DNA of 64,000 bases, taken from contig NZ_JAMGBC010000001.1 of assembly GCF_023516495.1 (NCBI RefSeq), positions 868,001 to 932,000 of the forward strand, read 5' to 3'. How positions within the stretch are numbered: position 1 is the first letter of the stretch; every line of letters starts with the position of its first letter. This document shows, piece after piece, positions 1 through 64,000 of this stretch. A program made the position numbers and the translations under genes. The stretch comes from Sphingomonas anseongensis. GTDB taxonomy: Bacteria > Pseudomonadota > Alphaproteobacteria > Sphingomonadales > Sphingomonadaceae. Below the pieces are notes generated by a model, which saw only the letters and a program-made list of their open reading frames with translations, was not told where the DNA came from and did no database searches.

Positions 1-113
1 GGAAGCCATTCGGCCAGCACGTCCGCGATCGGTTCGCGATTGCGAAGCGCGGCGGGAGCGGAGCGCCGCCCCGATGCTTCCGGCGCCTCGTAAAATCGCC
101 GTACGTCCTTCAC
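1..113 (-). CDS. DUF938-family SAM methyltransferase-like protein, N-terminal part only
   Basis: The gene runs off the left edge; only about 37 codons are visible. A GTG at 113 overlaps the TGA of gcvPB, with a GAGG seven bases upstream. The peptide contains PAALRNREPIADVLAEWL, which resembles the conserved start of DUF938 proteins, a family with a class I methyltransferase fold and unknown substrate. The overlap suggests it is the last gene of the gcv operon. Family assignment rests on this short motif alone. Confidence 0.55.
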   Translation of the reverse strand, partial: MKDVRRFYEAPEASGRRSAPAALRNREPIADVLAEWL

Positions 114-1678
114 TCAGCGGCCTCGGCCTGCGCGGGCTCTCGATAGACCAGCACGGGCTTTCTGGCCGCGAGCGTTTCGTCGAGGCGCCGCCTGGGCGCG
201 TAAATGGGTGCTGCCTTGAGGCTTTGGTCGCCCGACTTCGCTCGCTCGGCGATCGAGCGCATCGCGGCAATGAACTGGTCCAGAGCGGCCTTGGATTCGG
301 TCTCGGTCGGCTCGATGAGCATCGCCCCGTGCACCACCAGCGGGAAGTACATGGTCATCGGGTGGAAGCCTTCGTCAATCAGCGCCTTGGCGAGATCGAT
401 CGTGCTTAGGCCCTCGCCAAATCCGCGGTCGGAGAAGATCGCCTCGTGCATGCACGGCCCGCTCTTCGCGAAGGGCGCATCGAGCACGTCCTCGAGCGAC
501 CGAAGAACGTAATTGGCGTTGAGAACCGAATCCTCGGCGACCTGGCGAAGGCCGTCGGCGCCGTGGCTGAGAATGTAGGCGAGCGCCCGGGTGAACATTC
601 CCATCTGCCCGTGAAAGGCGGTCATCCGCCCGAAGCTCTCCGGGTGCATTTCCGCCGCGCTTTCCTCCTCCACGAGCTTGTACGTGCCGTCGGGCATCTT
701 CGCCGCGAAAGGCAGCGGGCCGTAAGGCGCGAGCGCTTCGGAAACGACCACCGGGCCGGACCCTGGCCCGCCGCCGCCGTGGGGGGTCGAGAAGGTTTTG
801 TGCAGATTGATGTGCATCGCGTCGATGCCGAGGTCGCCTGGACGAACCTTGCCGACGATCGCGTTGAAGTTGGCTCCGTCGCAATAGACGAAAGCTCCGG
901 CGGCGTGCACCGCGTCGGAGATTGCAATCATGTCCGGTTCGAACAGGCCGCAGGTGTTCGGGTTGGTGATCATCACCGCCGCCACGTCGGGGCCGAGACG
1001 CGCCTTCAACGCCTCGAGGTCGACCCGTCCCGCCTTGTTCGCGGGAATGCTCTCGACCCGGTAACCGGCGAAGGCGGCGGTCGCGGGATTGGTGCCGTGC
1101 GCGCTTTCGGGCACCAGGACGACCTCGCGCTTGTCGCCGCGAGCTTCGAGAGCCGCGCGGATGCACAGAAGGCCGCAAAGCTCGCCGTGAGCTCCCGCCT
1201 TGGGGCTCATCGCCACCCCATGCATCCCGGTGAGATCGAGCAGCCAGAAGGCGAGCTCGTTGATCACCTGGAGCGCGCCCTGCACCGTCTCCTGCGGCTG
1301 CATCGGGTGAACGTCGGCGAAGCCCGGCATCCGCGCCACCTTCTCGTTGAGGCGCGGGTTGTGCTTCATCGTGCAGGACCCGAGCGGGAACAGCCCGAGA
1401 TCGATCGCATAATTCTGCCGCGACAGCCGTGTGTAATGGCGAACCGCTTCTGGCTCGGACAGGCCAGGTAGGCCGATGTCGCGATTGCGCTCCAGCCCGC
1501 CGAGGCGGCCGCCGGAGACCTTCGTGTCGGGCAGGTCGACGCCGGTCTGGTCGAGCCGGCCGCGCTCGAACAGAAGTGGCTCCTCGAGCTGAAGGGCGCG
1601 ATTGCCGGTGACGGTGCCGGCCGAACCTTGCTCGTTGGCGGGCGTCGTCGGCCGCCAGCCTGACGGATTGACGGTCAC
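110..1678 (-). CDS. gcvPB: Glycine dehydrogenase (decarboxylating) subunit 2, P-protein beta half
   Basis: One half of the split P-protein of the glycine cleavage system, which decarboxylates glycine on pyridoxal phosphate and passes the aminomethyl group to the lipoyl arm of GcvH. The PLP lysine lies in [16 protein letters not shown] around residue 294, and the typical [14 protein letters not shown] stretch is near residue 100. I chose GTG at 1678 rather than 1684 because GGAGG sits seven bases before 1678 but only one base before 1684. The start overlaps the gcvPA stop (GTGA), so the two halves are translationally coupled. About 522 residues, normal for the split form. Confidence 0.96.
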
Positions 1679-3033
1679 GCGCACACCTCCTTCAACGCGG
1701 CTTCCAGCGCGTCGATATCCTCATCTGTCACCGTCTCGGTAACTGCGAGCACCAACCCGTTCGCAAGGTCGGCCGAGTCCGGATAGAGCCGCCCAAGCGA
1801 CACGCCGCCGAGAACCCCCTTCTCCACCATCGCGTGAACGGCGGGCCGGGCCTCGACCGGAAGCCGAAGCGTGAATTCGTTGAAGAAGCTGTCGTTGACC
1901 AGGCTCACGCCGGGGATCGCCGAAAGCCGGTCCGCGACCTCGCACGCGCGCGCGTGATTCAGCGAAGCCAGCTGCCTTAAGCCTTTCTCGCCGAGCAGCG
2001 TCAGGTGCCCAGTAAAGGCGAGCGCGCACAGCACCGAGCTGGTGCAGATGTTGCTGGTCGCCTTCTCGCGGCGGATATGCTGCTCGCGCGTCGACAGAGT
2101 CAGGACGAAGCCGCGCTTACCCTCGGCGTCGACGGTCTCGCCGGCGAGCCGCCCCGGCATCTGCCGGACGAACTTCTCCGCGCAGGCGAACAGGCCGACA
2201 TAGGGACCGCCGAACTGAAGGCCGACGCCGATGCTCTGGCCTTCGCCGACGACGATGTCTGCGCCCATCTCGCCTGGCGACCTGATTAGGCCGAGCGCCA
2301 CCGGCTCCGTCACGACGGCGATCAGCAGAGCGCCCTTTGCGTGTGCCGCTTCGGCGATCGGCGCCAGGTCGGTGATCCGGCCAAGGATGTCGGGATACTG
2401 GACGACGACGGCGCTCGTCGCGTCATCGATGGCGGCGATGATCTTCTCGGCGTCGGTTTCCGCAGAGAGCGTCGGCGCTGACGTCTTCAGCTCGTCGCCT
2501 GTGAACTTGGCCATCGTGTTGCAGACGCTGACGTAATGGGGGTGAAGCCCCGACGACAGGATCGCCTTGTCGCGGCGCGTGATCCGGCTCGCCATCAGGA
2601 TCGCCTCCCAGCAGGCGGTCGATCCGTCGTACATCGACGCATTGGCGATGTCGCAGCCGTAGAGGCGCGCGACCTGCGTCTGGAATTCGAACATCATCTG
2701 GAGCGTGCCCTGCGCGATTTCGGGCTGGTAGGGCGTGTAGCTGGTCAGGAACTCGCCGCGCTGGATGATGTGGTCCACGCTTGCCGGAACGTGGTGGCGA
2801 TAGGCTCCGCAGCCGAGGAAGAAGGGCACCTCGCCCGCGACCATGTTCTTCTTCGCAAGGGCGCCCATGTGCCGCTCGACGGCTAGCTCGGACGCATGCA
2901 GCGGCAGATGCTCGATCACTCCGTCCAGCCGCGCAGCCTTGGGCACGTCCACGAACAAGTCGTCGATCGATTTGGCGCCGACCGCGTGGAGCATCTGGCT
3001 CCGGTCGGAATCGGAAAGGGGCAGGTAACGCAT
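1675..3033 (-). CDS. gcvPA: Glycine dehydrogenase (decarboxylating) subunit 1, P-protein alpha half
   Basis: Partner of GcvPB in the heterotetrameric P-protein. It has the aminotransferase fold but not the PLP lysine. The start [15 protein letters not shown] and the stretches [13 protein letters not shown] and [10 protein letters not shown] are typical of the family. ATG 3033 overlaps the preceding lipoprotein stop by one base (TGATG); a TTG one codon earlier is a poorer choice. 452 residues, normal length. It lies after two non-gcv genes but remains in the operon headed by gcvT, so it should be under the same glycine riboswitch. Confidence 0.96.
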
Positions 3034-3539
3034 CAATATTCTTCCGGGTCTGAGGGCAGCGGAATACGTTGGATGACTTTGACGAGCCGGACTGGCTCGA
3101 GCTGGTTAGAACGATCAGCGCAGAGAACGATTTCACCGGTTTCTGGCGATGACCAGCATTCGTCGGTCACTCTCGCCTCGACGATTACTTCGCTGAGATA
3201 GTCGCGAAGCGGTGCAACTTGCTTATCAAAGGAAGCGCTCGACCCAAGTGAAACTCCGCCAGAGCGACGATCCGGCGGAGGTGGAAATTGCACTGAGGTG
3301 TCGCCGCGACGATCCATTCGCCGCTCAAGCGCTCCCGCATGTTCCAGCCAGAGGCCGTAATCGCGAGACTCGACCAGGAGACAGGATCGAAAATGACACG
3401 GCAGCAGCCACCCGTGCACTTCAACAACCTTTGACGCTAGGGCGGCGTGGTGCGTTTTCAATTCCGCGACGCCAAGGGCTTGCCCGTATGGTGCCGCACA
3501 ACCGCACAGGAAGAGTGAAAGGACGAGCGCCCAACGCAT
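3033..3539 (-). CDS. Small lipoprotein inside the gcv operon
   Basis: A 168-residue protein of unknown function starting [17 protein letters not shown], a short signal peptide with a lipobox cysteine near residue 14. The body has several further cysteines (around CHFRSCLL and a later DECWSS/LCADRS stretch) and no domain I recognise. It is joined by TGATG overlaps both to the methyltransferase gene before it and to gcvPA after it, so it is cotranscribed with glycine cleavage genes. By eye its base composition is less GC-rich than its neighbours, which would fit a late insertion. Confidence 0.72.
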
Positions 3540-4303
3540 CAACTGGGCTTTCTCATGATGAAGCGGAGGCGGACATAGTCCGCGATGTTGGAACCGACCC
3601 GATCGGCGACTGCGGCACCGATCTCCTGACGCTCACCCTCTGGCACGCGGGCTCGGTCGAGCCAGCCCTTGCGGAAGGTCGTCACCCAGGCCGCAATGCC
3701 ATGATCCAGAGGAGTCGGACGATCGATCAGCCGGGCATCGATCCGGTCGAACCCTGCGTCCTCGTAGACGTCGGCGAAATCTTCGGCGGAGGCGTACCAG
3801 TTGGTCGCCTCGACCGGCGGCACGTAGCCGCGAATGACCAGCTCGTCGTCCAGCGCCTCGCGGAGCTTCGCGAGATTGCCCTCGCCGCCCATCTCTCCCG
3901 CGAAGCGTCCGCCCAGCCGGAGCGCGTTGAAGATGGCGGACGCGACCCGCTCCTTATCGAGCATCCAGTGAAGCGAGGCGTTGGAGAAAGCCGCGTCGAA
4001 CTCGCGGTCGAACTCCATGTTCGCCGCGTCCATCAGCTCGGCGTAAACGCCTGCAGCGCGCGCCGCCTCGACCATCTCCGGCGAATTGTCGACGCCGACC
4101 ACCTCGGCACCACGATCGATGATCCTCATCGACAAGGTCCCCTCGCCGCAGCCGACGTCGAGGATCCTCTCGCCCGGCTTCGGGTCGAGCAGGTCGAGCG
4201 CAGCGCCGCCGAGCTCGGCGACGAAGGCGCCGACCTTCGAATAGTCCGCGGCCACCCAGCGGCTGGTCGAGGTGATCGGCGGGATCAGAGGGTCTTCACC
4301 CAA
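3539..4303 (-). CDS. Class I SAM-dependent methyltransferase (trans-aconitate methyltransferase-like)
   Basis: About 254 residues with the SAM-binding motif [12 protein letters not shown] near residue 50, an acidic motif [10 protein letters not shown] after the second strand, and [13 protein letters not shown] as motif III, resembling Tam and related small-molecule methyltransferases. The substrate cannot be told. The start is uncertain: the longest form uses TTG at 4303 and overlaps gcvH by 19 bases, and no ATG or GTG is found near the expected N-terminus. It lies between gcvH and the lipoprotein gene in the glycine-riboswitch operon, an unusual position. Confidence 0.85.
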
Positions 4304-4656
4304 TCGCGGTAGGCACCCTCGTCCATCAGGCCGTCGAGCTCGCCAGCGTCCGCCAGCCTGATCTTGAAGAACCAGCCCTCGCCCTCGGGATCCCTGTTCA
4401 CCAGCGAGGAATCGTCAACCACCGCCTGGTTGCCTTCGATGACCTCGCCCGTGACGGGAGAATAGACGTCCGACGCCGCCTTCACCGATTCGACGACCGC
4501 CGCCTCCTGCCCCTTCGCAAGCTGCTTTCCGGCCTCCGGAACCTCGGTGAAAACGATGTCGCCAAGCGCTTGCTGCGCGTGGTCGGTGATCCCGACCATG
4601 GCGGTGTCGCCGTCGACTTTGACCCACTCGTGCTCGCGGGTGAAATAGGTCGTCAT
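4285..4656 (-). CDS. gcvH: Glycine cleavage system H protein
   Basis: Lipoyl carrier of the glycine cleavage system. Starts [17 protein letters not shown], as the family does. The lipoylated lysine is in the segment [21 protein letters not shown] near residue 62. About 123 residues, normal. ATG 4656 is chosen because AAGGGAG lies seven bases upstream and the N-terminus then matches the family; ATG 4659 overlaps the gcvT stop and is possible. The lipoyl group on GcvH is supplied by a pathway that starts with LipB, encoded at 42673-43317. Confidence 0.97.
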
Positions 4657-4658
4657 CA

Positions 4659-5849
4659 TCAAGCTCCCTTGCGGTGATAGCGGTGGGGGACGAACGGCAT
4701 CGGCGCGATCTTTGAGTCGAACAGCTTGCCGCGCTGCTCCAATTTCAGCTCCGTGCCCGGTTCGGCGAGCGCGGTCGCGACATAGCCCATCGCGATCGGA
4801 CGCTGCAGCGAGGGCGAGAAGCCGCCGCTGGTGACCCGGCCGATCTCGCTGCCTTCCCCGTCAAGAATTAGCGCTCCCTCGCGCACCGGCTGCCGCCCCT
4901 CGACGTCGAGACCGACCCGCTTCTGCGGTGCGCCCTGCTCGAGCTCGGCGAGAATCCGCGGAGCGCCGGGAAAGCCGCCTTCGGCGCGGCGGCGCTTCTG
5001 GATTGCAAAGGTAAGGCCCGCCATCACCGGCGTCGTGTCGCGGTCGAGATCGTGGCCGTACAGCGGAAGCCCGGCCTCGAGCCGAAGCGAATCACGCGCT
5101 CCAAGGCCGATCGGCTTCACCCGTTCGTCGGCGACCAGGGCCTCTGCGAGTTGCTCCACGGCGACTGCCGGAATGGAAATCTCGAACCCGTCCTCACCGG
5201 TGTAGCCCGAACGGCTGATCCACAAGGGGTGTCCGAAAGCGTGGAAGGCATTGCCCTCCATGAAGGTGAGGTCGGACACTCCGGGAATGATCGCCTCGAG
5301 GACGTCGACCGCCTTGGGGCCTTGCAGCGCCACAAGCGCCTGGCCGGTCATATGATCGACGAACAGGTCCTTCGGCAGCGACTGGCGCATGACTTCAATG
5401 TCGCCGTGCTTGGTCGCTCCGTTGACCACCAGGTAGAAATCGCTGCCGCGGCGGGTTGCCATCAAATCGTCGATGATCCCGCCGCCGCCGTCGAGGAGCA
5501 GCGAGTAGCGGAGCTTGCGGTCGGCAAGGCCGCGGATATCGCCGGGGAGAATGGTTTCGAGGGCCGATTCCGCATCGGGACCGTGGATGAGCAGCTGTCC
5601 CATGTGGCTGACGTCGAACAGGCCTGCATTCTCGCGAGTCCACAGATGCTCCGCCATGATCCCTTCGTACTGGACGGGCATCATGTAGCCGGCGAACTCG
5701 ACCATTCGCCCGCCCTTCGAGCGGTGCCAAGAATCGAGAGGAAGGGTCTGCGGCTCCGGCTGCGGCTCGCCTTCGGCGGCGCCGGTATACGGCGTTCCCC
5801 GAGCCTGCTCATGCTGGTCGGTGGGGCCGTTATGGACTTCTCGGCTCAT
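4659..5849 (-). CDS. gcvT: Aminomethyltransferase, glycine cleavage T protein
   Basis: Transfers the methylene group from GcvH to tetrahydrofolate, releasing ammonia. [16 protein letters not shown] and FDVSHMGQ are the family N-terminal motifs, and FEISIP and [20 protein letters not shown] are also present. ATG 5849 has GGAGG eight bases upstream. An open frame continues upstream to 6041 but runs through the glycine riboswitch, so it is not coding. The first 40 residues (charged, before [11 protein letters not shown]) are longer than usual for GcvT. First gene of the riboswitch-controlled operon. Confidence 0.96.
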
Positions 5850-5902
5850 GCATTGCCTCCGCGACAGTTTGGCCCCCGCGACGCCAGGCCGCTTTCGCCT
5901 CA

Positions 5903-6070
5903 CCCCCGTCTGTCGCTGCGCCTGAGAGCTTTGCCCCTTCGGCGGCTCCGGCTTGCGCCGAGGCACTTTCCAGACTGTCAGGCGCGCGCGGTCCTGTTGC
6001 CTGAGAGATTCCGGGGGCGGTTGCTCCTTCGGCGCCGCCAAATGCTTGAAACATCTGGCGAACTCTCCCG
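5903..6070 (-). promoter_or_regulatory. Tandem glycine riboswitch upstream of gcvT
   Basis: Two glycine aptamers in a row in the leader of gcvT. Aptamer 1 (about 6070 to 5990) begins GGGAGAG and contains GCGCCGAAGGAGCAACCGCC followed by AATCTCTCAGGCAACAGGAC. Aptamer 2 (about 5982 to 5903) contains CTGGAAAGTG, GCCGCCGAAGGGGCAAAGC and CTCTCAGGCGCAGCGACAGA. These are the hallmark sequences of the gcvT RNA element (glycine riboswitch), normally an ON switch. The linker between the two is only a few bases. The gcvT ribosome binding site follows about 45 bases later. Confidence 0.95.
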
Positions 6071-6146
6071 CGCTGCCTCCCGGCGACAGGGCCGCCGGTG
6101 ACCTGGCGAGCCTTGGCTGCGCCGGATTGGAGAGTCAACGACGAGT

Positions 6147-6779
6147 TTAGCGGGTGGCGTTGTAGCGAAGCTGGTCCGCAGTGAGCTGGAAACCGACCAG
6201 GTGCTGGAACGTCGCCTTGGCGACCGCATCGCGGACGGCTGGGTCGGCGAGCGGGTCGATCGCCGCGTCCGGGTCGCCGACCTTGCGCGGGCGGGTCAGC
6301 ATCTCGCGAATATTTTCCGGAAGGCTTGCGGCCGAGCGCGAGATTCGCGCCGTCGCCTGCGCCGAGGTCTGGGCCCGGAAGCTTCCCGCCGGGAAGTCGA
6401 GCGCCACCGAGCCGAGCCGCTTGGCGACGACCTTGTTGCCGGCCTGGACGACGACGTCGAAGAACGGAAGCAGCACCTGGCGCGGCTGCGATGCGTCGCT
6501 GCGAGTAGCAACAACGTTGAAAGTCGCGGTCGAAATCACTTCGCTTCCGCTGTCCTGGCAGTTGTCGCGGACGTCGGTGATCGCTGCTTCTACGTCGATC
6601 GCCGAGGCGTCGGTGCTCCCCGTCGGATTGAACAGGGTGATGTCGCCGGTCGCGGCCGGGATTGCGACCTGCGGGCAATTGCTTCGAACGGTGTAGATTC
6701 CGCCGTCCTCCAGGTTGCCCTTGCGAGTGCAGCCGGCAAGCAGTGCGATGGCGATGATCGAGGCGATGCGGAGCTTCAC
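6147..6779 (-). CDS. Predicted lipoprotein of unknown function
   Basis: About 210 residues from a GTG at 6779 preceded by AAGGA. MKLRIASIIAIALLAGCTRKG is a clear signal peptide with a lipobox cysteine near residue 17. The rest (ITLFNPTGSTDASAIDVEA..., FDVVVQAGNKVVAKR) is a conserved-looking beta-rich domain seen in sphingomonad proteins of unknown role, ending in a charged helical part. The open frame extends further upstream to 6887, but that part overlaps the divergent ispH start and has no signal. It lies 77 bases before the glycine riboswitch on the same strand, so it is probably a separate unit. Confidence 0.8.
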   Translation of the reverse strand: MKLRIASIIAIALLAGCTRKGNLEDGGIYTVRSNCPQVAIPAATGDITLFNPTGSTDASAIDVEAAITDVRDNCQDSGSEVISTATFNVVATRSDASQPRQVLLPFFDVVVQAGNKVVAKRLGSVALDFPAGSFRAQTSAQATARISRSAASLPENIREMLTRPRKVGDPDAAIDPLADPAVRDAVAKATFQHLVGFQLTADQLRYNATR

Positions 6780-6859
6780 TGGTGGGGAGTCCTTGGTAGG
6801 GCCGAATGGTCGTGCGCGTTCATAGGAACCCCCTTCTAAGGCTGCAAGCGAAGCCTTAC

Positions 6860-7816
6860 ATGCGCTGTACCGTGCCTGAACTTCCACCCCTTCGAGTGCT
6901 CATCGCGGCGCCGCGCGGATTCTGCGCCGGGGTCGATCGCGCAATCCAGATCGTCGAGGTCGCGCTCGAGCGGTTCGGCGCTCCGGTCTACGTCCGGCAC
7001 GAGATCGTCCACAACCGCTTCGTCGTCGATCGGCTGAAGAAGCTCGGGGCGATTTTCGTCGACGACCTCGACGAAGTTCCAGACGACCGCCCGGTGGTCT
7101 TCTCCGCCCACGGGGTACCCAAGACGGTGCCCGCCGCCGCCCAGGAGCGTGGACTGACTTATGTCGACGCGACGTGCCCGCTGGTCTCCAAAGTCCACCG
7201 GCAGGCGGAGCGGCTGATCGACGAGGGCCTGCACATCCTGTTCATCGGACACGCCGGTCACCCGGAAGTGATCGGCACGTTCGGCCAGGTGCCGGAAGGC
7301 GCGATCACGCTGGTCGAGACCGTCGAGGACGCGAGGACCGTTGACGTCGCGGATCCCGAACGGCTCGCATTCCTGACGCAGACGACGCTGTCGGTCGACG
7401 ACACCGCGGCCATCGTAGAGGCGCTCCAGCAAAGATTCCCGACCATCCGCGCACCGCGCAGCGAGGACATCTGCTACGCGACGTCCAATCGCCAGGCCGC
7501 GGTCAAGGCGATTGCCGCGGAATGCGACAGGATGCTGGTGATCGGCGCTCCCAACAGCAGCAATTCGCTTCGCCTCGCGGAGGTCGCCGAGCGCCTGAAC
7601 GTGCCGGCGCGCTTGATCGAGCGAGCATCAATGATCGACTGGGACTGGCTCGGCCAGCCGAAAACGCTTGGAGTGACCGCCGGAGCCTCGGCTCCCGAGC
7701 TTTTGGTCCGCGAGGTCATCGACGCTCTTCGGCAGCGGTTCGAGGTCACCGAGGAAATCGCCGACCACACGCCCGAGCGGATGATCTTCAAGCTCCCGCG
7801 CGAACTCGTCGCGTGA
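6860..7816 (+). CDS. ispH: 4-hydroxy-3-methylbut-2-enyl diphosphate reductase
   Basis: Last enzyme of the MEP isoprenoid pathway, making IPP and DMAPP with a [4Fe-4S] cluster. The three cluster cysteines are visible in [19 protein letters not shown] and [10 protein letters not shown], and the family motifs HEIVHN and FSAHGVP are present. About 318 residues from ATG 6860. An upstream start at 6806 would add an unrelated N-terminus that overlaps the divergent lipoprotein gene. The stop abuts the rnhA start. Confidence 0.97.
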
Positions 7817-8263
7817 ATGACTAGTCTTCCCGGCGTCGAGATCTTCACTGACGGCGCGTGCCGGGGGAACCCAGGGCCCGGCGGATGGGCGGCGCTGCTT
7901 CGGACCGGCGACAAGGAGCGTGAGATCGCGGGCGGCGAGCCGCTGACGACGAACAACCGAATGGAGCTGAAAGCCGCCATCGAGGCGCTCAACACGCTGA
8001 AGCGACCCTGCGCGGTAGAGATACACACCGACAGTGCCTATGTGCGCGACGGGATCATGAAGTGGATTCACGGCTGGCAACGCAATGGCTGGCGGACCGC
8101 GGACAAGAAGCCGGTCAAGAATGCCGACCTCTGGCAGGAGCTTCTCGATGCCGAATCGCGGCACCGCGTGAAATGGCACTGGGTGAAGGGCCATAGCGGC
8201 CATCCCGAAAACGACCGGGTCGACGCGCTCGCCTGCGCAGAAGCGGACAAGCAGAAGGGCTAG
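7817..8263 (+). CDS. rnhA: Ribonuclease HI
   Basis: Degrades the RNA strand of RNA-DNA hybrids. The DEDD catalytic residues are visible: D in [15 protein letters not shown] in [10 protein letters not shown] in [10 protein letters not shown] and D in [11 protein letters not shown]. 148 residues, normal for a bacterial RNase HI with the basic handle ([18 protein letters not shown]). Begins directly after the ispH stop, so it is probably cotranscribed. Its end overlaps the convergent oxidoreductase gene by four bases. Confidence 0.97.
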
Positions 8264-9351
8264 CGGAAGCGCGCCGGCGAGAATGGTGTCGGCTCGATGT
8301 GCTCCACCATCGGCTCGGGCGCTCGCCCGAGCAGCATGGCCGCGCCCATCTTGGCTGCCGCTGGTGCGGTCTGGATTCCGAAGCCGCCCTGCCCTGCGCA
8401 CCAGAAAAAGCCGGGGACGTCGGGGTCGAGCCCGTAGACCGGGATGCGATCAGGCGCGAAGCTTCTCAAGCCCGCCCATTTGCGTTCGACCGCCTCGATC
8501 GGCCAGTCGACGACCCGTTCGAAGCGGTCGATGGCGATCGCGATATCGATCTCCTCCGGCGCGGCGTCGCATGGATGGCTGTCGATCTCGTCGTGCGGAC
8601 TTAGCCAGACCGTGTTGTCGCCCTCGCCCTTGAAGTAGAAGGTGCCGTCGGCGTCATCGACCAGCGGAAGGTCGCGAAGGCCGGAACGCCCCACGCGCAG
8701 CTGCACCATGGTTCGGCGCTTCGGCTCGATTCCGAGCGGCTGCGCGCCGGCGGCTGAGGCGACCTCATCCGCCCAGGCGCCCGCTGCATTGACGATGCAG
8801 GACGCGGCGATCTGCGATCCATCCTGCAGGCGCACCTGCCACTGGCCATTCCGATGCTCGGCGGTCTCAAGGCGAGCGTCGGTACGCACCTCGCCTCCCG
8901 CTCGGCGGAATGCCCGAAGGTAGGCGGCGTGGAGGCCGGCGACGTCGATGTCGGCGCAGTTCGGTTCGAACAAGGCGCGCGTCCATTCGGTCCGGATCCC
9001 AGGCACCATGCCTTCGAGCTCGGCTCGCTCGATTACGCGGGTGTCGATGCCTGCCGGCAGCTCGGGCAATTCGTCTCGAGTGATGTGCAGGTCGCCGCGC
9101 GTCCGAAGGAAGCCGCTTTCGGAAAATTCGCTCGGCGGGCTCTCCAGGAAACGACGCGAGGCAGTGCTCAGCTGCGCCACGACCGGGCCGCCGTAGCTTT
9201 CGAGCCAGAATGCGGCCGAGCGTCCGGTTGAATGGAAGCCGCAATGGCTTTCCGCCTCCACGAGGACGACTGAACGCTTCGGCGCAAGCTCGGCGCCAAG
9301 GCTCGCCCCCGCGATCCCTCCGCCGACAATCAAGATATCGAATCCGCTCAC
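8260..9351 (-). CDS. FAD-dependent D-amino-acid dehydrogenase, D-arginine dehydrogenase-like (DAO family)
   Basis: 363 residues with an N-terminal FAD motif [17 protein letters not shown], the [10 protein letters not shown] stretch typical of D-arginine dehydrogenase Dau[13 protein letters not shown] in the middle and [18 protein letters not shown] near the C-terminus. These match the DauA group that oxidises D-arginine and other D-amino acids to 2-oxo acids. The substrate is inferred. Start is GTG 9351. Convergent with rnhA, divergent from the pilus cluster. Confidence 0.85.
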
Positions 9352-9400
9352 AGCGGCCGCTGGTTACGGTTTCGAAAGCCGGGTCGTCTACCTGCACGTC

Positions 9401-9874
9401 ATGATGAATTTCGGATTCAGCGAAATCTTGCTCGCGTTGCTCGCCCTGCTGCTCGTCGTCGCGGCGGTGATCGACGTTCGCACCTACACGATTTCAAACC
9501 GGCTGAACCTGACCGTCGCCCTGCTCGCTCCGCTCTACTGGTGGTCCACGCATCTGGCTCTGTGGCCGGGCGTGGCCAGCCACGTGGCGGTCGCCATCGG
9601 GGTGTTCCTCCTGCTCGCTCTGGCCTTCCAGATCGGGGTGATGGGCGGGGGCGACGTCAAGCTCGCCGCGGCGCTCGCTTTGTGGTTCTCGCCGATCGGG
9701 ACCCTTCGGTTCCTGGTCTACATGTCGCTTGCGGGCGGAATTCTAACTTTAGTTGTTATCGCCCTTCACCGGTTGCGTTCCCGAGGGGGACGGCCGGAAA
9801 TTCCGTACGGCGTGGCCATCGCAATCGGCGCCCTCGCGATTCTCGCCCAACGCTTTCTTAACCAATTTGCCTGA
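9401..9874 (+). CDS. cpaA: Prepilin peptidase, CpaA/TadV type
   Basis: Membrane aspartic protease that processes Flp pilins and pseudopilins. 157 residues, almost all hydrophobic. The two catalytic aspartates fit the D in DVRTYTISNRLN and the D of the GxGD-like motif MGGGDVKLA. Lacks the methyltransferase half of larger PilD enzymes, as CpaA proteins do. First gene of the Tad cluster; cpaB follows after 45 bases. No substrate pilin gene is seen in the window. Confidence 0.9.
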   Translation: MMNFGFSEILLALLALLLVVAAVIDVRTYTISNRLNLTVALLAPLYWWSTHLALWPGVASHVAVAIGVFLLLALAFQIGVMGGGDVKLAAALALWFSPIGTLRFLVYMSLAGGILTLVVIALHRLRSRGGRPEIPYGVAIAIGALAILAQRFLNQFA

Positions 9875-9919
9875 TGTCTGTCTCAATTCGATGGGGCCCG
9901 CAGGGGAGGCGTTTTCGCC

Positions 9920-10918
9920 ATGGACTTTAAGAAAATCGTGCTTCTGGTCGGAGCACTCATGGTTGCGGCCGTAACCGCCATCATGGCCAAGAACATGTTT
10001 GCCGGGGCGAGCGCGCCGCAGGCGACTGCAGCGCAGGTTCCGCTTGGGCCCAAGGTCCTGGTCGCCAAGAAAGCGCTTCCGGTCGGCACCATCATCGACG
10101 CCACGAGCGTCGGTTTCGAGAACTGGCCGAAGGATTCGGTTCAGCCCAGCTTCTACCAGCAGGGCACTCCGGACTCGGACATCACGAAGCTGCTCGGTAC
10201 GGTCGTCCGCTACCCGGTTACCGCCGGCCAGCCCGTTACTCGCGGCTCGCTCGTCGGACCTGAAGACCGCGGCTTCCTCGCCGCTGCCCTCGGCCCGGGA
10301 ATGCGCGCAGTCACCGTCCCCGTGACCTCTTCGACGGGCCTCGCCGGCTTCGTCTTCCCGGGAGACCGCGTGGACCTGGTCCTGACCCAGGAGGTCAAGG
10401 GCTCCGGTGACGGCGACCCGCTGAAAGTTTCGGAGACGATCGTCCGCAACATCCGGGTGCTCGCCACCGATCAGCGCTACACCGACAAGGACGAGGACGG
10501 CAAAACCGTCATCAAGACCGCGTCGAACGTGACCCTCGAGGCAACTCCGAGGATCGCCGAGAAGGTTGCGGTCGCCCAGAGCATGGGCACCCTGTCACTG
10601 TCGCTCCGTTCGATCGGAGACCAGACGTCGGAGCTGGAGCGTGCGGTTGCGTCGGGAGACGTCAAGGTCCCGCAGGGCACCAGCCCGGACCAGGAGCGCC
10701 AGCTTCTTTCGGCCTTCGCCAACCGTCCAATGGACAACAATACGACCTTCACGACCGGTGGTGACGTGTCGCGCTTCCAGCGCCGCACGGTCCCGACGGC
10801 CGCTCCTTCCGCTTCGGCTTCGGCCGGACAGGGTGGCGCAGCCGGTGTCGGAAGCGGTCCGGCCGTGCGCGTCGCTCGCGGCAATGATGTCATCGTCGTC
10901 CCCGTGGGAGCTCGCTAA
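9920..10918 (+). CDS. cpaB: Flp pilus assembly protein CpaB (RcpC)
   Basis: 332 residues with one N-terminal membrane helix (IVLLVGALMVAAVTAIMA), then a SAF domain (PKVLVAKKALPVGTIIDATS...) and the CpaB/RcpC C-terminal domain (MRAVTVPVTSSTGLAGFVFPGDRVDL). CpaB acts in the periplasm with the secretin. The C-terminus is Ser/Ala/Gly-rich and then ends VARGNDVIVVPVGAR. GGGGAGG precedes ATG 9920. Its stop overlaps cpaC (TAATG). Confidence 0.94.
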   Translation: MDFKKIVLLVGALMVAAVTAIMAKNMFAGASAPQATAAQVPLGPKVLVAKKALPVGTIIDATSVGFENWPKDSVQPSFYQQGTPDSDITKLLGTVVRYPVTAGQPVTRGSLVGPEDRGFLAAALGPGMRAVTVPVTSSTGLAGFVFPGDRVDLVLTQEVKGSGDGDPLKVSETIVRNIRVLATDQRYTDKDEDGKTVIKTASNVTLEATPRIAEKVAVAQSMGTLSLSLRSIGDQTSELERAVASGDVKVPQGTSPDQERQLLSAFANRPMDNNTTFTTGGDVSRFQRRTVPTAAPSASASAGQGGAAGVGSGPAVRVARGNDVIVVPVGAR

Positions 10919-12393
10919 TGACCACTCGACACATCCTTCGTCGCGCCCGGCTCGGGACTGCGGTCGCACTAGTTGCGATCGCCGCCCCCGCGGCCCTGAC
11001 GATGGCCGCTCCGGCGGCCGCTCAATCGGCCTCCAGCTACAAGCCGACCCGGGAGCTCCAGCTCTCCATCGGTGAGGGCCAGATGATCTCGCTCCCGAAG
11101 AGCGTGACCAGCGTGTGGACGTCCAACCCCAAAGTTGCCGACGTCTATGTAAACTCGCCGCGTCAGATCAACATCTTCGGCAAGGAATTCGGCGAGGCCA
11201 CCATCATCGCGACCGGCGCCAACGGCAGCGTCGTTTACGGCGCGCAGGTCCGGGTGAGCCAGAACCTTCCGTCGATCAACGAACTCATGCGTGCGGCGAT
11301 GCCGAATGCAGACGTTCGGGTGATGACGGTCGGTCAGACGGCCATCCTGAACGGCACCGTCGCGTCGCCTGAGGATCTCGCCTTCGCGGAGCAGCTTGCA
11401 ACCCGGGAGCTCAATCCCGGCGTCGATTTCTCGCAGGCCGGCGCGATGTGCAAGATCTGCGTCATCAACCGCCTTCACACTGCGACTCCGCTTCAGGTGA
11501 CCCTGAAGGTGCGCATCGCCGAGGTCAGCCGCGACCTGCTCAAGCAGATCGGCGTCAATCTCCTCAGCACCGATGCCACCAGCGGCTTCCAGTTCGGCAT
11601 CGGCCAGGGCTCCCCCGGCGCCACGTCCGGCGCGGGCAGCGTGTTCAAGGTCAACCCGCTGACGGTCGGCACGTCGCTCGGCGCCGCCGGCAAGTTGTTC
11701 GGCCTGAACCTGGCCGGAGCGCTCGACCTGGCGGAGACCGACGGTCTCGTGACCACGCTCGCGGAGCCGAACCTGACCGCCCTTTCGGGTGAGACGGCCA
11801 GCTTCCTAGCGGGCGGCGAGTTCCCGATCCCTGTGACCCAGGGCAACGGCGGCGCGGTCACGATCGAGTTCAAGCAGTACGGCGTTTCGCTCGCCTTCAC
11901 TCCGATCGTCCTTGCAGACGGCCGCATCTCGATGCGCGTCCGTCCCGAGGTCAGCGAGCTGAGCGAAGCGGGTTCGGTCAAACTAGGCGACTTCACGGTC
12001 CCGGCCCTGACGACCCGCCGTGCGGAGACCACGGTCGAGCTCGGATCCGGGCAGAGCTTCATGCTCGCCGGGCTGCTTCAGAACCGCAACTCCAACAGCA
12101 TCAACAAGGCTCCGGTCCTCGGCGATCTGCCGATCCTCGGCGCCCTGTTCCGCTCGACCAAGTACCGGCGCCAGGAGACGGAGCTGGTCATCGTCGTGAC
12201 CCCGTACCTGGTCCGGCCGGTGAGCGGGCATATCGCACTTCCGAGCGACGGCTTCCGCGCTCCGACCGCAGCCCAGCAGTTCTGGGAAGGTCAGAGCTAC
12301 ACCGGCGTCAGTGGTGCTCCGGTCGTTCCTAGTCCGGGGCCGGCCATCGGCGGCACTGCCGTCACGACGGCCGCTCCAGGCTTCAAGCTGTGA
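10918..12393 (+). CDS. cpaC: Tad pilus outer-membrane secretin CpaC (RcpA)
   Basis: 491 residues with a signal peptide ending near AAPAAAQS, an N-terminal pilus/BON-like domain (IGEGQMISLPKSVTSVWTSNP) and a C-terminal secretin domain ending in ETELVIVVTPYLVRPV. Forms the ring through which the Flp pilus crosses the outer membrane. The secretin core has TRRAETTVELGSGQSFMLAGL, typical of the type II/III secretin family. A C-x2-C pair (MCKICVINR) lies near residue 180, slightly unusual. Confidence 0.95.
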   Translation: MTTRHILRRARLGTAVALVAIAAPAALTMAAPAAAQSASSYKPTRELQLSIGEGQMISLPKSVTSVWTSNPKVADVYVNSPRQINIFGKEFGEATIIATGANGSVVYGAQVRVSQNLPSINELMRAAMPNADVRVMTVGQTAILNGTVASPEDLAFAEQLATRELNPGVDFSQAGAMCKICVINRLHTATPLQVTLKVRIAEVSRDLLKQIGVNLLSTDATSGFQFGIGQGSPGATSGAGSVFKVNPLTVGTSLGAAGKLFGLNLAGALDLAETDGLVTTLAEPNLTALSGETASFLAGGEFPIPVTQGNGGAVTIEFKQYGVSLAFTPIVLADGRISMRVRPEVSELSEAGSVKLGDFTVPALTTRRAETTVELGSGQSFMLAGLLQNRNSNSINKAPVLGDLPILGALFRSTKYRRQETELVIVVTPYLVRPVSGHIALPSDGFRAPTAAQQFWEGQSYTGVSGAPVVPSPGPAIGGTAVTTAAPGFKL

Positions 12394-12419
12394 TCCGGGC
12401 GAAGGGAAAGGATAGAAAC

Positions 12420-13055
12420 ATGTTCAGGAAACTTCTCCCAGCCCTGCTCGCCTCCGCGGTTGCCGGCTGCATGACTCCCGGCGCACCGCTTGCGGATCGC
12501 GGCGTGGAATCGGTGAACCAGCCGGTGCTTACCCAGTCCAGCTTCGTGGTGGACATGGCGGCGCCCGGTGGAGTCCTTCCGCCCTCGGAAGTGACTCGTC
12601 TCGACTCCTGGTTCCAGAGCCTCGGCCTTGGCTACGGCGACTCCATCTACGTCGACGGCGCCTATTCGGACACGGCCCGCGCGCAGGTGGCGGACGTCGC
12701 CGGCAAGTACGGCATGATGGTCCTTCCGGCAGCGCCGGTGACCGCCGGCATGGTTCCCGAAGGAACTGTCCGGGTCGTCGTGAGCCGCACTCGCGCCGAA
12801 GTTGCCGGCTGCCCGAACTGGACCGTTCCGTCGCAGCCCAATTTCGAGAACCGCAGCATGTCCAACTACGGCTGCGCGGTTAACTCGAACTTGGCAGCGA
12901 TGGTGGCCGATCCGCGCGACCTCTTCCATGGTCGCGAGGGCACTGGCGTCGGCGATGCAGACACTGCCGCCAAGGCCGTCGATTTCTACCGCAGGTCAGC
13001 GCCGACGGGCAAAGAAGGCCTGAAGGACATGAGCACGAAGAAGGATAAGCAGTAA
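12420..13055 (+). CDS. cpaD: CpaD-family pilus assembly lipoprotein
   Basis: 211 residues; MFRKLLPALLASAVAGCMTPG is a lipoprotein signal. The C-terminal half carries CPNWTVPSQPNFENRSMSNYGCAVNSNLAAMVADPRDLF, the signature of CpaD (N-terminal domain VYVDGAYSD..., C-terminal NPNWS-like box). CpaD is the pilotin-like partner of the secretin. ATG 12420 has GAAAGGA eight bases upstream; the in-frame 12390 start overlaps cpaC and lacks a site. The stop overlaps cpaE (TAATG). Confidence 0.92.
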   Translation: MFRKLLPALLASAVAGCMTPGAPLADRGVESVNQPVLTQSSFVVDMAAPGGVLPPSEVTRLDSWFQSLGLGYGDSIYVDGAYSDTARAQVADVAGKYGMMVLPAAPVTAGMVPEGTVRVVVSRTRAEVAGCPNWTVPSQPNFENRSMSNYGCAVNSNLAAMVADPRDLFHGREGTGVGDADTAAKAVDFYRRSAPTGKEGLKDMSTKKDKQ

Positions 13056-14326
13056 TGAACGCTCCGTTCCAGGCGCGCGCTGGGCTGCGCGACCCATTCA
13101 CGGCCTTCGTTTGTGACGACGCCACCGCCGACATGCTTCGGCCGGTTGCGGTCGAGCACGGCTGGAGTCCCGAGAAGGTCAACAAGGGCGGGCTTCGCAA
13201 CGCCGTCCAGTCGCTGTCGGTCTCGGCCAGCCCGAACATCCTGTTCGTGGACCTGTCGGAATCAGCCGACCCGCTCAATGACATCAACGGCCTCGCCGAA
13301 GTCTGCGAGCCTGGAACGATCGTCATTGCGGCCGGCCAGGTGAACGACGTCCGGCTGTACCGCGACCTCGTCGCCAGCGGCATCCACGACTATCTGCTGA
13401 AGCCCTTCACGGTCGACCAGCTGCGCGACAGCTTCGCTCATGCGCAGATGATCCTGTCCGGCCCCCGCGGAGACACGCAGGTCGACAAGCCGCACGTGAT
13501 GGCGGCAGTGATCGGCGTTCGCGGCGGTGTCGGAGCTTCAACGATCGCCACGTCGCTCGCATGGCTGCTCGGCGAGCGCGCTCACCGCTCCACCTCGCTG
13601 CTGGACCTCGACGTCCACTTCGGAACCGGTGCTCTCGCGCTCGACCTGGAGCCGGGCCGCGGCCTTACCGACGCGATCGAGAATCCCAGCCGTATCGACG
13701 GGCTGTTCATCGAGCGGGCGATGGTCCGCGCGAATGAGCGGCTGTCAGTCCTTTCGGCCGAGGCCCCGATCCACCAGCCGCTGATCACCGACGGAAGCGC
13801 CTTCTTCCAGCTTCAGGAAGAGATGCGCAACGCGTTCGAATCGACGGTCATGGACCTTCCGCGGCAGATGCTGATCCAGCACCCGCACCTTGTCCACGAC
13901 GCTCACGTCGCGGTCGTCGTTGCCGAGCTGACGCTTGCGGCCACCCGCGACGCCATCCGGATCCTCGCATGGCTGAAGTCGAACGCCCCGCAGACGAAGG
14001 TGATCGTTGTCGCGAACAACGTCCCGAGCGGTGGCGCTCTCGAGATCAGCCGCAAGGACTTCGAGCAGTCGATCGAGCGTTCGGTCGACGTCGTCTTCCC
14101 GGTCGATTCCAAGCTCGCGGCCCAGTCCGCAAAGCTCGGCAAGCCGCTCGCCGAAATCGCCAGCGGCAAGCTGACCGCGCCGTTCAACTCGCTCCTCAAC
14201 ATGGTGCTTAGCCATGCGACCGAGGAAGGTTCGAACGCTGCCGGCGACGCCGCCACCACCGGTTCGAAGTCCATCGTGGACAATCTGAAGTCGATGCTCG
14301 CCAAGCCCAAGGCAAAGGCAGCTTGA
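13055..14326 (+). CDS. cpaE: Pilus localisation ATPase-like protein CpaE (TadZ)
   Basis: 423 residues: an N-terminal atypical receiver domain (FVCDDATADMLRPVAVEHG... to LLKPFTVDQLRDSF), then a MinD/ParA-type P-loop domain (AAVIGVRGGVGASTIATSLAWLL). In the P-loop the usual GK(T/S) lysine is replaced by alanine (GVGAST), which is common in CpaE/TadZ proteins and suggests weak or no ATP hydrolysis. Positions the Tad machine at the pole. In most Tad clusters cpaF follows next; here it does not. Confidence 0.94.
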   Translation: MNAPFQARAGLRDPFTAFVCDDATADMLRPVAVEHGWSPEKVNKGGLRNAVQSLSVSASPNILFVDLSESADPLNDINGLAEVCEPGTIVIAAGQVNDVRLYRDLVASGIHDYLLKPFTVDQLRDSFAHAQMILSGPRGDTQVDKPHVMAAVIGVRGGVGASTIATSLAWLLGERAHRSTSLLDLDVHFGTGALALDLEPGRGLTDAIENPSRIDGLFIERAMVRANERLSVLSAEAPIHQPLITDGSAFFQLQEEMRNAFESTVMDLPRQMLIQHPHLVHDAHVAVVVAELTLAATRDAIRILAWLKSNAPQTKVIVVANNVPSGGALEISRKDFEQSIERSVDVVFPVDSKLAAQSAKLGKPLAEIASGKLTAPFNSLLNMVLSHATEEGSNAAGDAATTGSKSIVDNLKSMLAKPKAKAA

Positions 14327-14382
14327 GGGTGCGGCTCGCGCGGTCAACCGGCTGCGCTTGCCTGGAAGGAATGGAATAGCCG

Positions 14383-15351
14383 ATGCTTTTCTATCTGATC
14401 CTCGCCATCGGCGGAACGGGCACGCTCTGGCTGCTCGCCAAGATCTTTGGCGCGCCTTCGGCGTCGAAGTCGCTCAAGCGCCGCATGGAGCTTGTTAAGG
14501 AGCGTCATGCCGAGGGCGTGACTGCTGCCGCGCAGGCGCAGATCCGAAAGCTGATGGCCGCTCGGTCGAGCCGCTTCGAAGGCTTCGCCTCCACGATCAT
14601 TCCGCGCCCCGCACTGCTGCGCAAGCGGCTGGAGATGACCGGCCGCCAGATCTCGCTCGGCAAATATGCGTCTTATTCGTTCGGCCTCGGTGTAGCTGTA
14701 CTGGCGCTGCTGATGTTCCGCGGGGCGCCGTTCTTCCTCGCTTTCTTCGTCGGCATGTTCGTCGGCGTGGGCATTCCCCATTTCGTCATCGGCAAGATGA
14801 TCAAGCGGCGGATCGCGAAGTTCAATTCCAACTTCCCTGACGCGATCGAGCTGATGGTCCGCGGCCTTCGGTCGGGCCTCCCGATCAGCGAGACTCTCGG
14901 CGTTGTCGCCACGGAAGTTCCCGGCCCGGTGGGAATCGAGTTCCGCACCGTGTCTGATAAAATGCGTATCGGACGGACGATGGAAGCGGCCCTGCAGGAT
15001 ACTGCCGACCGCCTCGGAACGCCCGAATTCCAGTTCTTCGTGATCACCTTGGCGATCCAGCGGGAGACCGGCGGCAACCTCGCAGAGACCCTGTCGAACC
15101 TGGCGGACGTGCTTCGCAAGCGCGCCCAGATGAAGCTGAAGATCCGCGCCATGAGCTCGGAATCCAAAGCTTCCGCCTACATCGTCGGCTCGCTTCCATT
15201 CGTGGTGTTCACGCTCGTGTGGATGATCAACCCGACCTACATGGGCCACTTCTTCACCGACCAGCGGCTGACCGTCGCCGGTCTGGGCGGCCTTATCTGG
15301 ATGAGCATCGGCGGGTTCATCATGGCCAAGATGGTCAACTTCGAGATCTAG
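14383..15351 (+). CDS. tadB: Tad pilus inner-membrane platform protein TadB
   Basis: 322 residues with an N-terminal membrane helix, a cytosolic part and a type II secretion F domain (FPDAIELMVRGLRSGLPISETLGVVATEVPGPVG...), ending with two membrane helices. It should form the platform that the ATPase CpaF acts on. Only 56 bases separate it from cpaE, with no room for cpaF. GGAAGGAATGG precedes ATG 14383. Confidence 0.94.
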   Translation: MLFYLILAIGGTGTLWLLAKIFGAPSASKSLKRRMELVKERHAEGVTAAAQAQIRKLMAARSSRFEGFASTIIPRPALLRKRLEMTGRQISLGKYASYSFGLGVAVLALLMFRGAPFFLAFFVGMFVGVGIPHFVIGKMIKRRIAKFNSNFPDAIELMVRGLRSGLPISETLGVVATEVPGPVGIEFRTVSDKMRIGRTMEAALQDTADRLGTPEFQFFVITLAIQRETGGNLAETLSNLADVLRKRAQMKLKIRAMSSESKASAYIVGSLPFVVFTLVWMINPTYMGHFFTDQRLTVAGLGGLIWMSIGGFIMAKMVNFEI

Positions 15352-15364
15352 GGGCGAACCAGGC

Positions 15365-16354
15365 ATGCAAGCAGCTCACCCCACCCTCCTCGGCGTCGAC
15401 GTCATCTGGGTCGCAACGCTCCTCAGCGGAGTCGCGACCCTGGCCGTCATCATGGCAATTTACGCGGCGACGACGGTCAAGGATCCGATGGCCCGGCGAG
15501 TCCGCGCGCTCAACGAGCGCCGCGAGCAGCTGAAGGCCGGCATCGTTGCGTCGACCAACAAGCGCAAGAAACTGACCAACCGCAACCAGGCGACCGACCG
15601 GGTTCGGGCGATCCTGAGCAAGTTCAAGATGCTCCAGGACGACCAGCTACAGAAGACGCAGCAGCGCCTGATGCAGGCCGGCATCCGCAACAAGGACCTG
15701 GCCTTCTTCATCATCTTCGCTCGCTTCGTCCTTCCGGTCGTGTTCGGGATTGCGGCGATCGTGCTCATCTACATCGTCGACTTCTGGCCGAACTGGGGCG
15801 GCGTACGGCGCTACGGAACCGTCGCCGGACTTCTGGTGGCCAGCTACAAGGCGCCCGACATCTGGCTGAAGAACAAGGTCACCAAGCGCAGCCACGCGAT
15901 CCGCAAGGGACTTCCCGACGCGCTCGACCTCCTGGTCATCTGCGCGGAGGCCGGCCTCACGGTCGACGCCGCTTTCGGCCGGGTCGCCAGGGAATTGGGC
16001 AAGGCCTATCCGGAGCTCGGCGACGAATTCGGCCTGACCGCGATCGAGCTCGGCTTCCTCAACGAGCGCCGCCAGGCGTTCGAGAACCTCGCCCAGCGAG
16101 TCGATCTCGAGGCCGTCCGGGGCGTCGTCACGACGATGATCCAGACCGAGAAATACGGCACTCCGCTGGCCTCGGCCCTGCGGGTTCTCTCGGCCGAGTT
16201 CCGCAACGAGCGAATGATGCGCGCCGAGGAAAAGGCCGCGCGGCTTCCGGCGATCATGACCGTGCCGCTCATCCTGTTCATCCTGCCGACGCTGTTCGTC
16301 GTCATCCTCGGCCCGGCAGCCTGCTCGATCAGCGACAACTTCCTCAACCGCTAG
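15365..16354 (+). CDS. tadC: Tad pilus inner-membrane platform protein TadC
   Basis: 329 residues, second platform protein paired with TadB. The F domain is visible as LPDALDLLVICAEAGLTVDAAFGRVARELG..., followed by LPAIMTVPLILFILPTLFVVILGPAAC. Thirteen bases after tadB, so it is cotranscribed. Last gene of the cluster; the pseudopilin genes (tadE/F/G), tadD and flp are not seen here. Confidence 0.94.
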   Translation: MQAAHPTLLGVDVIWVATLLSGVATLAVIMAIYAATTVKDPMARRVRALNERREQLKAGIVASTNKRKKLTNRNQATDRVRAILSKFKMLQDDQLQKTQQRLMQAGIRNKDLAFFIIFARFVLPVVFGIAAIVLIYIVDFWPNWGGVRRYGTVAGLLVASYKAPDIWLKNKVTKRSHAIRKGLPDALDLLVICAEAGLTVDAAFGRVARELGKAYPELGDEFGLTAIELGFLNERRQAFENLAQRVDLEAVRGVVTTMIQTEKYGTPLASALRVLSAEFRNERMMRAEEKAARLPAIMTVPLILFILPTLFVVILGPAACSISDNFLNR

Positions 16355-16428
16355 GCCGGTTGCGGCACCGGAACGGATTGCCCGCTTCTGCGCTTAATCC
16401 CGCGTAACCCTCAAAGAGAGGACGCGAG

Positions 16429-16710
16429 ATGGTAGCCTTTACGTCGGACCAATGGGTGATCCTTGCACTCGTATTCGTGCTGGGTTTCCTCGTCGGCGCG
16501 TTCCTGCTCGCGGGCAGCGGCCGCAAGTGGAAGCATCGCTACCGCAACGAGGTGCGCGAGCGCGAGGAGCTCGAAGCCCGCCACACCGAGCGCGAGCGCG
16601 AATGGGACGACCGCGAAAAGGAATGGCGCGAGCGCGACAGCCTTCGGGGCGCCGCGATCAAGGAGCGCGACCGCGACGGCGACGGCGTTCCCGACCGGAC
16701 CGAGTATTAG
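16429..16710 (+). CDS. Small membrane-anchored charged protein with a C-terminal calcium-loop-like motif
   Basis: 93 residues from ATG 16429, with GAGAGGA just upstream. One membrane helix (WVILALVFVLGFLVGAFLLAGS) is followed by a very charged helix rich in Glu/Arg (EVREREELEARHTERERE...), likely a coiled coil. The last residues RDRDGDGVPDRTEY match a thrombospondin-type-3/EF-hand-like DxDxDG calcium loop. No known function; similar short proteins occur in sphingomonads. It follows the pilus cluster by 74 bases and converges on glyS with a four-base overlap. Confidence 0.75.
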   Translation: MVAFTSDQWVILALVFVLGFLVGAFLLAGSGRKWKHRYRNEVREREELEARHTEREREWDDREKEWRERDSLRGAAIKERDRDGDGVPDRTEY

Positions 16711-18767
16711 CCTTCGATGCGGCTAAAGTCCGCGACCCGGTGAACGGCGTCGCGGAAGCGCATAAGCAAATCCAACCTCCGCGCCCGCTTCGCCGGGTCG
16801 GCGTCGTTTACGGTCACATGATCGAAGAAAGAGTCGATTGGTGAGCGAAGGCTGGCCAGCGCTCCCATCGCCGCTGTGAAATCCTCTTTCTCGATCGCCT
16901 TGGTGGCATTTGGCTCGGCAGCGTCGAGCGCTTTGACCAGAGCGGCTTCCTCAGGCTCGAGCTCGGCGGACTTCACCGCACTCTTGCCGCCTTCCCACTT
17001 TTCCTTCTTCAGGATGTTGGCCGCCCGCTTGTAGGCGGTCAGGAGGTTCGTCCCCTCCCCCGTTTCCACGAAATCCTGGAGCGCCTTCACCCGCGCTAGC
17101 AGCCGCACCAGGTCGTCCTCGCCGCCGAGCGCGAACACCGCATCGATGAGGTCATGCCTGACCCCCGCCTCGCGCTGCTGCACCTTCAGGCGGTCGGCTA
17201 GGAATTCCAGGACCTCTGGCGCGGTGCGGTCGAGCTGGTGAGCCGCTTCCGAGCTCTTCGCCTGCCCCGCCCGATTGGCAAGCGCGCCCCGGATTGCCTG
17301 CGTGAGCCCCAGCCTCAGCCCCCCCGAGACGATGATCTCGATCGATCCGATGGCCGCGCGACGAAGGGCGAACGGGTCTTTCGACCCCGTCGGCTTCTGG
17401 CCGATTCCGAAGAAGGCGCAGATGGTGTCCAGCTTGTCCGCCAACGCCACAGCCGCGGAAATCGGCTCGGCGGGCGTGCCGTAATGATCGCGGATGGCGT
17501 CGGCCACGGCCTTTGGCTCGCCCTGCGCTTCGGCGAGGTAGCCGCCGATCACACCCTGGAGCTCGGGGAATTCGCCGACCATCCCGGTGACTAGGTCCGC
17601 CTTCGCAAGCCGCGCCGCGCGCTCGACCTGGTCGGGCTTTGCGCCCTTCACGATGCCCTGTTCGACAAGCCAACGGGCCAGCTTCGCCACCCGTTCGACC
17701 TTGTCCGCGATCGTCCCAAGCTTCTCGTGGAAGACGATTCCGCCCAGCTTTTTCGCCTGCTCCTCGAGCGGGACCTTGAGGTCCTGCTCCCAGAAGAAGC
17801 GGGCGTCGGACAGCCTTGCAGCGAGGACCCGGCGATTGCCTTCGACGATCGACTTGCCGCCATCGCTCGCATCGACATTGGCGACGCAAACGAATGCCGG
17901 CGCCAGGGCCCCTTCCTCGCCCGTGAAGGCGAAATATTTCTGGTTCGCCCGCATCGTCAGGACGATCACTTCGCGCGGAACGTCGAGATAATCGGCGTCG
18001 AAGTGGCCGAGCAAAGGCACCGGCCATTCGGTCAGTCCGGCATTCTCGATCACAAGCCCGCCGTCGACGATGAGGCTCAGGCTGTCCGCCTTGGCGGCTT
18101 CCTGCGCGCCTTCGCGGATGATGCGCTCACGCTCTTCGTGATCGACGATGACATGGCAGGCTTTCAGCTTTTCCGCATAGTCGCTCGGCCCGCCGATGGT
18201 GATCGGGCCCGGGTGATGGAAGCGGTGGCCATAGGTGGTCGCGCCCGACTGGATTCCGTCGATCTCGACCCCGACGATCTGCTCGCCCAGCATGGCGATT
18301 ATTCCATGGAGCGGACGGACCCAGCGCAGGCTTTCCGTGCTTTGCGACGCCGAGCCCCAACGCATGGATTTCGGCCAGGGAAAGTTGGCGACAATCCGCG
18401 CGACCATCGCTCCCAGCAGGTCGGCAGTCGGCTGACCCGTCGTTTCCATCTTGGCGAAATAGACCCCGTCGCGCTCCTCAAGCCGGTCCTTCGTCAGTCC
18501 CGTCTTGCGGAGGAATCCTTCGAGCGCCTGTGGAGGAGCGCTCGTTCGCGGCCCCTTGATCTCCTCGCTGCGAGCGTCAGTCTGCGCCGGAAGCCCGCGC
18601 GCAATCAGCGCCAGGCGACGAGGCGTTGAGAAAACGTCGATCGCCTCGCTCGACAGCCCCGCTTTGTCCAACTCCTCGGCGAACATGCGCGCGAGGTCGT
18701 TTCGCGCCCCCGCCTGCATCCGCGCCGGGATTTCCTCGCAGCGAAGCTCGAGCAGGAGGTCGGCCAT
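16707..18767 (-). CDS. glyS: Glycyl-tRNA synthetase beta subunit
   Basis: About 686 residues. MADLLLELRCEEIPARMQAGARNDLARM is the family start, and RWGSASQSTESLRWVRPLHGIIAML and a C-terminal DALR-type anticodon-binding domain (FFDHVTVNDADPAKRARRLDLL) follow. Needed with GlyQ for charging tRNA-Gly in the alpha2beta2 enzyme. ATG 18767 lies two bases after the glyQ stop, so the pair is coupled; the longer form from 18809 would overlap glyQ coding. Confidence 0.96.
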   Translation of the reverse strand: MADLLLELRCEEIPARMQAGARNDLARMFAEELDKAGLSSEAIDVFSTPRRLALIARGLPAQTDARSEEIKGPRTSAPPQALEGFLRKTGLTKDRLEERDGVYFAKMETTGQPTADLLGAMVARIVANFPWPKSMRWGSASQSTESLRWVRPLHGIIAMLGEQIVGVEIDGIQSGATTYGHRFHHPGPITIGGPSDYAEKLKACHVIVDHEERERIIREGAQEAAKADSLSLIVDGGLVIENAGLTEWPVPLLGHFDADYLDVPREVIVLTMRANQKYFAFTGEEGALAPAFVCVANVDASDGGKSIVEGNRRVLAARLSDARFFWEQDLKVPLEEQAKKLGGIVFHEKLGTIADKVERVAKLARWLVEQGIVKGAKPDQVERAARLAKADLVTGMVGEFPELQGVIGGYLAEAQGEPKAVADAIRDHYGTPAEPISAAVALADKLDTICAFFGIGQKPTGSKDPFALRRAAIGSIEIIVSGGLRLGLTQAIRGALANRAGQAKSSEAAHQLDRTAPEVLEFLADRLKVQQREAGVRHDLIDAVFALGGEDDLVRLLARVKALQDFVETGEGTNLLTAYKRAANILKKEKWEGGKSAVKSAELEPEEAALVKALDAAEPNATKAIEKEDFTAAMGALASLRSPIDSFFDHVTVNDADPAKRARRLDLLMRFRDAVHRVADFSRIEG

Positions 18768-18769
18768 GC

Positions 18770-19630
18770 TCACGCCGTCCATCCGTTCGCTTCCACCCAC
18801 GCCGCGCACGCGCCCTTAGCCAGGTCACGGACCCGGCCGATATAGGCCTGCCGCTCGGCGACCGAGATCACTCCCCGCGCCTGAAGCGTGTTGAAGATGT
18901 GGCTGGCCTTGATCGCCTGCTCATAAGCCGGGATCGGGAGCTTGGCGCTGAGCGCATTCTCGCACTCGGAAGCCGCCTTCTTGAACTGGTCGAACAGGAT
19001 CTCGGTGTTCGCCTGCTCGAAATTCCAGGCCGACAGTTCTTTCTCATTCTCCAGGAAGACGTCGCTGTACTTCACTCCGGCGCCGTTGAAATCTAGGTCG
19101 AAGACATTGTCGACGCCCTGGATGTACATCGCGAGGCGCTCCAGCCCGTAGGTCAGCTCGCCGGAAACGGGCTTGCAATCGAAGCCGCCGACCTGCTGGA
19201 AATAGGTGAACTGGGTCACCTCCATCCCGTCGCACCAGACTTCCCAGCCCAGGCCCCAGGCACCGAGCGTCGGGCTCTCCCAATCGTCCTCGACGAAGCG
19301 GATGTCGTGCTTGAGCGGATCGATCCCGATCTCGGTCAGGCTTCCGAGATACAGCTGCTGGAGATCCGGCGGGCTCGGCTTCAGGATCACCTGGTACTGG
19401 TAATAATGGCCGAGCCTGTTGGGGTTCTCGCCATAGCGGCCATCCGTCGGCCGCCGGCACGGCTGCACGAACGCCGCTTTCCAAGGGTCCGGTCCCAGCG
19501 CCCGAAGCACCGTCGCCGGGTGGAACGTCCCCGCCCCCATCTCCAGGTCGTACGGCTGCAGGAGGACGCAGCCGTGAGCGCCCCAGTATCGGTGAAGCGT
19601 GAGAATCAGGTCCTGGAAGCTAAGCGACAC
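18770..19630 (-). CDS. glyQ: Glycyl-tRNA synthetase alpha subunit
   Basis: Catalytic subunit of the heterotetrameric glycyl-tRNA synthetase. [35 protein letters not shown] and [30 protein letters not shown] are diagnostic. I prefer GTG 19630, which gives the usual N-terminus and has GGGG upstream. TTG 19675 would add 15 residues ([14 protein letters not shown]) with no ribosome binding site. About 286 residues. Confidence 0.95.
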
Positions 19631-19748
19631 TCGTTGCCCCGTCGTCGGTTTCGTGGGCTTTGGCCTATCGCTCAATAGCGGGCAAGTGGACGCTTGGGGG
19701 GCGGCTACCTACATCCCCTGTTCAACTTCACCCGGCAAAAGGCGCAGC

Positions 19749-20645
19749 ATGCTCTTCAGATTTCTCAAGCGCTTCCTGGCGCTCGCCGGCATCGCATCCG
19801 CAAGCTGGGCATCGCCGCAGCCGGCGCCGGCACCGGTCGCTCATCCGGCCCTCTGGGAGGTTTCCGACCCGGACACGACGATCTACTTGTTCGGAACGAT
19901 CCACCTGCTTCCTCCCAACTACAAGTGGCGCACGCCCGCGATCGACAAGGCGATCGCAAGCTCCGATTCGCTTGTCGTGGAAACCATCGTCGATGCTGCC
20001 CACCCCCAGGAACTGGTCAACGCCCTGCTGACGCTCGACCGAAGCGAGGGGCTCCCGCCGATCGCCGACCGCATCGAGCCGAAAAGGCGTCCCCTGCTCG
20101 AAGCAGCGATCGCCAAGACGGGCCTGCCTCGCCCTGCATTCGACAAGATGGAAACCTGGGCGGCAGCGTACCGGCTGCTGGGTATCCAGTTCAGCGAGCT
20201 GGGCCTTCAAGGTTCGGCCGGGGTCGAGCAAACCCTTCGCGAGGCGTTTGCTGCTGCCGGAAAGCCGATCGGGCAGCTGGAGACCAATGCTCAACAGATT
20301 GGTTTCTTCGACTCCCTTCCCGAAACCGCGCAGCGCGCGCTTCTCAACGGAGCCGTCGAACCCGCACACGTCGCGACGAAGGATTTCTCGGAAATGCTCA
20401 CCGGCTGGACGACCGGTGACGTGAAGGTGATCGCCCGGACCTTCAATCAGGACTTCGCCGAATCCGGCGAGATGCGGAAGGTGCTCCTTGATCAGCGCAA
20501 CGCCAATTGGAGCCGGTGGATCGAGGAGCGGCTGAAGCAGCCTGGGACGACCATGATCGCCGTCGGCGCCGGGCATCTGGCCGGGCCCGAGTCCGTGCTC
20601 GAGATGCTCAAGCGCGGCGGTTACAGGGTCACCCGCGTCCAATAA
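19749..20645 (+). CDS. TraB/GumN family protein, first of a tandem pair
   Basis: 298 residues; MLFRFLKRFLALAGIASASWASPQP is a signal peptide. The TraB/GumN core starts at HPALWEVSDPDTTIYLFGTIHLLPPNYKW, with the GTIH motif, and ends GTTMIAVGAGHLAGPESVLEMLKRGGY, with the second conserved GAGHL motif. The family resembles Tiki-type metalloproteases, but activity is unproven for GumN proteins. ATG 19749 starts at the signal peptide; upstream codons overlap divergent glyQ. Followed by a paralogue at 20883. Confidence 0.88.
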   Translation: MLFRFLKRFLALAGIASASWASPQPAPAPVAHPALWEVSDPDTTIYLFGTIHLLPPNYKWRTPAIDKAIASSDSLVVETIVDAAHPQELVNALLTLDRSEGLPPIADRIEPKRRPLLEAAIAKTGLPRPAFDKMETWAAAYRLLGIQFSELGLQGSAGVEQTLREAFAAAGKPIGQLETNAQQIGFFDSLPETAQRALLNGAVEPAHVATKDFSEMLTGWTTGDVKVIARTFNQDFAESGEMRKVLLDQRNANWSRWIEERLKQPGTTMIAVGAGHLAGPESVLEMLKRGGYRVTRVQ

Positions 20646-20882
20646 CCGCCGCCCGTCGCTAAAACACTGCAGTCCGGCGAGAAAAATTCACTTAGATCGC
20701 TTTTCGCTAGACATTTCTTAACGTGTAAGTGACCATTCTTGTCAGCGGTATCGGGCGGGGGGCCACGAACCACCGGAACGGTTAGGTGCGGTGATCCGCG
20801 CCGCGGCCATGGGTGCCGTGAAACGATCACCAAAGCTTCCACCGGCGGAGCGTCTCGCACCGATCGGGATCGGAGGCGGACG

Positions 20883-21689
20883 ATGGCACTTCTCCAACTT
20901 CTCATCGGAGCGTCGGTGGCGGCGTCGCCGCTTTCGGCACCGGCCCCCGCGCCAGTCGCGCAGCACCCGGCCCTGTGGGTCGTCAACGATAATGACACGA
21001 TCATCTACCTGTTCGGCACGTTCCACGCGCTGGACGGGAAGTCGAACTGGTTCGAACAGGCGGTGAAGACGGCCTTTTCGGCGTCCGACCAGCTGATGCT
21101 CGAAACGCTCGTCCCCAATCAGCTCAGGGCGCCGGTCGTGCCGGTCGTGCCCCGCTTCTCGCCGCAACACAACGCAATGGTGAAGCTCGCGCCTTCGGCA
21201 TCTTCGATGCTCGCTTCCAGCCGAACGGTGATGAAGGCCGGCCGGGCCGAAGGCATGTCGACTGATCGGGGCGCTGACGCGGTGCTTCGCGACGCTGCCG
21301 AGCAGTCCGGAAAGCGGGTTACGGGCCTGGAAAGCTTCCAGTTCCAGCTCAACATGTTCAGCACGCTCCAGGATTCGCCGAAGATGGCGGCCCCCGACGC
21401 CCAGGCGATGCGCCAGCTCTCCGTCGTTCTCGGGAAGCTTCAGGCGGCGTGGAACCGCGGCGATATCGATAGCTTCGCTCCGCTTCTCAAGCAGGTGCAG
21501 GCGCAGTCCCCGAAGACCTACCAGACGATGTTCGTCGAGCGGAACGCCCGTTGGGCGCACTGGATCGCGGACCGGCTGAAAACGCCCGGCACCGTCTTCG
21601 TTGCGGTTGGCGCAGGGCACCTCAGCGGTCCGGACAGCGTCCAGGCGCAGCTCGGCGCGATGGGGGTGAAGTCCGCCCGAGTGAACTGA
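20883..21689 (+). CDS. TraB/GumN family protein, second of a tandem pair
   Basis: 268 residues from ATG 20883, preceded by GGAGG. Same layout as the gene before it: signal peptide (MALLQLLIGASVAASPLSAPAPA), HPALWVVNDNDTIIYLFGTFHAL, and GTVFVAVGAGHLSGPDSVQAQL near the end. The GTIH motif is GTFH here. The shared start and end and low similarity in the middle suggest an old local duplication. The 237-base gap between the two holds no gene that I can support. Confidence 0.87.
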   Translation: MALLQLLIGASVAASPLSAPAPAPVAQHPALWVVNDNDTIIYLFGTFHALDGKSNWFEQAVKTAFSASDQLMLETLVPNQLRAPVVPVVPRFSPQHNAMVKLAPSASSMLASSRTVMKAGRAEGMSTDRGADAVLRDAAEQSGKRVTGLESFQFQLNMFSTLQDSPKMAAPDAQAMRQLSVVLGKLQAAWNRGDIDSFAPLLKQVQAQSPKTYQTMFVERNARWAHWIADRLKTPGTVFVAVGAGHLSGPDSVQAQLGAMGVKSARVN

Positions 21690-21788
21690 CGTTTGCCAAC
21701 AGGGGTGCCCTACCCTATAGGCGCTCCTCCCCAGCCATGGTCATCCCTGGAGGCGTGGCGGGGCTAAACTCGAGTTGGAGACAAGCGA

Positions 21789-22478
21789 ATGAGCGATCAG
21801 CTGACGCTGCCCGCCGAAGCGCGCGAACGGGCTGGCAAGGGAGCCTCCCGTGCATTGCGTCGCGAAGGACGGGTACCCGCCGTGATCTACGGCGAAAAGA
21901 AAGGGCCGTTGTCGGTCCATGTTGAGGAAAAGCTCCTCATCAAGATGATGTCGAACGGCCACTTCATGAATTCCGTGGTGATGGTGGAGGTCGGCGGAAA
22001 GCCGAACCGCACGTTGCCCAAGGACGTGCAATTCCATCCGGTCACCAGCCGGCCGATCCACGTCGATTTCGTCCGCATCGGCGAGCACGCACAGGTGAAC
22101 GTCAACGTGCCGGTTCGCTTCGTCGACGAAGAGGCATCGCCGGGCCTGAAGCGCGGCGGCGTCCTCAACGTCGTCCGTCACGAGCTCGAGCTTGTCTGCG
22201 ACGCAGCCAAGATTCCGGGCGAGATCATTGTCTCGCTCGAGGGGCTGGAGATCGGCGACGCAATCCACATCAGCAGCGTTACTCTGCCCGAGGGCTCGCG
22301 CTCGGCGATCGACGATCGCGACTTCACCGTCGCCACCGTCGTCGCTCCGTCCGCGATGAAGGCGGAAGACGAGGAAGCGCCGGCAGCCGGCGAGGTCCCG
22401 ACGCTTGAGGAAGGCGAAGAGGCCGAAGGCGAAGGCGGAGCCGAAGGCGAAGGCAAAGGCGACAGCGACGAAGGCTAA
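21789..22478 (+). CDS. rplY: 50S ribosomal protein L25, long (CTC) form
   Basis: 229 residues. Begins [35 protein letters not shown], the L25 5S-rRNA binding domain, and continues with the TL5/CTC C-terminal domain ([31 protein letters not shown]). The tail is very acidic ([18 protein letters not shown]). GGAGA precedes ATG 21789. Followed by a strong terminator and pth, the common rplY-pth pairing of proteobacteria. Confidence 0.96.
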
Positions 22479-22505
22479 GCCTCAAGCCTCATGCGAAACA
22501 CAGAG

Positions 22506-22538
22506 CCGCTCGCCCGAAAGGGCGGGCGGTTTCTTTTT
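22506..22538 (+). terminator. Rho-independent terminator after rplY
   Basis: CCGCTCGCCC, loop GAAA, GGGCGGGCGG, then TTTCTTTTT: a 10-bp GC-rich stem (one G-U) with a U-tract, 27 bases after the rplY stop. It leaves pth, 25 bases further on, dependent on read-through or its own promoter. Confidence 0.9.
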
Positions 22539-22563
22539 GGGCCTGCCACGCTAGGGAATTGCG

Positions 22564-23145
22564 ATGCAGATCTGGGCCGGGCTCGGCAATCCGGGCGCTC
22601 AATATGCGCTCCAGCGCCACAATGTCGGCTTCATGGCTGCGGACGTGATTGCCGACGCGCACGGCTTCGGCCCTTGGAGCAAGAAATTCCGCGGCTTGGT
22701 GGCGGAAGGCCGCATCGGCGGCCAAAAGGTCCTGCTGTTAAAGCCGCAGACGTTCATGAACGCCAGCGGCGACTGCGTCAGCCAGGCGTTGCGCTTCTAC
22801 AAGCTCGACCTCGACGCCCTCACCGTATTCCACGACGAGCTCGACCTTGCTCCGATGAAGGTCAAGGTGAAGGTCGGTGGCGGCACCGCGGGACACAACG
22901 GGCTACGTTCGATCGACGCACATCTCGGCCCGGACTTCCGCCGGGTCCGGATCGGCATCGGCCATCCTGGCCCCGGCCAGAAGGAAAAGGTCACACCGCA
23001 CGTGCTCGGCAATTACGCCAAGTCGGAGATGGAACCGCTCTCCGACCTGCTCGCCGCGATCGCGGACGAGGCGGCGTGGCTCGCCGAAGGCGACGACGCC
23101 CGCTTCATGAGCGAGGTCGCGCTCAGGATGCAGCAGGAGGAGTAG
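22564..23145 (+). CDS. pth: Peptidyl-tRNA hydrolase
   Basis: Releases tRNA from prematurely ended peptidyl-tRNA. 193 residues. GLGNPGAQYALQRHNVGFMAADV carries the catalytic histidine (H in RHN), and FHDELDLAPMKVKVKVGGGTAGHNGLRSI carries the conserved Asp and the GGxxGHNGL motif. The 3' end overlaps the convergent TIR-domain gene by 23 bases. Confidence 0.97.
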   Translation: MQIWAGLGNPGAQYALQRHNVGFMAADVIADAHGFGPWSKKFRGLVAEGRIGGQKVLLLKPQTFMNASGDCVSQALRFYKLDLDALTVFHDELDLAPMKVKVKVGGGTAGHNGLRSIDAHLGPDFRRVRIGIGHPGPGQKEKVTPHVLGNYAKSEMEPLSDLLAAIADEAAWLAEGDDARFMSEVALRMQQEE

Positions 23146-24901
23146 CGGCAGCCACTACCGATTCTTCGGTTAGGCCGTGCCGCTTGCGCTCCCGGGCGAT
23201 GATCTTCTGGAAGCGCGGCATGTCCCGAAGGGACGCGAAGTCAGGGTCGGTTTCGGCCATTCGCAACGCCGTCGGACCGGAAAAGGACAATGTGCTGTCG
23301 AGCAGCTTCAACGCCCCTTCATTGTCGTTCAGGTGCGCGGCCAGCACGCAGGCAAAATTGTACCGCATGTTGACGTTGTCAGGATCGATCAGCATCGCCC
23401 TGTCGATCCATTCGCGGGCGCGCTCGGGCTCGCCAAGCGCCGCGAAGCCGCCTGCGATGATCCCTAAAGCGGCGCCATTGCTCGGATCCTCTTGGAGCGC
23501 CTTCTCCGCTTCCGAAACCATCTTCTGCGCAGCCCGGATCACATTCTCGCTGTCGCCCTGCGCCTGGTAGAAGGTCAGGAGCAGCCCCCAGGCGTGGAAG
23601 TCGGTTTCCATGATCTCGACCGCTTTTTCGTAGAATGCGGTCGCGCCGGGGATATCGCCGCGAAGCCTTCTCAGGCGCCCGGCCTCCTTGGTCACTTCCC
23701 AGGATTCCGGATCGAGCTCGAGCGCCTTTGCCATTTTCTCGTCGGCCTCGGCTGTCCGGCCCTGTTCCTCGAGCCGGCGCACCATCGGCAGATAGGCCTC
23801 CGCGATCGTCGGGTCGATCGACAGCGCCGTATGCGCGGCGGCGAAGCCGTCATCCATGCTGAGGTTGAAACCGTAGTGAAGGTTCGACTGCGTATAGCCC
23901 AGCATTGCCCAGGCCTGCGCGTAATAAGGATCTATCTGCACCGCCCGTCCGCAGATCCGCATGGCCCGCTCTTCGCGGCGCGGATCGCCGTGATTGCCGG
24001 TCACCCAATATTGGCGCGCCAGGAGATAGAGCTTGTACGCCTCGACGTTCGTCGTTCCCCGCTGCTCGATCGCCTTCTTCTCCTGCGGGAGGAGCTTCAC
24101 CTTCAATGCGTCGACGATCGACCGGCTGATCTCGTCCTGGATTTCGAAGATGTCGGTCAGGTCGCGGTCGAAGCGCTCCGCCCACACGTGGCCGCCCGTG
24201 CTCCCGTCGATCAGCTGTGCTGTGATCCGGACCCGGTTTCCGGCTTTTCGGACGCTGCCTTCGAGAACGTGGGTGACGCCGAGCTTCGCGGCGACTTCGG
24301 CAACGTCGACGGAGCGCCCCTTGAAGGTGAAGGCGGTGTTGCGGGCGGTCACTTCAAGCGCCGAGACCTTCGACAGGTCGGTGGTGATGTCTTCGCTGAT
24401 CCCGTCGCTGAAATATTCCTGTTCGACGTCGCCGCTCATGTTCTGGAACGGAAGGATGCAGATCGACGTCTTCTTGGTTCGCACCTTCGGGCGGCCGGCG
24501 GGCTCGACCTCCCTCTCCATCAGCGCCTCCAGGCTGGCCAGCATCTTCGCCCAGCCCGAGTGATCGACCTCGCCTGTCCACCCGTGCAGGCTTGCACACT
24601 GGATCTGGTTGAACGGCATGGGCGGGACGGTCCCGTCGACGCTCGCCTGAACCATCGTACCGGATTCGCGCGCGGTGTCCGCCTCAGCCCTCACCCAGTG
24701 CGACTTGGCGGCCTCCACCGACCACAGAACCACGACCGCCTTGGCTTCCTTGAGCCGCTCTTCGATCACCTCCGCATAGCCGCGGTGCGCAGGGAGGTCC
24801 GAGTCGCGCCAGACGCCGTAGCCCGCGCCGCGAAGCGCTTCTTCGACCTGCCGAGCCTGTTCCTCGGTGGAACGGGCATAGGATATGAACACGTCCGACA
24901 T
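23123..24901 (-). CDS. TIR domain - TolB-like domain - TPR protein
   Basis: 592 residues in three parts. Residues 1-130 are a TIR domain: DVFISYARSTEEQARQVEEAL, then SHWVRAEADTA, where E73 falls at the position of the catalytic glutamate of TIR NADases (compare WVHKE in SARM1). Residues about 145-290 are a TolB-like domain (ICILPFQNMSGDVEQEYFSDGISEDITTDLSKV..., HVLEGSVRKAGNRVRITAQLID), as found attached to adenylate cyclases and CadC-type regulators. Residues 300-580 are tetratricopeptide repeats. No cyclase or DNA-binding domain and no membrane helix are seen. Role unknown: signalling, or TIR-based NAD cleavage. Stands alone, convergent with pth. Confidence 0.85.
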   Translation of the reverse strand: MSDVFISYARSTEEQARQVEEALRGAGYGVWRDSDLPAHRGYAEVIEERLKEAKAVVVLWSVEAAKSHWVRAEADTARESGTMVQASVDGTVPPMPFNQIQCASLHGWTGEVDHSGWAKMLASLEALMEREVEPAGRPKVRTKKTSICILPFQNMSGDVEQEYFSDGISEDITTDLSKVSALEVTARNTAFTFKGRSVDVAEVAAKLGVTHVLEGSVRKAGNRVRITAQLIDGSTGGHVWAERFDRDLTDIFEIQDEISRSIVDALKVKLLPQEKKAIEQRGTTNVEAYKLYLLARQYWVTGNHGDPRREERAMRICGRAVQIDPYYAQAWAMLGYTQSNLHYGFNLSMDDGFAAAHTALSIDPTIAEAYLPMVRRLEEQGRTAEADEKMAKALELDPESWEVTKEAGRLRRLRGDIPGATAFYEKAVEIMETDFHAWGLLLTFYQAQGDSENVIRAAQKMVSEAEKALQEDPSNGAALGIIAGGFAALGEPERAREWIDRAMLIDPDNVNMRYNFACVLAAHLNDNEGALKLLDSTLSFSGPTALRMAETDPDFASLRDMPRFQKIIARERKRHGLTEESVVAAATPPAAS

Positions 24902-24964
24902 GCGGGCGCCCCTTGTTCGCCCGAAGCTTACAAGTGTCGGCAGGACAAGAACAAGTCCGCTGAA

Positions 24965-27364
24965 TCAGTCCCCGTCGCCGATCGGCATTCCGGGCGGGAC
25001 CTCGGGAATTCGCCGCGGGTCGGCGATAACCTTGTCGAGCGCCTCGCGGTCGCGAAGAAGCGCCGCAAGTCCACGCGCCCAATCCTGCTGCTGGTCGACG
25101 CCACGAATGCGCTCGAGCCGGTCTGCAAGCCGGTCCATCCGTCCGGACAGCTGAAGTTGCACGGTCGGCGAAAGCGCCGCGCTCCGCTGCACCCGCGCAA
25201 GCGCTAGCACGGTCGTCGTCGCGATCCGCCGCCCAACCTCGTTGCCTGCGCTCGCAAGAGTGCGATCCAGCAGGAGGTCGAAAACCTGCCCTGGCGCGGG
25301 CACTTGATTGTCCGCTGCATGCTGCGACTCCAGCCGGTTCAGCCGCTCCGGCGCGAGCAGCGCGTTGAGCGTCTGCATCGCTCCGACTTCGGTCGCCTTG
25401 AGCGGGTCGAACACCGGGCCGCCCGCGGTCGGAATGATCTCGATCTCGGTCTGACGGTCGGAGCTTCCGCCGAAGCCGCTGGACAGCAACGGCTGAAGCT
25501 GGTCGGGCACCGTGAGCTCCGCCGGCGAAAGTGTGTCGAGCAAAGCGTAAAGCGCGGCCCATTGGCTCGAGCCTGGCACGGTCGTTGCGACCGCCTGCTC
25601 GCCGCTCACCGCATAAGGGAAATTGACGCCGCCGATCCACTTGGCCGCGGCTTCCACTTGGTAGCGGTCGAGAAGCCAGACCGGAACGAACGCCCGGCGA
25701 AGATCGGCAAGCGATTCTCCTGGCGGCAGCGCGTGCGCGCCGAACCTCCCGACCGCAACGCGCCGGACCTCCATGATCCGCCTCAGCTCGCCCACCGGAT
25801 CGGCGCTGTCGTCCCACAGCGAGCCTTCCGGCTGCCCCGCGCCGACCGGCCGCGCATCGTTGTCTGCGACGAAGCGCAGGCCTTGGCTACGCGCCTCGGC
25901 GACGATCGGACGCGCCGCCGAGTCGGTCGGGGCGTACAGCCATTTCACTGCGAAGCGGTCCCACGGACCCACTCCGACTCCGTAGGCATCGCGAAGTGAC
26001 GGCGCTCCATTCTCCAGCTCGATCCGGGGCGCCGGATAATCCATCACCGAATAGCGGCCCTGCGTGCTCGACGCGAAATTGTGGGCGAGACCGATCGCAT
26101 GGCCGACCTCGTGAGCGCCGAGCTGCCGGATACGGGCAAGCGCGGCCGCGATCGGGTCGTTGGGATCGCCCGTGCCGGTCAGGCCGGCACCGACAAGCGC
26201 CTGGAAGATCATGATGTCCTGCCGGACCCGAAGCGATCCCAGAAGAACCGAGCCCTTGATGATCTCGCCGGTGCGTGGATCGTCGATCGGCTGCCCGTAG
26301 GACCAGCCGCGCGTCGCCCGGTCGACCCAGTTGACGACATTGTAGCGCACGTCGAGCGGATCGGCGCCTTCGGGAAGCACTTCGGCGCGGAATGCATTCT
26401 CGAACCCCGCCGCGTCGAACGCGCTGCTCCACCAGTTCACGCCCTCCTTGAGCGCGGTCCGCACCGGGTCAGGAGCGGCGCGATCGATGTAGAAGACGAT
26501 CGGCTTGACGACGGGTGAGCGCGCTGCGGACGGGTCCACCTTCTCCAGCCGGAACCGGCGGGCGAGCTCCTTCACCACGGGCCGGCCGAGCGGCGCCGAA
26601 TAATCGACCTGCTGGCGACCGAGCGAATAGCCGAACGGGTCGGTCCGCTGGGCATAACCCGGCTCCGGAAGCGCGATCAGCGAATGGCGAAGCACCAGGC
26701 TGAGCGTGTTTCCAGTGACGATGTTCGAAACCTCGGCCTTCGGCTCGTCGGAGCGAAAGGTCAGCCGCGCCGCGAACTCCGCATTTTTCGGGAAAACCTT
26801 CACGAACGTCGGGTCGGCGGCGCTGAGGTCGGGCACGAACTTGAAATCGCCCCCGCCCCCACGCTTGATCGCCTGCACCATGTCCAGGTCGTCGCGGGCG
26901 AGGAACCCCGCCAGGTCGACCGTGTAGGAGCCGTCGGGAAGGGTCTTGATGACGTCGCCGAGCCACAGCGTTGACGTCGCGAAGCTGTTGCGGGCGGCGC
27001 GCTGCTCGTCCAGGTCGCCGCTCGCCACGAACTTGCTGTTCTCGACCTCCGCCGCGACCTTCTTGCCGATCCGCCGGAAGACGAGAATCCGGGTCTCGCT
27101 CGCGGTGGCTCGGTCGAGCCCGATCGGCGCCGAGCCCAGCCCGGTTTCAAGCTGCGTCAGGTAGATGTAGCGCGCGGACACGCCGTCGGAGTCCGGCTTG
27201 GGCAAGGTAGCGACGATTTTCCCGGTCACGGTGTCGGCATCGACCTTGAGCAACCGCTTTCCGGCGGGAGTCGTGTCGGCTGCGGGAGCGACCGCTGCCT
27301 GGGCCGACATGGAAACGGCAAGAACGAGGGCAAGGGCAACGGACGAACTGAAAAGGCGGCGCAT
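24965..27364 (-). CDS. Zinc-dependent metalloprotease (DUF5117/DUF5118 type), exported
   Basis: 799 residues with a signal peptide (MRRLFSSSVALALVLAVSMSAQAAVA). The zinc site HEVGHAIGLAHN (around residue 416) is the metzincin HExxHxxGxxH motif, followed by YSVMDYPAP as the Met-turn. The N-terminal part (LETGLGSAPIGLDRA, FVASGDLDEQRAARNSFATS) matches the DUF5118/DUF5117 regions of this protease family, which is common in sphingomonads and Bacteroidetes. Substrate unknown. A short gap separates it from the TIR gene on the same strand; they may be cotranscribed. Confidence 0.9.
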   Translation of the reverse strand: MRRLFSSSVALALVLAVSMSAQAAVAPAADTTPAGKRLLKVDADTVTGKIVATLPKPDSDGVSARYIYLTQLETGLGSAPIGLDRATASETRILVFRRIGKKVAAEVENSKFVASGDLDEQRAARNSFATSTLWLGDVIKTLPDGSYTVDLAGFLARDDLDMVQAIKRGGGGDFKFVPDLSAADPTFVKVFPKNAEFAARLTFRSDEPKAEVSNIVTGNTLSLVLRHSLIALPEPGYAQRTDPFGYSLGRQQVDYSAPLGRPVVKELARRFRLEKVDPSAARSPVVKPIVFYIDRAAPDPVRTALKEGVNWWSSAFDAAGFENAFRAEVLPEGADPLDVRYNVVNWVDRATRGWSYGQPIDDPRTGEIIKGSVLLGSLRVRQDIMIFQALVGAGLTGTGDPNDPIAAALARIRQLGAHEVGHAIGLAHNFASSTQGRYSVMDYPAPRIELENGAPSLRDAYGVGVGPWDRFAVKWLYAPTDSAARPIVAEARSQGLRFVADNDARPVGAGQPEGSLWDDSADPVGELRRIMEVRRVAVGRFGAHALPPGESLADLRRAFVPVWLLDRYQVEAAAKWIGGVNFPYAVSGEQAVATTVPGSSQWAALYALLDTLSPAELTVPDQLQPLLSSGFGGSSDRQTEIEIIPTAGGPVFDPLKATEVGAMQTLNALLAPERLNRLESQHAADNQVPAPGQVFDLLLDRTLASAGNEVGRRIATTTVLALARVQRSAALSPTVQLQLSGRMDRLADRLERIRGVDQQQDWARGLAALLRDREALDKVIADPRRIPEVPPGMPIGDGD

Positions 27365-27463
27365 GAATTGAAACTCCCCCGGCGATTGCCGGGACGCTAG
27401 TCAGCAGCCCTGACGCTGTCCACGGGGTTGCGCGGGCGCACTTGACGACGCAGAGCCGAGCGA

Positions 27464-28033
27464 ATGCCGACGCACCAGCTGTTCCCGACGTTGCTGTTCG
27501 AAACGGAGATCGAGTCTCCGCTGCTGCAGGAGCTTGCGCACTCCATTCGATCGCTCGCCACGGATGATTCGGCGGGCCGCAAATGGAGCGAGGAGCATCG
27601 CTACGCCGGCTACACGAGCTATGCCTCGCTCAACGACCTGCCGAGGCGAGACCCCGCCTTTGCCGACCTGGCCAAGCTCCTGACTCGCCATGCCCGCAGC
27701 TTCACCAGGGACGCCGGCTGGGAGGTGAAGCCCAAGCTCGACAGCCTGTGGGTCAATGTCCTCAAGGCTGGCGGCCACCACTCCGGCCACATTCACCCGC
27801 ACAGCATCCTGTCGGGAACGCTCTATGTCGAAGTGCCGGCGGGATCGGGCGCAATCCGCTTCGAGGATCCCCGTCTTCCGCTGATGATGGCCGCGCCTCC
27901 CCGGGAGGAAACCTTCGTCACCATCCAACCGCGCCCGGGCCTGCTCCTGCTGTGGGAAAGCTGGCTTCGGCATGAAGTCCTCGCCGGAAGCGGCCGAGGC
28001 GACCGGCTGAGCATCAGCTTCAACTTCGCCTAG
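27464..28033 (+). CDS. 2OG-Fe(II) oxygenase family protein (TIGR02466-like)
   Basis: 189 residues. MPTHQLFPTLLFETEIE and WVNVLKAGGHHSGHIHPHSILSGTLYVEVPAGSGAIRFEDPR resemble the putative 2-oxoglutarate/Fe(II) oxygenases of the TIGR02466 group. H in GHIHPH, a later H (SWLRHEV) and the R/S at the end (RLSISFNF) fit the iron and 2OG sites. The substrate is unknown. Divergent from the metalloprotease and convergent, by a four-base overlap, with the GST gene. Confidence 0.82.
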   Translation: MPTHQLFPTLLFETEIESPLLQELAHSIRSLATDDSAGRKWSEEHRYAGYTSYASLNDLPRRDPAFADLAKLLTRHARSFTRDAGWEVKPKLDSLWVNVLKAGGHHSGHIHPHSILSGTLYVEVPAGSGAIRFEDPRLPLMMAAPPREETFVTIQPRPGLLLLWESWLRHEVLAGSGRGDRLSISFNFA

Positions 28034-28737
28034 CCGGACGCCTTCTCGGTGACATGGAGGCCGCGCTCCACCGCCGGCCGCTCGAGCCAGCGAGCGAGCC
28101 ACGCCTGCACATTCTTGAACGCCGCGTATCCGACCAGCTCGCCGGCTCCGTAGAAGCCGACGAGGTTCCTGACCCAGCCGCCGGTGGCGATGTCGGCGAT
28201 CGAATAATCGCCGCCCATGATCCACTGGCGTCCGTCGAGCCGCGCGTCGAGCATCTCGAGAAGCCGTTTCGACTCATCGACGTAACGCTGCAGCGGGCGC
28301 TTGTCCTCCCACTGGCTGCCGGCGAATTTGTGGAAGAATCCGACCTGCCCGAACATCGGGCCGACATGGCCCATCTGCCACATCACCCACTGGATCGTCT
28401 CGTAGCGGCCAGCGCCCTGGGGAAGCAGCTTGCCGGTCTTGTCGGCCAGGTAGATCAGGATCGCTCCGGATTCGGCGAGGCCCATGGGCTTTCCGTCCGG
28501 GCCGTCGGGGTCGATGATCGCCGGGATCTTGCCGTTGGGGTTCAGCGAAAGGAATTCGGGTGTCCAGCTCTCGTTGGCGGTAATGTCGACGAGATGCGGT
28601 TCGTACGGAAGCCCGACTTCCTCCAGCATGATCGACGCTTTGACGCCGTTGGGGGTGTTGAGCGAATAGAGCTGCAGAAGCTCGGGGTGCTCGGGCTTCC
28701 AGCGGCGGGTGATCGGGAATTGCGAAAGGTCGGCCAT
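28030..28737 (-). CDS. Glutathione S-transferase family protein, YfcG/Ure2-like
   Basis: 235 residues. The thioredoxin-like N-terminal half has LYSLNTPNGVKASIMLEEVGLPYEPHLVDI and NPNGKIPAI, then ESGAILIYLADKTGKLLP, matching the disulfide-bond oxidoreductase YfcG group. The all-alpha C-terminal half has GDYSIADIATGGWVRN with the N-capping SIAD motif. These enzymes reduce disulfides with glutathione. ATG 28737. Confidence 0.92.
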   Translation of the reverse strand: MADLSQFPITRRWKPEHPELLQLYSLNTPNGVKASIMLEEVGLPYEPHLVDITANESWTPEFLSLNPNGKIPAIIDPDGPDGKPMGLAESGAILIYLADKTGKLLPQGAGRYETIQWVMWQMGHVGPMFGQVGFFHKFAGSQWEDKRPLQRYVDESKRLLEMLDARLDGRQWIMGGDYSIADIATGGWVRNLVGFYGAGELVGYAAFKNVQAWLARWLERPAVERGLHVTEKASG

Positions 28738-28900
28738 CGGCTACTCCGTTGCGGTTGATCGGCACGTAGGGAGCCGGCCGTTCAGTTTCAAATGGCAACT
28801 AGCATCTCCTTTCCCTGCCCGGCGGAAGTGAGTCGCTTCTTGGCAAGTTTCGGCGCGCGCGGCTAAGGCGCCCGCAACTCCCGATATCCAAGGACATTCA

Positions 28901-30001
28901 ATGGGCTTCCGCTGCGGCATCGTCGGCCTGCCGAACGTGGGCAAATCGACGCTCTTCAATGCGCTCACCGAAACCGCCGCGGCGCAGGCGGCCAACTATC
29001 CCTTCTGCACGATCGAGCCGAACGTCGGCCGCGTCGCCGTCCCCGACCCGCGCCTCGACAGGATCCGCGCGATCGCCAAGTCGGCGCAGGAGATCGAGAC
29101 CCAGATCGAGTTCGTCGACATCGCCGGCCTCGTCCGCGGCGCCAGCAAGGGCGAAGGCCTGGGCAACCAGTTTCTCGCCAACATCCGTGAGGTCGACGCG
29201 ATCGTCCACGTGCTTCGCTGCTTCGAGGGCGGCGACGTCACCCACGTCGAAGGCCGCGTCGATCCGGTCGCGGACGCCGATACGGTCGAGACCGAGCTGA
29301 TGCTCGCCGATCTCGAATCGCTCGAAAAGCGGGTGCCCAACCTCGTCAAGAAGGCGCAGCAGGGCGACAAGGAAGCCAAGGTCGAAGCCTCCGTCCTCGG
29401 CCAGGCGCTGGACCTGCTTCGAGATTCGAAGCCGGCGCGGCTGACCACGCCGAAGGACGTAGAGGAAGAAAAAGCGCTCAAGCGCGCCCAGCTTCTGACG
29501 GCCAAGCCGGTCCTTTACGTGTGCAACGTGGACGAGCGCGACGCAGCTAGCGGCAACGCCCTTTCCGAGCGCGTCGCCGAAAAGGCCAAGACCGAAGGCG
29601 CTGTATCGGTCGTGATCTCCGCAGCCATCGAGGCGGAGATCGCCACGCTTCCGGAGGAGGAGCGCGAGGCGTTCCTGGGCGACCTTGGCCTTCACGAAAC
29701 CGGCCTCAACCGGATGATCCACGCGGCTTATGCGCTTCTGGGGCTGATCACGTTCTACACGGCTGGCCCGAAGGAAGCCCGCGCCTGGACCGTCCGCAAG
29801 GGTGCCAAGGCGCCAGAGGCAGCCGGCGAGATCCACAGCGACTTCGAACGCGGCTTCATCCGCGCGGAAACGATCGCCTACGACGACTTCATCGGCTTCG
29901 GCGGCGAGGCCGGGGCGCGCGACGCCGGCAAGCTACGAAGCGAAGGCAAGGACTATGTCGTCCAGGACGGCGACGTGATGCTGTTCCGCTTCAACGTCTA
30001 G
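28901..30001 (+). CDS. ychF: Redox-regulated ATPase / translation-associated GTPase YchF
   Basis: 366 residues. The P-loop is GLPNVGKSTLFN, switch regions are near DIAGLVRGASKGEGLGNQFL, and the G4-like motif is NVDE (NxxE), which in YchF favours ATP over GTP. The C-terminal TGS domain has FYTAGPKEARAWTVRKGAKAPEAAGEIHSDFERGFIRAETI. AAGGA lies a few bases before ATG 28901. Confidence 0.97.
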   Translation: MGFRCGIVGLPNVGKSTLFNALTETAAAQAANYPFCTIEPNVGRVAVPDPRLDRIRAIAKSAQEIETQIEFVDIAGLVRGASKGEGLGNQFLANIREVDAIVHVLRCFEGGDVTHVEGRVDPVADADTVETELMLADLESLEKRVPNLVKKAQQGDKEAKVEASVLGQALDLLRDSKPARLTTPKDVEEEKALKRAQLLTAKPVLYVCNVDERDAASGNALSERVAEKAKTEGAVSVVISAAIEAEIATLPEEEREAFLGDLGLHETGLNRMIHAAYALLGLITFYTAGPKEARAWTVRKGAKAPEAAGEIHSDFERGFIRAETIAYDDFIGFGGEAGARDAGKLRSEGKDYVVQDGDVMLFRFNV

Positions 30002-30004
30002 GCT

Positions 30005-30211
30005 CTAAAGTCCGGAAGTTCCCCTCGCCTCGCGGCACAGCATCCAGCTCAGGCCAGCTGTGATGACGGCAGCGACGGCGCTTACCCACTGCGGAAGCAC
30101 GCAGGAGCCGATGGTCACGTCGAACGGCTGGATCAGCCGATAGATGTGAGCGATCGCCATCACCGCGAAAATGGCGGCCGCGATCCAGGTGAACGGTGTC
30201 GAACGCTTCAT
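30005..30211 (-). CDS. Small two-helix membrane protein
   Basis: 68 residues with two hydrophobic segments (FTWIAAAIFAVMAIAHIYRLI and WVSAVAAVITAGLSWMLC). A good ribosome binding site (GGGGAGGGCAGA) precedes ATG 30211, and the stop is three bases beyond the end of ychF. Unknown function; similar small proteins occur in related genomes. It probably shares a unit with the upstream PAP2 gene. Confidence 0.65.
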   Translation of the reverse strand: MKRSTPFTWIAAAIFAVMAIAHIYRLIQPFDVTIGSCVLPQWVSAVAAVITAGLSWMLCREARGTSGL

Positions 30212-30240
30212 TCTGCCCTCCCCAGTCAGGAGGCCGCAGG

Positions 30241-30876
30241 TTACCTCATCCGGCCGTCATGGGCGAGCCGTTCCGCCCAGGGCAGCGTCAGCACTACCCA
30301 CAGCAGGCCGAACGACCAGCCTCCGATCACGTCGGTCGGCCAATGGACCCCAAGCATCACGCGGCTAAGGCCGATGCAGAAAGCGAGCAGCAGCGCGGCG
30401 GCGATCGCCGGCCGCTTCCACCTCGTGTTGGCGAAAAACAGGATCGCGAAGGTCAGGCACACGATCGTCGAATTGGCCGCGTGGCCGCTTGGAAAGGACG
30501 GGGTGCTGACCGGCACCAGATGTACCTCATCTGCCGGTCTCAGCCGCGCGATCGCATATTTCTGGGTCTCCACCAGCAGGCGCCCCAGCGCGATCACCAG
30601 CGCGGCTGCAAGCGCCGCCCGCCTTCGCCCGATGACCACCAACAGGGCAATTCCCGCGACCACCGCGGCAATCCCGAATTGCCAGGTTCCAAGGAAGGTG
30701 AATCCCTTCGCGACCGCGACCAGTACGGGATGTCCGCCTGCGTAGATGGTGCGAAGGATATTGTCGTCGAGCCCGCCGGTGCCGAGGCTGAGCATCTCGA
30801 ACCAGATGATCGCCAGCACCGCCGAAGCGATTGCGGTCGCCAGCGATGGCCGTCCCTTGTTGCGCTCTTCTGTCAC
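30241..30876 (-). CDS. PAP2-family membrane phosphatase
   Basis: 211 residues, several membrane helices. The three acid-phosphatase motifs are visible: KYAIARLRP (KxxxxxxRP), PSGH, and SRVMLGVHWPTDVIGG (SRxxxxxHxxxD). Could be a lipid phosphatase (undecaprenyl-PP or phosphatidate). Starts at GTG 30876; its GAGGG ribosome binding site lies inside a perfect 10-bp hairpin. Confidence 0.9.
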   Translation of the reverse strand: MTEERNKGRPSLATAIASAVLAIIWFEMLSLGTGGLDDNILRTIYAGGHPVLVAVAKGFTFLGTWQFGIAAVVAGIALLVVIGRRRAALAAALVIALGRLLVETQKYAIARLRPADEVHLVPVSTPSFPSGHAANSTIVCLTFAILFFANTRWKRPAIAAALLLAFCIGLSRVMLGVHWPTDVIGGWSFGLLWVVLTLPWAERLAHDGRMR

Positions 30877-30880
30877 GCAG

Positions 30881-30907
30881 CCCTCAACGCGTCGATCGCG
30901 TTGAGGG
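30881..30907 (-). promoter_or_regulatory. Perfect hairpin covering the ribosome binding site of the PAP2 gene
   Basis: CCCTCAACGC and GCGTTGAGGG pair perfectly over 10 bp with a seven-base loop. On the minus strand the GAGGG arm is the ribosome binding site of the GTG at 30876. No U-tract follows, so a plain terminator is unlikely. It sits between the TonB receptor (stop 30920) and PAP2. It could limit translation or be an RNA processing site. Confidence 0.55.
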
Positions 30908-30919
30908 CCCGAGTGCCGG

Positions 30920-33619
30920 CTAGAATCTCGCGCCCAGCCTCACGCCGATCGTCCGCGGCTGCCCCGGCAGGATATAGGTCCGGGTGCAGATGCTGCAGGC
31001 CACGAACCGCGCCAGCTGGTTGCGTTCGTCGAAGAAGTTGCTGACGAACAGTTCCGCGCTGTAGCGGTCCCATTCATAGCCGGCGAACAGATCGACGACT
31101 GTGAAGGCGTGGAGCCGCCCGAGATAGTCGTTCGGATTCACGCCGCCGCCCATGTCGTGACGAATGTCGACGCTCGCGGACGATTGATAGGCGAGGCTCC
31201 CCTGCACATGCGCTTTGCCCATCCACACCGGCCAGGTGTAGCGCGCGGTCGCGGTCGCCTTGAACTTCGGCGTGACCGGCAACCTCGCTCCGGACGGAGT
31301 GACGACGAAGTCCTGGACGTCGTCGTCCGGATCGGCAGGGTCGTTGATGAACAACGTGTCGCAGCCCTTCGCTGTGTCGAAGCTGACGTTGCAGATCGCA
31401 CCGCTCGTCCGTGCATCCGTATAGGCCGCGGCGGCATTCAGGCTCAGCCCGCCACGGACATAGGAAACGTCCGTCTCAACGCCGTCGATCTTCGCGTCGC
31501 GGCCGTTCTGGATGACGGTCAGGCTGTTTTCGCCGAGGAAGCTGAACTGAAACTTCTTCCACACTTGGTGATAAATGGCGCCGTTCCAGGTGAGAGGCCC
31601 GAAGCCCGTTTTCCAGCCGATCTCGTAATTGGTGAGGAAGTCGGAATCGTACGCCGGAGCATTGGGCTGCCGGTTAATCCCGCCCGGACGGAAGCCGCGC
31701 GACCAGGTCGCGTAGAACATCAGGTCCTTCTGCGGTTTCCACCGCGCGCTCAGGCGGTGGGTGAAGCCGTCGCCCTTGCTCTCGCGCGGCACGGCCTTGC
31801 CGTTCACCACTTCGCCAACGTTGGTGCAGGGGGTGCCGGGAATTCCCCCGCTTGCGAGCTCCGACCCATCGTCGTCGCGAAGCTGCAAGCCGTTCACGGT
31901 CAGGCAGCGCCGGACGCCGGAGCTTCCGCCGGCACCGTTCGGCGGCGGGTTGTCGAAACCGTCAGGTGGATTCTCGAGGAAGCCCGGGTTCTTTCCGAAC
32001 CCGGCGAAGCCGAACAGGCTGTTGTCATATTTGAACAAGCGCCCGCCGGCGATCAACGTCACCGTTGGGGTCACGTCGAATTCGCTCTCGCCGAACAGCG
32101 CCCAATCCTGGTCCTTCCGGTTCTGAAGGGTCAGCCACAGCGTTCCCGGCCAACCGTTGACCGAAAGATTGGGGTCGAGATTGTCGACCAGGTAATTCTG
32201 GTAAATCCGGTTGGTCTGGCGCTGGTAGAACGCGCCGACCATCGCCCGCAGCCGTCCTTCGTGCGGAGTCGAGATCCGCAATTCCTGGCTCATCTTCTTG
32301 AAATGCTCTTTGCCCAGGATGTGCTGGCGCGGGTCGATCGTGTTCCCGGCGGAGTCCTGGAAATAGAAATAGTTGGCGAGGCCGCCGGCGCTTTCATAGG
32401 CCGCGTCGTACGCGTCGCTGTAATCGGTATAGTCGCCGATCGAATAGGTCGGGCGGTCCATGTAGGCGCCCGCATAGGTCAGGTCGAAATTGGCGATCTT
32501 GCCTTCGACCGTGAGCGCCGCCTGGGTGAACTGGTCCTTGCTGAACTCGTCGCCGCGGAACCGCTGCACGTTCAGGTCGCCCAACGTCGGATCGAAGCCG
32601 GGGAAGCCCTCGTTCTTCGAATATTGATGCATGATCGTCGGAGTGACGGTCCAGTTTTCGTTGAGGTCGATCTTGAGCGCCGCGCGTCCGCCGTAATCGG
32701 TGCCCTCGTTGATGTTGTCCTTCAGGAAGGGCGTGTTGTTGACGGTAATTCCGTTGTGGAAGCAGCCGACGGTGATGGTCGCAGGCGGCGGCGCGTCGGG
32801 GTCCGGGATCGTCACGGGATCGCCGCAATAGGTGCGGCTTCCGGGCACGTTGTCGATGAAGCCGGCATCACGGTGGTAAAATGCCACTCCGCGGAAGGCG
32901 ATGTTGTTGGAAATCGGGATGTTGATCATCCCTTCCAGCTTTCCGCCGATGCTGCCGTGCTGGACGGTGTTCACCTCGGCGTCGACCCGCCCGTAGGTGG
33001 CGGTCAGGTCGGGCTTGTTGGTGATGATCCGGATGGTGCCGGCTTCACTCGACGCGCCGTAGAGCGTGCCCTGCGGTCCTGCCAGGCTCTCGATTCGGGC
33101 GATGTCGTAAATGTGGACGTCGAGCGCTCCGCCGATGGTCGTCACCGGCTGCTCGTCGAGATAGACACCGACCGAGGGAAGCGATCCGGAATGGTTGCCG
33201 TCGCCGCCGGTCGCCACGCCCCGCATGTAGATGACCGCGCCGCCAGACTGCGACGTGTTGAAGCTCACCGACGGGAGTTGCTTGGTATATTCCTCAAAAT
33301 TCGAGATGTTTAGCTGGTCGAGCCGACGCGTGCCGAGAGCGATAACGCTTTGGGGGACGTTCTGAAGGCGCTCCTCGCGCTTGGTCGCTGTAACGATTAT
33401 CTCGTTGCCGTCCGGCACCAGCCCGTCCTGGGCCTTCTGCACGTTCGGGTTGGACGTGACGTCGGTGGCGTTCGTTCCCGGCGCCGGCGACTGGGTCTGC
33501 GGCGTCTGCGGAGTCGCGTCGACGGGTGCGGGCGTCGTCGTTTGCGCCCAGGCCGAGGTTGAAAGCACGGTCGTCGAGAACAGCGCCAAAGTCAGCGCGC
33601 GAGTCTTGCCAATCATCAT
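30920..33619 (-). CDS. TonB-dependent outer-membrane receptor
   Basis: 899 residues. Signal peptide MMIGKTRALTLALFSTTVLSTSAWAQ, a Pro/Thr-rich linker, then the plug domain starting EIIVTATKREERLQNVPQSV (a TonB-box-like EIIVTA). The beta-barrel continues to GQPRTIGVRLGARF with the terminal phenylalanine. This sphingomonad-type receptor (NVPQSV plug) usually belongs to the large group with unknown ligands, not clearly siderophore or vitamin B12. No transporter or regulator neighbour shows the substrate. Confidence 0.92.
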   Translation of the reverse strand: MMIGKTRALTLALFSTTVLSTSAWAQTTTPAPVDATPQTPQTQSPAPGTNATDVTSNPNVQKAQDGLVPDGNEIIVTATKREERLQNVPQSVIALGTRRLDQLNISNFEEYTKQLPSVSFNTSQSGGAVIYMRGVATGGDGNHSGSLPSVGVYLDEQPVTTIGGALDVHIYDIARIESLAGPQGTLYGASSEAGTIRIITNKPDLTATYGRVDAEVNTVQHGSIGGKLEGMINIPISNNIAFRGVAFYHRDAGFIDNVPGSRTYCGDPVTIPDPDAPPPATITVGCFHNGITVNNTPFLKDNINEGTDYGGRAALKIDLNENWTVTPTIMHQYSKNEGFPGFDPTLGDLNVQRFRGDEFSKDQFTQAALTVEGKIANFDLTYAGAYMDRPTYSIGDYTDYSDAYDAAYESAGGLANYFYFQDSAGNTIDPRQHILGKEHFKKMSQELRISTPHEGRLRAMVGAFYQRQTNRIYQNYLVDNLDPNLSVNGWPGTLWLTLQNRKDQDWALFGESEFDVTPTVTLIAGGRLFKYDNSLFGFAGFGKNPGFLENPPDGFDNPPPNGAGGSSGVRRCLTVNGLQLRDDDGSELASGGIPGTPCTNVGEVVNGKAVPRESKGDGFTHRLSARWKPQKDLMFYATWSRGFRPGGINRQPNAPAYDSDFLTNYEIGWKTGFGPLTWNGAIYHQVWKKFQFSFLGENSLTVIQNGRDAKIDGVETDVSYVRGGLSLNAAAAYTDARTSGAICNVSFDTAKGCDTLFINDPADPDDDVQDFVVTPSGARLPVTPKFKATATARYTWPVWMGKAHVQGSLAYQSSASVDIRHDMGGGVNPNDYLGRLHAFTVVDLFAGYEWDRYSAELFVSNFFDERNQLARFVACSICTRTYILPGQPRTIGVRLGARF

Positions 33620-33707
33620 TGCGAGCCCCCTTGCAACGAACGGCTATTGCGACAGAGCGCCGGCCGCTTGTCAACGGCAGTTGCGGGGCGTTCACACGAT
33701 TGTTGCG

Positions 33708-35309
33708 CTACCGTTGCGCGAGAGACGCGGGGGCGGCTGGATAAGCCTCGACCACGTCGCCGAGGGCCGTCTTCAGCGGCCCCAGGTGCGCTTCATAAGC
33801 GCGCCATTCGTCGGTCGAATCGCGATAGATCGGCCGGCGCACCTGCTCAGAGCTGGCGGTCCGGACCGCGCGTTCCGTCTTGTGGAATTCCAGGCACCCA
33901 GGCTCGAAGTCGAGCCCGCAATGATCGAGGAGCGCCCGGACCTCGGACTCGGTGTCATCCACCATCCGCTCGTAGATCACGCGGTGGACCCGCCCGGGCA
34001 GGACCGAGTCGACGTGCGCCATCAGCCGCACGTAATCCGCATAATAGTGCCCGAGGTCGTCGAGGTCGTAGGCGAAGTTCTGCCCCCGCGCGAAATGCTG
34101 GCGGAAGTTGGAGAAGCAGCAGGCCATCGGGTGCCGGCGCGCATCGATGATCCTGGCGTTCGGAAGGAACAGCTGGATCGCCGGAACGAACATCCAGTTG
34201 TTCGGGAGCTTGTCGATGAAGAAGGGCCTGGCAGTCCGCCGCTGAACGCTGGCGCGCTTCAGATATTCCTCGCCCCGCTGACGACGCTCGGCCTCGTCCA
34301 GCTCCAGTATCGATTGCGGGTAGCGTCCCTCCTTCCGTGCCACGGCAGGAAGATCCGGAAGCTCGGACGTCCCTTCCACGAGGCTGTGGGAGGAGAGTAT
34401 CTGCTCGATCAAAGTCGATCCCGCTCGCGGCATCCCGACGATGAAGATGGGATCGGCCGCCTCGCAGCCGCCGCGACGCTCGGCGAAAAATTCGGCCGTG
34501 AACGCCTCGATGCTCTCGTCGACCAGCTTCGTGACCTCGGAGCCCCGGTACGGCTCCCGCTTCAGCCGAAGCGCATTGCCGCGCGCATAATGAGCGAACG
34601 CCTCGTCGGTTTGCCGCCGATCGTGCATCGCCTTGCCGAGCGCGAATTCCAGGTGAAGCCGGTCCTCGTCGGCCAGGCCCGGTGAGTCGATAGCCTCGCG
34701 CATCGCCTCGACGTCACCGTCGTCGAAGCTGACCGTCTTGAGGTTCGCCAGGCTCCACCATGCCTCGCCCAGCGTCGGCTCGAGCTCGATCGCCTTGCGA
34801 TAGGCGGCGATTCCTTCCGGCTGCCGGCCAACGGTCTTGAGCATATGCCCGTAGCTCATCCAGACCTTGGGCTGCCCCGGCACCCGCTCCAACACGTCTT
34901 CATACAGCTTGATCGCCTGCTCGAAGTCGCCGAGCCGGCCCAAGGTCGCCGCTTTCAGGTTCCAGTGGCTCAGGCCCTCCGGCTCGGCGGCAAAGACATC
35001 GTCGAGCAGCTCCATCGCTTCGGCCGGCCGGCCCATTCGCCCCAGGATCAGCGCCAGGTTCGACTTGGCCGCCGCCCAGCCGGGAGCGATCTCGACCGCC
35101 CGCCGGAGCAAGGTCTCGCTGTCCCGGAACCGGCCGATACGCGCTGCAAGCTCGGCAAGCATCCGGATCGCCCGCGCATCGTAAGGGTCCTCCTGGAGAT
35201 GCGGTTTCAGGAGGCGCTCGGCAACGTCGAGCCTGTTCTCGTTGAGCGCGATCGCGGCCTCGATGAGGCGCGGGTGGAAATGTCCCGGTAACGGAGCTGG
35301 AGTGGCCAC
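33708..35309 (-). CDS. TPR repeat - sulfotransferase fusion protein
   Basis: 533 residues starting at GTG 35309. The N-terminal half (to about 240) has tetratricopeptide repeats, e.g. EGLSHWNLKAATLGRLGDFEQAIKLYEDVL and PTLGEAWWSLANLK. The C-terminal half has a sulfotransferase fold: FIVGMPRAGSTLIEQILSSH is the 5'-phosphosulfate loop. Such TPR-sulfotransferases resemble tyrosylprotein sulfotransferase-like families in proteobacteria. Acceptor unknown. Confidence 0.85.
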   Translation of the reverse strand: MATPAPLPGHFHPRLIEAAIALNENRLDVAERLLKPHLQEDPYDARAIRMLAELAARIGRFRDSETLLRRAVEIAPGWAAAKSNLALILGRMGRPAEAMELLDDVFAAEPEGLSHWNLKAATLGRLGDFEQAIKLYEDVLERVPGQPKVWMSYGHMLKTVGRQPEGIAAYRKAIELEPTLGEAWWSLANLKTVSFDDGDVEAMREAIDSPGLADEDRLHLEFALGKAMHDRRQTDEAFAHYARGNALRLKREPYRGSEVTKLVDESIEAFTAEFFAERRGGCEAADPIFIVGMPRAGSTLIEQILSSHSLVEGTSELPDLPAVARKEGRYPQSILELDEAERRQRGEEYLKRASVQRRTARPFFIDKLPNNWMFVPAIQLFLPNARIIDARRHPMACCFSNFRQHFARGQNFAYDLDDLGHYYADYVRLMAHVDSVLPGRVHRVIYERMVDDTESEVRALLDHCGLDFEPGCLEFHKTERAVRTASSEQVRRPIYRDSTDEWRAYEAHLGPLKTALGDVVEAYPAAPASLAQR

Positions 35310-35355
35310 GAGCGCTGTGTAGCGCGCTCACCCGCACCCCGCTATTGCGGCGCCA

Positions 35356-35814
35356 ATGATCTATTTCGAAGACTTGGAAATCGGCTCGGAGACCTATTTC
35401 GGCTCCTACGAGGTCACTCGCGACGAAGTTCTGGAATTCGCCCGCAAGTATGACCCGCAGCCGTTTCACCTCTCTGACGAGGCAGCGGCCAAGACCCACT
35501 TCGGCCGGCTCGCCGCGAGCGGCTGGCACACTTGCGCGATGACGATGGCAGTGATCGCCCGCAAGGTCGTGAACGAGGAACAGGCCGGCCTCGGCTCACC
35601 CGGAATCGACGAGCTGCGCTGGCTGAAGCCTGTCTATCCCGGCGACACCCTGCACGTTCGCGGCAAGATCGCCCACAAGACTCCCTCGCGCAGCAAGCCC
35701 GACATGGGCTCGTTTCGGACGGAGACGACCGTCACCAACCAGGACGACGTCCCGGTGATGCGGTTCAAGTCGATCGTCCTGATCCGGCGGCGGCCGGACT
35801 CCAACCAACCCTAG
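35356..35814 (+). CDS. MaoC-like hot-dog hydratase
   Basis: 152 residues. DEVLEFARKYDPQPFHLSDEAAAKTHFGRLAASGWHTCAM is the MaoC/R-hydratase signature, with the Asp/His pair in YDPQPFH; the G-x-A-A-S-G-x-H motif follows. Probably hydrates enoyl-CoA or a similar thioester. ATG 35356. Divergent from the sulfotransferase gene and convergent with the lipoprotein gene (four-base overlap). Confidence 0.88.
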   Translation: MIYFEDLEIGSETYFGSYEVTRDEVLEFARKYDPQPFHLSDEAAAKTHFGRLAASGWHTCAMTMAVIARKVVNEEQAGLGSPGIDELRWLKPVYPGDTLHVRGKIAHKTPSRSKPDMGSFRTETTVTNQDDVPVMRFKSIVLIRRRPDSNQP

Positions 35815-36314
35815 CGGGGTCGGCTGTCGTCCGAGCGGCGCTCGCGGCGGTCGGTACGCACCTTGCGGGTATCGCCGTCGCGGCGTTCGAAGCCGCTCCA
35901 GTTTTCCCGAAGGACGGTTTGCTTGCTGGTCGTCGTCGAGCTGCGATCGCGGGTCGTGGACCTATGGTTGCGCGTCGTGTCCAGAGCGCGGTCGCGGCGG
36001 CTGCTCCAATAGCGGCGCTGCGAGTCGCTCCAAACGTGGGGGCGGCGGTACGAATCGTAAACGTAATAGCCGCTGCCCGGGTAATAATAATTGTCGTACC
36101 AGCCATAGTAGGGGGCGCCGTAGCCGTAGCCGCCATAGCCGCTGTACGGATAGCCGCCGTAGTAGCTGTCGTAGCCGCCATAGCCTCCGTAACCGGAGCC
36201 GTAGCCGACGCCGACCGACAGACCGCTGTAGGGCGAGCCGTAGCCGCCGTAGCCATAGGCGCAGCCGCCGAGGGCGACGGCGCCGGCGAGGAGAATTGCA
36301 AGACGTGCGCGCAT
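35811..36314 (-). CDS. Glycine/tyrosine-rich lipoprotein
   Basis: 167 residues. MRARLAILLAGAVALGGCAYGYGGYG is a lipoprotein signal with the cysteine near residue 18. Then about 65 residues of Gly/Tyr/Ser-rich repeats (GYGGYDSYYGGYPYSGYGGYG...), followed by a basic region with many Arg, Ser and Thr. Likely surface or cell-envelope; no function known. ATG 36314 is preferred over 36347, because only it gives the signal peptide. Sits 117 bases after cytochrome c1 on the same strand. Confidence 0.72.
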   Translation of the reverse strand: MRARLAILLAGAVALGGCAYGYGGYGSPYSGLSVGVGYGSGYGGYGGYDSYYGGYPYSGYGGYGYGAPYYGWYDNYYYPGSGYYVYDSYRRPHVWSDSQRRYWSSRRDRALDTTRNHRSTTRDRSSTTTSKQTVLRENWSGFERRDGDTRKVRTDRRERRSDDSRPR

Positions 36315-36431
36315 AAATACCTCCAGACGCGAGGATAATTCACTCAATGCGCGGAGGAGACTGCGCGTTCCTTGATGTCGCGCCGCTGAACGGCGGGCGG
36401 GGCCTAAGTACCGCCACTCGAAGGCCGTCGC

Positions 36432-37382
36432 CTAGCGGGTCACGCCCGCGTTGTCGCTCGCGCGGCGGCGCTTCGCCTTGTTCTCCGGATCCAGGGGGCC
36501 AGTGACGCGGACTGCGCGCTTCGCCTCCGCCCAGGTGTTCCGATAGGCGAGATAGCCCAGGATCGTCGCCAGCAGCAGGAAGATGGCAACCGCGAGTCCG
36601 GCGGCGTGGCGGCGCTCCAGATTCGGCTCGGCAGTCCACACCAGGAAGGCCGAGACGTCCTTCGCCATCTGGTCGACCGTTGGTCTGGTGCCGTCGGCAA
36701 ACTGGACCTGCCCGTCGCTCGCGAGCGGCGGCGGCATCGCGAGGTTGAGGTTCGCGAAATAGGGATTGAAGTGCAGGTTCGGCGGCGTCTTCGCCGTCGG
36801 GAACTTCTGCAGGAGAAGCTCGCCCTTCTCGTTCCTGTAGCCTTCCTGGTTCCGGTAGCCGGTCAGCAGCGAATAGACATAGGCCGCCCCGCCTTCACGT
36901 GCCTTCGTGATCAGCGACAGGTCCGGCGGAACCGCATTATTGTTCGCCGCACGAGCCGCCATTTCGTTCGGATACGGGCTCGGGAAATGGTCGGCGGGGA
37001 TGGCCTTGCGCGTCGCCGTCTCGCCGGTGTCCGGATTGATGGACGGGACTTCCGTCTGCCACTGGTTGGCGATCGCCTTCACCTCGGCCTCGCTGTAACC
37101 GAGCGCCTCCAGGTTCCGGAACGCGACCAGGTTCATGCTGTGGCAGGCCGAGCAGACTTCCTTGTAGACTTGGAATCCGCGCTGGAGCTGCTGCTTGTCG
37201 AACCGGCCGAAGGCACCGTCACTGGCGAGGTGGAGCGCCTTCGGCTCCTTGTGGAACTCCGATTCCGGCAGCGGCTCCGGCGGGTTGGAGAAATATTCCT
37301 TCACTCCCGCGAAGAGCGAAACCAGGAGTACCAGGGCGAAGGCCAGGCCGACAATATACTTGATTGGGCGAACGAAAATCAC
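36432..37382 (-). CDS. petC: Ubiquinol-cytochrome c reductase, cytochrome c1 subunit
   Basis: 316 residues from GTG 37382, which has AAGGGG upstream and 10 bases between it and the cytochrome b stop. The haem-binding motif CSACH is near residue 68. The methionine ligand is in NLAMPPPL. A C-terminal membrane helix (AVAIFLLLATILGYLAY) anchors it. A longer start at 37439 would overlap cytochrome b. Last gene of the petABC-type operon. Confidence 0.94.
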   Translation of the reverse strand: MIFVRPIKYIVGLAFALVLLVSLFAGVKEYFSNPPEPLPESEFHKEPKALHLASDGAFGRFDKQQLQRGFQVYKEVCSACHSMNLVAFRNLEALGYSEAEVKAIANQWQTEVPSINPDTGETATRKAIPADHFPSPYPNEMAARAANNNAVPPDLSLITKAREGGAAYVYSLLTGYRNQEGYRNEKGELLLQKFPTAKTPPNLHFNPYFANLNLAMPPPLASDGQVQFADGTRPTVDQMAKDVSAFLVWTAEPNLERRHAAGLAVAIFLLLATILGYLAYRNTWAEAKRAVRVTGPLDPENKAKRRRASDNAGVTR

Positions 37383-37392
37383 CGCGATCCCC

Positions 37393-38697
37393 TTACCGCG
37401 CAACGGTGGTTGTGCCGGGTTTGATTCCGGCGGGTGCACTTTCTTGCGCCTCTCCGTGCAAAACCGACTCTGTGATCGACCGAGGCAGCGGCAGCGGCGT
37501 CTCGAACTTCGAAACCAGCGGCAGGATCACCAGGAAATGCAGAAAGTAATAAGCTGAGGAGATCTGGCCGAGCGCGATGTTGAACGGAGTGATCGGCGCT
37601 CCGCCGACATAGCCCAGGACCAGGACGTCGGCGACCAGCAGCCAGAACAGCCGCTTGAACACCGGCCGGTAGTTGCCCGAGCGAACGGGCGACTTGTCGA
37701 GCCACGGCAGGAAGAACAGCAGCAGGATCGAGGCGAACATCGCCAGCACGCCCCACAGCTTTGCCGCGAGGACGAAGTCGACGGTGAAGGATCGAAGGAT
37801 CGCGTAGAAGGGCCAGAAATACCATTCGGGCACGATGTGCGCCGGGGTCGCGAGCGGGTTCGCCGGAATGTAATTGTCCGGATGCCCAAGCGAGTTGGGC
37901 ATGAAATAGACGAACAGCGCAAAAACCAGCAGGATCAGAGCGGCGAACCAGCCGTCCTTCGCCGTGTAGAACGGATGGAACGGCAAGGTGTCCTTCTCGT
38001 CCTTCACATCTACTCCCGTGGGGTTGCTCGACCCCGGGATGTGCAGCGCCCAGATGTGAAGCACCACGACCGCTGCGATCACGAACGGAAGCAGGTAGTG
38101 GAGCGAGAAGAAGCGGGTCAGCGTTGCCTGGTCCGGCGCATAGCCGCCGAGCAGCCAGATGCGCAGCGGCTCTCCGACGAGCGGGAATGCGGAGAAGAAG
38201 CCGGTGATCACCTGCGCTCCCCAGTAGCTCATCTGCCCCCAGGGAAGGACGTAGCCCATGAAGGCGGTCGCCATCATCAGCAGGTAGATGACCAGCCCGA
38301 GCATCCACACCAGCTCACGCGGCGCCTTGTACGACCCGTAATAAAGCCCGCGGAAAATGTGGATGTAGGTGACCAGGAAGAAGAAGCTCGCGCCGTTGGC
38401 GTGCGAATAGCGCAGGAGCCAGCCGGCGTTGACGTCGCGCATGATGTGCTCGACCGAATTGAAGGCGCCGTCGGCGGTCGCATAATACCACATCGCCAGC
38501 ACGATCCCGGTGACGATCTGGATCGTCAGGAAGATCCCGGCGAGGACTCCGAAGTTCCACCAGTAATTGAGATTTCGCGGGACCGGATAGCCGGGGCCCG
38601 TCGCGCCGTACACGATGCGCGGAAGCGGCAGCCGGTCGTCCAGCCAGCGCATGAACGGATGCTTGGGTTCGTAGGTCTTTGCCCAGGAAAAGCTCAT
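37393..38697 (-). CDS. petB: Ubiquinol-cytochrome c reductase, cytochrome b subunit
   Basis: 434 residues with eight membrane helices. N-terminal [26 protein letters not shown]; haem ligands in [11 protein letters not shown] and [29 protein letters not shown]; the Qo motif [12 protein letters not shown] is present. Catalyses ubiquinol oxidation and reduction in the bc1 complex. 17 bases after the Rieske gene. Confidence 0.97.
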
Positions 38698-38714
38698 TGT
38701 CTTCGTGCGCCCCC

Positions 38715-39263
38715 TCAGCCGATCCGAACGGTGGTCGGCGAAGTGAATTCATATTCGGGAACCATCAGGTTCTTCGGTGCCGGCCCCTGCCGAATGCGGG
38801 CCGCGGTGTCATAGGCCGAGCCGTGGCACGGGCAGAAATAGCCGCCGAACGGGCCGCGGTTCTCGCCTTCGCCGATTCCCAGCGGAACGCAGCCCAGGTG
38901 GGTGCAGACGCCAAGCGTGATCAGCCAGTTCGCCTTGCCCGGCTTGGTGCGCTGGCCGAGAGTTTCCGGATCACGAAGCTCCGACAGCGGGACTGCCTGC
39001 GCCTCCTGGATTTCCTTGGGAGTCAGGTTGCGGACGAAGACCGGCTGCTTGCGCCAGACCGTCTTGATGCCCTGTCCCGGCTGGATCTTGGAGATGTCGA
39101 CCTCGGTCGTCGACAGAGCGAGGACGTCCGCCGGCGGCGCCATCTGCCAGAGCAAAGGTGCGACCGCCGCGACGGTGCCGACTCCGGCAAAACTGACCGC
39201 GGCGACATTTAGGAAATCGCGACGGCGAACCCCTTCGCCAGCCGTAACCGGAACGTCAGCCAT
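38715..39263 (-). CDS. petA: Rieske iron-sulfur subunit of cytochrome bc1
   Basis: 182 residues from ATG 39263. A twin-arginine-type anchor [22 protein letters not shown] is followed by the [2Fe-2S] motifs CTHLGC and [21 protein letters not shown] is the usual N-terminus; an in-frame start at 39296 is less likely. First gene of the bc1 operon. The Tat signal implies folded export and membrane anchoring. Confidence 0.95.
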
Positions 39264-39364
39264 GCCTACCCTTGTGACTAGTGGCGGTCCGCCCAATGGG
39301 ACCCCCTAAGGCGATTGGCGGGCCTGATAGCGACCACATCCCGCACTGCCAAGGGGCGGATTCG

Positions 39365-40258
39365 TCAAAGCACGAGCGGAGCGGCCTCGGCGGGTCCATT
39401 CTCGCTCTTGCGAGCCAGCCACGACGCCCGGAACATGATCGCGGCCGCATAGACGACGACGAGGATAACCAGCCACCGGAGCAGCTGGAGCGGCATCTCC
39501 TTGACCAGGAACGCCGCGACCAGGACGGCGGGGACTCCGCCGATCCCCAGGCCGACGACGACTCGAATGTCAATGTTCCGCATCTGGATGTGACGGACGC
39601 AAGCGCCCGCGCCCATCATCGCCGCGCCGGCCGCCATGATCGGGAAAACCAGGCGCGGGTTCATTCCCATCAGACTCAGGGTAACAAGCGTCGGCGCATA
39701 ATTGCCGACTCCGAAATTGAGCAGCACGCCGAAGACGAAATTGGCAGCGATCGCGGCGATCGTAAGGCCGATCGGAAGCGAACTCGCGGTCCCGCCGCCG
39801 GGCATCAACTGAAGGTTGGTCAACGCATAGGCGATGGCCGCGAGGACCAGTCCGATCGCCACAACCAGCTGAACGATCCACACCTGCGCCCTGGCGACCA
39901 ATGGCGCCCCGACAAGGCCTCCCAGGAGCACCGCCACCGCGCAGCCGAACAGAAGCGTGGGATCGACCATCACGCCGAGCAGGATCAGGAAGATGACGCT
40001 TTCGGCCATCGCCGGCGGGCTGAGGCCCACCAGCATCGTCGGCGGAATGAGTCGGTCGGGCACCAGCTTGCGGAACTTCATCCACGCCGTCGTCGGCGCG
40101 AATGATCCGATCCCGAGTGTGTCGAAGAAGCTGACGACCGCCCCCAGCACCATCGATTCGAAAGTCGGCGCGGCGCGCTCGGCGATGGCCGCTCGCACCA
40201 GGACGAACGTAAATAGGAGAATCGCCAGGCCGAGCGGGACGAGAAGAGCAAGAAGCAT
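39365..40258 (-). CDS. TauE/SafE-family sulfite exporter-like permease
   Basis: 297 residues, about eight hydrophobic segments. MLLALLVPLGLAILLFTFVLVRAA start; VLGAVVSFFDTLGIGSFAPTTAW and two internal glycine-rich repeats (GLSPPAMAESVIFLILLGVMVDPTLLF, ...GGLVGAPLVARAQVWIVQ) fit the TauE/SafE family of sulfite/sulfoacetate or other small anion exporters. Start at ATG 40258 after GGGGGG; the upstream open frame overlaps divergent hemF. Confidence 0.85.
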   Translation of the reverse strand: MLLALLVPLGLAILLFTFVLVRAAIAERAAPTFESMVLGAVVSFFDTLGIGSFAPTTAWMKFRKLVPDRLIPPTMLVGLSPPAMAESVIFLILLGVMVDPTLLFGCAVAVLLGGLVGAPLVARAQVWIVQLVVAIGLVLAAIAYALTNLQLMPGGGTASSLPIGLTIAAIAANFVFGVLLNFGVGNYAPTLVTLSLMGMNPRLVFPIMAAGAAMMGAGACVRHIQMRNIDIRVVVGLGIGGVPAVLVAAFLVKEMPLQLLRWLVILVVVYAAAIMFRASWLARKSENGPAEAAPLVL

Positions 40259-40358
40259 CGTGAATTCCCCCCAGCCCCGGTGGACGTCGGATGCTAGACA
40301 TTTGGCGGTCGCAGGCAAGCGGTTCCGCTGGCCCGCCGCTGGCGCTAGAGACCTCGCC

Positions 40359-41225
40359 ATGCTCAAGCTGGACGAACAGAAGCAGGCCGCGAAGGACTGG
40401 TTCGAAAGCCTCCGCGACCGCCTCTGCGCAGCGTTCGAGGAGATCGAGCGCGAGGCCGGGTCCGACTCGTCTTTCGTGCGGACGTCGTGGGAGCGGCCCG
40501 ACGAAAGCGGCAGCGCCGGCGGCGGCGGTGTCCGCTCGCAAATGAACGGCAAGGTCTTCGAAAAGGTCGGGGTAAACGTATCGACGGTCGGCGGCCGATT
40601 TACGCCCGAGTTCGCGGCGACGATCTTCGGAGCCGATGAAACAGATCCCACCTTCTTCGCCACCGGGATCAGCCTCGTCGCACACATGGCCAATCCGCAC
40701 GTCCCTGCGGTGCACATGAACACGCGATTCCTCGCCACCACCAAACGCTGGTTCGGCGGCGGCGCGGACCTCAATCCGGCGATCCCTTACGAAGAAGACA
40801 CGAAGGCCTTCCACGCGCGGCTCCGTGCCGCCTGCGCGGCCCACGACCCGACCTTCTATCCGCGCTTCTCCAAATGGGCGGACGATTATTTCTTCCTGCC
40901 CCACCGCGGAGTCTCGCGAGGAGTCGGCGGAATTTTCTATGACCATCTCGAATGCCATGAGCCCGGAGAAGGGCCCACATTCGACCAGAATTTCGCCTTC
41001 ACCCGGGACGTCGGCGAGGCCTTCCTCGACATCTTCCCGAAGATCGTCCGAAAGCGGATGGCAAGCGACTTCAGCGTGGGGGACATGGAGCGGCTGCTCG
41101 AGTTTCGCGGCCGCTATGTCGAGTTCAACCTGCTTTACGACCGCGGCACATTATTCGGCCTGAAGACCGGCGGAAACATCGATGCGATCCTGATGAGTCT
41201 TCCCCCGCTTGCGAGGTGGAAATGA
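40359..41225 (+). CDS. hemF: Oxygen-dependent coproporphyrinogen III oxidase
   Basis: Haem synthesis step converting coproporphyrinogen III to protoporphyrinogen IX with oxygen. 288 residues. FFATGISLVAHMANPHVPAVHMNTRF and WFGGGADLNPAIPY are diagnostic, and EFNLLYDRGTLFGLKTGGNIDAILMSLPP ends the protein. ATG 40359 gives the usual N-terminus (MLKLDEQKQAAKDWFESLRD). The stop overlaps the next gene (ATGA). Confidence 0.97.
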   Translation: MLKLDEQKQAAKDWFESLRDRLCAAFEEIEREAGSDSSFVRTSWERPDESGSAGGGGVRSQMNGKVFEKVGVNVSTVGGRFTPEFAATIFGADETDPTFFATGISLVAHMANPHVPAVHMNTRFLATTKRWFGGGADLNPAIPYEEDTKAFHARLRAACAAHDPTFYPRFSKWADDYFFLPHRGVSRGVGGIFYDHLECHEPGEGPTFDQNFAFTRDVGEAFLDIFPKIVRKRMASDFSVGDMERLLEFRGRYVEFNLLYDRGTLFGLKTGGNIDAILMSLPPLARWK

Positions 41226-41836
41226 GTTACGAGCCGCTTCCGGAAGGCCAGCTGGCCGCCGTCGTCACCTTCCTCGAGATGCGCAAGCCGCCCACGGACC
41301 AGGTTCCGGCGTCGTCCCTTTCCTTCCGGCGGATTCACAATCCCGATCCCGGCGAATACCGCCAGCTGTTCCGGCGGATCGGCCGGCACTGGCTATGGTT
41401 CTCGCGCCTGACGATGACCGACGCCGAGCTTGCGGCGATCATCCAGGACGAAGCCGTCGAGCTTTACGTGGTGATCGACGAACTGGGTACCGACATCGGA
41501 ATGCTGGAGCTGGATTTCCGCGAGGCCAACGAATGCGAGATAGCCTTCATCGGACTGCTGCCCGAGCTTGCCGGGCGCGGTCACGGACGCTGGCTGCTGG
41601 CGGAAACCCTGCAGCTCGCCTGGCGTGACGGGATCCGGCGGGTCCATGTGCATACCTGCACGCTCGACCATCCGGCAGCACTTCCCGCCTATCGAACCGC
41701 CGGCTTCAGGCCGTGCCGCTTTGCCGTCGAGCGTTTCCGCGACCCGCGCCTGCTTGGCATACTTCCGCCCGACAGCGCTCCTCAGGTCCCGCTTCTGGGC
41801 ACTCCGATGTCCATGGAATCGCGTCCCGCCAGCTGA
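41222..41836 (+). CDS. GNAT-family N-acetyltransferase
   Basis: 204 residues. ATG 41222 overlaps the hemF stop, with GAGGTGGA upstream. The acetyl-CoA binding motif is in AFIGLLPELAGRGHGRWLL (R/Q-x-x-G-x-G/A), followed by VHVHTCTLDHPAALPAYRTAGFRPCR. Substrate unknown. Its 3' end overlaps the convergent membrane-protein gene by 55 bases. Confidence 0.86.
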   Translation: MSYEPLPEGQLAAVVTFLEMRKPPTDQVPASSLSFRRIHNPDPGEYRQLFRRIGRHWLWFSRLTMTDAELAAIIQDEAVELYVVIDELGTDIGMLELDFREANECEIAFIGLLPELAGRGHGRWLLAETLQLAWRDGIRRVHVHTCTLDHPAALPAYRTAGFRPCRFAVERFRDPRLLGILPPDSAPQVPLLGTPMSMESRPAS

Positions 41837-42582
41837 AGGTAGATCCGCGCGAGCATAGCCGCGATGATTGTGAATTCGACGCTTCGGAGCAGGCCCGCGA
41901 CCAGCGCAACGACCAGCTTGCTCGCCGACAGGGACGAGACCGGGCCAAACAGCACCGCCGCAAGCATCAGCGAGCCGAAGCCGACGGCAATTTCCAGAAT
42001 GATGAGCGCGATGATCGACAGCAGGAACGTGCCCATGAGCACAAAAGTGTACCCACGGGTAAGCGACCAGGAGCGCCTGATCAGGTGAATTGGGCCGCCC
42101 ATCTCACTGACCGAAACCGGCCCGAGGAGCATCAGGCGCCCGAAGAGCGGGCTTAGCACGAGCAACAGCAGGAAGAGTGCCCCGACGGCGAGTTGCTCGA
42201 GCTGCGTTACGTTCGGGGCCGAGGCTGCGGCGACCAGGGATGCGCACAGGATCAGTGCGAAGGTGATGAGCACAGCTGACGCAAGGAAGGGCAAGAGGCG
42301 ACTCACGGCATGGCGGATTGCCGCACGAACCTCTTCCTGGTGGAACATGGCCAGGCGGGTCAGAGCCAGGTAGCCGGTGGCAAAGACGATCAGCGACACG
42401 ATCAGGATCGCGACCCAGCCGCCCGGCGTCATGGCCTCGTTCCCGACCACTGGTGCGAAGAAGTTCGCGACTGCAACCGGGATCGCCACAAGTCCCAGCG
42501 CGACCGGGGAAAGCAGGCGGCCTTCGCGGCTGAGAACGGTTTTGGTCTCCTCCCAGGCGCGCGAAATGGAAAGTTCGGCCAT
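41782..42582 (-). CDS. Multi-span membrane protein of unknown function
   Basis: 266 residues with about six membrane helices (e.g. [24 protein letters not shown] and [20 protein letters not shown]). Resembles the glycerophosphoryl diester phosphodiesterase membrane domain/DUF-type membrane proteins common in sphingomonads, e.g. [27 protein letters not shown] 42582 has GGGGGA upstream. Base composition appears lower in GC than the neighbours. Confidence 0.75.
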
Positions 42583-42672
42583 CGATTCCCCCTGATGTTT
42601 CAAGCGTTATGCGGGGGCGGCCCTGCCGTTGCAATCTTGCCGCCGGCGCGGCGCTACGCCATCTGCCGGGCG

Positions 42673-43317
42673 ATGGAGCGGATCGACGGCGTCGAATGGC
42701 GGGCCAGCGAATCGCCTGTGCCTTACGAGGAGGCCCTCGCCTTCATGGAGCAGCGTGCGGCCGCCATCCGATCGGGCGAAGCAAGCGAATGCGTCTGGCT
42801 GCTCGAGCACCCGCCCCTGTTCACCGCCGGCACCAGCGCCGACCCGGCCGAGCTCATCAATCCACTGAACTTCCCGGTCTACGAAGCCGGCCGCGGCGGC
42901 CGGTACACCTACCACGGGCCGGGCCAGCGGGTCGGCTATGTGATGCTGGACCTCGAAAAGCGCGGCCGCGACGTCCGCAAGCTGGTCCACGGTCTCGAAG
43001 GCTGGCTCATCGCCACGCTCGCCGATTTGGGCGTTTCCGCCCACCGGGCGCCCGGTCGGATCGGCATCTGGGTCGGGCAAGGACCGGCCGAAGCAAAGAT
43101 CGCCGCGCTCGGAATCCGGGTGAAGCGCTGGGTGACCCTTCATGGCTTTTCGATCAACGTCGCGCCGGACCTCGCCCATTTCGACGGAATCATCCCGTGC
43201 GGCATCGCCGATTTCGGGGTCACGAGCCTCGCTCAATGCGGGATAGAAACGCCGATGTCGCGCGTTGATGCCTGCCTGAAACGGTCGTTTCGTCTTTTTC
43301 TCAGTGACTTGGGATAA
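42673..43317 (+). CDS. lipB: Lipoyl(octanoyl) transferase
   Basis: Moves octanoyl from acyl carrier protein to lipoyl domains, including GcvH. 214 residues. The [12 protein letters not shown] motif and the catalytic cysteine and lysine region ([14 protein letters not shown]..., [14 protein letters not shown]) are visible. ATG 42673 gives the usual start; further upstream the frame overlaps the divergent membrane-protein gene. No LipA is seen here. Confidence 0.96.
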
Positions 43318-43419
43318 ATGAAATCAAGTCTCTTGATGGTGACGAGCCGTTCAGATTATGCTGAGTGCGATTTGCGAAGCGGGCGACCGCTGCAGATCGC
43401 AATAAATAGGGAGTTTTGA

Positions 43420-43659
43420 ATGCGTGCTCTTATCCTGGTCGCCGGTGCGGCCCTGGCGGTTGCAGCTTGCAGCAGCAACAACAACGCCGACAACAATATG
43501 GCGGTCGAGAATCTCACTGCTGAGAATCTCGTTGTCGAGAACGACATGAATGCCGTTGACATGAACGCCGTCGACATGAACGCGACGACCGACATGAACG
43601 CGGTGGACACGAACACGACGACGACGACCACCACGACGAATACCACGACCAACATGTAA
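43420..43659 (+). CDS. Small Asn/Thr-rich lipoprotein
   Basis: 79 residues. MRALILVAGAALAVAACSSNNNADNN is a lipoprotein signal. After it comes VENLTAENLVVEND, then a four-fold repeat built on DMNAVDMNAV, and a poly-Thr/Asn tail (TNTTTTTTTTNTTTNM). AGGGAG precedes ATG 43420. The 14-residue VENLTAENLVVEND is also found in the J-domain protein at 59555-60820. Followed by two terminators. Function unknown. Confidence 0.75.
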   Translation: MRALILVAGAALAVAACSSNNNADNNMAVENLTAENLVVENDMNAVDMNAVDMNATTDMNAVDTNTTTTTTTTNTTTNM

Positions 43660-43663
43660 TGCG

Positions 43664-43685
43664 CGGCTCCTTCGGGAGCCGTTTT
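43664..43685 (+). terminator. Rho-independent terminator after the small lipoprotein
   Basis: CGGCTCC, loop TTC, GGGAGCCG then GTTTTGC. Short GC-rich stem with a U-rich tail, five bases after the stop of 43420-43659. Confidence 0.8.
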
Positions 43686-43691
43686 GCATGC

Positions 43692-43725
43692 GAGGCTGCC
43701 GGGTTCGCCCGGCAGCCTCTTTTTT
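43692..43725 (+). terminator. Strong rho-independent terminator
   Basis: GAGGCTGCCGGG, loop TTCG, CCCGGCAGCCTC, then TTTTTT: a perfect 12-bp stem with a six-U tail. It is the second terminator in 60 bases, so the next lipoprotein must have its own promoter. Confidence 0.92.
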
Positions 43726-43758
43726 GCGATAGTCGTTTCGAAGATGCGGAGAGATTCG

Positions 43759-44061
43759 ATGCGCATGATCCTGGCTTTGGCATCGCTGGCGCTTGCGTCC
43801 TGCTCGGGGAATGCGCCGACCAACAATAGCGCGATCGGCGGCGATAGCGGCGCCGAGAGCATCACCGCGGTCAACGACACGACTGCCATTGACGCTGCCA
43901 CCGGCGCGGACGCCGACATGGCGGCCGACGTGAACTATACGTTCAACGAAGATCTGGCTGGCAACGACGCCGACAACCGCTCCGACAACAGCAGCTCGAA
44001 CAAGAGCAAGCCGGCGTTCGAGCCCGACGAGCCGGGCACACCGGGCAACGATTCCGACTAG
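43759..44061 (+). CDS. Second small acidic Asn-rich lipoprotein
   Basis: 100 residues. MRMILALASLALASCSGNAPTNN is a lipoprotein signal (lipobox LASC). The body is Asp/Asn/Ala/Ser-rich (ATGADADMAADVNYTFNED, DNRSDNSSSNKS) and likely disordered, ending [15 protein letters not shown] 43759 follows GGAGAG. Same style as the gene at 43420 but no shared motif. Converges on queE with a four-base overlap. Confidence 0.7.
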   Translation: MRMILALASLALASCSGNAPTNNSAIGGDSGAESITAVNDTTAIDAATGADADMAADVNYTFNEDLAGNDADNRSDNSSSNKSKPAFEPDEPGTPGNDSD

Positions 44062-44690
44062 GCCAGGCCGACCACCTTGTGAGCCTGGAGGCTGAGCCTC
44101 CACCGCGGCCGCTCCATCGCCAGCCTGATCGCCGCATCGGTAGCCGCTTTTCCATCCTCGCCGTCCATCGGCTGGACCAGGAAGTGGTCGAAATCCCAGC
44201 TTTCCAGCTCGGCAGGATCGATTCCGGGCTGCGGCCAGACCAGCTTCAGCTCATCCCCGCTCCGCTGAACGACATCCGTGCCGGCCTTGGGGCTGACGCA
44301 TACCCAGTCGAGGCCCGCGACGGCCGGCAAGGTCCCGTTCGTTTCAACCGCGACTCGGAAGCCGCGGTCGTGGAGCGCCGACACGAGCGCCTCGTCCAAC
44401 TGGAGCATCGGCTCACCGCCGGTGATCACCACCAGCCGGGCATCCCTACCCTCGCCCCATTTTCGCTCGACGGCATCGGCGAGTGCTTCGGCGTCCGCGA
44501 ACTTGCCGCCGCCTGGCCCGTCCGTCCCCACGAAGTCGGTGTCGCAGAAGCCGCACTGCGCCTCCGCCCGGTCCTGCTCGCGTCCCGACCACAAGTTGCA
44601 GCCGGCAAAGCGCAGGAACACCGCGCGGCTCCCCGCCTGCACACCCTCGCCTTGGAGAGTCAGGAAGAGTTCCTTGACCGCGTAGGTCAT
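44058..44690 (-). CDS. queE: 7-carboxy-7-deazaguanine synthase
   Basis: Radical SAM enzyme of queuosine/7-deazaguanine synthesis. 210 residues. [27 protein letters not shown] and CGFCDTDF hold the cluster cysteines; the spacing C-x14-C-x2-C is the long form also seen in some QueE proteins. TGGEPMLQ and VETNGTLP are further motifs. ATG 44690 overlaps the queC stop by four bases. GcvH/LipB-independent; paired with queC. Confidence 0.93.
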
Positions 44691-45367
44691 TCGCCCGGCC
44701 GCTCCGCGTAGCGCGTCGGGTCCGGCAGCCCCGCCTCGGCGAACCCCTTCGCCCGCAACCTGCACGCGTCGCAGAGGCCGCAGTGTCGACCGTCCGGTGT
44801 CGGATCGTAGCAGCTGTGGCTCAGTCCCGCGTCGAGGCCGAGCCGGCCGGCCTCGCGAGCAATGTCGGCCTTGGTCATGGCCTGAAGCGGCGCGTGGAGC
44901 GTGAAACCGCCGCCCTCCACGCCCGCCTTGGTGGCGAGGTTCGCCAGCTTTTCAAAGGCGCTGATGAACTCCGGCCTGCAATCCGGGTAGCCGGAATAAT
45001 CGAGCGCGTTGACTCCGATGAATAGGTCCCGGGCGCCCGCCGCCTCCGACCAGGCGAGCGCCAGGCTAAGCAACACGGTATTGCGGGCGGGAACGTAGGT
45101 GACGGGTATTTCGTCGCCGACGCCGCCCTTCGGAACGTCGATGTCGCCAGTAAGCGCCGACCCGCCGAACTTCCTCAGGTCGAGATCGAGCACGGCATGC
45201 TCGCTCGCGAGCTCGCCCGCGATAGCTTTCGCCGCGGCCAGCTCGACCGAATGGCGCTGCCCGTAGTTCACCGTGAGCGCGAGGACGTCGAACCCCTGTT
45301 CGCGGGCGATTCCCGCGGTCACCATCGAATCGAGCCCGCCCGAAAGCAGGACCACCGCCTTGCGCAT
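44687..45367 (-). CDS. queC: 7-cyano-7-deazaguanine synthase
   Basis: Converts CDG to preQ0 with ATP and ammonia. 226 residues from ATG 45367. The PP-loop motif [16 protein letters not shown] is at the N-terminus; the zinc-binding cysteines are in [23 protein letters not shown] 45367 overlaps the upstream DUF3147-type gene stop by one base. Upstream in-frame codons belong to that gene. Confidence 0.96.
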
Positions 45368-45717
45368 CAGAGCTTCAGCCCCAGCCGGGGCGCCGCCCAG
45401 AACATGAGCGCGTAAAGCGCCAGCGTCCCGGCGACGACGATCGCAAGCGACAGCCAGAAGCCGACTCCACAGCGAAGCAGCGCCGGAAGAGCGGCGAACA
45501 TCGGAAGCGACGGGAGGATGAACCAGAAGGCGCCCATGGACAGTCCGGCAACTCGCTCCGGGTCGCTTGTGTCTCGCCACAGCCACAGCATCGCCAGCAG
45601 CGAGGTCAGTGGAAGCGACGCGACCAGCCCGCCCCAGGTCGGATAGCGCCGGGCGATCTCCGACACCGCTGCGACGATCGCGCCCGAAAGCAGAGCCTTG
45701 ATGACGAAATAGAGCAC
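45367..45717 (-). CDS. Small membrane protein (DUF3147-like)
   Basis: 116 residues from GTG 45717. Starts [44 protein letters not shown], which matches the DUF3147 pattern, with four membrane helices. It overlaps queC (TGATG), so it is the first gene of a queCE unit. Longer upstream frames run into the terminator hairpin. Confidence 0.75.
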
Positions 45718-45744
45718 GGCGCGCCCTCTACTTCGCCAGCCGCG

Positions 45745-45783
45745 ACAAAAGAAGGGCCGCCCATCCCGGTGGAAGGGCGGCCC
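45745..45783 (-). terminator. Rho-independent terminator (minus strand)
   Basis: GGGCCGCCC (45754-45762) and GGGCGGCCC (45775-45783) pair with a 12-base loop; on the minus strand the stem is followed by TTCTTTT. It ends the transcript of the DUF3617 gene at 45870-46265 and lies just ahead of the DUF3147-like gene. Confidence 0.8.
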
Positions 45784-45869
45784 AGGTAACCGAGCATTGC
45801 TCGATTCGGGAGGAAAGCGTGCCGAACCCGGCACAGTGTCTTCCTAATCGATGTTGGTTAAACGGGGCC

Positions 45870-46265
45870 TTAATGGCCCGGGCAATCGCCCACTCGGCGC
45901 GCCTGGAAAACATATTTGAACGGCCCGTCGCCGGTGATCCCCTGGGTTTCCACCCGGAGCGAACGCGGAGTCACGAGCGTCAGGTTGCTCTCCCCGAAAC
46001 CGCCTCCGCCGCAAGTATAGTGGATCCTGGCCGACAGCCCCGAGTCGCGAAGCACGGTCCGGCTGCAACTGGCCCGGCGATGCTCGAACTGGGCGAGCAC
46101 CTGCGGATTGGCGAGGCACAGGCGAACGGGCGGACTTCCGGAGCGAGCGACCTCCCACAAGCCGCCCTGGGCCTGCGACAGCGCCGACGGACCCGCGGCG
46201 GCGACCAGGCCGGCTCCGGCAAGGAGGGCCGTGCTCGCGGCCAACAGGCGAGAATTACCGTTCAC
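45870..46265 (-). CDS. DUF3617-like secreted protein
   Basis: 131 residues from GTG 46265, preceded by AAGG. A signal-like hydrophobic start (LLAASTALLAGAGLVAAAGPSA), then GGLWEVARSGSPPVRLCLANPQVLAQFEHRRASCSRTVLRDSG, SARIHYTCGGGGFGESNLTLVTPRSLRVETQGI, the DUF3617 pattern. Conserved cysteines could form disulfides. Unknown function; common in sphingomonads. Confidence 0.8.
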   Translation of the reverse strand: MNGNSRLLAASTALLAGAGLVAAAGPSALSQAQGGLWEVARSGSPPVRLCLANPQVLAQFEHRRASCSRTVLRDSGLSARIHYTCGGGGFGESNLTLVTPRSLRVETQGITGDGPFKYVFQARRVGDCPGH

Positions 46266-46290
46266 GAACTGCACCTTACCACAAATTTCG

Positions 46291-47205
46291 TTACCGTTTA
46301 GTCTCCGACACGTCTTCGAGAGCTATGGGGAAGCTGGTCGAGCAGAACGCGCAGTCGACTCGGATCATGCCGTCCTCGCCGACCATCGCCTCGCGCTCCT
46401 CGGCCGGGAATCGGGCGATGACCGAGCGCACGTAATCGGGATCGCAGCGGCAGCCCTTGGAGAGCGGCAGCGGGTCGAGCGTGCGCACCTCCGCTTCCTC
46501 GTGGAACAGCCGCCAGGTCAAGTCATCGAGAGCGATCGCGGGGTCGGTCAGCTCCTCCGGCTTTACCGAACCCGCCAGGATCGCGACGTGCGGCCAGTCG
46601 GGATGGTCGAGCCTGGTGTGAAGCCGATCTCGGCCCTCCTCGCCTTCGGGCAGATGCTGGAACAGCAGCCCGCCGCCAACCCAGCCGCCGGCCCTCTTCT
46701 CCGCCGCAAGCCTGACGATGCTGGGGATCTGCTCCGACTGGGCGAAAAAGCTCTCCGCCGCCCGCGCGAGGCTTTCCGCCTCAAGGGGCACAATGCCCTG
46801 GTAGCGCTCGTCGACGTTGGGGTGGTCGAAAGTCACCGCGAGATAACCCTTGCCGAACAGCGACTGGAGCGACGGGTTTGGCCCGGCGTCGGCAAGGCGC
46901 TCGGGGTCATGCTTCACGTAGCCGCGAAGCTGGCCACCAAGATAATCGCACACGAGGAGGTCGACGATTCCGTCCTGGGTCTGCGCCTGGACGGTCACCT
47001 GCCCCTCCGGCTCCTTGAGCATCGTGCCCAGCAGCGCGGTCAGCACCAGCGCTTCCGAAAGCAGCCGCTCGATGGCCTGCGGATAGCCGTGATTGGCGAG
47101 GATCGAATCCAGCACCGGGCCGAGCCGCGCGAGTCGTCCGCGCGCATTGCGCGCCGGAATGGTGACGCCGAGCGCGACGTCGAGATTCAGCAAAGTGTCG
47201 GGCAT
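46291..47205 (-). CDS. hslO: Redox-regulated chaperone Hsp33
   Basis: 304 residues. The C-terminal zinc centre has CRC (in SKGCRCDPDYV) and CAFC (VDCAFCSTSF), the CxC-x(n)-CxxC of Hsp33. Core: LLSEALVLTALLGTMLKEPEGQVTVQAQTQDGIVDLLVCDY and GYLAVTFDH. Activated by oxidative unfolding. ATG 47205; the frame continues upstream without sense. argF, which often sits between argD and hslO in related genomes, is absent. Confidence 0.94.
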   Translation of the reverse strand: MPDTLLNLDVALGVTIPARNARGRLARLGPVLDSILANHGYPQAIERLLSEALVLTALLGTMLKEPEGQVTVQAQTQDGIVDLLVCDYLGGQLRGYVKHDPERLADAGPNPSLQSLFGKGYLAVTFDHPNVDERYQGIVPLEAESLARAAESFFAQSEQIPSIVRLAAEKRAGGWVGGGLLFQHLPEGEEGRDRLHTRLDHPDWPHVAILAGSVKPEELTDPAIALDDLTWRLFHEEAEVRTLDPLPLSKGCRCDPDYVRSVIARFPAEEREAMVGEDGMIRVDCAFCSTSFPIALEDVSETKR

Positions 47206-47268
47206 CGCGACTAGATAGGGAGGCAGCGCGAGGGGGACAACGTCAGGCCGCGCGTCGCCCCGGGCGGC

Positions 47269-47321
47269 AAAACTGGTGGAGGGACACTTGCTCGGTGCAG
47301 CTGATTTTGTCCCCCCACCAG
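47269..47321 (-). terminator. Rho-independent terminator after argD (minus strand)
   Basis: Arms 47273-47286 and 47308-47321 pair over 14 bp (one G-U wobble) with a 21-base loop; on the minus strand the stem is followed by TTTTGCC. A second smaller inverted repeat (AAACCTT/AAGGTTT, 47324-47350) lies just before it and spans the argD stop. Confidence 0.8.
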
Positions 47322-47348
47322 GCAAACCTTTGGCCGAGCCCCGAAGGT

Positions 47349-48539
47349 TTATGCAGCGACGGATGGAGCTTCATAGTCCGCTGCAGCCGCCGACAGCGCG
47401 TCTACGAATTCGCGGACATGTTGTTCCTCGATGTTCAAGGGCGGGAGAATCCGCATCACGTTGTCGCCCGCGGCGACCGTGAGAAGGCCCCGGCTCCGGA
47501 GCCAATTCACGAATGCCCGGCTGTCGGTCTTCATCTTGACCCCGAGCATCAGCCCCATTCCGCGAACGCTTTCGAACAAATGGTCGTGGTTGGGGATCAT
47601 CTGCTCCAGCGCCGAGCGCAACCGCTCGCCCATCTGCCGGACGTGAGCGAGGAACTCCGGTGTCGCGACAATGTCGAACACGGCCTGCCCAGCCGCCATC
47701 GCAAGCGGGTTGCCGCCATAGGTCGACCCGTGAGTGCCGATCACCATTCCGCTCGCGGCCTTCTCGGTTGCTAGGCAGGCACCCATCGGGAAGCCGCCGC
47801 CGATGCCCTTGGCGCTCGCCATGATGTCGGGAAGGATGTCGTACTGCTCATGGGCGTAGAGCGACCCTGTCCGCGCCACTCCGCACTGGACTTCGTCGAG
47901 CACCAGCATCAGGTCGTTCTCCTCGCAAGCCTTGCGCAGCCCTTGCATGAACGCCTTGCTGGCCGGGCGGATTCCGCCCTCGCCCTGCACCGGCTCGACA
48001 AGGAAGCCGGCCGTATTCTCGTCCATCGCCGCCAGCGCCGCCTCGAGATCGTCGAACTCGACGACCTTGAAGCCGGCCAGCAGTGGCGCGAATCCGTCGC
48101 GCAGCTTCTCTTGGTTCGTGGCGCTAATCGTCGCCATCGTCCGCCCGTGGAAAGCGTTGGAGAAGGTGATCAGGTCATGCTTGTGCGCATTGCCCTTGGC
48201 GTGGTGGTAGCGGCGCGCGGTCTTGATCGCGCATTCGACCGCTTCGGCGCCTGAATTGGTGAAGAAGACCGTGTCGGCGAAGCTGTTGTCGATGAGCCGC
48301 TGGGCGAAGGCTTCCCCCTGCGGCGAGCCGTACAGGTTCGACACGTGCATCAAAGTCGCCGCCTGCTCCTGGATCGCCTTGGTCAGATGCGGGTGGCCGT
48401 GGCCCAGCAGGTTCACTGCGATCCCCGCCGCGAAGTCGAGATACTTCTCGCCATTCTCTCCGTAGAGATAGACACCCTCTCCCCTCACCGGCCGCACTTC
48501 GCATCGCGTGTAAACGGGCATGAGCGGCGTGATGGCCAT
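47349..48539 (-). CDS. argD: Acetylornithine aminotransferase
   Basis: Class III PLP aminotransferase of arginine (and possibly lysine) synthesis. 396 residues. FTNSGAEAVECAIKTARRYHHAKG, FHGRTMATISAT, LVLDEVQCGVARTG and SAKGIGGGFPMGA, where the lysine binds PLP, are diagnostic; the C-terminus has GLLTVAAGDNVMRILPPL. ATG 48539 matches the family start MAITPLMPVY. Confidence 0.95.
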   Translation of the reverse strand: MAITPLMPVYTRCEVRPVRGEGVYLYGENGEKYLDFAAGIAVNLLGHGHPHLTKAIQEQAATLMHVSNLYGSPQGEAFAQRLIDNSFADTVFFTNSGAEAVECAIKTARRYHHAKGNAHKHDLITFSNAFHGRTMATISATNQEKLRDGFAPLLAGFKVVEFDDLEAALAAMDENTAGFLVEPVQGEGGIRPASKAFMQGLRKACEENDLMLVLDEVQCGVARTGSLYAHEQYDILPDIMASAKGIGGGFPMGACLATEKAASGMVIGTHGSTYGGNPLAMAAGQAVFDIVATPEFLAHVRQMGERLRSALEQMIPNHDHLFESVRGMGLMLGVKMKTDSRAFVNWLRSRGLLTVAAGDNVMRILPPLNIEEQHVREFVDALSAAAADYEAPSVAA

Positions 48540-48618
48540 GGGTCGATCGTCCTTTGTCTGTCTAGCGGGATCGGGCGGCGAGCGCCCCGCAGCGGCTATA
48601 ATGGGAGTGCGGCGCAAA

Positions 48619-48651
48619 GCAAAAGGGGCGAGCCCGGCTGGACCCGCCCCT
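48619..48651 (-). terminator. Rho-independent terminator (minus strand)
   Basis: AGGGGCG (48624-48630) and CGCCCCT (48645-48651) pair; on the minus strand the stem is followed by TTTTGCTTTG. It ends the transcript of the secreted-protein gene at 48688-49098, ahead of argD. Confidence 0.8.
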
Positions 48652-48687
48652 CTCGTTAGCCGCCTGAGCGGCCGGCTTTAGTCGCGA

Positions 48688-49098
48688 TTACCAGCCATAG
48701 CGGCCGCGGCGGCCGTCATAGTCGGCGTAGCGCCGCACCTCGAAGTTCAGGCGCTGCACCCGCTCGCTGAGAACGCGAGCCTCGTACGGCGACAGGCCGC
48801 GATAGCTGGCGTTGCGAAGTGCGCGCTCGGTGCTTCGAATATCGCGATTGAGGTCGCGTGCTTCGGCCCGAGTCAGGCGGCCCTGAACGGCAAGGTTGCG
48901 CATCTGGTAGCGAACCTGCTGGATCTGGTTCTGCAGGCGCTCCACGCGGTTGTAGCCATTGTTGTACCCGTAGCCATAGGCGTTCCCATAGGGGGCGCCG
49001 TAGCCGACCCCGAGGTTGCCATAGACCTGGGCGGAAGCCGGAGCGGCAACGGCGACTGCCGAGACTGCGGCGGCGAGGGTGAAAAGAAACTTACGCAT
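48688..49098 (-). CDS. Small secreted helical protein
   Basis: 136 residues from ATG 49098. MRKFLFTLAAAVSAVAVAAPASAQVYG is a signal peptide. A Gly/Tyr/Asn stretch (YGYGYNNGYN) is followed by a charged helix-rich part (ERLQNQIQQVRYQMRNLAVQGRLTRAEARDLNRDIRSTERALRNAS) likely forming a coiled coil. Resembles small periplasmic proteins of sphingomonads with no known role. Terminator follows. Confidence 0.8.
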   Translation of the reverse strand: MRKFLFTLAAAVSAVAVAAPASAQVYGNLGVGYGAPYGNAYGYGYNNGYNRVERLQNQIQQVRYQMRNLAVQGRLTRAEARDLNRDIRSTERALRNASYRGLSPYEARVLSERVQRLNFEVRRYADYDGRRGRYGW

Positions 49099-49459
49099 CG
49101 TTGCTCTCCTTGTTGAGCGATTGATGCGTGAGTTGTGCGCCGATTCGCTTGATGTCGGGCTGAATGGGCCCGTAATCCGGCGTTCAACTTGTTTACCTGC
49201 CGTAATAGTCCGTTCAGCTAACCGAGGGCTCCGCGGCGCGATTGCGGCGCTGCGCTGAACATTGCGACAACGAAGCCGAAAGCTGCCAGCAAGGACAGCA
49301 CGAATATTTCGGGCGAATAAGCGATCAATCGCCCGGCCCGAACCGGCGGCCGCTGGATGTGCGGCATTCAAAAAATGCGATGCTGGAGTTTTCCACAGGC
49401 ATAATCGCGCTTCAAGCCGACGGTCTTGAATCGGCGAATCTAGAAATTATCTTGTTGAA
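49099..49459. other. 361-base intergenic region between divergent genes
   Basis: Holds the divergent promoters of 48688-49098 (minus) and the M15 peptidase (plus). It is less GC-rich than the flanks. I see no hairpin with a U-tract, tRNA or repeat. On the minus strand a frame at 49218-49328 from TTG encodes about 36 residues with a clear membrane segment (EIFVLSLLAAFGFVVAMFSA) before a basic tail; its start and expression are speculative. Confidence 0.4.
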
Positions 49460-50188
49460 ATGCTTAGATTTATATCTGCTGCCGCGCTCGCGGCGACGCT
49501 CTCTTTTGCGCCTTCCGTGGGCTCGGGCCAGCTGATCGGTCGCGCTGCCAACGTACAGGCCGCGGCCGCGACCGTGCCAATGCACAAGGCTGCGGCCGAC
49601 GCCTTCGGGCTTGCTCACGTCGCCGATTCCGGCCTTGCGCCGGGACAGTCGGCTGACGACTTCCGGACCTGGGTTAGCGGCTCGGGCGGCAACCGCGACA
49701 ATGTCGTCGCATTCGGCAACTTCCTTGCCGCCGAGGGCGTCGGCTCGATCGTTCCCCTGTGGGAGCTGACCCGCACCTCTTCGTCGTGGCGCGAGTGCGG
49801 CGCAGAGCCGTTCGAAGCCCCGCCCCCCGACAAGTGGGAGCATATCGTCACGACCCTGAAATTCGTGCGCGACGACGTCGTCCCTGCAGTCGGCCAGGTC
49901 GAAGCCGTCTCCGGCTACCGCAATGCCAAGCTCAACGCCTGCTCGGACGGAGCGCCGAAGAGCGCTCACCGAGAGTTCTTCGCGCTCGACCTGACGCCGG
50001 TGAACGCGGCGGTGGACCGCGACGACATGATCCGCTCTGTCTGCGCCGCCCACGCCCGCGATGGCGCTCGCTATGATGCCGGCCTCGGCTTCTACACCGG
50101 CCGCCGGTTCCACGTGGATTCGTCGGGATTCCGCAAATGGGGGCCGAACGGCAAGGGCGCCACCAGCCCCTGCGTGCATTACGCCTGA
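49460..50188 (+). CDS. Secreted M15-type D-Ala-D-Ala carboxypeptidase-like protein
   Basis: 242 residues; MLRFISAAALAATLSFAPSVGSGQ is a signal peptide. The C-terminal half shows the M15 peptidase motif: VSGYRNAKLNACSDGAPKSAHREFFALDLTP (zinc His and Asp) and LGFYTGRRFHVDSSG (second His), typical of M15_3-like murein peptidases. Likely acts on peptidoglycan. Family-level call only. Confidence 0.82.
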   Translation: MLRFISAAALAATLSFAPSVGSGQLIGRAANVQAAAATVPMHKAAADAFGLAHVADSGLAPGQSADDFRTWVSGSGGNRDNVVAFGNFLAAEGVGSIVPLWELTRTSSSWRECGAEPFEAPPPDKWEHIVTTLKFVRDDVVPAVGQVEAVSGYRNAKLNACSDGAPKSAHREFFALDLTPVNAAVDRDDMIRSVCAAHARDGARYDAGLGFYTGRRFHVDSSGFRKWGPNGKGATSPCVHYA

Positions 50189-50203
50189 TCTAGCGGGTGC
50201 AGC

Positions 50204-50767
50204 TCACTCTTGCGGCGATGTCCGCTTGACGTAGCGGCCGACCAGGATGGCCGCCGGATAGAGTATCTCCTCCTCCTGCCGGGCATGGGCAGCGAGCCCG
50301 TCGCTGAAGCGGACATAGTCCGCTCGCCCCGCCTTCTCGGCGGCGGCGCGGAACTTCGCGGCGGCAGTGCGGATGCCCTCATGTTCCTTCAACATCTGTG
50401 GAAGCTCGCGCTCCAACGCGTCGGTCATGGGCAGGACGGCACGCATTTCTGCAGTTGCGTTTCCGCGGGCCAGCTCGGGGAGAAGGCCGAGCGGAGGCGT
50501 GGCTATCTGCTCCTCACGGCGGAAGTGGGGAGCCAGGGCTCGTTCGAGCTCTTCGGCCGCACTCCCAAGCTCGCCCCCTTCCTTGGAGGCGCGAGCGAGA
50601 ACTTCGTGCAATTCCCGGTGCTCCGCTGCGAGTGAAGCTGGCGTCTGCATGCCCGTTGCTCCCTTATCGGGGTGATGCTGCGAATGTTCGGTTTGCGCGG
50701 CGGCAGGCATGGTGGTGAGCAGAGCGGCTGCGATGGCCAAGGTTGAGAGTGCCACTGGATTTGTCAT
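50204..50767 (-). CDS. Exported hemerythrin-domain protein
   Basis: 187 residues. MTNPVALSTLAIAAALLTTMPAAAQ is a signal peptide, so the hemerythrin domain should be periplasmic. Iron ligand candidates: AAEHRELHEVL, LAPHFRREEQI, LKEHEGIR and LAAHARQEEEILYPA. Could sense or carry oxygen/NO or store iron. ATG 50767 lies one base after the stop of the small gene upstream, so the two form a unit. Confidence 0.85.
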   Translation of the reverse strand: MTNPVALSTLAIAAALLTTMPAAAQTEHSQHHPDKGATGMQTPASLAAEHRELHEVLARASKEGGELGSAAEELERALAPHFRREEQIATPPLGLLPELARGNATAEMRAVLPMTDALERELPQMLKEHEGIRTAAAKFRAAAEKAGRADYVRFSDGLAAHARQEEEILYPAAILVGRYVKRTSPQE

Positions 50768-50768
50768 C

Positions 50769-50975
50769 CTAGCCGAACTCGTCGAATGCTGGCCTGAGCA
50801 GAGCACTCTCGACGCCGAGCAATTGCTGGCGGCCGACTATGGCCCGGACCAAATCCTCGTAGCGCTCCGCCAGCTCAATGTGCGCTTTGCGCGCCTCGTC
50901 GTTAGGAGTGCAAATCGCGGCGGTTCTCTCCTCTGACGCGCGGCGTGCGAAGTAGACGTGGTCGCTTTCCAACAT
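50769..50975 (-). CDS. Small conserved sphingomonad protein
   Basis: 68 residues: MLESDHVYFARRASEERTAA, then a helix containing KAHIELAERYEDLVRAI. GGAGG lies five bases before ATG 50975. The pattern YFARRA-x-EE-x-x-A with AHxELAERYE is shared by many short proteins of sphingomonads, with no known function. It is coupled to the hemerythrin gene downstream. Longer frames in this register belong to the opposite reading of the ABC permease region and are not used. Confidence 0.72.
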   Translation of the reverse strand: MLESDHVYFARRASEERTAAICTPNDEARKAHIELAERYEDLVRAIVGRQQLLGVESALLRPAFDEFG

Positions 50976-51100
50976 GGGTTCCTCCAAACCGCTCTGTCGG
51001 CTGGTCGACCCGCAGCGGCCATACGCAATTAAACGGAGTCTCCGCCTCTGACTGGACTGGAGCGTTGGCTTTCCAGCCAAAGCGAACGCCGAAGGCGCGC

Positions 51101-51943
51101 TTACGCCTTGATCTTCCAGCCGCTCTTCAGGAGCGAATAGCATATCGCCCACAGCGCCAGGTTGAGCACCAGAAGCCCGACCGCTCCGACCAGGATCGGC
51201 GAATCGCTGATCCCGAGGAAGCCGTAGCGGAAGCCCGATATCACGTAGAAAAAGGGGTTGGCGTGGCTGATCGCGCGGAATGACGGCGCAAGCTGCTCGA
51301 CCGAATAGAAGGTGCCCGACAGGAGCGACAGCGGAGTGACGACGAAATTGGTCACCGCGGCCGCATGGTCGAACTTCTCGGCCCAAAGCGAGGTGAGCAA
51401 TCCGAGGAAGGCGAGCAGGAACGAGCCCATCAGCCCGAACCAGAGCACCCAGCCCAAGTGCCTCGGCATCACCGACACGCCGGGCCACAGGAGCATCGCC
51501 AGCCACACCGCGACGCCGACGAAGAAAGCCCGGGTCACCGCCGCGCCCACGAGTCCGGCGATCAGCTCGCCGGTCGAAAGCGGCGGCATCAGGTAATCGA
51601 CGATGTTCCCCTGGATCTTGCCGACCAGCAGCGAGAAGCTGGCGTTGGCGAAGGCGTTCTGGAGCATCGCCATCACGATCAGCCCCGGAGCGATGAAGTC
51701 GGCGAAAGCGACACCCATCACGGTGCGCCCGCTTCGGCCCAGTGCGACGGTGAAAATCGCCAGATAAAGCAAGGTGGTGATGGCCGGCGCCCAGACGGTC
51801 TGCATCTGCACCTTGAAGAACCGGAGCACCTCCTTGATATAGAGGGTCTTGAGACCTCCCCAGTTGACGCCGCTGAGCACGGGTTCGCCCGGCACGCCGA
51901 CAAGCCAAGGCGAAGATTGGGAGCTGGTGGGCCGTTCGTTCAC
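51101..51943 (-). CDS. ABC-2 type transporter permease
   Basis: 280 residues from GTG 51943, six membrane helices. The ABC-2 core is visible as LYIKEVLRFFKVQMQTVWAPAITTLLYLAIFTVAL, GLIVMAMLQNAFANASFSLLVGKIQGNIVDYLMPPLS and SGTFYSVEQLAPSFRAISHANPFFYVISGFRYGF, the family signature at the C-terminus. Exports an unknown solute or polysaccharide/drug. No ATPase gene lies next to it. Confidence 0.9.
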   Translation of the reverse strand: MNERPTSSQSSPWLVGVPGEPVLSGVNWGGLKTLYIKEVLRFFKVQMQTVWAPAITTLLYLAIFTVALGRSGRTVMGVAFADFIAPGLIVMAMLQNAFANASFSLLVGKIQGNIVDYLMPPLSTGELIAGLVGAAVTRAFFVGVAVWLAMLLWPGVSVMPRHLGWVLWFGLMGSFLLAFLGLLTSLWAEKFDHAAAVTNFVVTPLSLLSGTFYSVEQLAPSFRAISHANPFFYVISGFRYGFLGISDSPILVGAVGLLVLNLALWAICYSLLKSGWKIKA

Positions 51944-52020
51944 TTGGGCGGCGACTATCGGCTGACGGAGCAGGCGGCAAGCTTGCTCGAGAGGCGAACG
52001 ATTACCGGAGTGATTTTACG

Positions 52021-52653
52021 ATGTCCTGGACCGAAGAGCGCATCGAGCGCCTGAAATCGATGTGGGCCGAAGGCGCCACCGCGAGCGAGATTGCCGAGAA
52101 GCTCGGCGGGGTCAGCCGCAACGCCGTCATCGGCAAGGCGCACCGCCTCGGCCTCGAGGCCCGCCCGTCGCCGGTCAAGCCGGGCGAGGAGCATGCGGCC
52201 CCCGCGTCCAAGCCGGCCAAGGCCGAAGCTGCGCCAAAGCCCGTGGCCGAAAAGCCGCAGCCGGCGGCGCGCGAACCCGCGCCCCAGCCGCAGCGCCAGC
52301 GTCCGCAGGTCGAAGGCGTCCAGTATCGCTCGGTCGGTCCCGGCGGCTTCATCCGCCAGGGCCCCGGCGACCAGCAGGCGCCGATCCCGCCCGCGCCTCC
52401 GCGCCGCCTGGTTCCGGCCAAGCCCAGTCCGGAAGTCGCCGACAAGACCAGCCTGCTCGACCTCAACGACCGCATCTGCAAATGGCCGATGGGCCATCCG
52501 GGCGAGCCCGATTTCCACTTCTGCGGTGAGCAGGCCAACCCCGGCTACCCCTATTGCGTCGCCCATTGCGGAGTCGCCTATCAGGCGCAGCTCCCGCGCC
52601 GCGACCGCCGGCCGCCCCCGCCGCTCCCGTTTGGCGGACCGCGAGTCCGCTAG
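52021..52653 (+). CDS. gcrA: Cell-cycle regulator GcrA
   Basis: 210 residues. Starts MSWTEERIERLKSMWAEGATASEIAEKLGGVSRNAVIGKAHRLGLEAR, the GcrA N-terminal HTH that binds methylated GANTC sites with sigma70. The middle is a Pro/Ala/Lys-rich linker, and the C-terminal CKWPMGHPGEPDFHFCGEQANPGYPYCVAHCGVAYQ is the sigma-interacting domain. Marks the organism as an alphaproteobacterium. ATG 52021 lies after a good start region. Confidence 0.96.
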   Translation: MSWTEERIERLKSMWAEGATASEIAEKLGGVSRNAVIGKAHRLGLEARPSPVKPGEEHAAPASKPAKAEAAPKPVAEKPQPAAREPAPQPQRQRPQVEGVQYRSVGPGGFIRQGPGDQQAPIPPAPPRRLVPAKPSPEVADKTSLLDLNDRICKWPMGHPGEPDFHFCGEQANPGYPYCVAHCGVAYQAQLPRRDRRPPPPLPFGGPRVR

Positions 52654-52668
52654 AACCAAGCTCCCGCC

Positions 52669-53586
52669 GTGCTTAACCCGGCCGACGTCGATCGCATCGT
52701 CTTCGGCTGCGGCAATTTCGGCGGCATCGGCTCGTCTCCGCACCTGCGCAGCGCCGGCGACAGCGAAGAGAAGGCTCTACGGCTTCTCGACCATGCGCGA
52801 CGCGTCGGGATCCGCCGCTTCGACACCGCGAACACCTACGGCGGCGGCGCGAGCGAGATCATCCTCGGCAAGTGGCTCAAGGCCCAAGGTGGCAGCTTCG
52901 TCGACGGCGCGCAGATTGCGACCAAGGTCGGCAATCCCAACGGCTGTCCTCCCGGCGAAACACCCCTCAGCGCGACCCAGATCGGCTACCACCTCGACCA
53001 GTCGCTAAGCCGCCTCGGCGTCGCGCGGATCGACCTCTATTACATCCACGAATTCGACCGGGTGACCCCGCTCGAAGAAACGCTCGAAGCGTTCAGCCGC
53101 GCCGCCGAATCCGGCAAGATCGACCGGTTCGGAATCTCCAACTCCTCGATCGCCGACGCCAGGACCGTCCTGGACTTCGCAAGCCCCGCCCTCGCGTCGC
53201 GCTTCGAATATCTGCAGAACGAATACAGCCTGCTCGCAACCGCAGACGCCAACGCCTTGATCCCCTGGTGCGCCGAGAACGGGCTTCGCTACACTGCCTT
53301 CAGCCCGCTGGCGGGCGGATTCCTTACGGGCAAGTACCGCCCCGGCGAACCCCCTCCCTCAGGGAGCCGCTTCGCCGAGGCGCCCGAAGTCTGCGGTCCC
53401 TATTCGAGCGAGCAGGCCTTCGCCGCGATCGACCAACTCAAGGGGAGATCCGAATCACGCGGGCAGACCATGGCCGAAGCCGCGCTTCGCTTCGTGCTCG
53501 ACACTCCGGGCGTCGACGGCCTGATCATCGCGCCGCGCCGGATCGAGCATTTCGCCGGCCTCGGTCTCGGGCCGGCCGGAAGCTAA
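52669..53586 (+). CDS. Aldo/keto reductase
   Basis: 305 residues from GTG 52669. The tetrad is visible: D and Y in RRFDTANTYGGGASE, K in IATKVGNPNG, H in YYIHEFDRV. NPN and DGLIIAPRRIEHF are near the C-terminus. NAD(P)H-dependent reductase of unknown substrate, similar to YdhF-type. Converges on the next gene with a four-base overlap. Confidence 0.9.
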   Translation: MLNPADVDRIVFGCGNFGGIGSSPHLRSAGDSEEKALRLLDHARRVGIRRFDTANTYGGGASEIILGKWLKAQGGSFVDGAQIATKVGNPNGCPPGETPLSATQIGYHLDQSLSRLGVARIDLYYIHEFDRVTPLEETLEAFSRAAESGKIDRFGISNSSIADARTVLDFASPALASRFEYLQNEYSLLATADANALIPWCAENGLRYTAFSPLAGGFLTGKYRPGEPPPSGSRFAEAPEVCGPYSSEQAFAAIDQLKGRSESRGQTMAEAALRFVLDTPGVDGLIIAPRRIEHFAGLGLGPAGS

Positions 53587-54422
53587 GCGCCCTCTGCTTC
53601 AGCGGGTGCGGCGAACCCGCACTGCTTCTGCTCCATCGGGATCTGCTTGGTGATGCGGGTCGCATTCTCCGCATAGGCCTCGGTCACCGTACCGCGGTTC
53701 ACGACCTTGCCGCGAAGCGGGCTGACGCCCTGGCAGATATGGAAGACGTGCGGAGTGGAAGCCTTCTTCGCCCCGTTCTCGGGAGCGATCCAGTAGACGA
53801 CGTCCTGCCCGTTGGTCGCCTCGGCCACGGTCTTCGAATCCCTCGCGATGTCCTGCGCCTGGGCGGCCACCTCGGGCGAACAATCCTTGGTCGGCTGATT
53901 GGCTTTGATCTCAGCCGCGCACTTGTTCATGTCCTGCGTATATTGCTCGACGGACGGCGGGTTCCAGCTGACCCCGATCAGGGTCGCGACCACCGCAAGA
54001 ACGGCGCCAAGCCCGCCGGCGATCTTCTTGTTCTTGGGGTCCATGTCCTTGTCCATGAAGATCAGGACAAGCAGCGGAAGGAAGGCGATCACGGTGATGA
54101 TCGCGCCCAGCTGGTTCTGGAAGAAGAACCTGGCGTGGTCGGATTCGCGCGCCGGATCCTGTTTGTTGGCAGCTTTCCACAACAGGCTTCCCGCAATCGC
54201 GAAGATGGCGATTCCGACCAGTATCCCGATCAGGAGCGGAAGGTTTCCATGGTCGAACTTGTGCTGGCGAAGAAGGACGATGCCTGCGATCTCGCCGCCG
54301 ATGGCGACGATCCACGCAAGCGCTGCGAAAATGCGGAGGCGCTTTGCGACCGACTCCTGCCCGTGAGTAGCCCGCCATTCCTTGGTGACGTCGACTTCGT
54401 CGGCCGGCTTCTTGTCTGCCAT
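53583..54422 (-). CDS. Membrane protein with a lone C-terminal soluble domain, unknown
   Basis: 279 residues from ATG 54422. Three to four membrane helices (IFAALAWIVAIGGEIAGIVLLRQ, LPLLIGILVGIAIFAIAGSLLW, IITVIAFLPLLVLIFM, IAGGLGAVLAVVATLIGVSW), then a soluble part ending in ASTPHVFHICQGVSPLRGKVVNRGTVTEAYAENATRITKQIPMEQKQCGF. Similar proteins occur in actinobacteria and some alphaproteobacteria with unknown role. Upstream in-frame codons are unlikely coding. Confidence 0.75.
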   Translation of the reverse strand: MADKKPADEVDVTKEWRATHGQESVAKRLRIFAALAWIVAIGGEIAGIVLLRQHKFDHGNLPLLIGILVGIAIFAIAGSLLWKAANKQDPARESDHARFFFQNQLGAIITVIAFLPLLVLIFMDKDMDPKNKKIAGGLGAVLAVVATLIGVSWNPPSVEQYTQDMNKCAAEIKANQPTKDCSPEVAAQAQDIARDSKTVAEATNGQDVVYWIAPENGAKKASTPHVFHICQGVSPLRGKVVNRGTVTEAYAENATRITKQIPMEQKQCGFAAPAEAEGA

Positions 54423-54616
54423 GGTCACATCCCCTCGTTCGAAGTTCGGCTCCGGGAGGCGTGATAGCATCCGCGGCTTGTCCCCACCACGGCAGTTTCG
54501 ATTCTGGTATCTCGCGCTTCGCAAGCGTTCGGAAGACCGGCTTCGTCGCCGCGCAATGGATCGGGATTGGACACTCACTCGGCCCGTCGGCTGTTGAAAT
54601 GTGCAGCTAAGCTGTC

Positions 54617-55183
54617 ATGAATCATCCGATGGATCACAGCCGTTTGACCTCGCGGCTGCAGGCGCCCCCAATAACGGACGCTTCTGCAGTGGTTTGGGCG
54701 TTGGTTGCCATCGCTGTCCCGACAGCCATTCGCGAATCGCTGACGGATGTTGTGGTCGGGTGCGAATTCACCCCGTTTCTCCCATTCGTGTTGCTTGCCG
54801 CGATCCTGCTGCCCTGGGCCTATGCGTGCGGCATTGCACTGCTATCGCCCGCGATCTCCGGAGCGCTGGTGTTGAGCGGACGCGAACAGACGACTTCGCT
54901 CGACTGTTTTCTGACCGCCACGGCATTGTTCCTCGCATCGTCGGCGGCGATCATCGGCGCCGTAGTGTTCATCAGGCGGCTGTTCGCAGCCAGCCATCTT
55001 CGGGGACTCGACGAGTCATCGGGTGGGGTGGTCTTCAGCTTGGACAAGCAGGAGGTCTGGGCTCACTGGTATGGTTCCGGTCCGCCCGTGCATCTCGGCT
55101 CGCAGGACAGGGTCGAGAGGATGATGGAAGACTTCCTCGCCCAGGTCGAAGTCGGAAAGCGGCTGAACCGCAAGAAGGACTGA
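54617..55183 (+). CDS. Small membrane protein, possible sensor-type membrane segment
   Basis: 188 residues. Several hydrophobic segments (VVWALVAIAVPTAIRESL, PFLPFVLLAAILLPWAYACGIALLSPAISGALV, FLTATALFLASSAAIIGAVVFI), then a soluble C-terminus. The second segment loosely resembles DUF4118-type sensor regions. Looks lower in GC than neighbours. A terminator follows. Confidence 0.65.
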   Translation: MNHPMDHSRLTSRLQAPPITDASAVVWALVAIAVPTAIRESLTDVVVGCEFTPFLPFVLLAAILLPWAYACGIALLSPAISGALVLSGREQTTSLDCFLTATALFLASSAAIIGAVVFIRRLFAASHLRGLDESSGGVVFSLDKQEVWAHWYGSGPPVHLGSQDRVERMMEDFLAQVEVGKRLNRKKD

Positions 55184-55187
55184 GAGA

Positions 55188-55215
55188 AAGCCCCGGAGCG
55201 CAGGCCCCGGGGCTT
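55188..55215. terminator. Bidirectional terminator between converging genes
   Basis: AAGCCCCGG (55188-55196) and CCGGGGCTT (55207-55215) pair over nine bp with a 10-base loop. It lies between the plus gene ending at 55183 and hsp20 on the minus strand (stop 55240). Flanking T-runs are short, so efficiency is uncertain. Confidence 0.6.
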
Positions 55216-55239
55216 CGATCTGGCCTCACGAAAACGCTG

Positions 55240-55764
55240 TTAAGCGTTCTCGCGCTCGGCGTCGGCGTTGACGGTCTGCTTGGACGCCGGCTGCTCGCCG
55301 GAGCTACCGATCGCCGAACGCTCCTCGCGCCCGGAGCTCGAGCCGATGTCGATCTTCCTCGGCTTCATCGCTTCGGGGATTTCGCGCACCAGCTCGACGG
55401 ACAACAGCCCGTCCTTCATGTCCGCGCCCCTGACCTGGATGTGGTCGGCAAGCGCGAAACGCCGCTCGAACGAGCGCGTCGCGATCCCGCGATAGACATA
55501 GTCGGAGGCCTTGTCCTCGGACTCTTCCTTCTTCTTGCCGGTGACGACCAGCACGTTCTGCTGGGCGGTGATGTCGATCTCGTCCGGCTTGAACCCGGCG
55601 ACCGCAAGGTCGATCCGATAATCATTCTCTCCGGTCCGGATCAGGTCGAACGGCGGATAATTCTCGCCGCCGTTACCAAGCCCGCTGTTCTCAAGCATGT
55701 CGAACAGCCGGTCGAAACCGACCGTTGACCGGCGATAGGGCGAAAAGTCGAATGCACTGCGCAT
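55240..55764 (-). CDS. Small heat-shock protein Hsp20 (IbpA-like)
   Basis: 174 residues from ATG 55764, with AAGGAGGA six bases upstream. MRSAFDFSPYRRSTVGFDRLFDMLEN, YPPFDLIRTGENDYRIDLAVAGFKPDEIDI and YVYRGIATRSFERRFALAD match the IbpA alpha-crystallin domain; ELVREIPEAMKPRKIDI ends it. The C-terminus is extended (GREERSAIGSSGEQPASKQTVNADAERENA). Holdase chaperone. The ribosome binding site sits in a ROSE-like hairpin (see 55768-55791). Confidence 0.95.
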   Translation of the reverse strand: MRSAFDFSPYRRSTVGFDRLFDMLENSGLGNGGENYPPFDLIRTGENDYRIDLAVAGFKPDEIDITAQQNVLVVTGKKKEESEDKASDYVYRGIATRSFERRFALADHIQVRGADMKDGLLSVELVREIPEAMKPRKIDIGSSSGREERSAIGSSGEQPASKQTVNADAERENA

Positions 55765-55767
55765 TGT

Positions 55768-55791
55768 CTGTCCTCCTTGAGTGAGCAACAG
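55768..55791 (-). promoter_or_regulatory. ROSE-like RNA thermometer hairpin at the hsp20 ribosome binding site
   Basis: On the minus strand CUGUUGCUC (55791-55783) pairs with GAGGACAG (55775-55768) across the loop ACUCAAG; eight pairs, with the G of UUGCU bulged opposite the AAGGAGGA. The UUGCU anti-Shine-Dalgarno and bulged G are the defining features of ROSE elements, which keep alphaproteobacterial hsp20 genes silent at low temperature. Further hairpins lie upstream. Confidence 0.8.
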
Positions 55792-56075
55792 GCGGGGTGC
55801 TGAGCCACCGAGCGCAGCGACGCCGGCGCAACGCGCCGCCGTAGCAGCGCGAAGAGCTGGCGAAGCTCGGCCAGCCTGCCCGCGTTAGCGGGACAGGACT
55901 GACGTCACGCGATTCACTCGCGTGACGGCCCACGGGTCCAGCAACCCGTCACCGGGCCCTCAAGGGCGCCCGGCAGCAGAAATTTTGGAAAGCGTCCGCG
56001 CGATTTCAAGGCTGTGGAAAACGCTTCGCCGCTCCCTTGGCACGGCTTGAATCCGCGCCCTATAGCGAAGCCCAG
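55792..56075. other. Highly structured leader/intergenic region between hsp20 and parE
   Basis: No gene. It holds several inverted repeats: 55875-55897 (CCTG-CCCGC-GTTA-GCGGG-A-CAGG), 55904-55926 (GTCACGCG/CGCGTGAC), 55927-55958 (nested GGCCC and ACGGGT), CGGCGC-GTT-GCGCCG near 55830, and 55952-55973. On the minus strand these form the long 5' leader of hsp20. The last 80 bases (56000-56075) are less structured and should hold the parE promoter. It may also be a dispersed repeat of this genome. Confidence 0.6.
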
Positions 56076-58058
56076 ATGTCCGACCTGTTCTCTTCCTCAT
56101 CCAAGCCGACGCCTTCCGACAGCTACGACGCTTCCTCGATCGAGGTGCTCGAGGGGCTGGAGCCGGTCCGTCGCCGCCCGGGCATGTACATCGGCGGGAC
56201 CGACGCCCGCGCCCTCCACCACCTCGCGGCCGAGGTCATCGACAATGCGATGGACGAAGCGGTGGCGGGCCACGCGTCGCGGATCGAGGTCACTCTGGAG
56301 CCCGGCAACAGGCTGACCGTCACCGACAACGGTCGCGGGATTCCGGTCGAGGAGCATCCGCGCTTCCCCGGCAAGTCGGCGCTCGAGGTCATCATGACCA
56401 CGCTGCACTCGGGCGGAAAGTTCGAGGGCAAGGCCTATTCGACCTCCGGCGGGCTCCACGGCGTCGGGGTCAGCGTCGTCAATGCGCTCTCGACCGAGAC
56501 GATCATCGAGGTCGCCCGCGACAAGGTTCTGTATCGCCAGGCGTTCGCCAGGGGGCTCGCAACCTCGAAGCTGGAGACGGTCGGAGCCGCCCCCAACCGC
56601 CGCGGCACTACCGTCATCTTCACCCCCGATCCGGAGATCTTCGGCGCCGACGCCAGGTTCAGCCCGGATCGCTTGTACAAGCTCGCCCGCTCCAAGGCGT
56701 ACCTGTTCGCGGGCGTCGAGATCCGCTGGCGCTGCGACCCCGGCCTGACCTCGCCGGACGTCCCGGAAACCGCCACCTTCCAGTTCCCCGGCGGCCTAGC
56801 CGATCATCTTCGTGAGCAGCTTGGCGAGCGCCCCGCGGTCACCGCCGAACCGTTTACCGGCCGCCAGGATTTCCCCGACAACCAGGGCAGCGCCGAATGG
56901 GCCGTCGCCTGGCCGCTCTATTCCGACAGCAGCGAAAGCTATTACTGCAACACCATCCCGACGCCCGACGGAGGCACTCACGAGGCGGGCCTCCGCGCCG
57001 CCTTGACCAAGGGAATCCGGGCGTTCGGCGAGCTGGTCGGCCAGAAAAAGTCCAAGGACATCACCGCCGACGACGTGTTCAACGGCATCGAGCTGATGCT
57101 CAGCGTCTTCATCCGCAACCCGCATTTCCAGAGCCAGACCAAGGACCGCCTCACAAGCCTCGAGGCGGCGCGCTTCGTCGAGGCTGCCGTCCGCGACCAT
57201 TTCGACCATTATCTGGCGGACAACATGGACCGCGGCCGCGCCCTCCTCGGTTCGATCGTCGAGCGGATGGAGGAGAGGCTCAAGCGCCGCGCCGAGCGCG
57301 AGGTGCAGCGCAAGACCGCAACCAGCGCCCGCAAGCTCCGCCTCCCAGGCAAGCTCACCGACTGCTCGCAGGACGCGGCCGAGGGCGCCGAACTCTTCAT
57401 CGTCGAGGGCGACAGCGCCGGCGGCTCGGCGAAGCAGGCGCGCGAGCGCAAGACCCAGGCGATCCTCCCCATCCGCGGCAAGATTCTCAACGTCGCCAGC
57501 GCGACGCAGGAGAAGATCCGCTCCAACAGTGAGATCGCCGACCTCACGCTCGCTCTGGGCTGTGGAATCCGCGACAAGTTCAGCGAGGACGCGCTCCGCT
57601 ACGAGCGGATCATCATCATGACCGACGCCGACGTGGACGGCGCCCACATCGCAACTTTGCTGATGACCTTCTTCTTCCAGGAAATGCCCGAGCTCGTGCG
57701 CCGCGGTCACCTCTTCCTCGCCCAGCCGCCGCTCTACCGCCTCAGCTCAGGCGCCAAGACCCTCTACGCCCGCGACGACGCCCACAGGGCCGAGCTCGAA
57801 GCGAGCGAGTTCAAGGGCAAGAAGGTGGACGTCAGCCGCTTCAAGGGCCTCGGCGAGATGAACCCGAGCCAGCTCAAGGAAACGACGATGAGCCCGGCCA
57901 GCCGGTCGCTCATCAAGATCACGCTTCCCGGCGAATATGAGGACCGCCAGGCCGCCCGCGACATCGTCGAGCGCCTGATGGGGCGAGACCCCGCCAAGCG
58001 CTTCGAGTTCATCCAGAATAGCGCCGCAGCGGTCGACGAGCAGTCGATAGACGTCTGA
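56076..58058 (+). CDS. parE: DNA topoisomerase IV subunit B
   Basis: 660 residues. GHKL ATPase motifs: AEVIDNAMDEAVAG, DNGRGIPVEEHP and YSTSGGLHGVGVSVVNALS; TOPRIM: EGDSAGGSAKQARERKTQAILPIRGKILNV and DADVDGAHIATL. The short TOPRIM region with no GyrB insert fits ParE. ATG 56076 (MSDLFSSSSKP); 56037 adds an unlikely leader. Confidence 0.95.
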   Translation: MSDLFSSSSKPTPSDSYDASSIEVLEGLEPVRRRPGMYIGGTDARALHHLAAEVIDNAMDEAVAGHASRIEVTLEPGNRLTVTDNGRGIPVEEHPRFPGKSALEVIMTTLHSGGKFEGKAYSTSGGLHGVGVSVVNALSTETIIEVARDKVLYRQAFARGLATSKLETVGAAPNRRGTTVIFTPDPEIFGADARFSPDRLYKLARSKAYLFAGVEIRWRCDPGLTSPDVPETATFQFPGGLADHLREQLGERPAVTAEPFTGRQDFPDNQGSAEWAVAWPLYSDSSESYYCNTIPTPDGGTHEAGLRAALTKGIRAFGELVGQKKSKDITADDVFNGIELMLSVFIRNPHFQSQTKDRLTSLEAARFVEAAVRDHFDHYLADNMDRGRALLGSIVERMEERLKRRAEREVQRKTATSARKLRLPGKLTDCSQDAAEGAELFIVEGDSAGGSAKQARERKTQAILPIRGKILNVASATQEKIRSNSEIADLTLALGCGIRDKFSEDALRYERIIIMTDADVDGAHIATLLMTFFFQEMPELVRRGHLFLAQPPLYRLSSGAKTLYARDDAHRAELEASEFKGKKVDVSRFKGLGEMNPSQLKETTMSPASRSLIKITLPGEYEDRQAARDIVERLMGRDPAKRFEFIQNSAAAVDEQSIDV

Positions 58059-58061
58059 GTT

Positions 58062-58454
58062 TCAGGCGGGAGCGCTCGCGGCAAGGTGCGGGCCTCCCGT
58101 GCCCCGCATCGGCGACAGCAATTCCCGGCAATGCGCCTCTAGGGCCCGCAAAAGCTCCAGGCTGCGCTCGGCATAAATGCGCCGCATCCGTCGGATGTGC
58201 CGGGCCAGGTGCCCTTCGGCAATGAACGCGGCAAGCGCGCCCTGCTCGATCGCCGGGCCATGCCAGTCGAGGGCTTCGCGCGCCTCGCTCAGCGCCGGCA
58301 CTGCCCAGTTCGGCGCAACGACATAGGCGATGCGAAGCGCCGGCAGCATGCTTAGCGAGAAGGTGCCGACGAAGAAGCCGCGCCCGTGGCCGTCCAGCCG
58401 GTACAGGCTTTCGCTGCAATCGTGCCTGACGCCGCTGAGTGCGCGCGCCGTCAA
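58062..58454 (-). pseudogene. Remnant of a MocR/PdxR-type GntR-aminotransferase regulator
   Basis: About 130 residues matching only the C-terminal aminotransferase part. YRLDGHGRGFFVGTFSLSMLPALRIAYVVAP aligns with the usual GLDRAGRVIYVGTFSKTLFPALRLGY region, but the PLP lysine (GTFSK) is leucine (GTFSL). The rest, AIEQGALAAFIAEGHLARHIRRMRRIYAERSLELLRAL, is typical for the family. The DNA-binding half and catalytic lysine are gone, so this is a decayed copy. Direction is convergent with parE. Confidence 0.8.
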
Positions 58455-58510
58455 GCGGGATTCGGATCAGACGAAACCTTGATCGGATAAGGCCGGGACG
58501 CTCGACGTCC

Positions 58511-58777
58511 CTACTGCGGCACTCCGCCAAGTCCGCCCTGCGCGGCCCCGGGGGTTGCGTGCATCATTCCGGCGTTGCTCGCATTGTCGGTCACGCCCGG
58601 CACCTTTTCGAGGTCGCCGTTCACGTCGGTGCAGACGCGCTTTGGCATCCGGCTTCCGGACACTTCCATCGTCACGCACTTCTGCTTCGCCTTCTTCTTG
58701 GCGACGGGTGCCGGCTGGACGCCTTCGACGACGATCGGCTGCTGCGCGATCAGCAGGGCCGCTAGCAAGAAACTCAT
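58511..58777 (-). CDS. Small secreted protein
   Basis: 88 residues; MSFLLAALLIAQQPIVVEGVQ is a short signal sequence. A Lys-rich segment (PVAKKKAKQK) precedes CVTMEVSGSRMPKRVCTDVNGDLEKVPGV, with two cysteines likely disulfide-bonded, a pattern common in small sphingomonad proteins. GGGAAGGG precedes ATG 58777. No known function. Confidence 0.7.
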   Translation of the reverse strand: MSFLLAALLIAQQPIVVEGVQPAPVAKKKAKQKCVTMEVSGSRMPKRVCTDVNGDLEKVPGVTDNASNAGMMHATPGAAQGGLGGVPQ

Positions 58778-58885
58778 GATTTTCCCTTCCCCCCGGCAGT
58801 GAGCCGAATCAGCGACTTATTTACAGCCAGCCCCCCGCCGAGTCCCCGATTTTTCTGCAAACGGCGGCGTCCGGCGGCGCGAGCG

Positions 58886-59071
58886 TCACTTGAGCGGCGA
58901 GGTCCTGACAATGCCCACCCGCCCCTTGTCCGACCAGACTTCGATGCGGACGTCGGGCGGCTGCCCGGCCGCCTTCTTCACGGCGTCCAGGACGTCGCGC
59001 GCCTTCACCTCCTGCGCATCTTCCAGCAGGGCGTCGCGAAAGTAGAGGAGCCGGTATGTCTGCATCGCCAT
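58886..59071 (-). CDS. Small conserved hypothetical protein
   Basis: 61 residues: MAMQTYRLLYFRDALLEDAQEVKARDVLDAVKKAAGQPPDVRIEV then a basic end (WSDKGRVGIVRTSPLK). No signal or membrane segment. The sequence reads like a real folded protein and similar short proteins are common in sphingomonads. Start ATG 59071 or 59065; no strong ribosome binding site. Confidence 0.6.
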   Translation of the reverse strand: MAMQTYRLLYFRDALLEDAQEVKARDVLDAVKKAAGQPPDVRIEVWSDKGRVGIVRTSPLK

Positions 59072-59214
59072 GGAAACGATCCAGGCGCGATTAGAGCCCG
59101 GATTTGTCGGCTGACCGACACTGCCGCGAGCCAGGCGGTTGCCACTGCAGGATTAGCGGCCAGATGAAGTGCCGCGGAATCTTGAAACGAGCGGGTGCAC
59201 AGCGACGTACGCAC

Positions 59215-59523
59215 TTAGAGGGTTTGTTTGCTCACCGTGCGCATGGACCGCATGTGAACGACGAAGAGGAGTATCGTCGCAATATTGACGACGCTCCAAA
59301 TATCGCGGTTCAAGTGGATTCTGAAGATCGGATTGTAGAGGATGGCAACCGCACCAAGCACCCAGGTCCATCCCGTGCGGCCGGCATTGTTTTCTTGCAC
59401 GGCGAGGTGGATGCAAACCCCGCAGACGACCAGTCTGAGGAGCACGTAATATCCGTAGGGCAGCTCAAGGAGCGCAACTGCAAGCGCCGCCATCGAGGCC
59501 AACCAAACCCATTTCGAGGTCAA
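59215..59523 (-). CDS. Membrane protein of the DUF6804 type
   Basis: 102 residues from TTG 59523 with GGAGAG six bases upstream. Three to four membrane helices; LLELPYGYYVLLRLVVCGVCIHLAVQENNAGRTGWTWVLGAVAILYNPIFRIHLNRDIWSVVNIATI matches the DUF6804 pattern (LPYGYYxLLR, NPIxxIHLxRxIWxxxDI). An upstream start at 59640 would overlap the J-domain gene. It lies 31 bases after that gene, so they may be cotranscribed. Lower GC than the window average by eye. Confidence 0.7.
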   Translation of the reverse strand: MTSKWVWLASMAALAVALLELPYGYYVLLRLVVCGVCIHLAVQENNAGRTGWTWVLGAVAILYNPIFRIHLNRDIWSVVNIATILLFVVHMRSMRTVSKQTL

Positions 59524-59554
59524 CGATCTCTCCGCGTAAGAGCAGCGGAAGCAG

Positions 59555-60820
59555 CTAACCCTTCCACTGACCTGCTTTGATGTCTTCGATTTCACGCATG
59601 CGGTTGTAGTAGGTTTGCGAGATGCACGGCGCTCCGACACAACGATCGCGATAACCGATAAATCGCGCTGCAGTTCGCTTTAGCAAGGATCGCTGCTGCA
59701 GTGTCGCATCTTTTAGCGCTCGATAATACTGCTCGGCCATGTCACGATCCAGCGCAGCGAGAACGCTGTCGGAACACACAATTTTTTCGCTGCTTGTGTT
59801 CGCTTTGGCGCAGTTGAAGCTCGGGGATGTGGCAGATGATGCTGAGTTTGCACCGTTGGCAAGACTATCATCCGAGTTGGCGGGGACAGGGTTGTCAGCC
59901 TTGTCACTCTCCCTCGCCTTCGATTCAGCTATCCGCTGTCTAACAGAGGCTTCCGCCGCTGCTTCGGCTGCCTGCTTAATCGAGATTAGGCGAGAGGAGA
60001 CCGTATAAGCAGGGGCGCCTGCTTCCTCATATCGATCAGCTTGATTCTGCGCTTGGAACTGGAAGTAAGGCATGGGTTGCCAACCAGCGGCACGGCTTAC
60101 TTCCGCGTCAACGTGAGCAGCGGCGTAGTCGAATGCGGCGCACCAATCTGCTGATGGCCAACTGGGTTGTGACGCGACTCCCGAATGGCACTTTTCGCTC
60201 ATGGATCGGGCGCCAGCCATGCCAGACTTAGTGAGAATCTGTGCGAATTTATCCGCCGCAGACTCGATATCGTCAAATTGGACGGACGCCTGCGGGACGT
60301 TGCCCAGGGTTGCTGGAGCTGGTGCGGACGCGGGAGTAGCGTCCAGGTCGTTCTCCACTACGAGGTTTTCGGCCGTCAGATTCTCGACCATCATGTCATT
60401 GTTCGCGGCCGGTGAGCCGCCTCCCACGAAGGCGCCGACAACTACTACAAGGACGAATGCGCCAATCACTCCAGTCACAATTCTGGTGCCACGATCATCC
60501 CACGGCACGCGTGGAGGCTGCGTCGATGGCTGACTCTTGTGTGGGGGAGGCGGTGGTGGAGGCGGGCCCTGCGATTGCTCATTTTTTTCGGACGCGCTTT
60601 TCGCACGGGCTTTGCGCTCAGCGTCGTACCGACTCCGCCTGGCTTGATCCCGTAACACTTCATATGCTTCGTTAATCTCGACGGCTCGCTTTGCGGCGTC
60701 GGAGGACTTGTTTGTATCGGGGTGATAGCGCCGCATCAGCGCCCGATATGCCGCCTGGATAACCACATCTTCGGAATCAGCGGCAACGCCGAGGATTTGA
60801 TAATAGTCGCGACTGGCCAT
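59555..60820 (-). CDS. J-domain - membrane anchor - LprI-like protein
   Basis: 421 residues. Residues 1-65 are a J-domain (DYYQILGVAADSEDVVIQAAYRALMRRYHPDTNK, HPD at 33-35). A proline run (about residues 86-93) and a membrane helix (IVTGVIGAFVLVVVVGAFVGGG, about 113-135) follow. Residues 145-158 are VENLTAENLVVEND, shared with the lipoprotein at 43420. The C-terminus (FNCAKANTSSEKIVCSDSVLAALDRDMAEQYYRAL... FIGYRDRCVGAPCISQTYYNRMREIE) is an LprI/DUF1311-like domain with paired cysteines. The J-domain is cytosolic; the rest should face the periplasm. The gene is lower in GC than its neighbours. Confidence 0.88.
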   Translation of the reverse strand: MASRDYYQILGVAADSEDVVIQAAYRALMRRYHPDTNKSSDAAKRAVEINEAYEVLRDQARRSRYDAERKARAKSASEKNEQSQGPPPPPPPPHKSQPSTQPPRVPWDDRGTRIVTGVIGAFVLVVVVGAFVGGGSPAANNDMMVENLTAENLVVENDLDATPASAPAPATLGNVPQASVQFDDIESAADKFAQILTKSGMAGARSMSEKCHSGVASQPSWPSADWCAAFDYAAAHVDAEVSRAAGWQPMPYFQFQAQNQADRYEEAGAPAYTVSSRLISIKQAAEAAAEASVRQRIAESKARESDKADNPVPANSDDSLANGANSASSATSPSFNCAKANTSSEKIVCSDSVLAALDRDMAEQYYRALKDATLQQRSLLKRTAARFIGYRDRCVGAPCISQTYYNRMREIEDIKAGQWKG

Positions 60821-60950
60821 CGAGGCAGCTTATTACGTCCGACGGTAAACGGAAATCTAATTGCTCCGTTCAGCGACCTCTCCGTGACCATCCCCCGGAT
60901 GGTCACAAGTGCCTTTCCTACAGCTCCCATCTTATGTTCCAATATGGTTC

Positions 60951-61841
60951 ATGGAAACCACATCGCATGAACCACAGCCAGCCGACGCGACCAGCAACGG
61001 CGTCCCTCCCACCACGTCCATCATCCGCCACGACGGATGGACCGGCGAAAAGATGGCGATCTTTTGCGAGACTCTCGCCGAGACCGCCGTCGTCGCCGAA
61101 GCCTGCGATTCCGCGCGCATGGGCATTTCCGGCGCTTATGCCTGCCGCCGCCGCAACCCCGTCTTCGCCGCCGCCTGGGACGCGGCACTGACCATCGCCC
61201 GGGAACGGCTGGCCGACACGCTCCTCGCCCGCTCGATGGAGGGCAATATCGAGCAGATCTGGCGCGACGGCGAAGTGGTCGGAGAGCGCCACCTGCTCGA
61301 CAACCGTCTCGGCCTCGCCATCCTCCGCCGCCTCGACCGCATGGCGGAGACAGGCCTGTCGCTCCACTCCAACCTTCAACAGCCCAAACCGCCCGCCATC
61401 GTTCCCCGCTCGAAGCCTTTCGACTGGGAACTGGCCGTGAATTCGCTGCGGACTGGCGATGACGAAGGCGTGGCCAGGGCACTTGCCCTCATCGAGGGTA
61501 ACAAAGTGGAGGAAGTGGAAGACCCCCTGAATCGACCCCTCTCCCCTGAGGAAGAGCCGGAAGAATTCGACCTTTCCCACCGCTTCTGGCTCGACGACGA
61601 TTGCGACGAGCGCCTCTGGATGACCGACTTCCCGCCGCCCGAAGGCTTCGCCGGCTACCAGAGCTGCAACTGGGGCGACCCGGGGAAGATCTACAAGCGC
61701 GAGTGCACTCCGGAGGAAGTCGCGGTTCTCGACGCCGACGCCGCCGCTGCTGTCGCCCGCCAGCGAGCCGAGGAAGAGCGGCTCCGCGACGAATGGCTGG
61801 AGTTGCTGAAGGCCGAGCTTGCGGAGGAGGCCGCGGGCTAA
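60951..61841 (+). CDS. Terminase-small-subunit-like HTH protein, unknown role
   Basis: About 296 residues from ATG 60951; ribosome binding site weak, and GTG 60909 is possible. Residues 20-80 (KMAIFCETLAETAVVAEACDSARMGISGAYACRRRNPVFAAAWDAAL) resemble the HTH of phage terminase small subunits and related sphingomonad proteins. The rest is acidic and Glu/Arg-rich (PLSPEEEPEEFDLSH..., RQRAEEERLRDEWLELLKAELAEEAAG). No terminase large subunit, portal or capsid gene is near. Confidence 0.6.
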   Translation: METTSHEPQPADATSNGVPPTTSIIRHDGWTGEKMAIFCETLAETAVVAEACDSARMGISGAYACRRRNPVFAAAWDAALTIARERLADTLLARSMEGNIEQIWRDGEVVGERHLLDNRLGLAILRRLDRMAETGLSLHSNLQQPKPPAIVPRSKPFDWELAVNSLRTGDDEGVARALALIEGNKVEEVEDPLNRPLSPEEEPEEFDLSHRFWLDDDCDERLWMTDFPPPEGFAGYQSCNWGDPGKIYKRECTPEEVAVLDADAAAAVARQRAEEERLRDEWLELLKAELAEEAAG

Positions 61842-61861
61842 GTCCGCACTGCGCCTTGGCC

Positions 61862-62329
61862 TCAAATCCTCTGCTTGAGCCCTTCCAGCGCGACGACGTC
61901 GCCATACTCGACGACCGGTGCGCCGATCAGCCGCATCCAGTGGCCTGCCGTTCCGTGACCCGGCCGCATTTCCGCGTCGATGACGAAGGCCTTCTTCTGC
62001 TTGATGGCCTCAGAGCGGATACGCTCCATCAACGGACGGCTCCGGGGGCTGTAATAGGTCAGCGCCTCGGCGCGAGTGATCGGCGTTCCGCGCGGCACTC
62101 CGAAAATGTCATAGACTTCGTCGGACCAGCGGAGCGCTCCGGTGCAAAAGTCGTAGCTCCACTTGCCAGCGCCGGGGCCTTGGGCCAGCCGTTGCTTTGC
62201 GGCGGCCCGGATATCCTCGACCGAACAGTCGAGCAGCAGGCCGAGCTCGAACCGGTGGCCGCGAACGTCCAGCGGCCAGATGTGAACCGGGACGGGGTTG
62301 CTCGGCGCTATTGGCCCGTTCTGGGACAA
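61862..62329 (-). CDS. PAS-domain protein
   Basis: 155 residues from TTG 62329 with GGGGGG upstream. A PAS_3-type domain: GKWSYDFCTGALRWSDEVYDIFGVPRGTPITRAEALTYYSPRSRPLMERI... DAEMRPGHGTAGHWMRLIGAPV. No kinase or GGDEF part, so it is a sensor or stand-alone PAS protein. It converges on the HTH gene and is divergent from the small gene at 62445. Confidence 0.75.
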   Translation of the reverse strand: MSQNGPIAPSNPVPVHIWPLDVRGHRFELGLLLDCSVEDIRAAAKQRLAQGPGAGKWSYDFCTGALRWSDEVYDIFGVPRGTPITRAEALTYYSPRSRPLMERIRSEAIKQKKAFVIDAEMRPGHGTAGHWMRLIGAPVVEYGDVVALEGLKQRI

Positions 62330-62444
62330 CTTGCCCCCCTGACCTGCATCAATTGCGATGCAAAGATGCTACTATATCGGTTACGCAACCAATCGCACAG
62401 CCTGACCTCTCCTGGCTGCGCCTCGACGGTTCGGAGCTCGCGGC

Positions 62445-62666
62445 ATGGAAATTCAATCGCTGGTGATCGACTCCCGCCAGATCGAGCTGTCGCTCGGTTC
62501 GAACGACGGCGGCCGGGAATATGTTTTCGCCCGGCTTCCGTTCAACGGCGACGACTATCGCGACAAGTCTCTCGACGACGTCCGGATCGCGTCGCTCAAC
62601 CGGGTTCGCGAAGCGATTGACGGGGCCATCGGCACATTGAACGGGAAAGCGCCCTCCACGCGCTGA
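62445..62666 (+). CDS. Small conserved hypothetical protein
   Basis: 73 residues: MEIQSLVIDSRQIELSLGSNDGGREYVFARLPFNGDDYRDKSLDDVRIASLNRVREAI. Reads like a real protein (mixed acidic/basic, no low-complexity run). GGAG lies 10 bases before ATG 62445. No function known. Divergent from the PAS gene; the first NarL-like site lies downstream of it. Confidence 0.6.
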   Translation: MEIQSLVIDSRQIELSLGSNDGGREYVFARLPFNGDDYRDKSLDDVRIASLNRVREAIDGAIGTLNGKAPSTR

Positions 62667-62714
62667 ACCTAGCCCGCCGGTGCGCCGGATTAGGTCCGAT
62701 CCGGCCTCAGCACT

Positions 62715-62728
62715 TACCCCTATGGGTA
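62715..62728. promoter_or_regulatory. Inverted-repeat operator, NarL-like heptamer pair
   Basis: TACCCCTATGGGTA: half-sites TACCC and GGGTA facing each other. Each seven-base arm fits the NarL consensus TACYYMT (TACCCCT and, on the other strand, TACCCAT). Lies 72 bases before the kinase ATG and matches the second site at 62778. Confidence 0.6.
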
Positions 62729-62777
62729 GAAATCCTGATCGATGTTAAAGAGATACCCCGAGGAAGCGCTCGGTCCT

Positions 62778-62791
62778 TACCCTTATGGGGA
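62778..62791. promoter_or_regulatory. Second inverted-repeat operator, overlapping the kinase start region
   Basis: TACCCTTATGGGGA: same layout as the first site but with one arm less perfect. The centres are 63 bases apart, about six turns of the helix, so both would face the same side. It overlaps the kinase ribosome binding site (GGGGAG), suggesting autoregulation by a LuxR/NarL-type regulator. Confidence 0.5.
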
Positions 62792-62799
62792 GTTGCGAC

Positions 62800-63966
62800 A
62801 TGAAGGCCGATCAGAGCGCGAACGACGGCAGGAATAGCAAAGGGGCCGGGCAAGGCCCCGAGCTTGAGTGGATCACTTCAAAACCGCCGGGCTCCGCAGC
62901 GGGCAGTGTGCCGGGCCCGATCGAAGTCTGGCAACACCTTCTGGACGGCCTCACCGAGCAGATCGCGCTTCTCGATGAGGATTGTAACATCCTTCTCGTC
63001 AATCGTTCCTGGGCCCGCACCGCGGAGCTTTACGGCCACTTCTCCCTCATTCCCGGAACCAGCTATCTCGAATTTTGCCGGGCGATTGCTGCCAAAGGAC
63101 TGCAGGTGGCGCGCGAAGTGGTCGCCGGGCTCGAGGAAATTGCCGACGGCAAGCGCACCTCCTTCGAAATCATCTATCAGGCCAGCGATCCCGAAAGGGC
63201 CGGCAACGACCACCGGCTCTGCGTCAACAGGTTCGAGGCGGATGGGCGCATCTTCATTTCCATTACTCGCTACGACATCACCCGCCTGGTGGAGCTTCGC
63301 AGGCTGCGCGAGCAATTCAGCAATTCCGTCATCAAGGGCCAGGATGAGGAGAGGCGGCGGCTGGGCCGCGAAATCCATGACTCGACGATGCAGCTGCTGG
63401 CCAGCCTCGGCATGATGATCGGCCAGCTGAGGCGGACCTGCCGAACCGGCGAATGCCAGCCTGTCCTCGACGACATGGAGCAACTGCTCGGCGAAGCGCA
63501 GCAGGAGATCAGGTCGATTTCCTACCTCGCCCATCCGCCGCTGCTGGACAAAATGAGCCTTACGGAGGCCTTGCGCTCCCTGGTCGAAGGGGTCAGCCGG
63601 CGGACCGGCCTCGATGTCAGCTATGAGTGCGTCGGTGAGCCCCGGTTCCGCTCGCCGGCCGCCGAAGGCGCTATTTACCGGGTGGTCCAGGAAGCGCTGT
63701 CCAACGTCCATCGCCATTCGAAGGCTCGGCACGCCACTGTCCGCCTGAGCGAAGGCAAGGGCATGGCGCACGTCGTCATCGCCGACGACGGGGTCGGGAT
63801 GCCGCACGACGTCCATGCGGGCGTTGGCCTGGCGGGAATGCGCTCGCGGCTTTCGGAGCTCGACGGGCGCCTGTTCATTCGCCACCGCTCGCCAGGCACG
63901 GCGGCCATCGCCAGCCTTCCGCTGGAAAGGAGATCTGTGCCGCCGCCCCGGCGACAGCGGACGTAA
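62800..63966 (+). CDS. Sensor histidine kinase, NarX/UhpB type, with PAS domain
   Basis: 388 residues. A PAS domain at residues 40-165 (VWQHLLDGLTEQIALLDEDCNILLVNRSWAR), then HisKA_3 with phospho-acceptor H193 (GQDEERRRLGREIHDSTMQLLASLG) and HATPase_c (VVQEALSNVHRHSKA, IADDGVGMPHDVHAGVGLAGMRSRL). No membrane helix: a cytosolic sensor. ATG 62800 with GGGGAG seven bases upstream is preferred to ATG 62785. The next gene probably encodes its LuxR-type response regulator. Confidence 0.9.
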   Translation: MKADQSANDGRNSKGAGQGPELEWITSKPPGSAAGSVPGPIEVWQHLLDGLTEQIALLDEDCNILLVNRSWARTAELYGHFSLIPGTSYLEFCRAIAAKGLQVAREVVAGLEEIADGKRTSFEIIYQASDPERAGNDHRLCVNRFEADGRIFISITRYDITRLVELRRLREQFSNSVIKGQDEERRRLGREIHDSTMQLLASLGMMIGQLRRTCRTGECQPVLDDMEQLLGEAQQEIRSISYLAHPPLLDKMSLTEALRSLVEGVSRRTGLDVSYECVGEPRFRSPAAEGAIYRVVQEALSNVHRHSKARHATVRLSEGKGMAHVVIADDGVGMPHDVHAGVGLAGMRSRLSELDGRLFIRHRSPGTAAIASLPLERRSVPPPRRQRT

Positions 63967-63985
63967 TCCGGTATAACGAGGCCGC

Positions 63986-64000
63986 ATGTCGGACGACCGG
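63986..64000 (+). CDS. Start of the next gene, probably the response regulator (cut by right edge)
   Basis: ATG TCG GAC GAC CGG at 63986 with GAGG upstream, 19 bases after the kinase stop. Only five codons are visible. HisKA_3 kinases nearly always pair with a LuxR-type response regulator, so this is the likely identity, but it is inference. Confidence 0.35.

Follow-up and report, generated by a model that had tools for sequence, protein, structure and literature searches.

The window (the whole 64-kb stretch of DNA that was analysed) ends inside an operon led by a sensor kinase gene. This gene, on the forward strand at 62800-63966, encodes a soluble histidine kinase and is followed, 19 bp past its stop codon and in the same direction, by a forward-strand gene which starts at 63986, reaches the last base of the window at 64000 and continues beyond it to position 4918 of locus L007. 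A preliminary description of this DNA had placed a LuxR-type regulator at 63986; the gene found there encodes an MBL-fold persulfide (sulfur) dioxygenase, and the sequence past 64000, when checked for a LuxR-type regulator, was found to hold genes of a sulfur-detoxification operon instead. A next gene other than a response regulator was an outcome which that description had itself named as refuting its reading. The dioxygenase matches NF040641 (Blh) with 396 bits over the dioxygenase half only, the match starting at model position 138, and has solved relatives 9g8t, 4efz and 4ysk (E down to 1e-115), the last of which is a bacterial persulfide dioxygenase. Downstream of it lie a Sulf_transp (YeeE) gene, a DUF6691 gene and then a TauE/SafE gene, so that a persulfide dioxygenase and transporters of the TauE and YeeE types occur together, as expected of bigR-type content. 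No DNA-binding protein was found by Pfam or NCBIfam to be encoded beside the operon; a 73-aa open reading frame just upstream of the kinase (62445-62666, forward strand) has no match in either collection and is not DNA-binding by either. Divergent from this reading frame is a gene for a small, stand-alone PAS_3 protein that weakly resembles FixL (61862-62329, reverse strand), which could be a sensory accessory.

Two palindromes precede the kinase gene. Their cores, TACCCCTATGGGTA at 62715-62728 and TACCCTTATGGGGA at 62778-62791, have a start-to-start spacing of 63 bp, and the second covers the kinase ribosome-binding site GGGGAG (62787-62792), the start codon ATG being at 62800. The preliminary description had reported twin palindromes 63 bp apart, with the second over this ribosome-binding site, and we confirmed both their coordinates and their non-randomness: with up to two mismatches, the pattern occurs in the 64-kb window solely at these two places (4 strand-hits, with 0.31 expected and none of 100 shuffles doing as well). 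It had also named random scatter of the motif over the genome as an observation that would speak against its reading; a scan of the whole 2.2-Mb genome found no zero-mismatch copies beyond these two. Four sites with one mismatch (C1 276351, 336111, 1623739 and 1894802) are without sulfur or regulator genes, and a regulon defined by the palindrome was rejected on these grounds. Both palindromes are real and go beyond chance. They form the cores of a longer 24-nt direct repeat, the similarity of which extends 5' of the palindrome: the upstream copy CTCAGCACTTACCCCTATGGGTAG (62706-62729, forward strand) contains the first core, and the downstream copy CTCGGTCCTTACCCTTATGGGGAG (62769-62792, forward strand) contains the second and overlaps the ribosome-binding site. 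The two copies are identical at 19 of 24 positions, and none of 2000 shuffled versions of the intergenic region reaches this similarity. Between them lies a further TACCCC half-site (62754-62759, forward strand) with a putative role, which may be due to chance; the same hexamer is found at position 1455 of locus L012. No sigma-70 promoter was found near the palindromes, and no match to the exact palindromes was found in the literature.

The kinase has 388 residues, with a HisKA_3 domain at 184-247 and a HATPase_c domain at 290-376 (Pfam), and its phospho-acceptor is His193. Residues H193, N302, D329, G331, G333, G341 and G343 are invariant in the alignment, and the H-box together with the N and G boxes of HATPase_c, as well as matches to DesK and VraS structures, identify it as a member of the HisKA_3 family (HPK7, DesK/NarX-type). 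Its PAS domain is unseen by Pfam; the AlphaFold model shows a PAS fold at approximately residues 40-160 (beta-beta-alpha3-beta3 at 54-159, pLDDT mostly 76-92), a disordered N-terminus and no membrane segment among the predicted elements, and the top Foldseek matches are LOV/PAS kinases, with DesK also present. Thus, of the earlier assignment to a NarX-type kinase, the HisKA_3/HATPase fold is upheld, but the protein is soluble and PAS-linked, and its NCBIfam scores fall far below the cut-offs (NarX, 65.6 bits against 578; NarQ, 64.3 against 553), which rules out membership of the NarX and NarQ families. The comparison with NarX/NarL of E. coli likewise holds in part. The HisKA_3/HATPase core is shared, and both arms of site 1 match the NarL heptamer TACYYMT; however, neither arm of site 2 does so, the arms are spaced 7-0-7 rather than 7-2-7 as in NarL sites, the membrane sensor is lacking and there are no nitrate genes beside the window kinase.

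Orthologues of the kinase are rare, being found in nine of 396 genomes of the order (E <= 1e-38), and a scan of genome contigs for close homologues returned only distant kinases. A PAS cysteine (YLEFC, in an FC motif) is kept in four to five same-genus orthologues and, in the form VC, in Microvirga. This conserved cysteine and the genomic context suggest sulfide or persulfide as the signal of the kinase. The genus contains several small HisKA_3 kinases (e.g. L033 of G014 and L091 of G046), some of which have no regulator gene next to them; this points to many-to-one signalling, with one NarL-type regulator as the common target. A fasciclin-domain gene lies near the kinase orthologue on a Microvirga ossetica plasmid (L106 5156-7742) and in G046 (L085 3625-4002).

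The bigR operon of Agrobacterium and Xylella comprises BigR, Blh and TauE (PMC5823870). The operon described here resembles it in uniting a Blh-type dioxygenase, Sulf_transp/DUF6691 proteins and a TauE exporter, and differs in that its dioxygenase is without the N-terminal sulfur-transferase part of Blh and in that a HisKA_3 kinase gene stands in place of the BigR/ArsR gene. ArsR-family persulfide-sensor repressors (SqrR/BigR) guard the same dioxygenase operon elsewhere in the genus: in at least 14 of 29 other dioxygenase loci that were examined, the position occupied here by the kinase, immediately upstream, is taken by an ArsR-type gene. No ArsR-family BigR repressor gene is present in the kinase-led operon, and the only ArsR-like match in the genome lies near metF (40% over 79 aa). 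The operon is a BigR-type sulfur-detoxification operon in which a soluble PAS/HisKA_3 (DesK/NarX-type) kinase has taken the place of the ArsR repressor. A precedent is NreBC of Bacillus licheniformis, a HisKA_3/LuxR pair which activates sqr-pdo on H2S (PMC9918477); a soluble PAS-HisKA_3 kinase, a LuxR-type regulator and a link to a persulfide dioxygenase gene are common to both systems. In B. licheniformis, however, the genes are adjacent and the CsoR-type YrkD represses the cluster, whereas here the candidate regulator is distant and the genome has no CsoR-family gene. For NreC of S. carnosus, binding to a palindrome rich in GC has been reported.

Four proteins with a LuxR/GerE domain are encoded in the genome: a regulator of the FixJ type next to a FixL-type kinase, one of the NarL type (L081 6515-7162) that faces a small HisKA_3 kinase, a response regulator beside another HisKA_3 kinase (L082), and a short LuxR-type protein. 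The second of these, a NarL-family response regulator at contig positions 1,457,517-1,458,161, lies approximately 526 kb from the window kinase. In three sphingomonads (G327, G394 and G268) the orthologues of regulator and kinase lie directly side by side in convergent orientation, and in Microvirga ossetica a homologue of the kinase (38%) is followed in tandem by a regulator that shares 49% identity with the distant one. We also found that this regulator occurs in eight of the nine kinase-bearing genomes, as against 12 of all 396 (hypergeometric P = 3e-13, a value which ignores shared descent). The distant NarL-type regulator is thus the best candidate, and the probable partner, of the window kinase; as its gene already faces another kinase, the partnership would be non-exclusive.

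The promoters of this regulator carry a site of their own. At ten loci (L092-L097, L101 and L103-L105), a conserved GGG-N4-YCCYGAT is found 80-175 bp before the regulator start, and in most of these promoters a second, inverted copy (ATCGGG-N4-CCC) lies further upstream. In the present genome the site is GGGTTTACCCYGATTGG, at C1:1458299-1458314, and GGGTTTACCCCGATTG occurs within two mismatches only once, at this same promoter. Such a site before the NarL-type regulator of sphingomonads looks like autoregulation. The 3' part of GGGTTTACCCYGATTGG and the sequence TTACCCYTATGGG at the kinase promoter have 11 of 13 bases in common (TTACCC(C/T)GATTGG in the regulator promoters against TTACCC(C/T)TATGGG in the kinase promoter), a likeness that was noticed after the fact. 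We scanned the window with a matrix built from the ten regulator-promoter sites, using 6387 overlapping 134-bp segments. The kinase promoter ranked 17th, a rank equalled by five of 1000 column-scrambled matrices (P ~ 0.005); a matrix of the 13-column core ranked it first, but this core was chosen after the match had been seen. Sites resembling the motif were also seen upstream of the kinase orthologues of G042 and G051, and upstream of a related kinase in G046. However, the similarity is moderate evidence only, as the kinase promoter scores 8-10 where true members score 20-29 and as the symmetry is reversed, being GGG-N4-CCC in the regulator sites and CCC-N4-GGG at the kinase promoter.

We tentatively favour, at just short of even confidence, the reading that the two repeats are a predicted paired operator of the kinase-led sulfur-detoxification operon, most likely bound by the distant NarL-family regulator. 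The preliminary description had proposed NarL-like sites governing a HisKA_3 kinase; a likely NarL-family partner with a similar site at its own promoter agrees with this proposal, although the partner is not adjacent to the kinase and the symmetry of the sites differs. Against the favoured reading, the palindromes are missing in front of the kinase orthologues of four relatives from the same genus. In such a system the signal for the soluble PAS/HisKA_3 kinase would be a cytoplasmic one, in all probability sulfide or persulfide, as suggested by the content of the operon and the NreBC precedent (PMC9918477). The signal would alter kinase activity and hence the phosphorylation of the distant NarL-type regulator, which, once phosphorylated, would bind both repeats, so that the kinase would control its own operon. 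As 63 bp corresponds to six helical turns of 10.5 bp, two dimers would lie on one face of the DNA. The upstream dimer may act on RNA polymerase, and thereby activate transcription, while the downstream dimer may bring about repression, damping or looping, as is suggested by the position of site 2 over the ribosome-binding site.

The main rival is that a different transcription factor uses the repeats as its operator at this promoter only, for example a repressor from another family or either of the two remaining LuxR-type response regulators. We regard this as less probable than binding by the distant NarL-type regulator, but as a serious candidate, given that the symmetry of the repeats differs from that of the regulator's promoter sites. 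The perfect CCC-N4-GGG symmetry is unlike that regulator's own sites; the motif is confined to a single genomic locus, as would be expected of a dedicated local regulator; and two further LuxR-type response regulators do exist, one of the FixJ type and the other encoded next to a second HisKA_3 kinase. Nor were two such repeats found near the NarL-type regulator's own promoter. However, the operon has no adjacent gene for a DNA-binding protein, none of the four genome-wide one-mismatch sites is located at the gene of another LuxR-type regulator, and the matrix similarity favours the NarL-type regulator.

It is improbable that the repeats are not an operator at all, but either a minor local duplication or an element of the leader RNA with hairpins hiding the ribosome-binding site, the palindromy being due to chance. 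Identity does run 5' past the palindrome, as in a direct repeat, a small hairpin is possible at each core, and the pair is conserved in no other genome searched: it was found in none of 71 same-genus or 385 class genomes (a class-wide search in which the reversed control pattern also matches once). However, both copies retain the inner CCC/GGG symmetry, and the similarity at a shift of 63 stops sharply at the repeat boundaries, so that the repeats are not what is left of a long tandem duplication after decay. The RNA folds no better than shuffled sequence (z -0.56 to 0.35), and an RNA leader structure was rejected for this reason. An operator pair of CsoR/CstR-type (DUF156) is very improbable and largely refuted, since a search for PF02583 proteins with E up to 10 returned none in this genome (99.95% complete), whereas the positive controls E. 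coli, B. subtilis and others gave matches. The layout itself fits in part: TAC-CCCTATGG-GTA resembles type 2 CsoR-family sites, in which TAC and GTA arms flank two short G/C tracts (TAC-N9-GTA; PMC3902906), and the operon content suits the targets of CstR, a repressor of sulfur-detoxification genes (PMC10318464), but site 1 has N8 rather than N9 and site 2 is without the GTA arm.

What is known of control by sulfide or persulfide in Proteobacteria concerns mainly ArsR-type (BigR, SqrR) and FisR-type regulators. If the kinase indeed acts in the repressor's place, one type of sensor would have given way to another within the same operon, a situation like that of NreBC in Bacillus. A broader reading, which we consider doubtful, is that a sphingomonad lineage has exchanged the one-component BigR/SqrR repressor for a cytoplasmic PAS/HisKA_3 kinase, its conserved PAS cysteine sensing sulfide or persulfide, which signals through a distant NarL-type regulator to an in-phase operator pair. 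The kinase, the distant regulator and one promoter form a testable set, and the site conserved before the regulators provides a candidate binding site for this NarL-type family in sphingomonads. Among dioxygenase operons that are headed by ArsR-type genes, inverted repeats of TTAGAA-type (e.g. ATTAGAACATTCTAAATTAG) are common to loci L053-L063 and similar loci, approximately 30-60 bp upstream of the ArsR-type gene, and are likely the operator of BigR/SqrR-like repressors.
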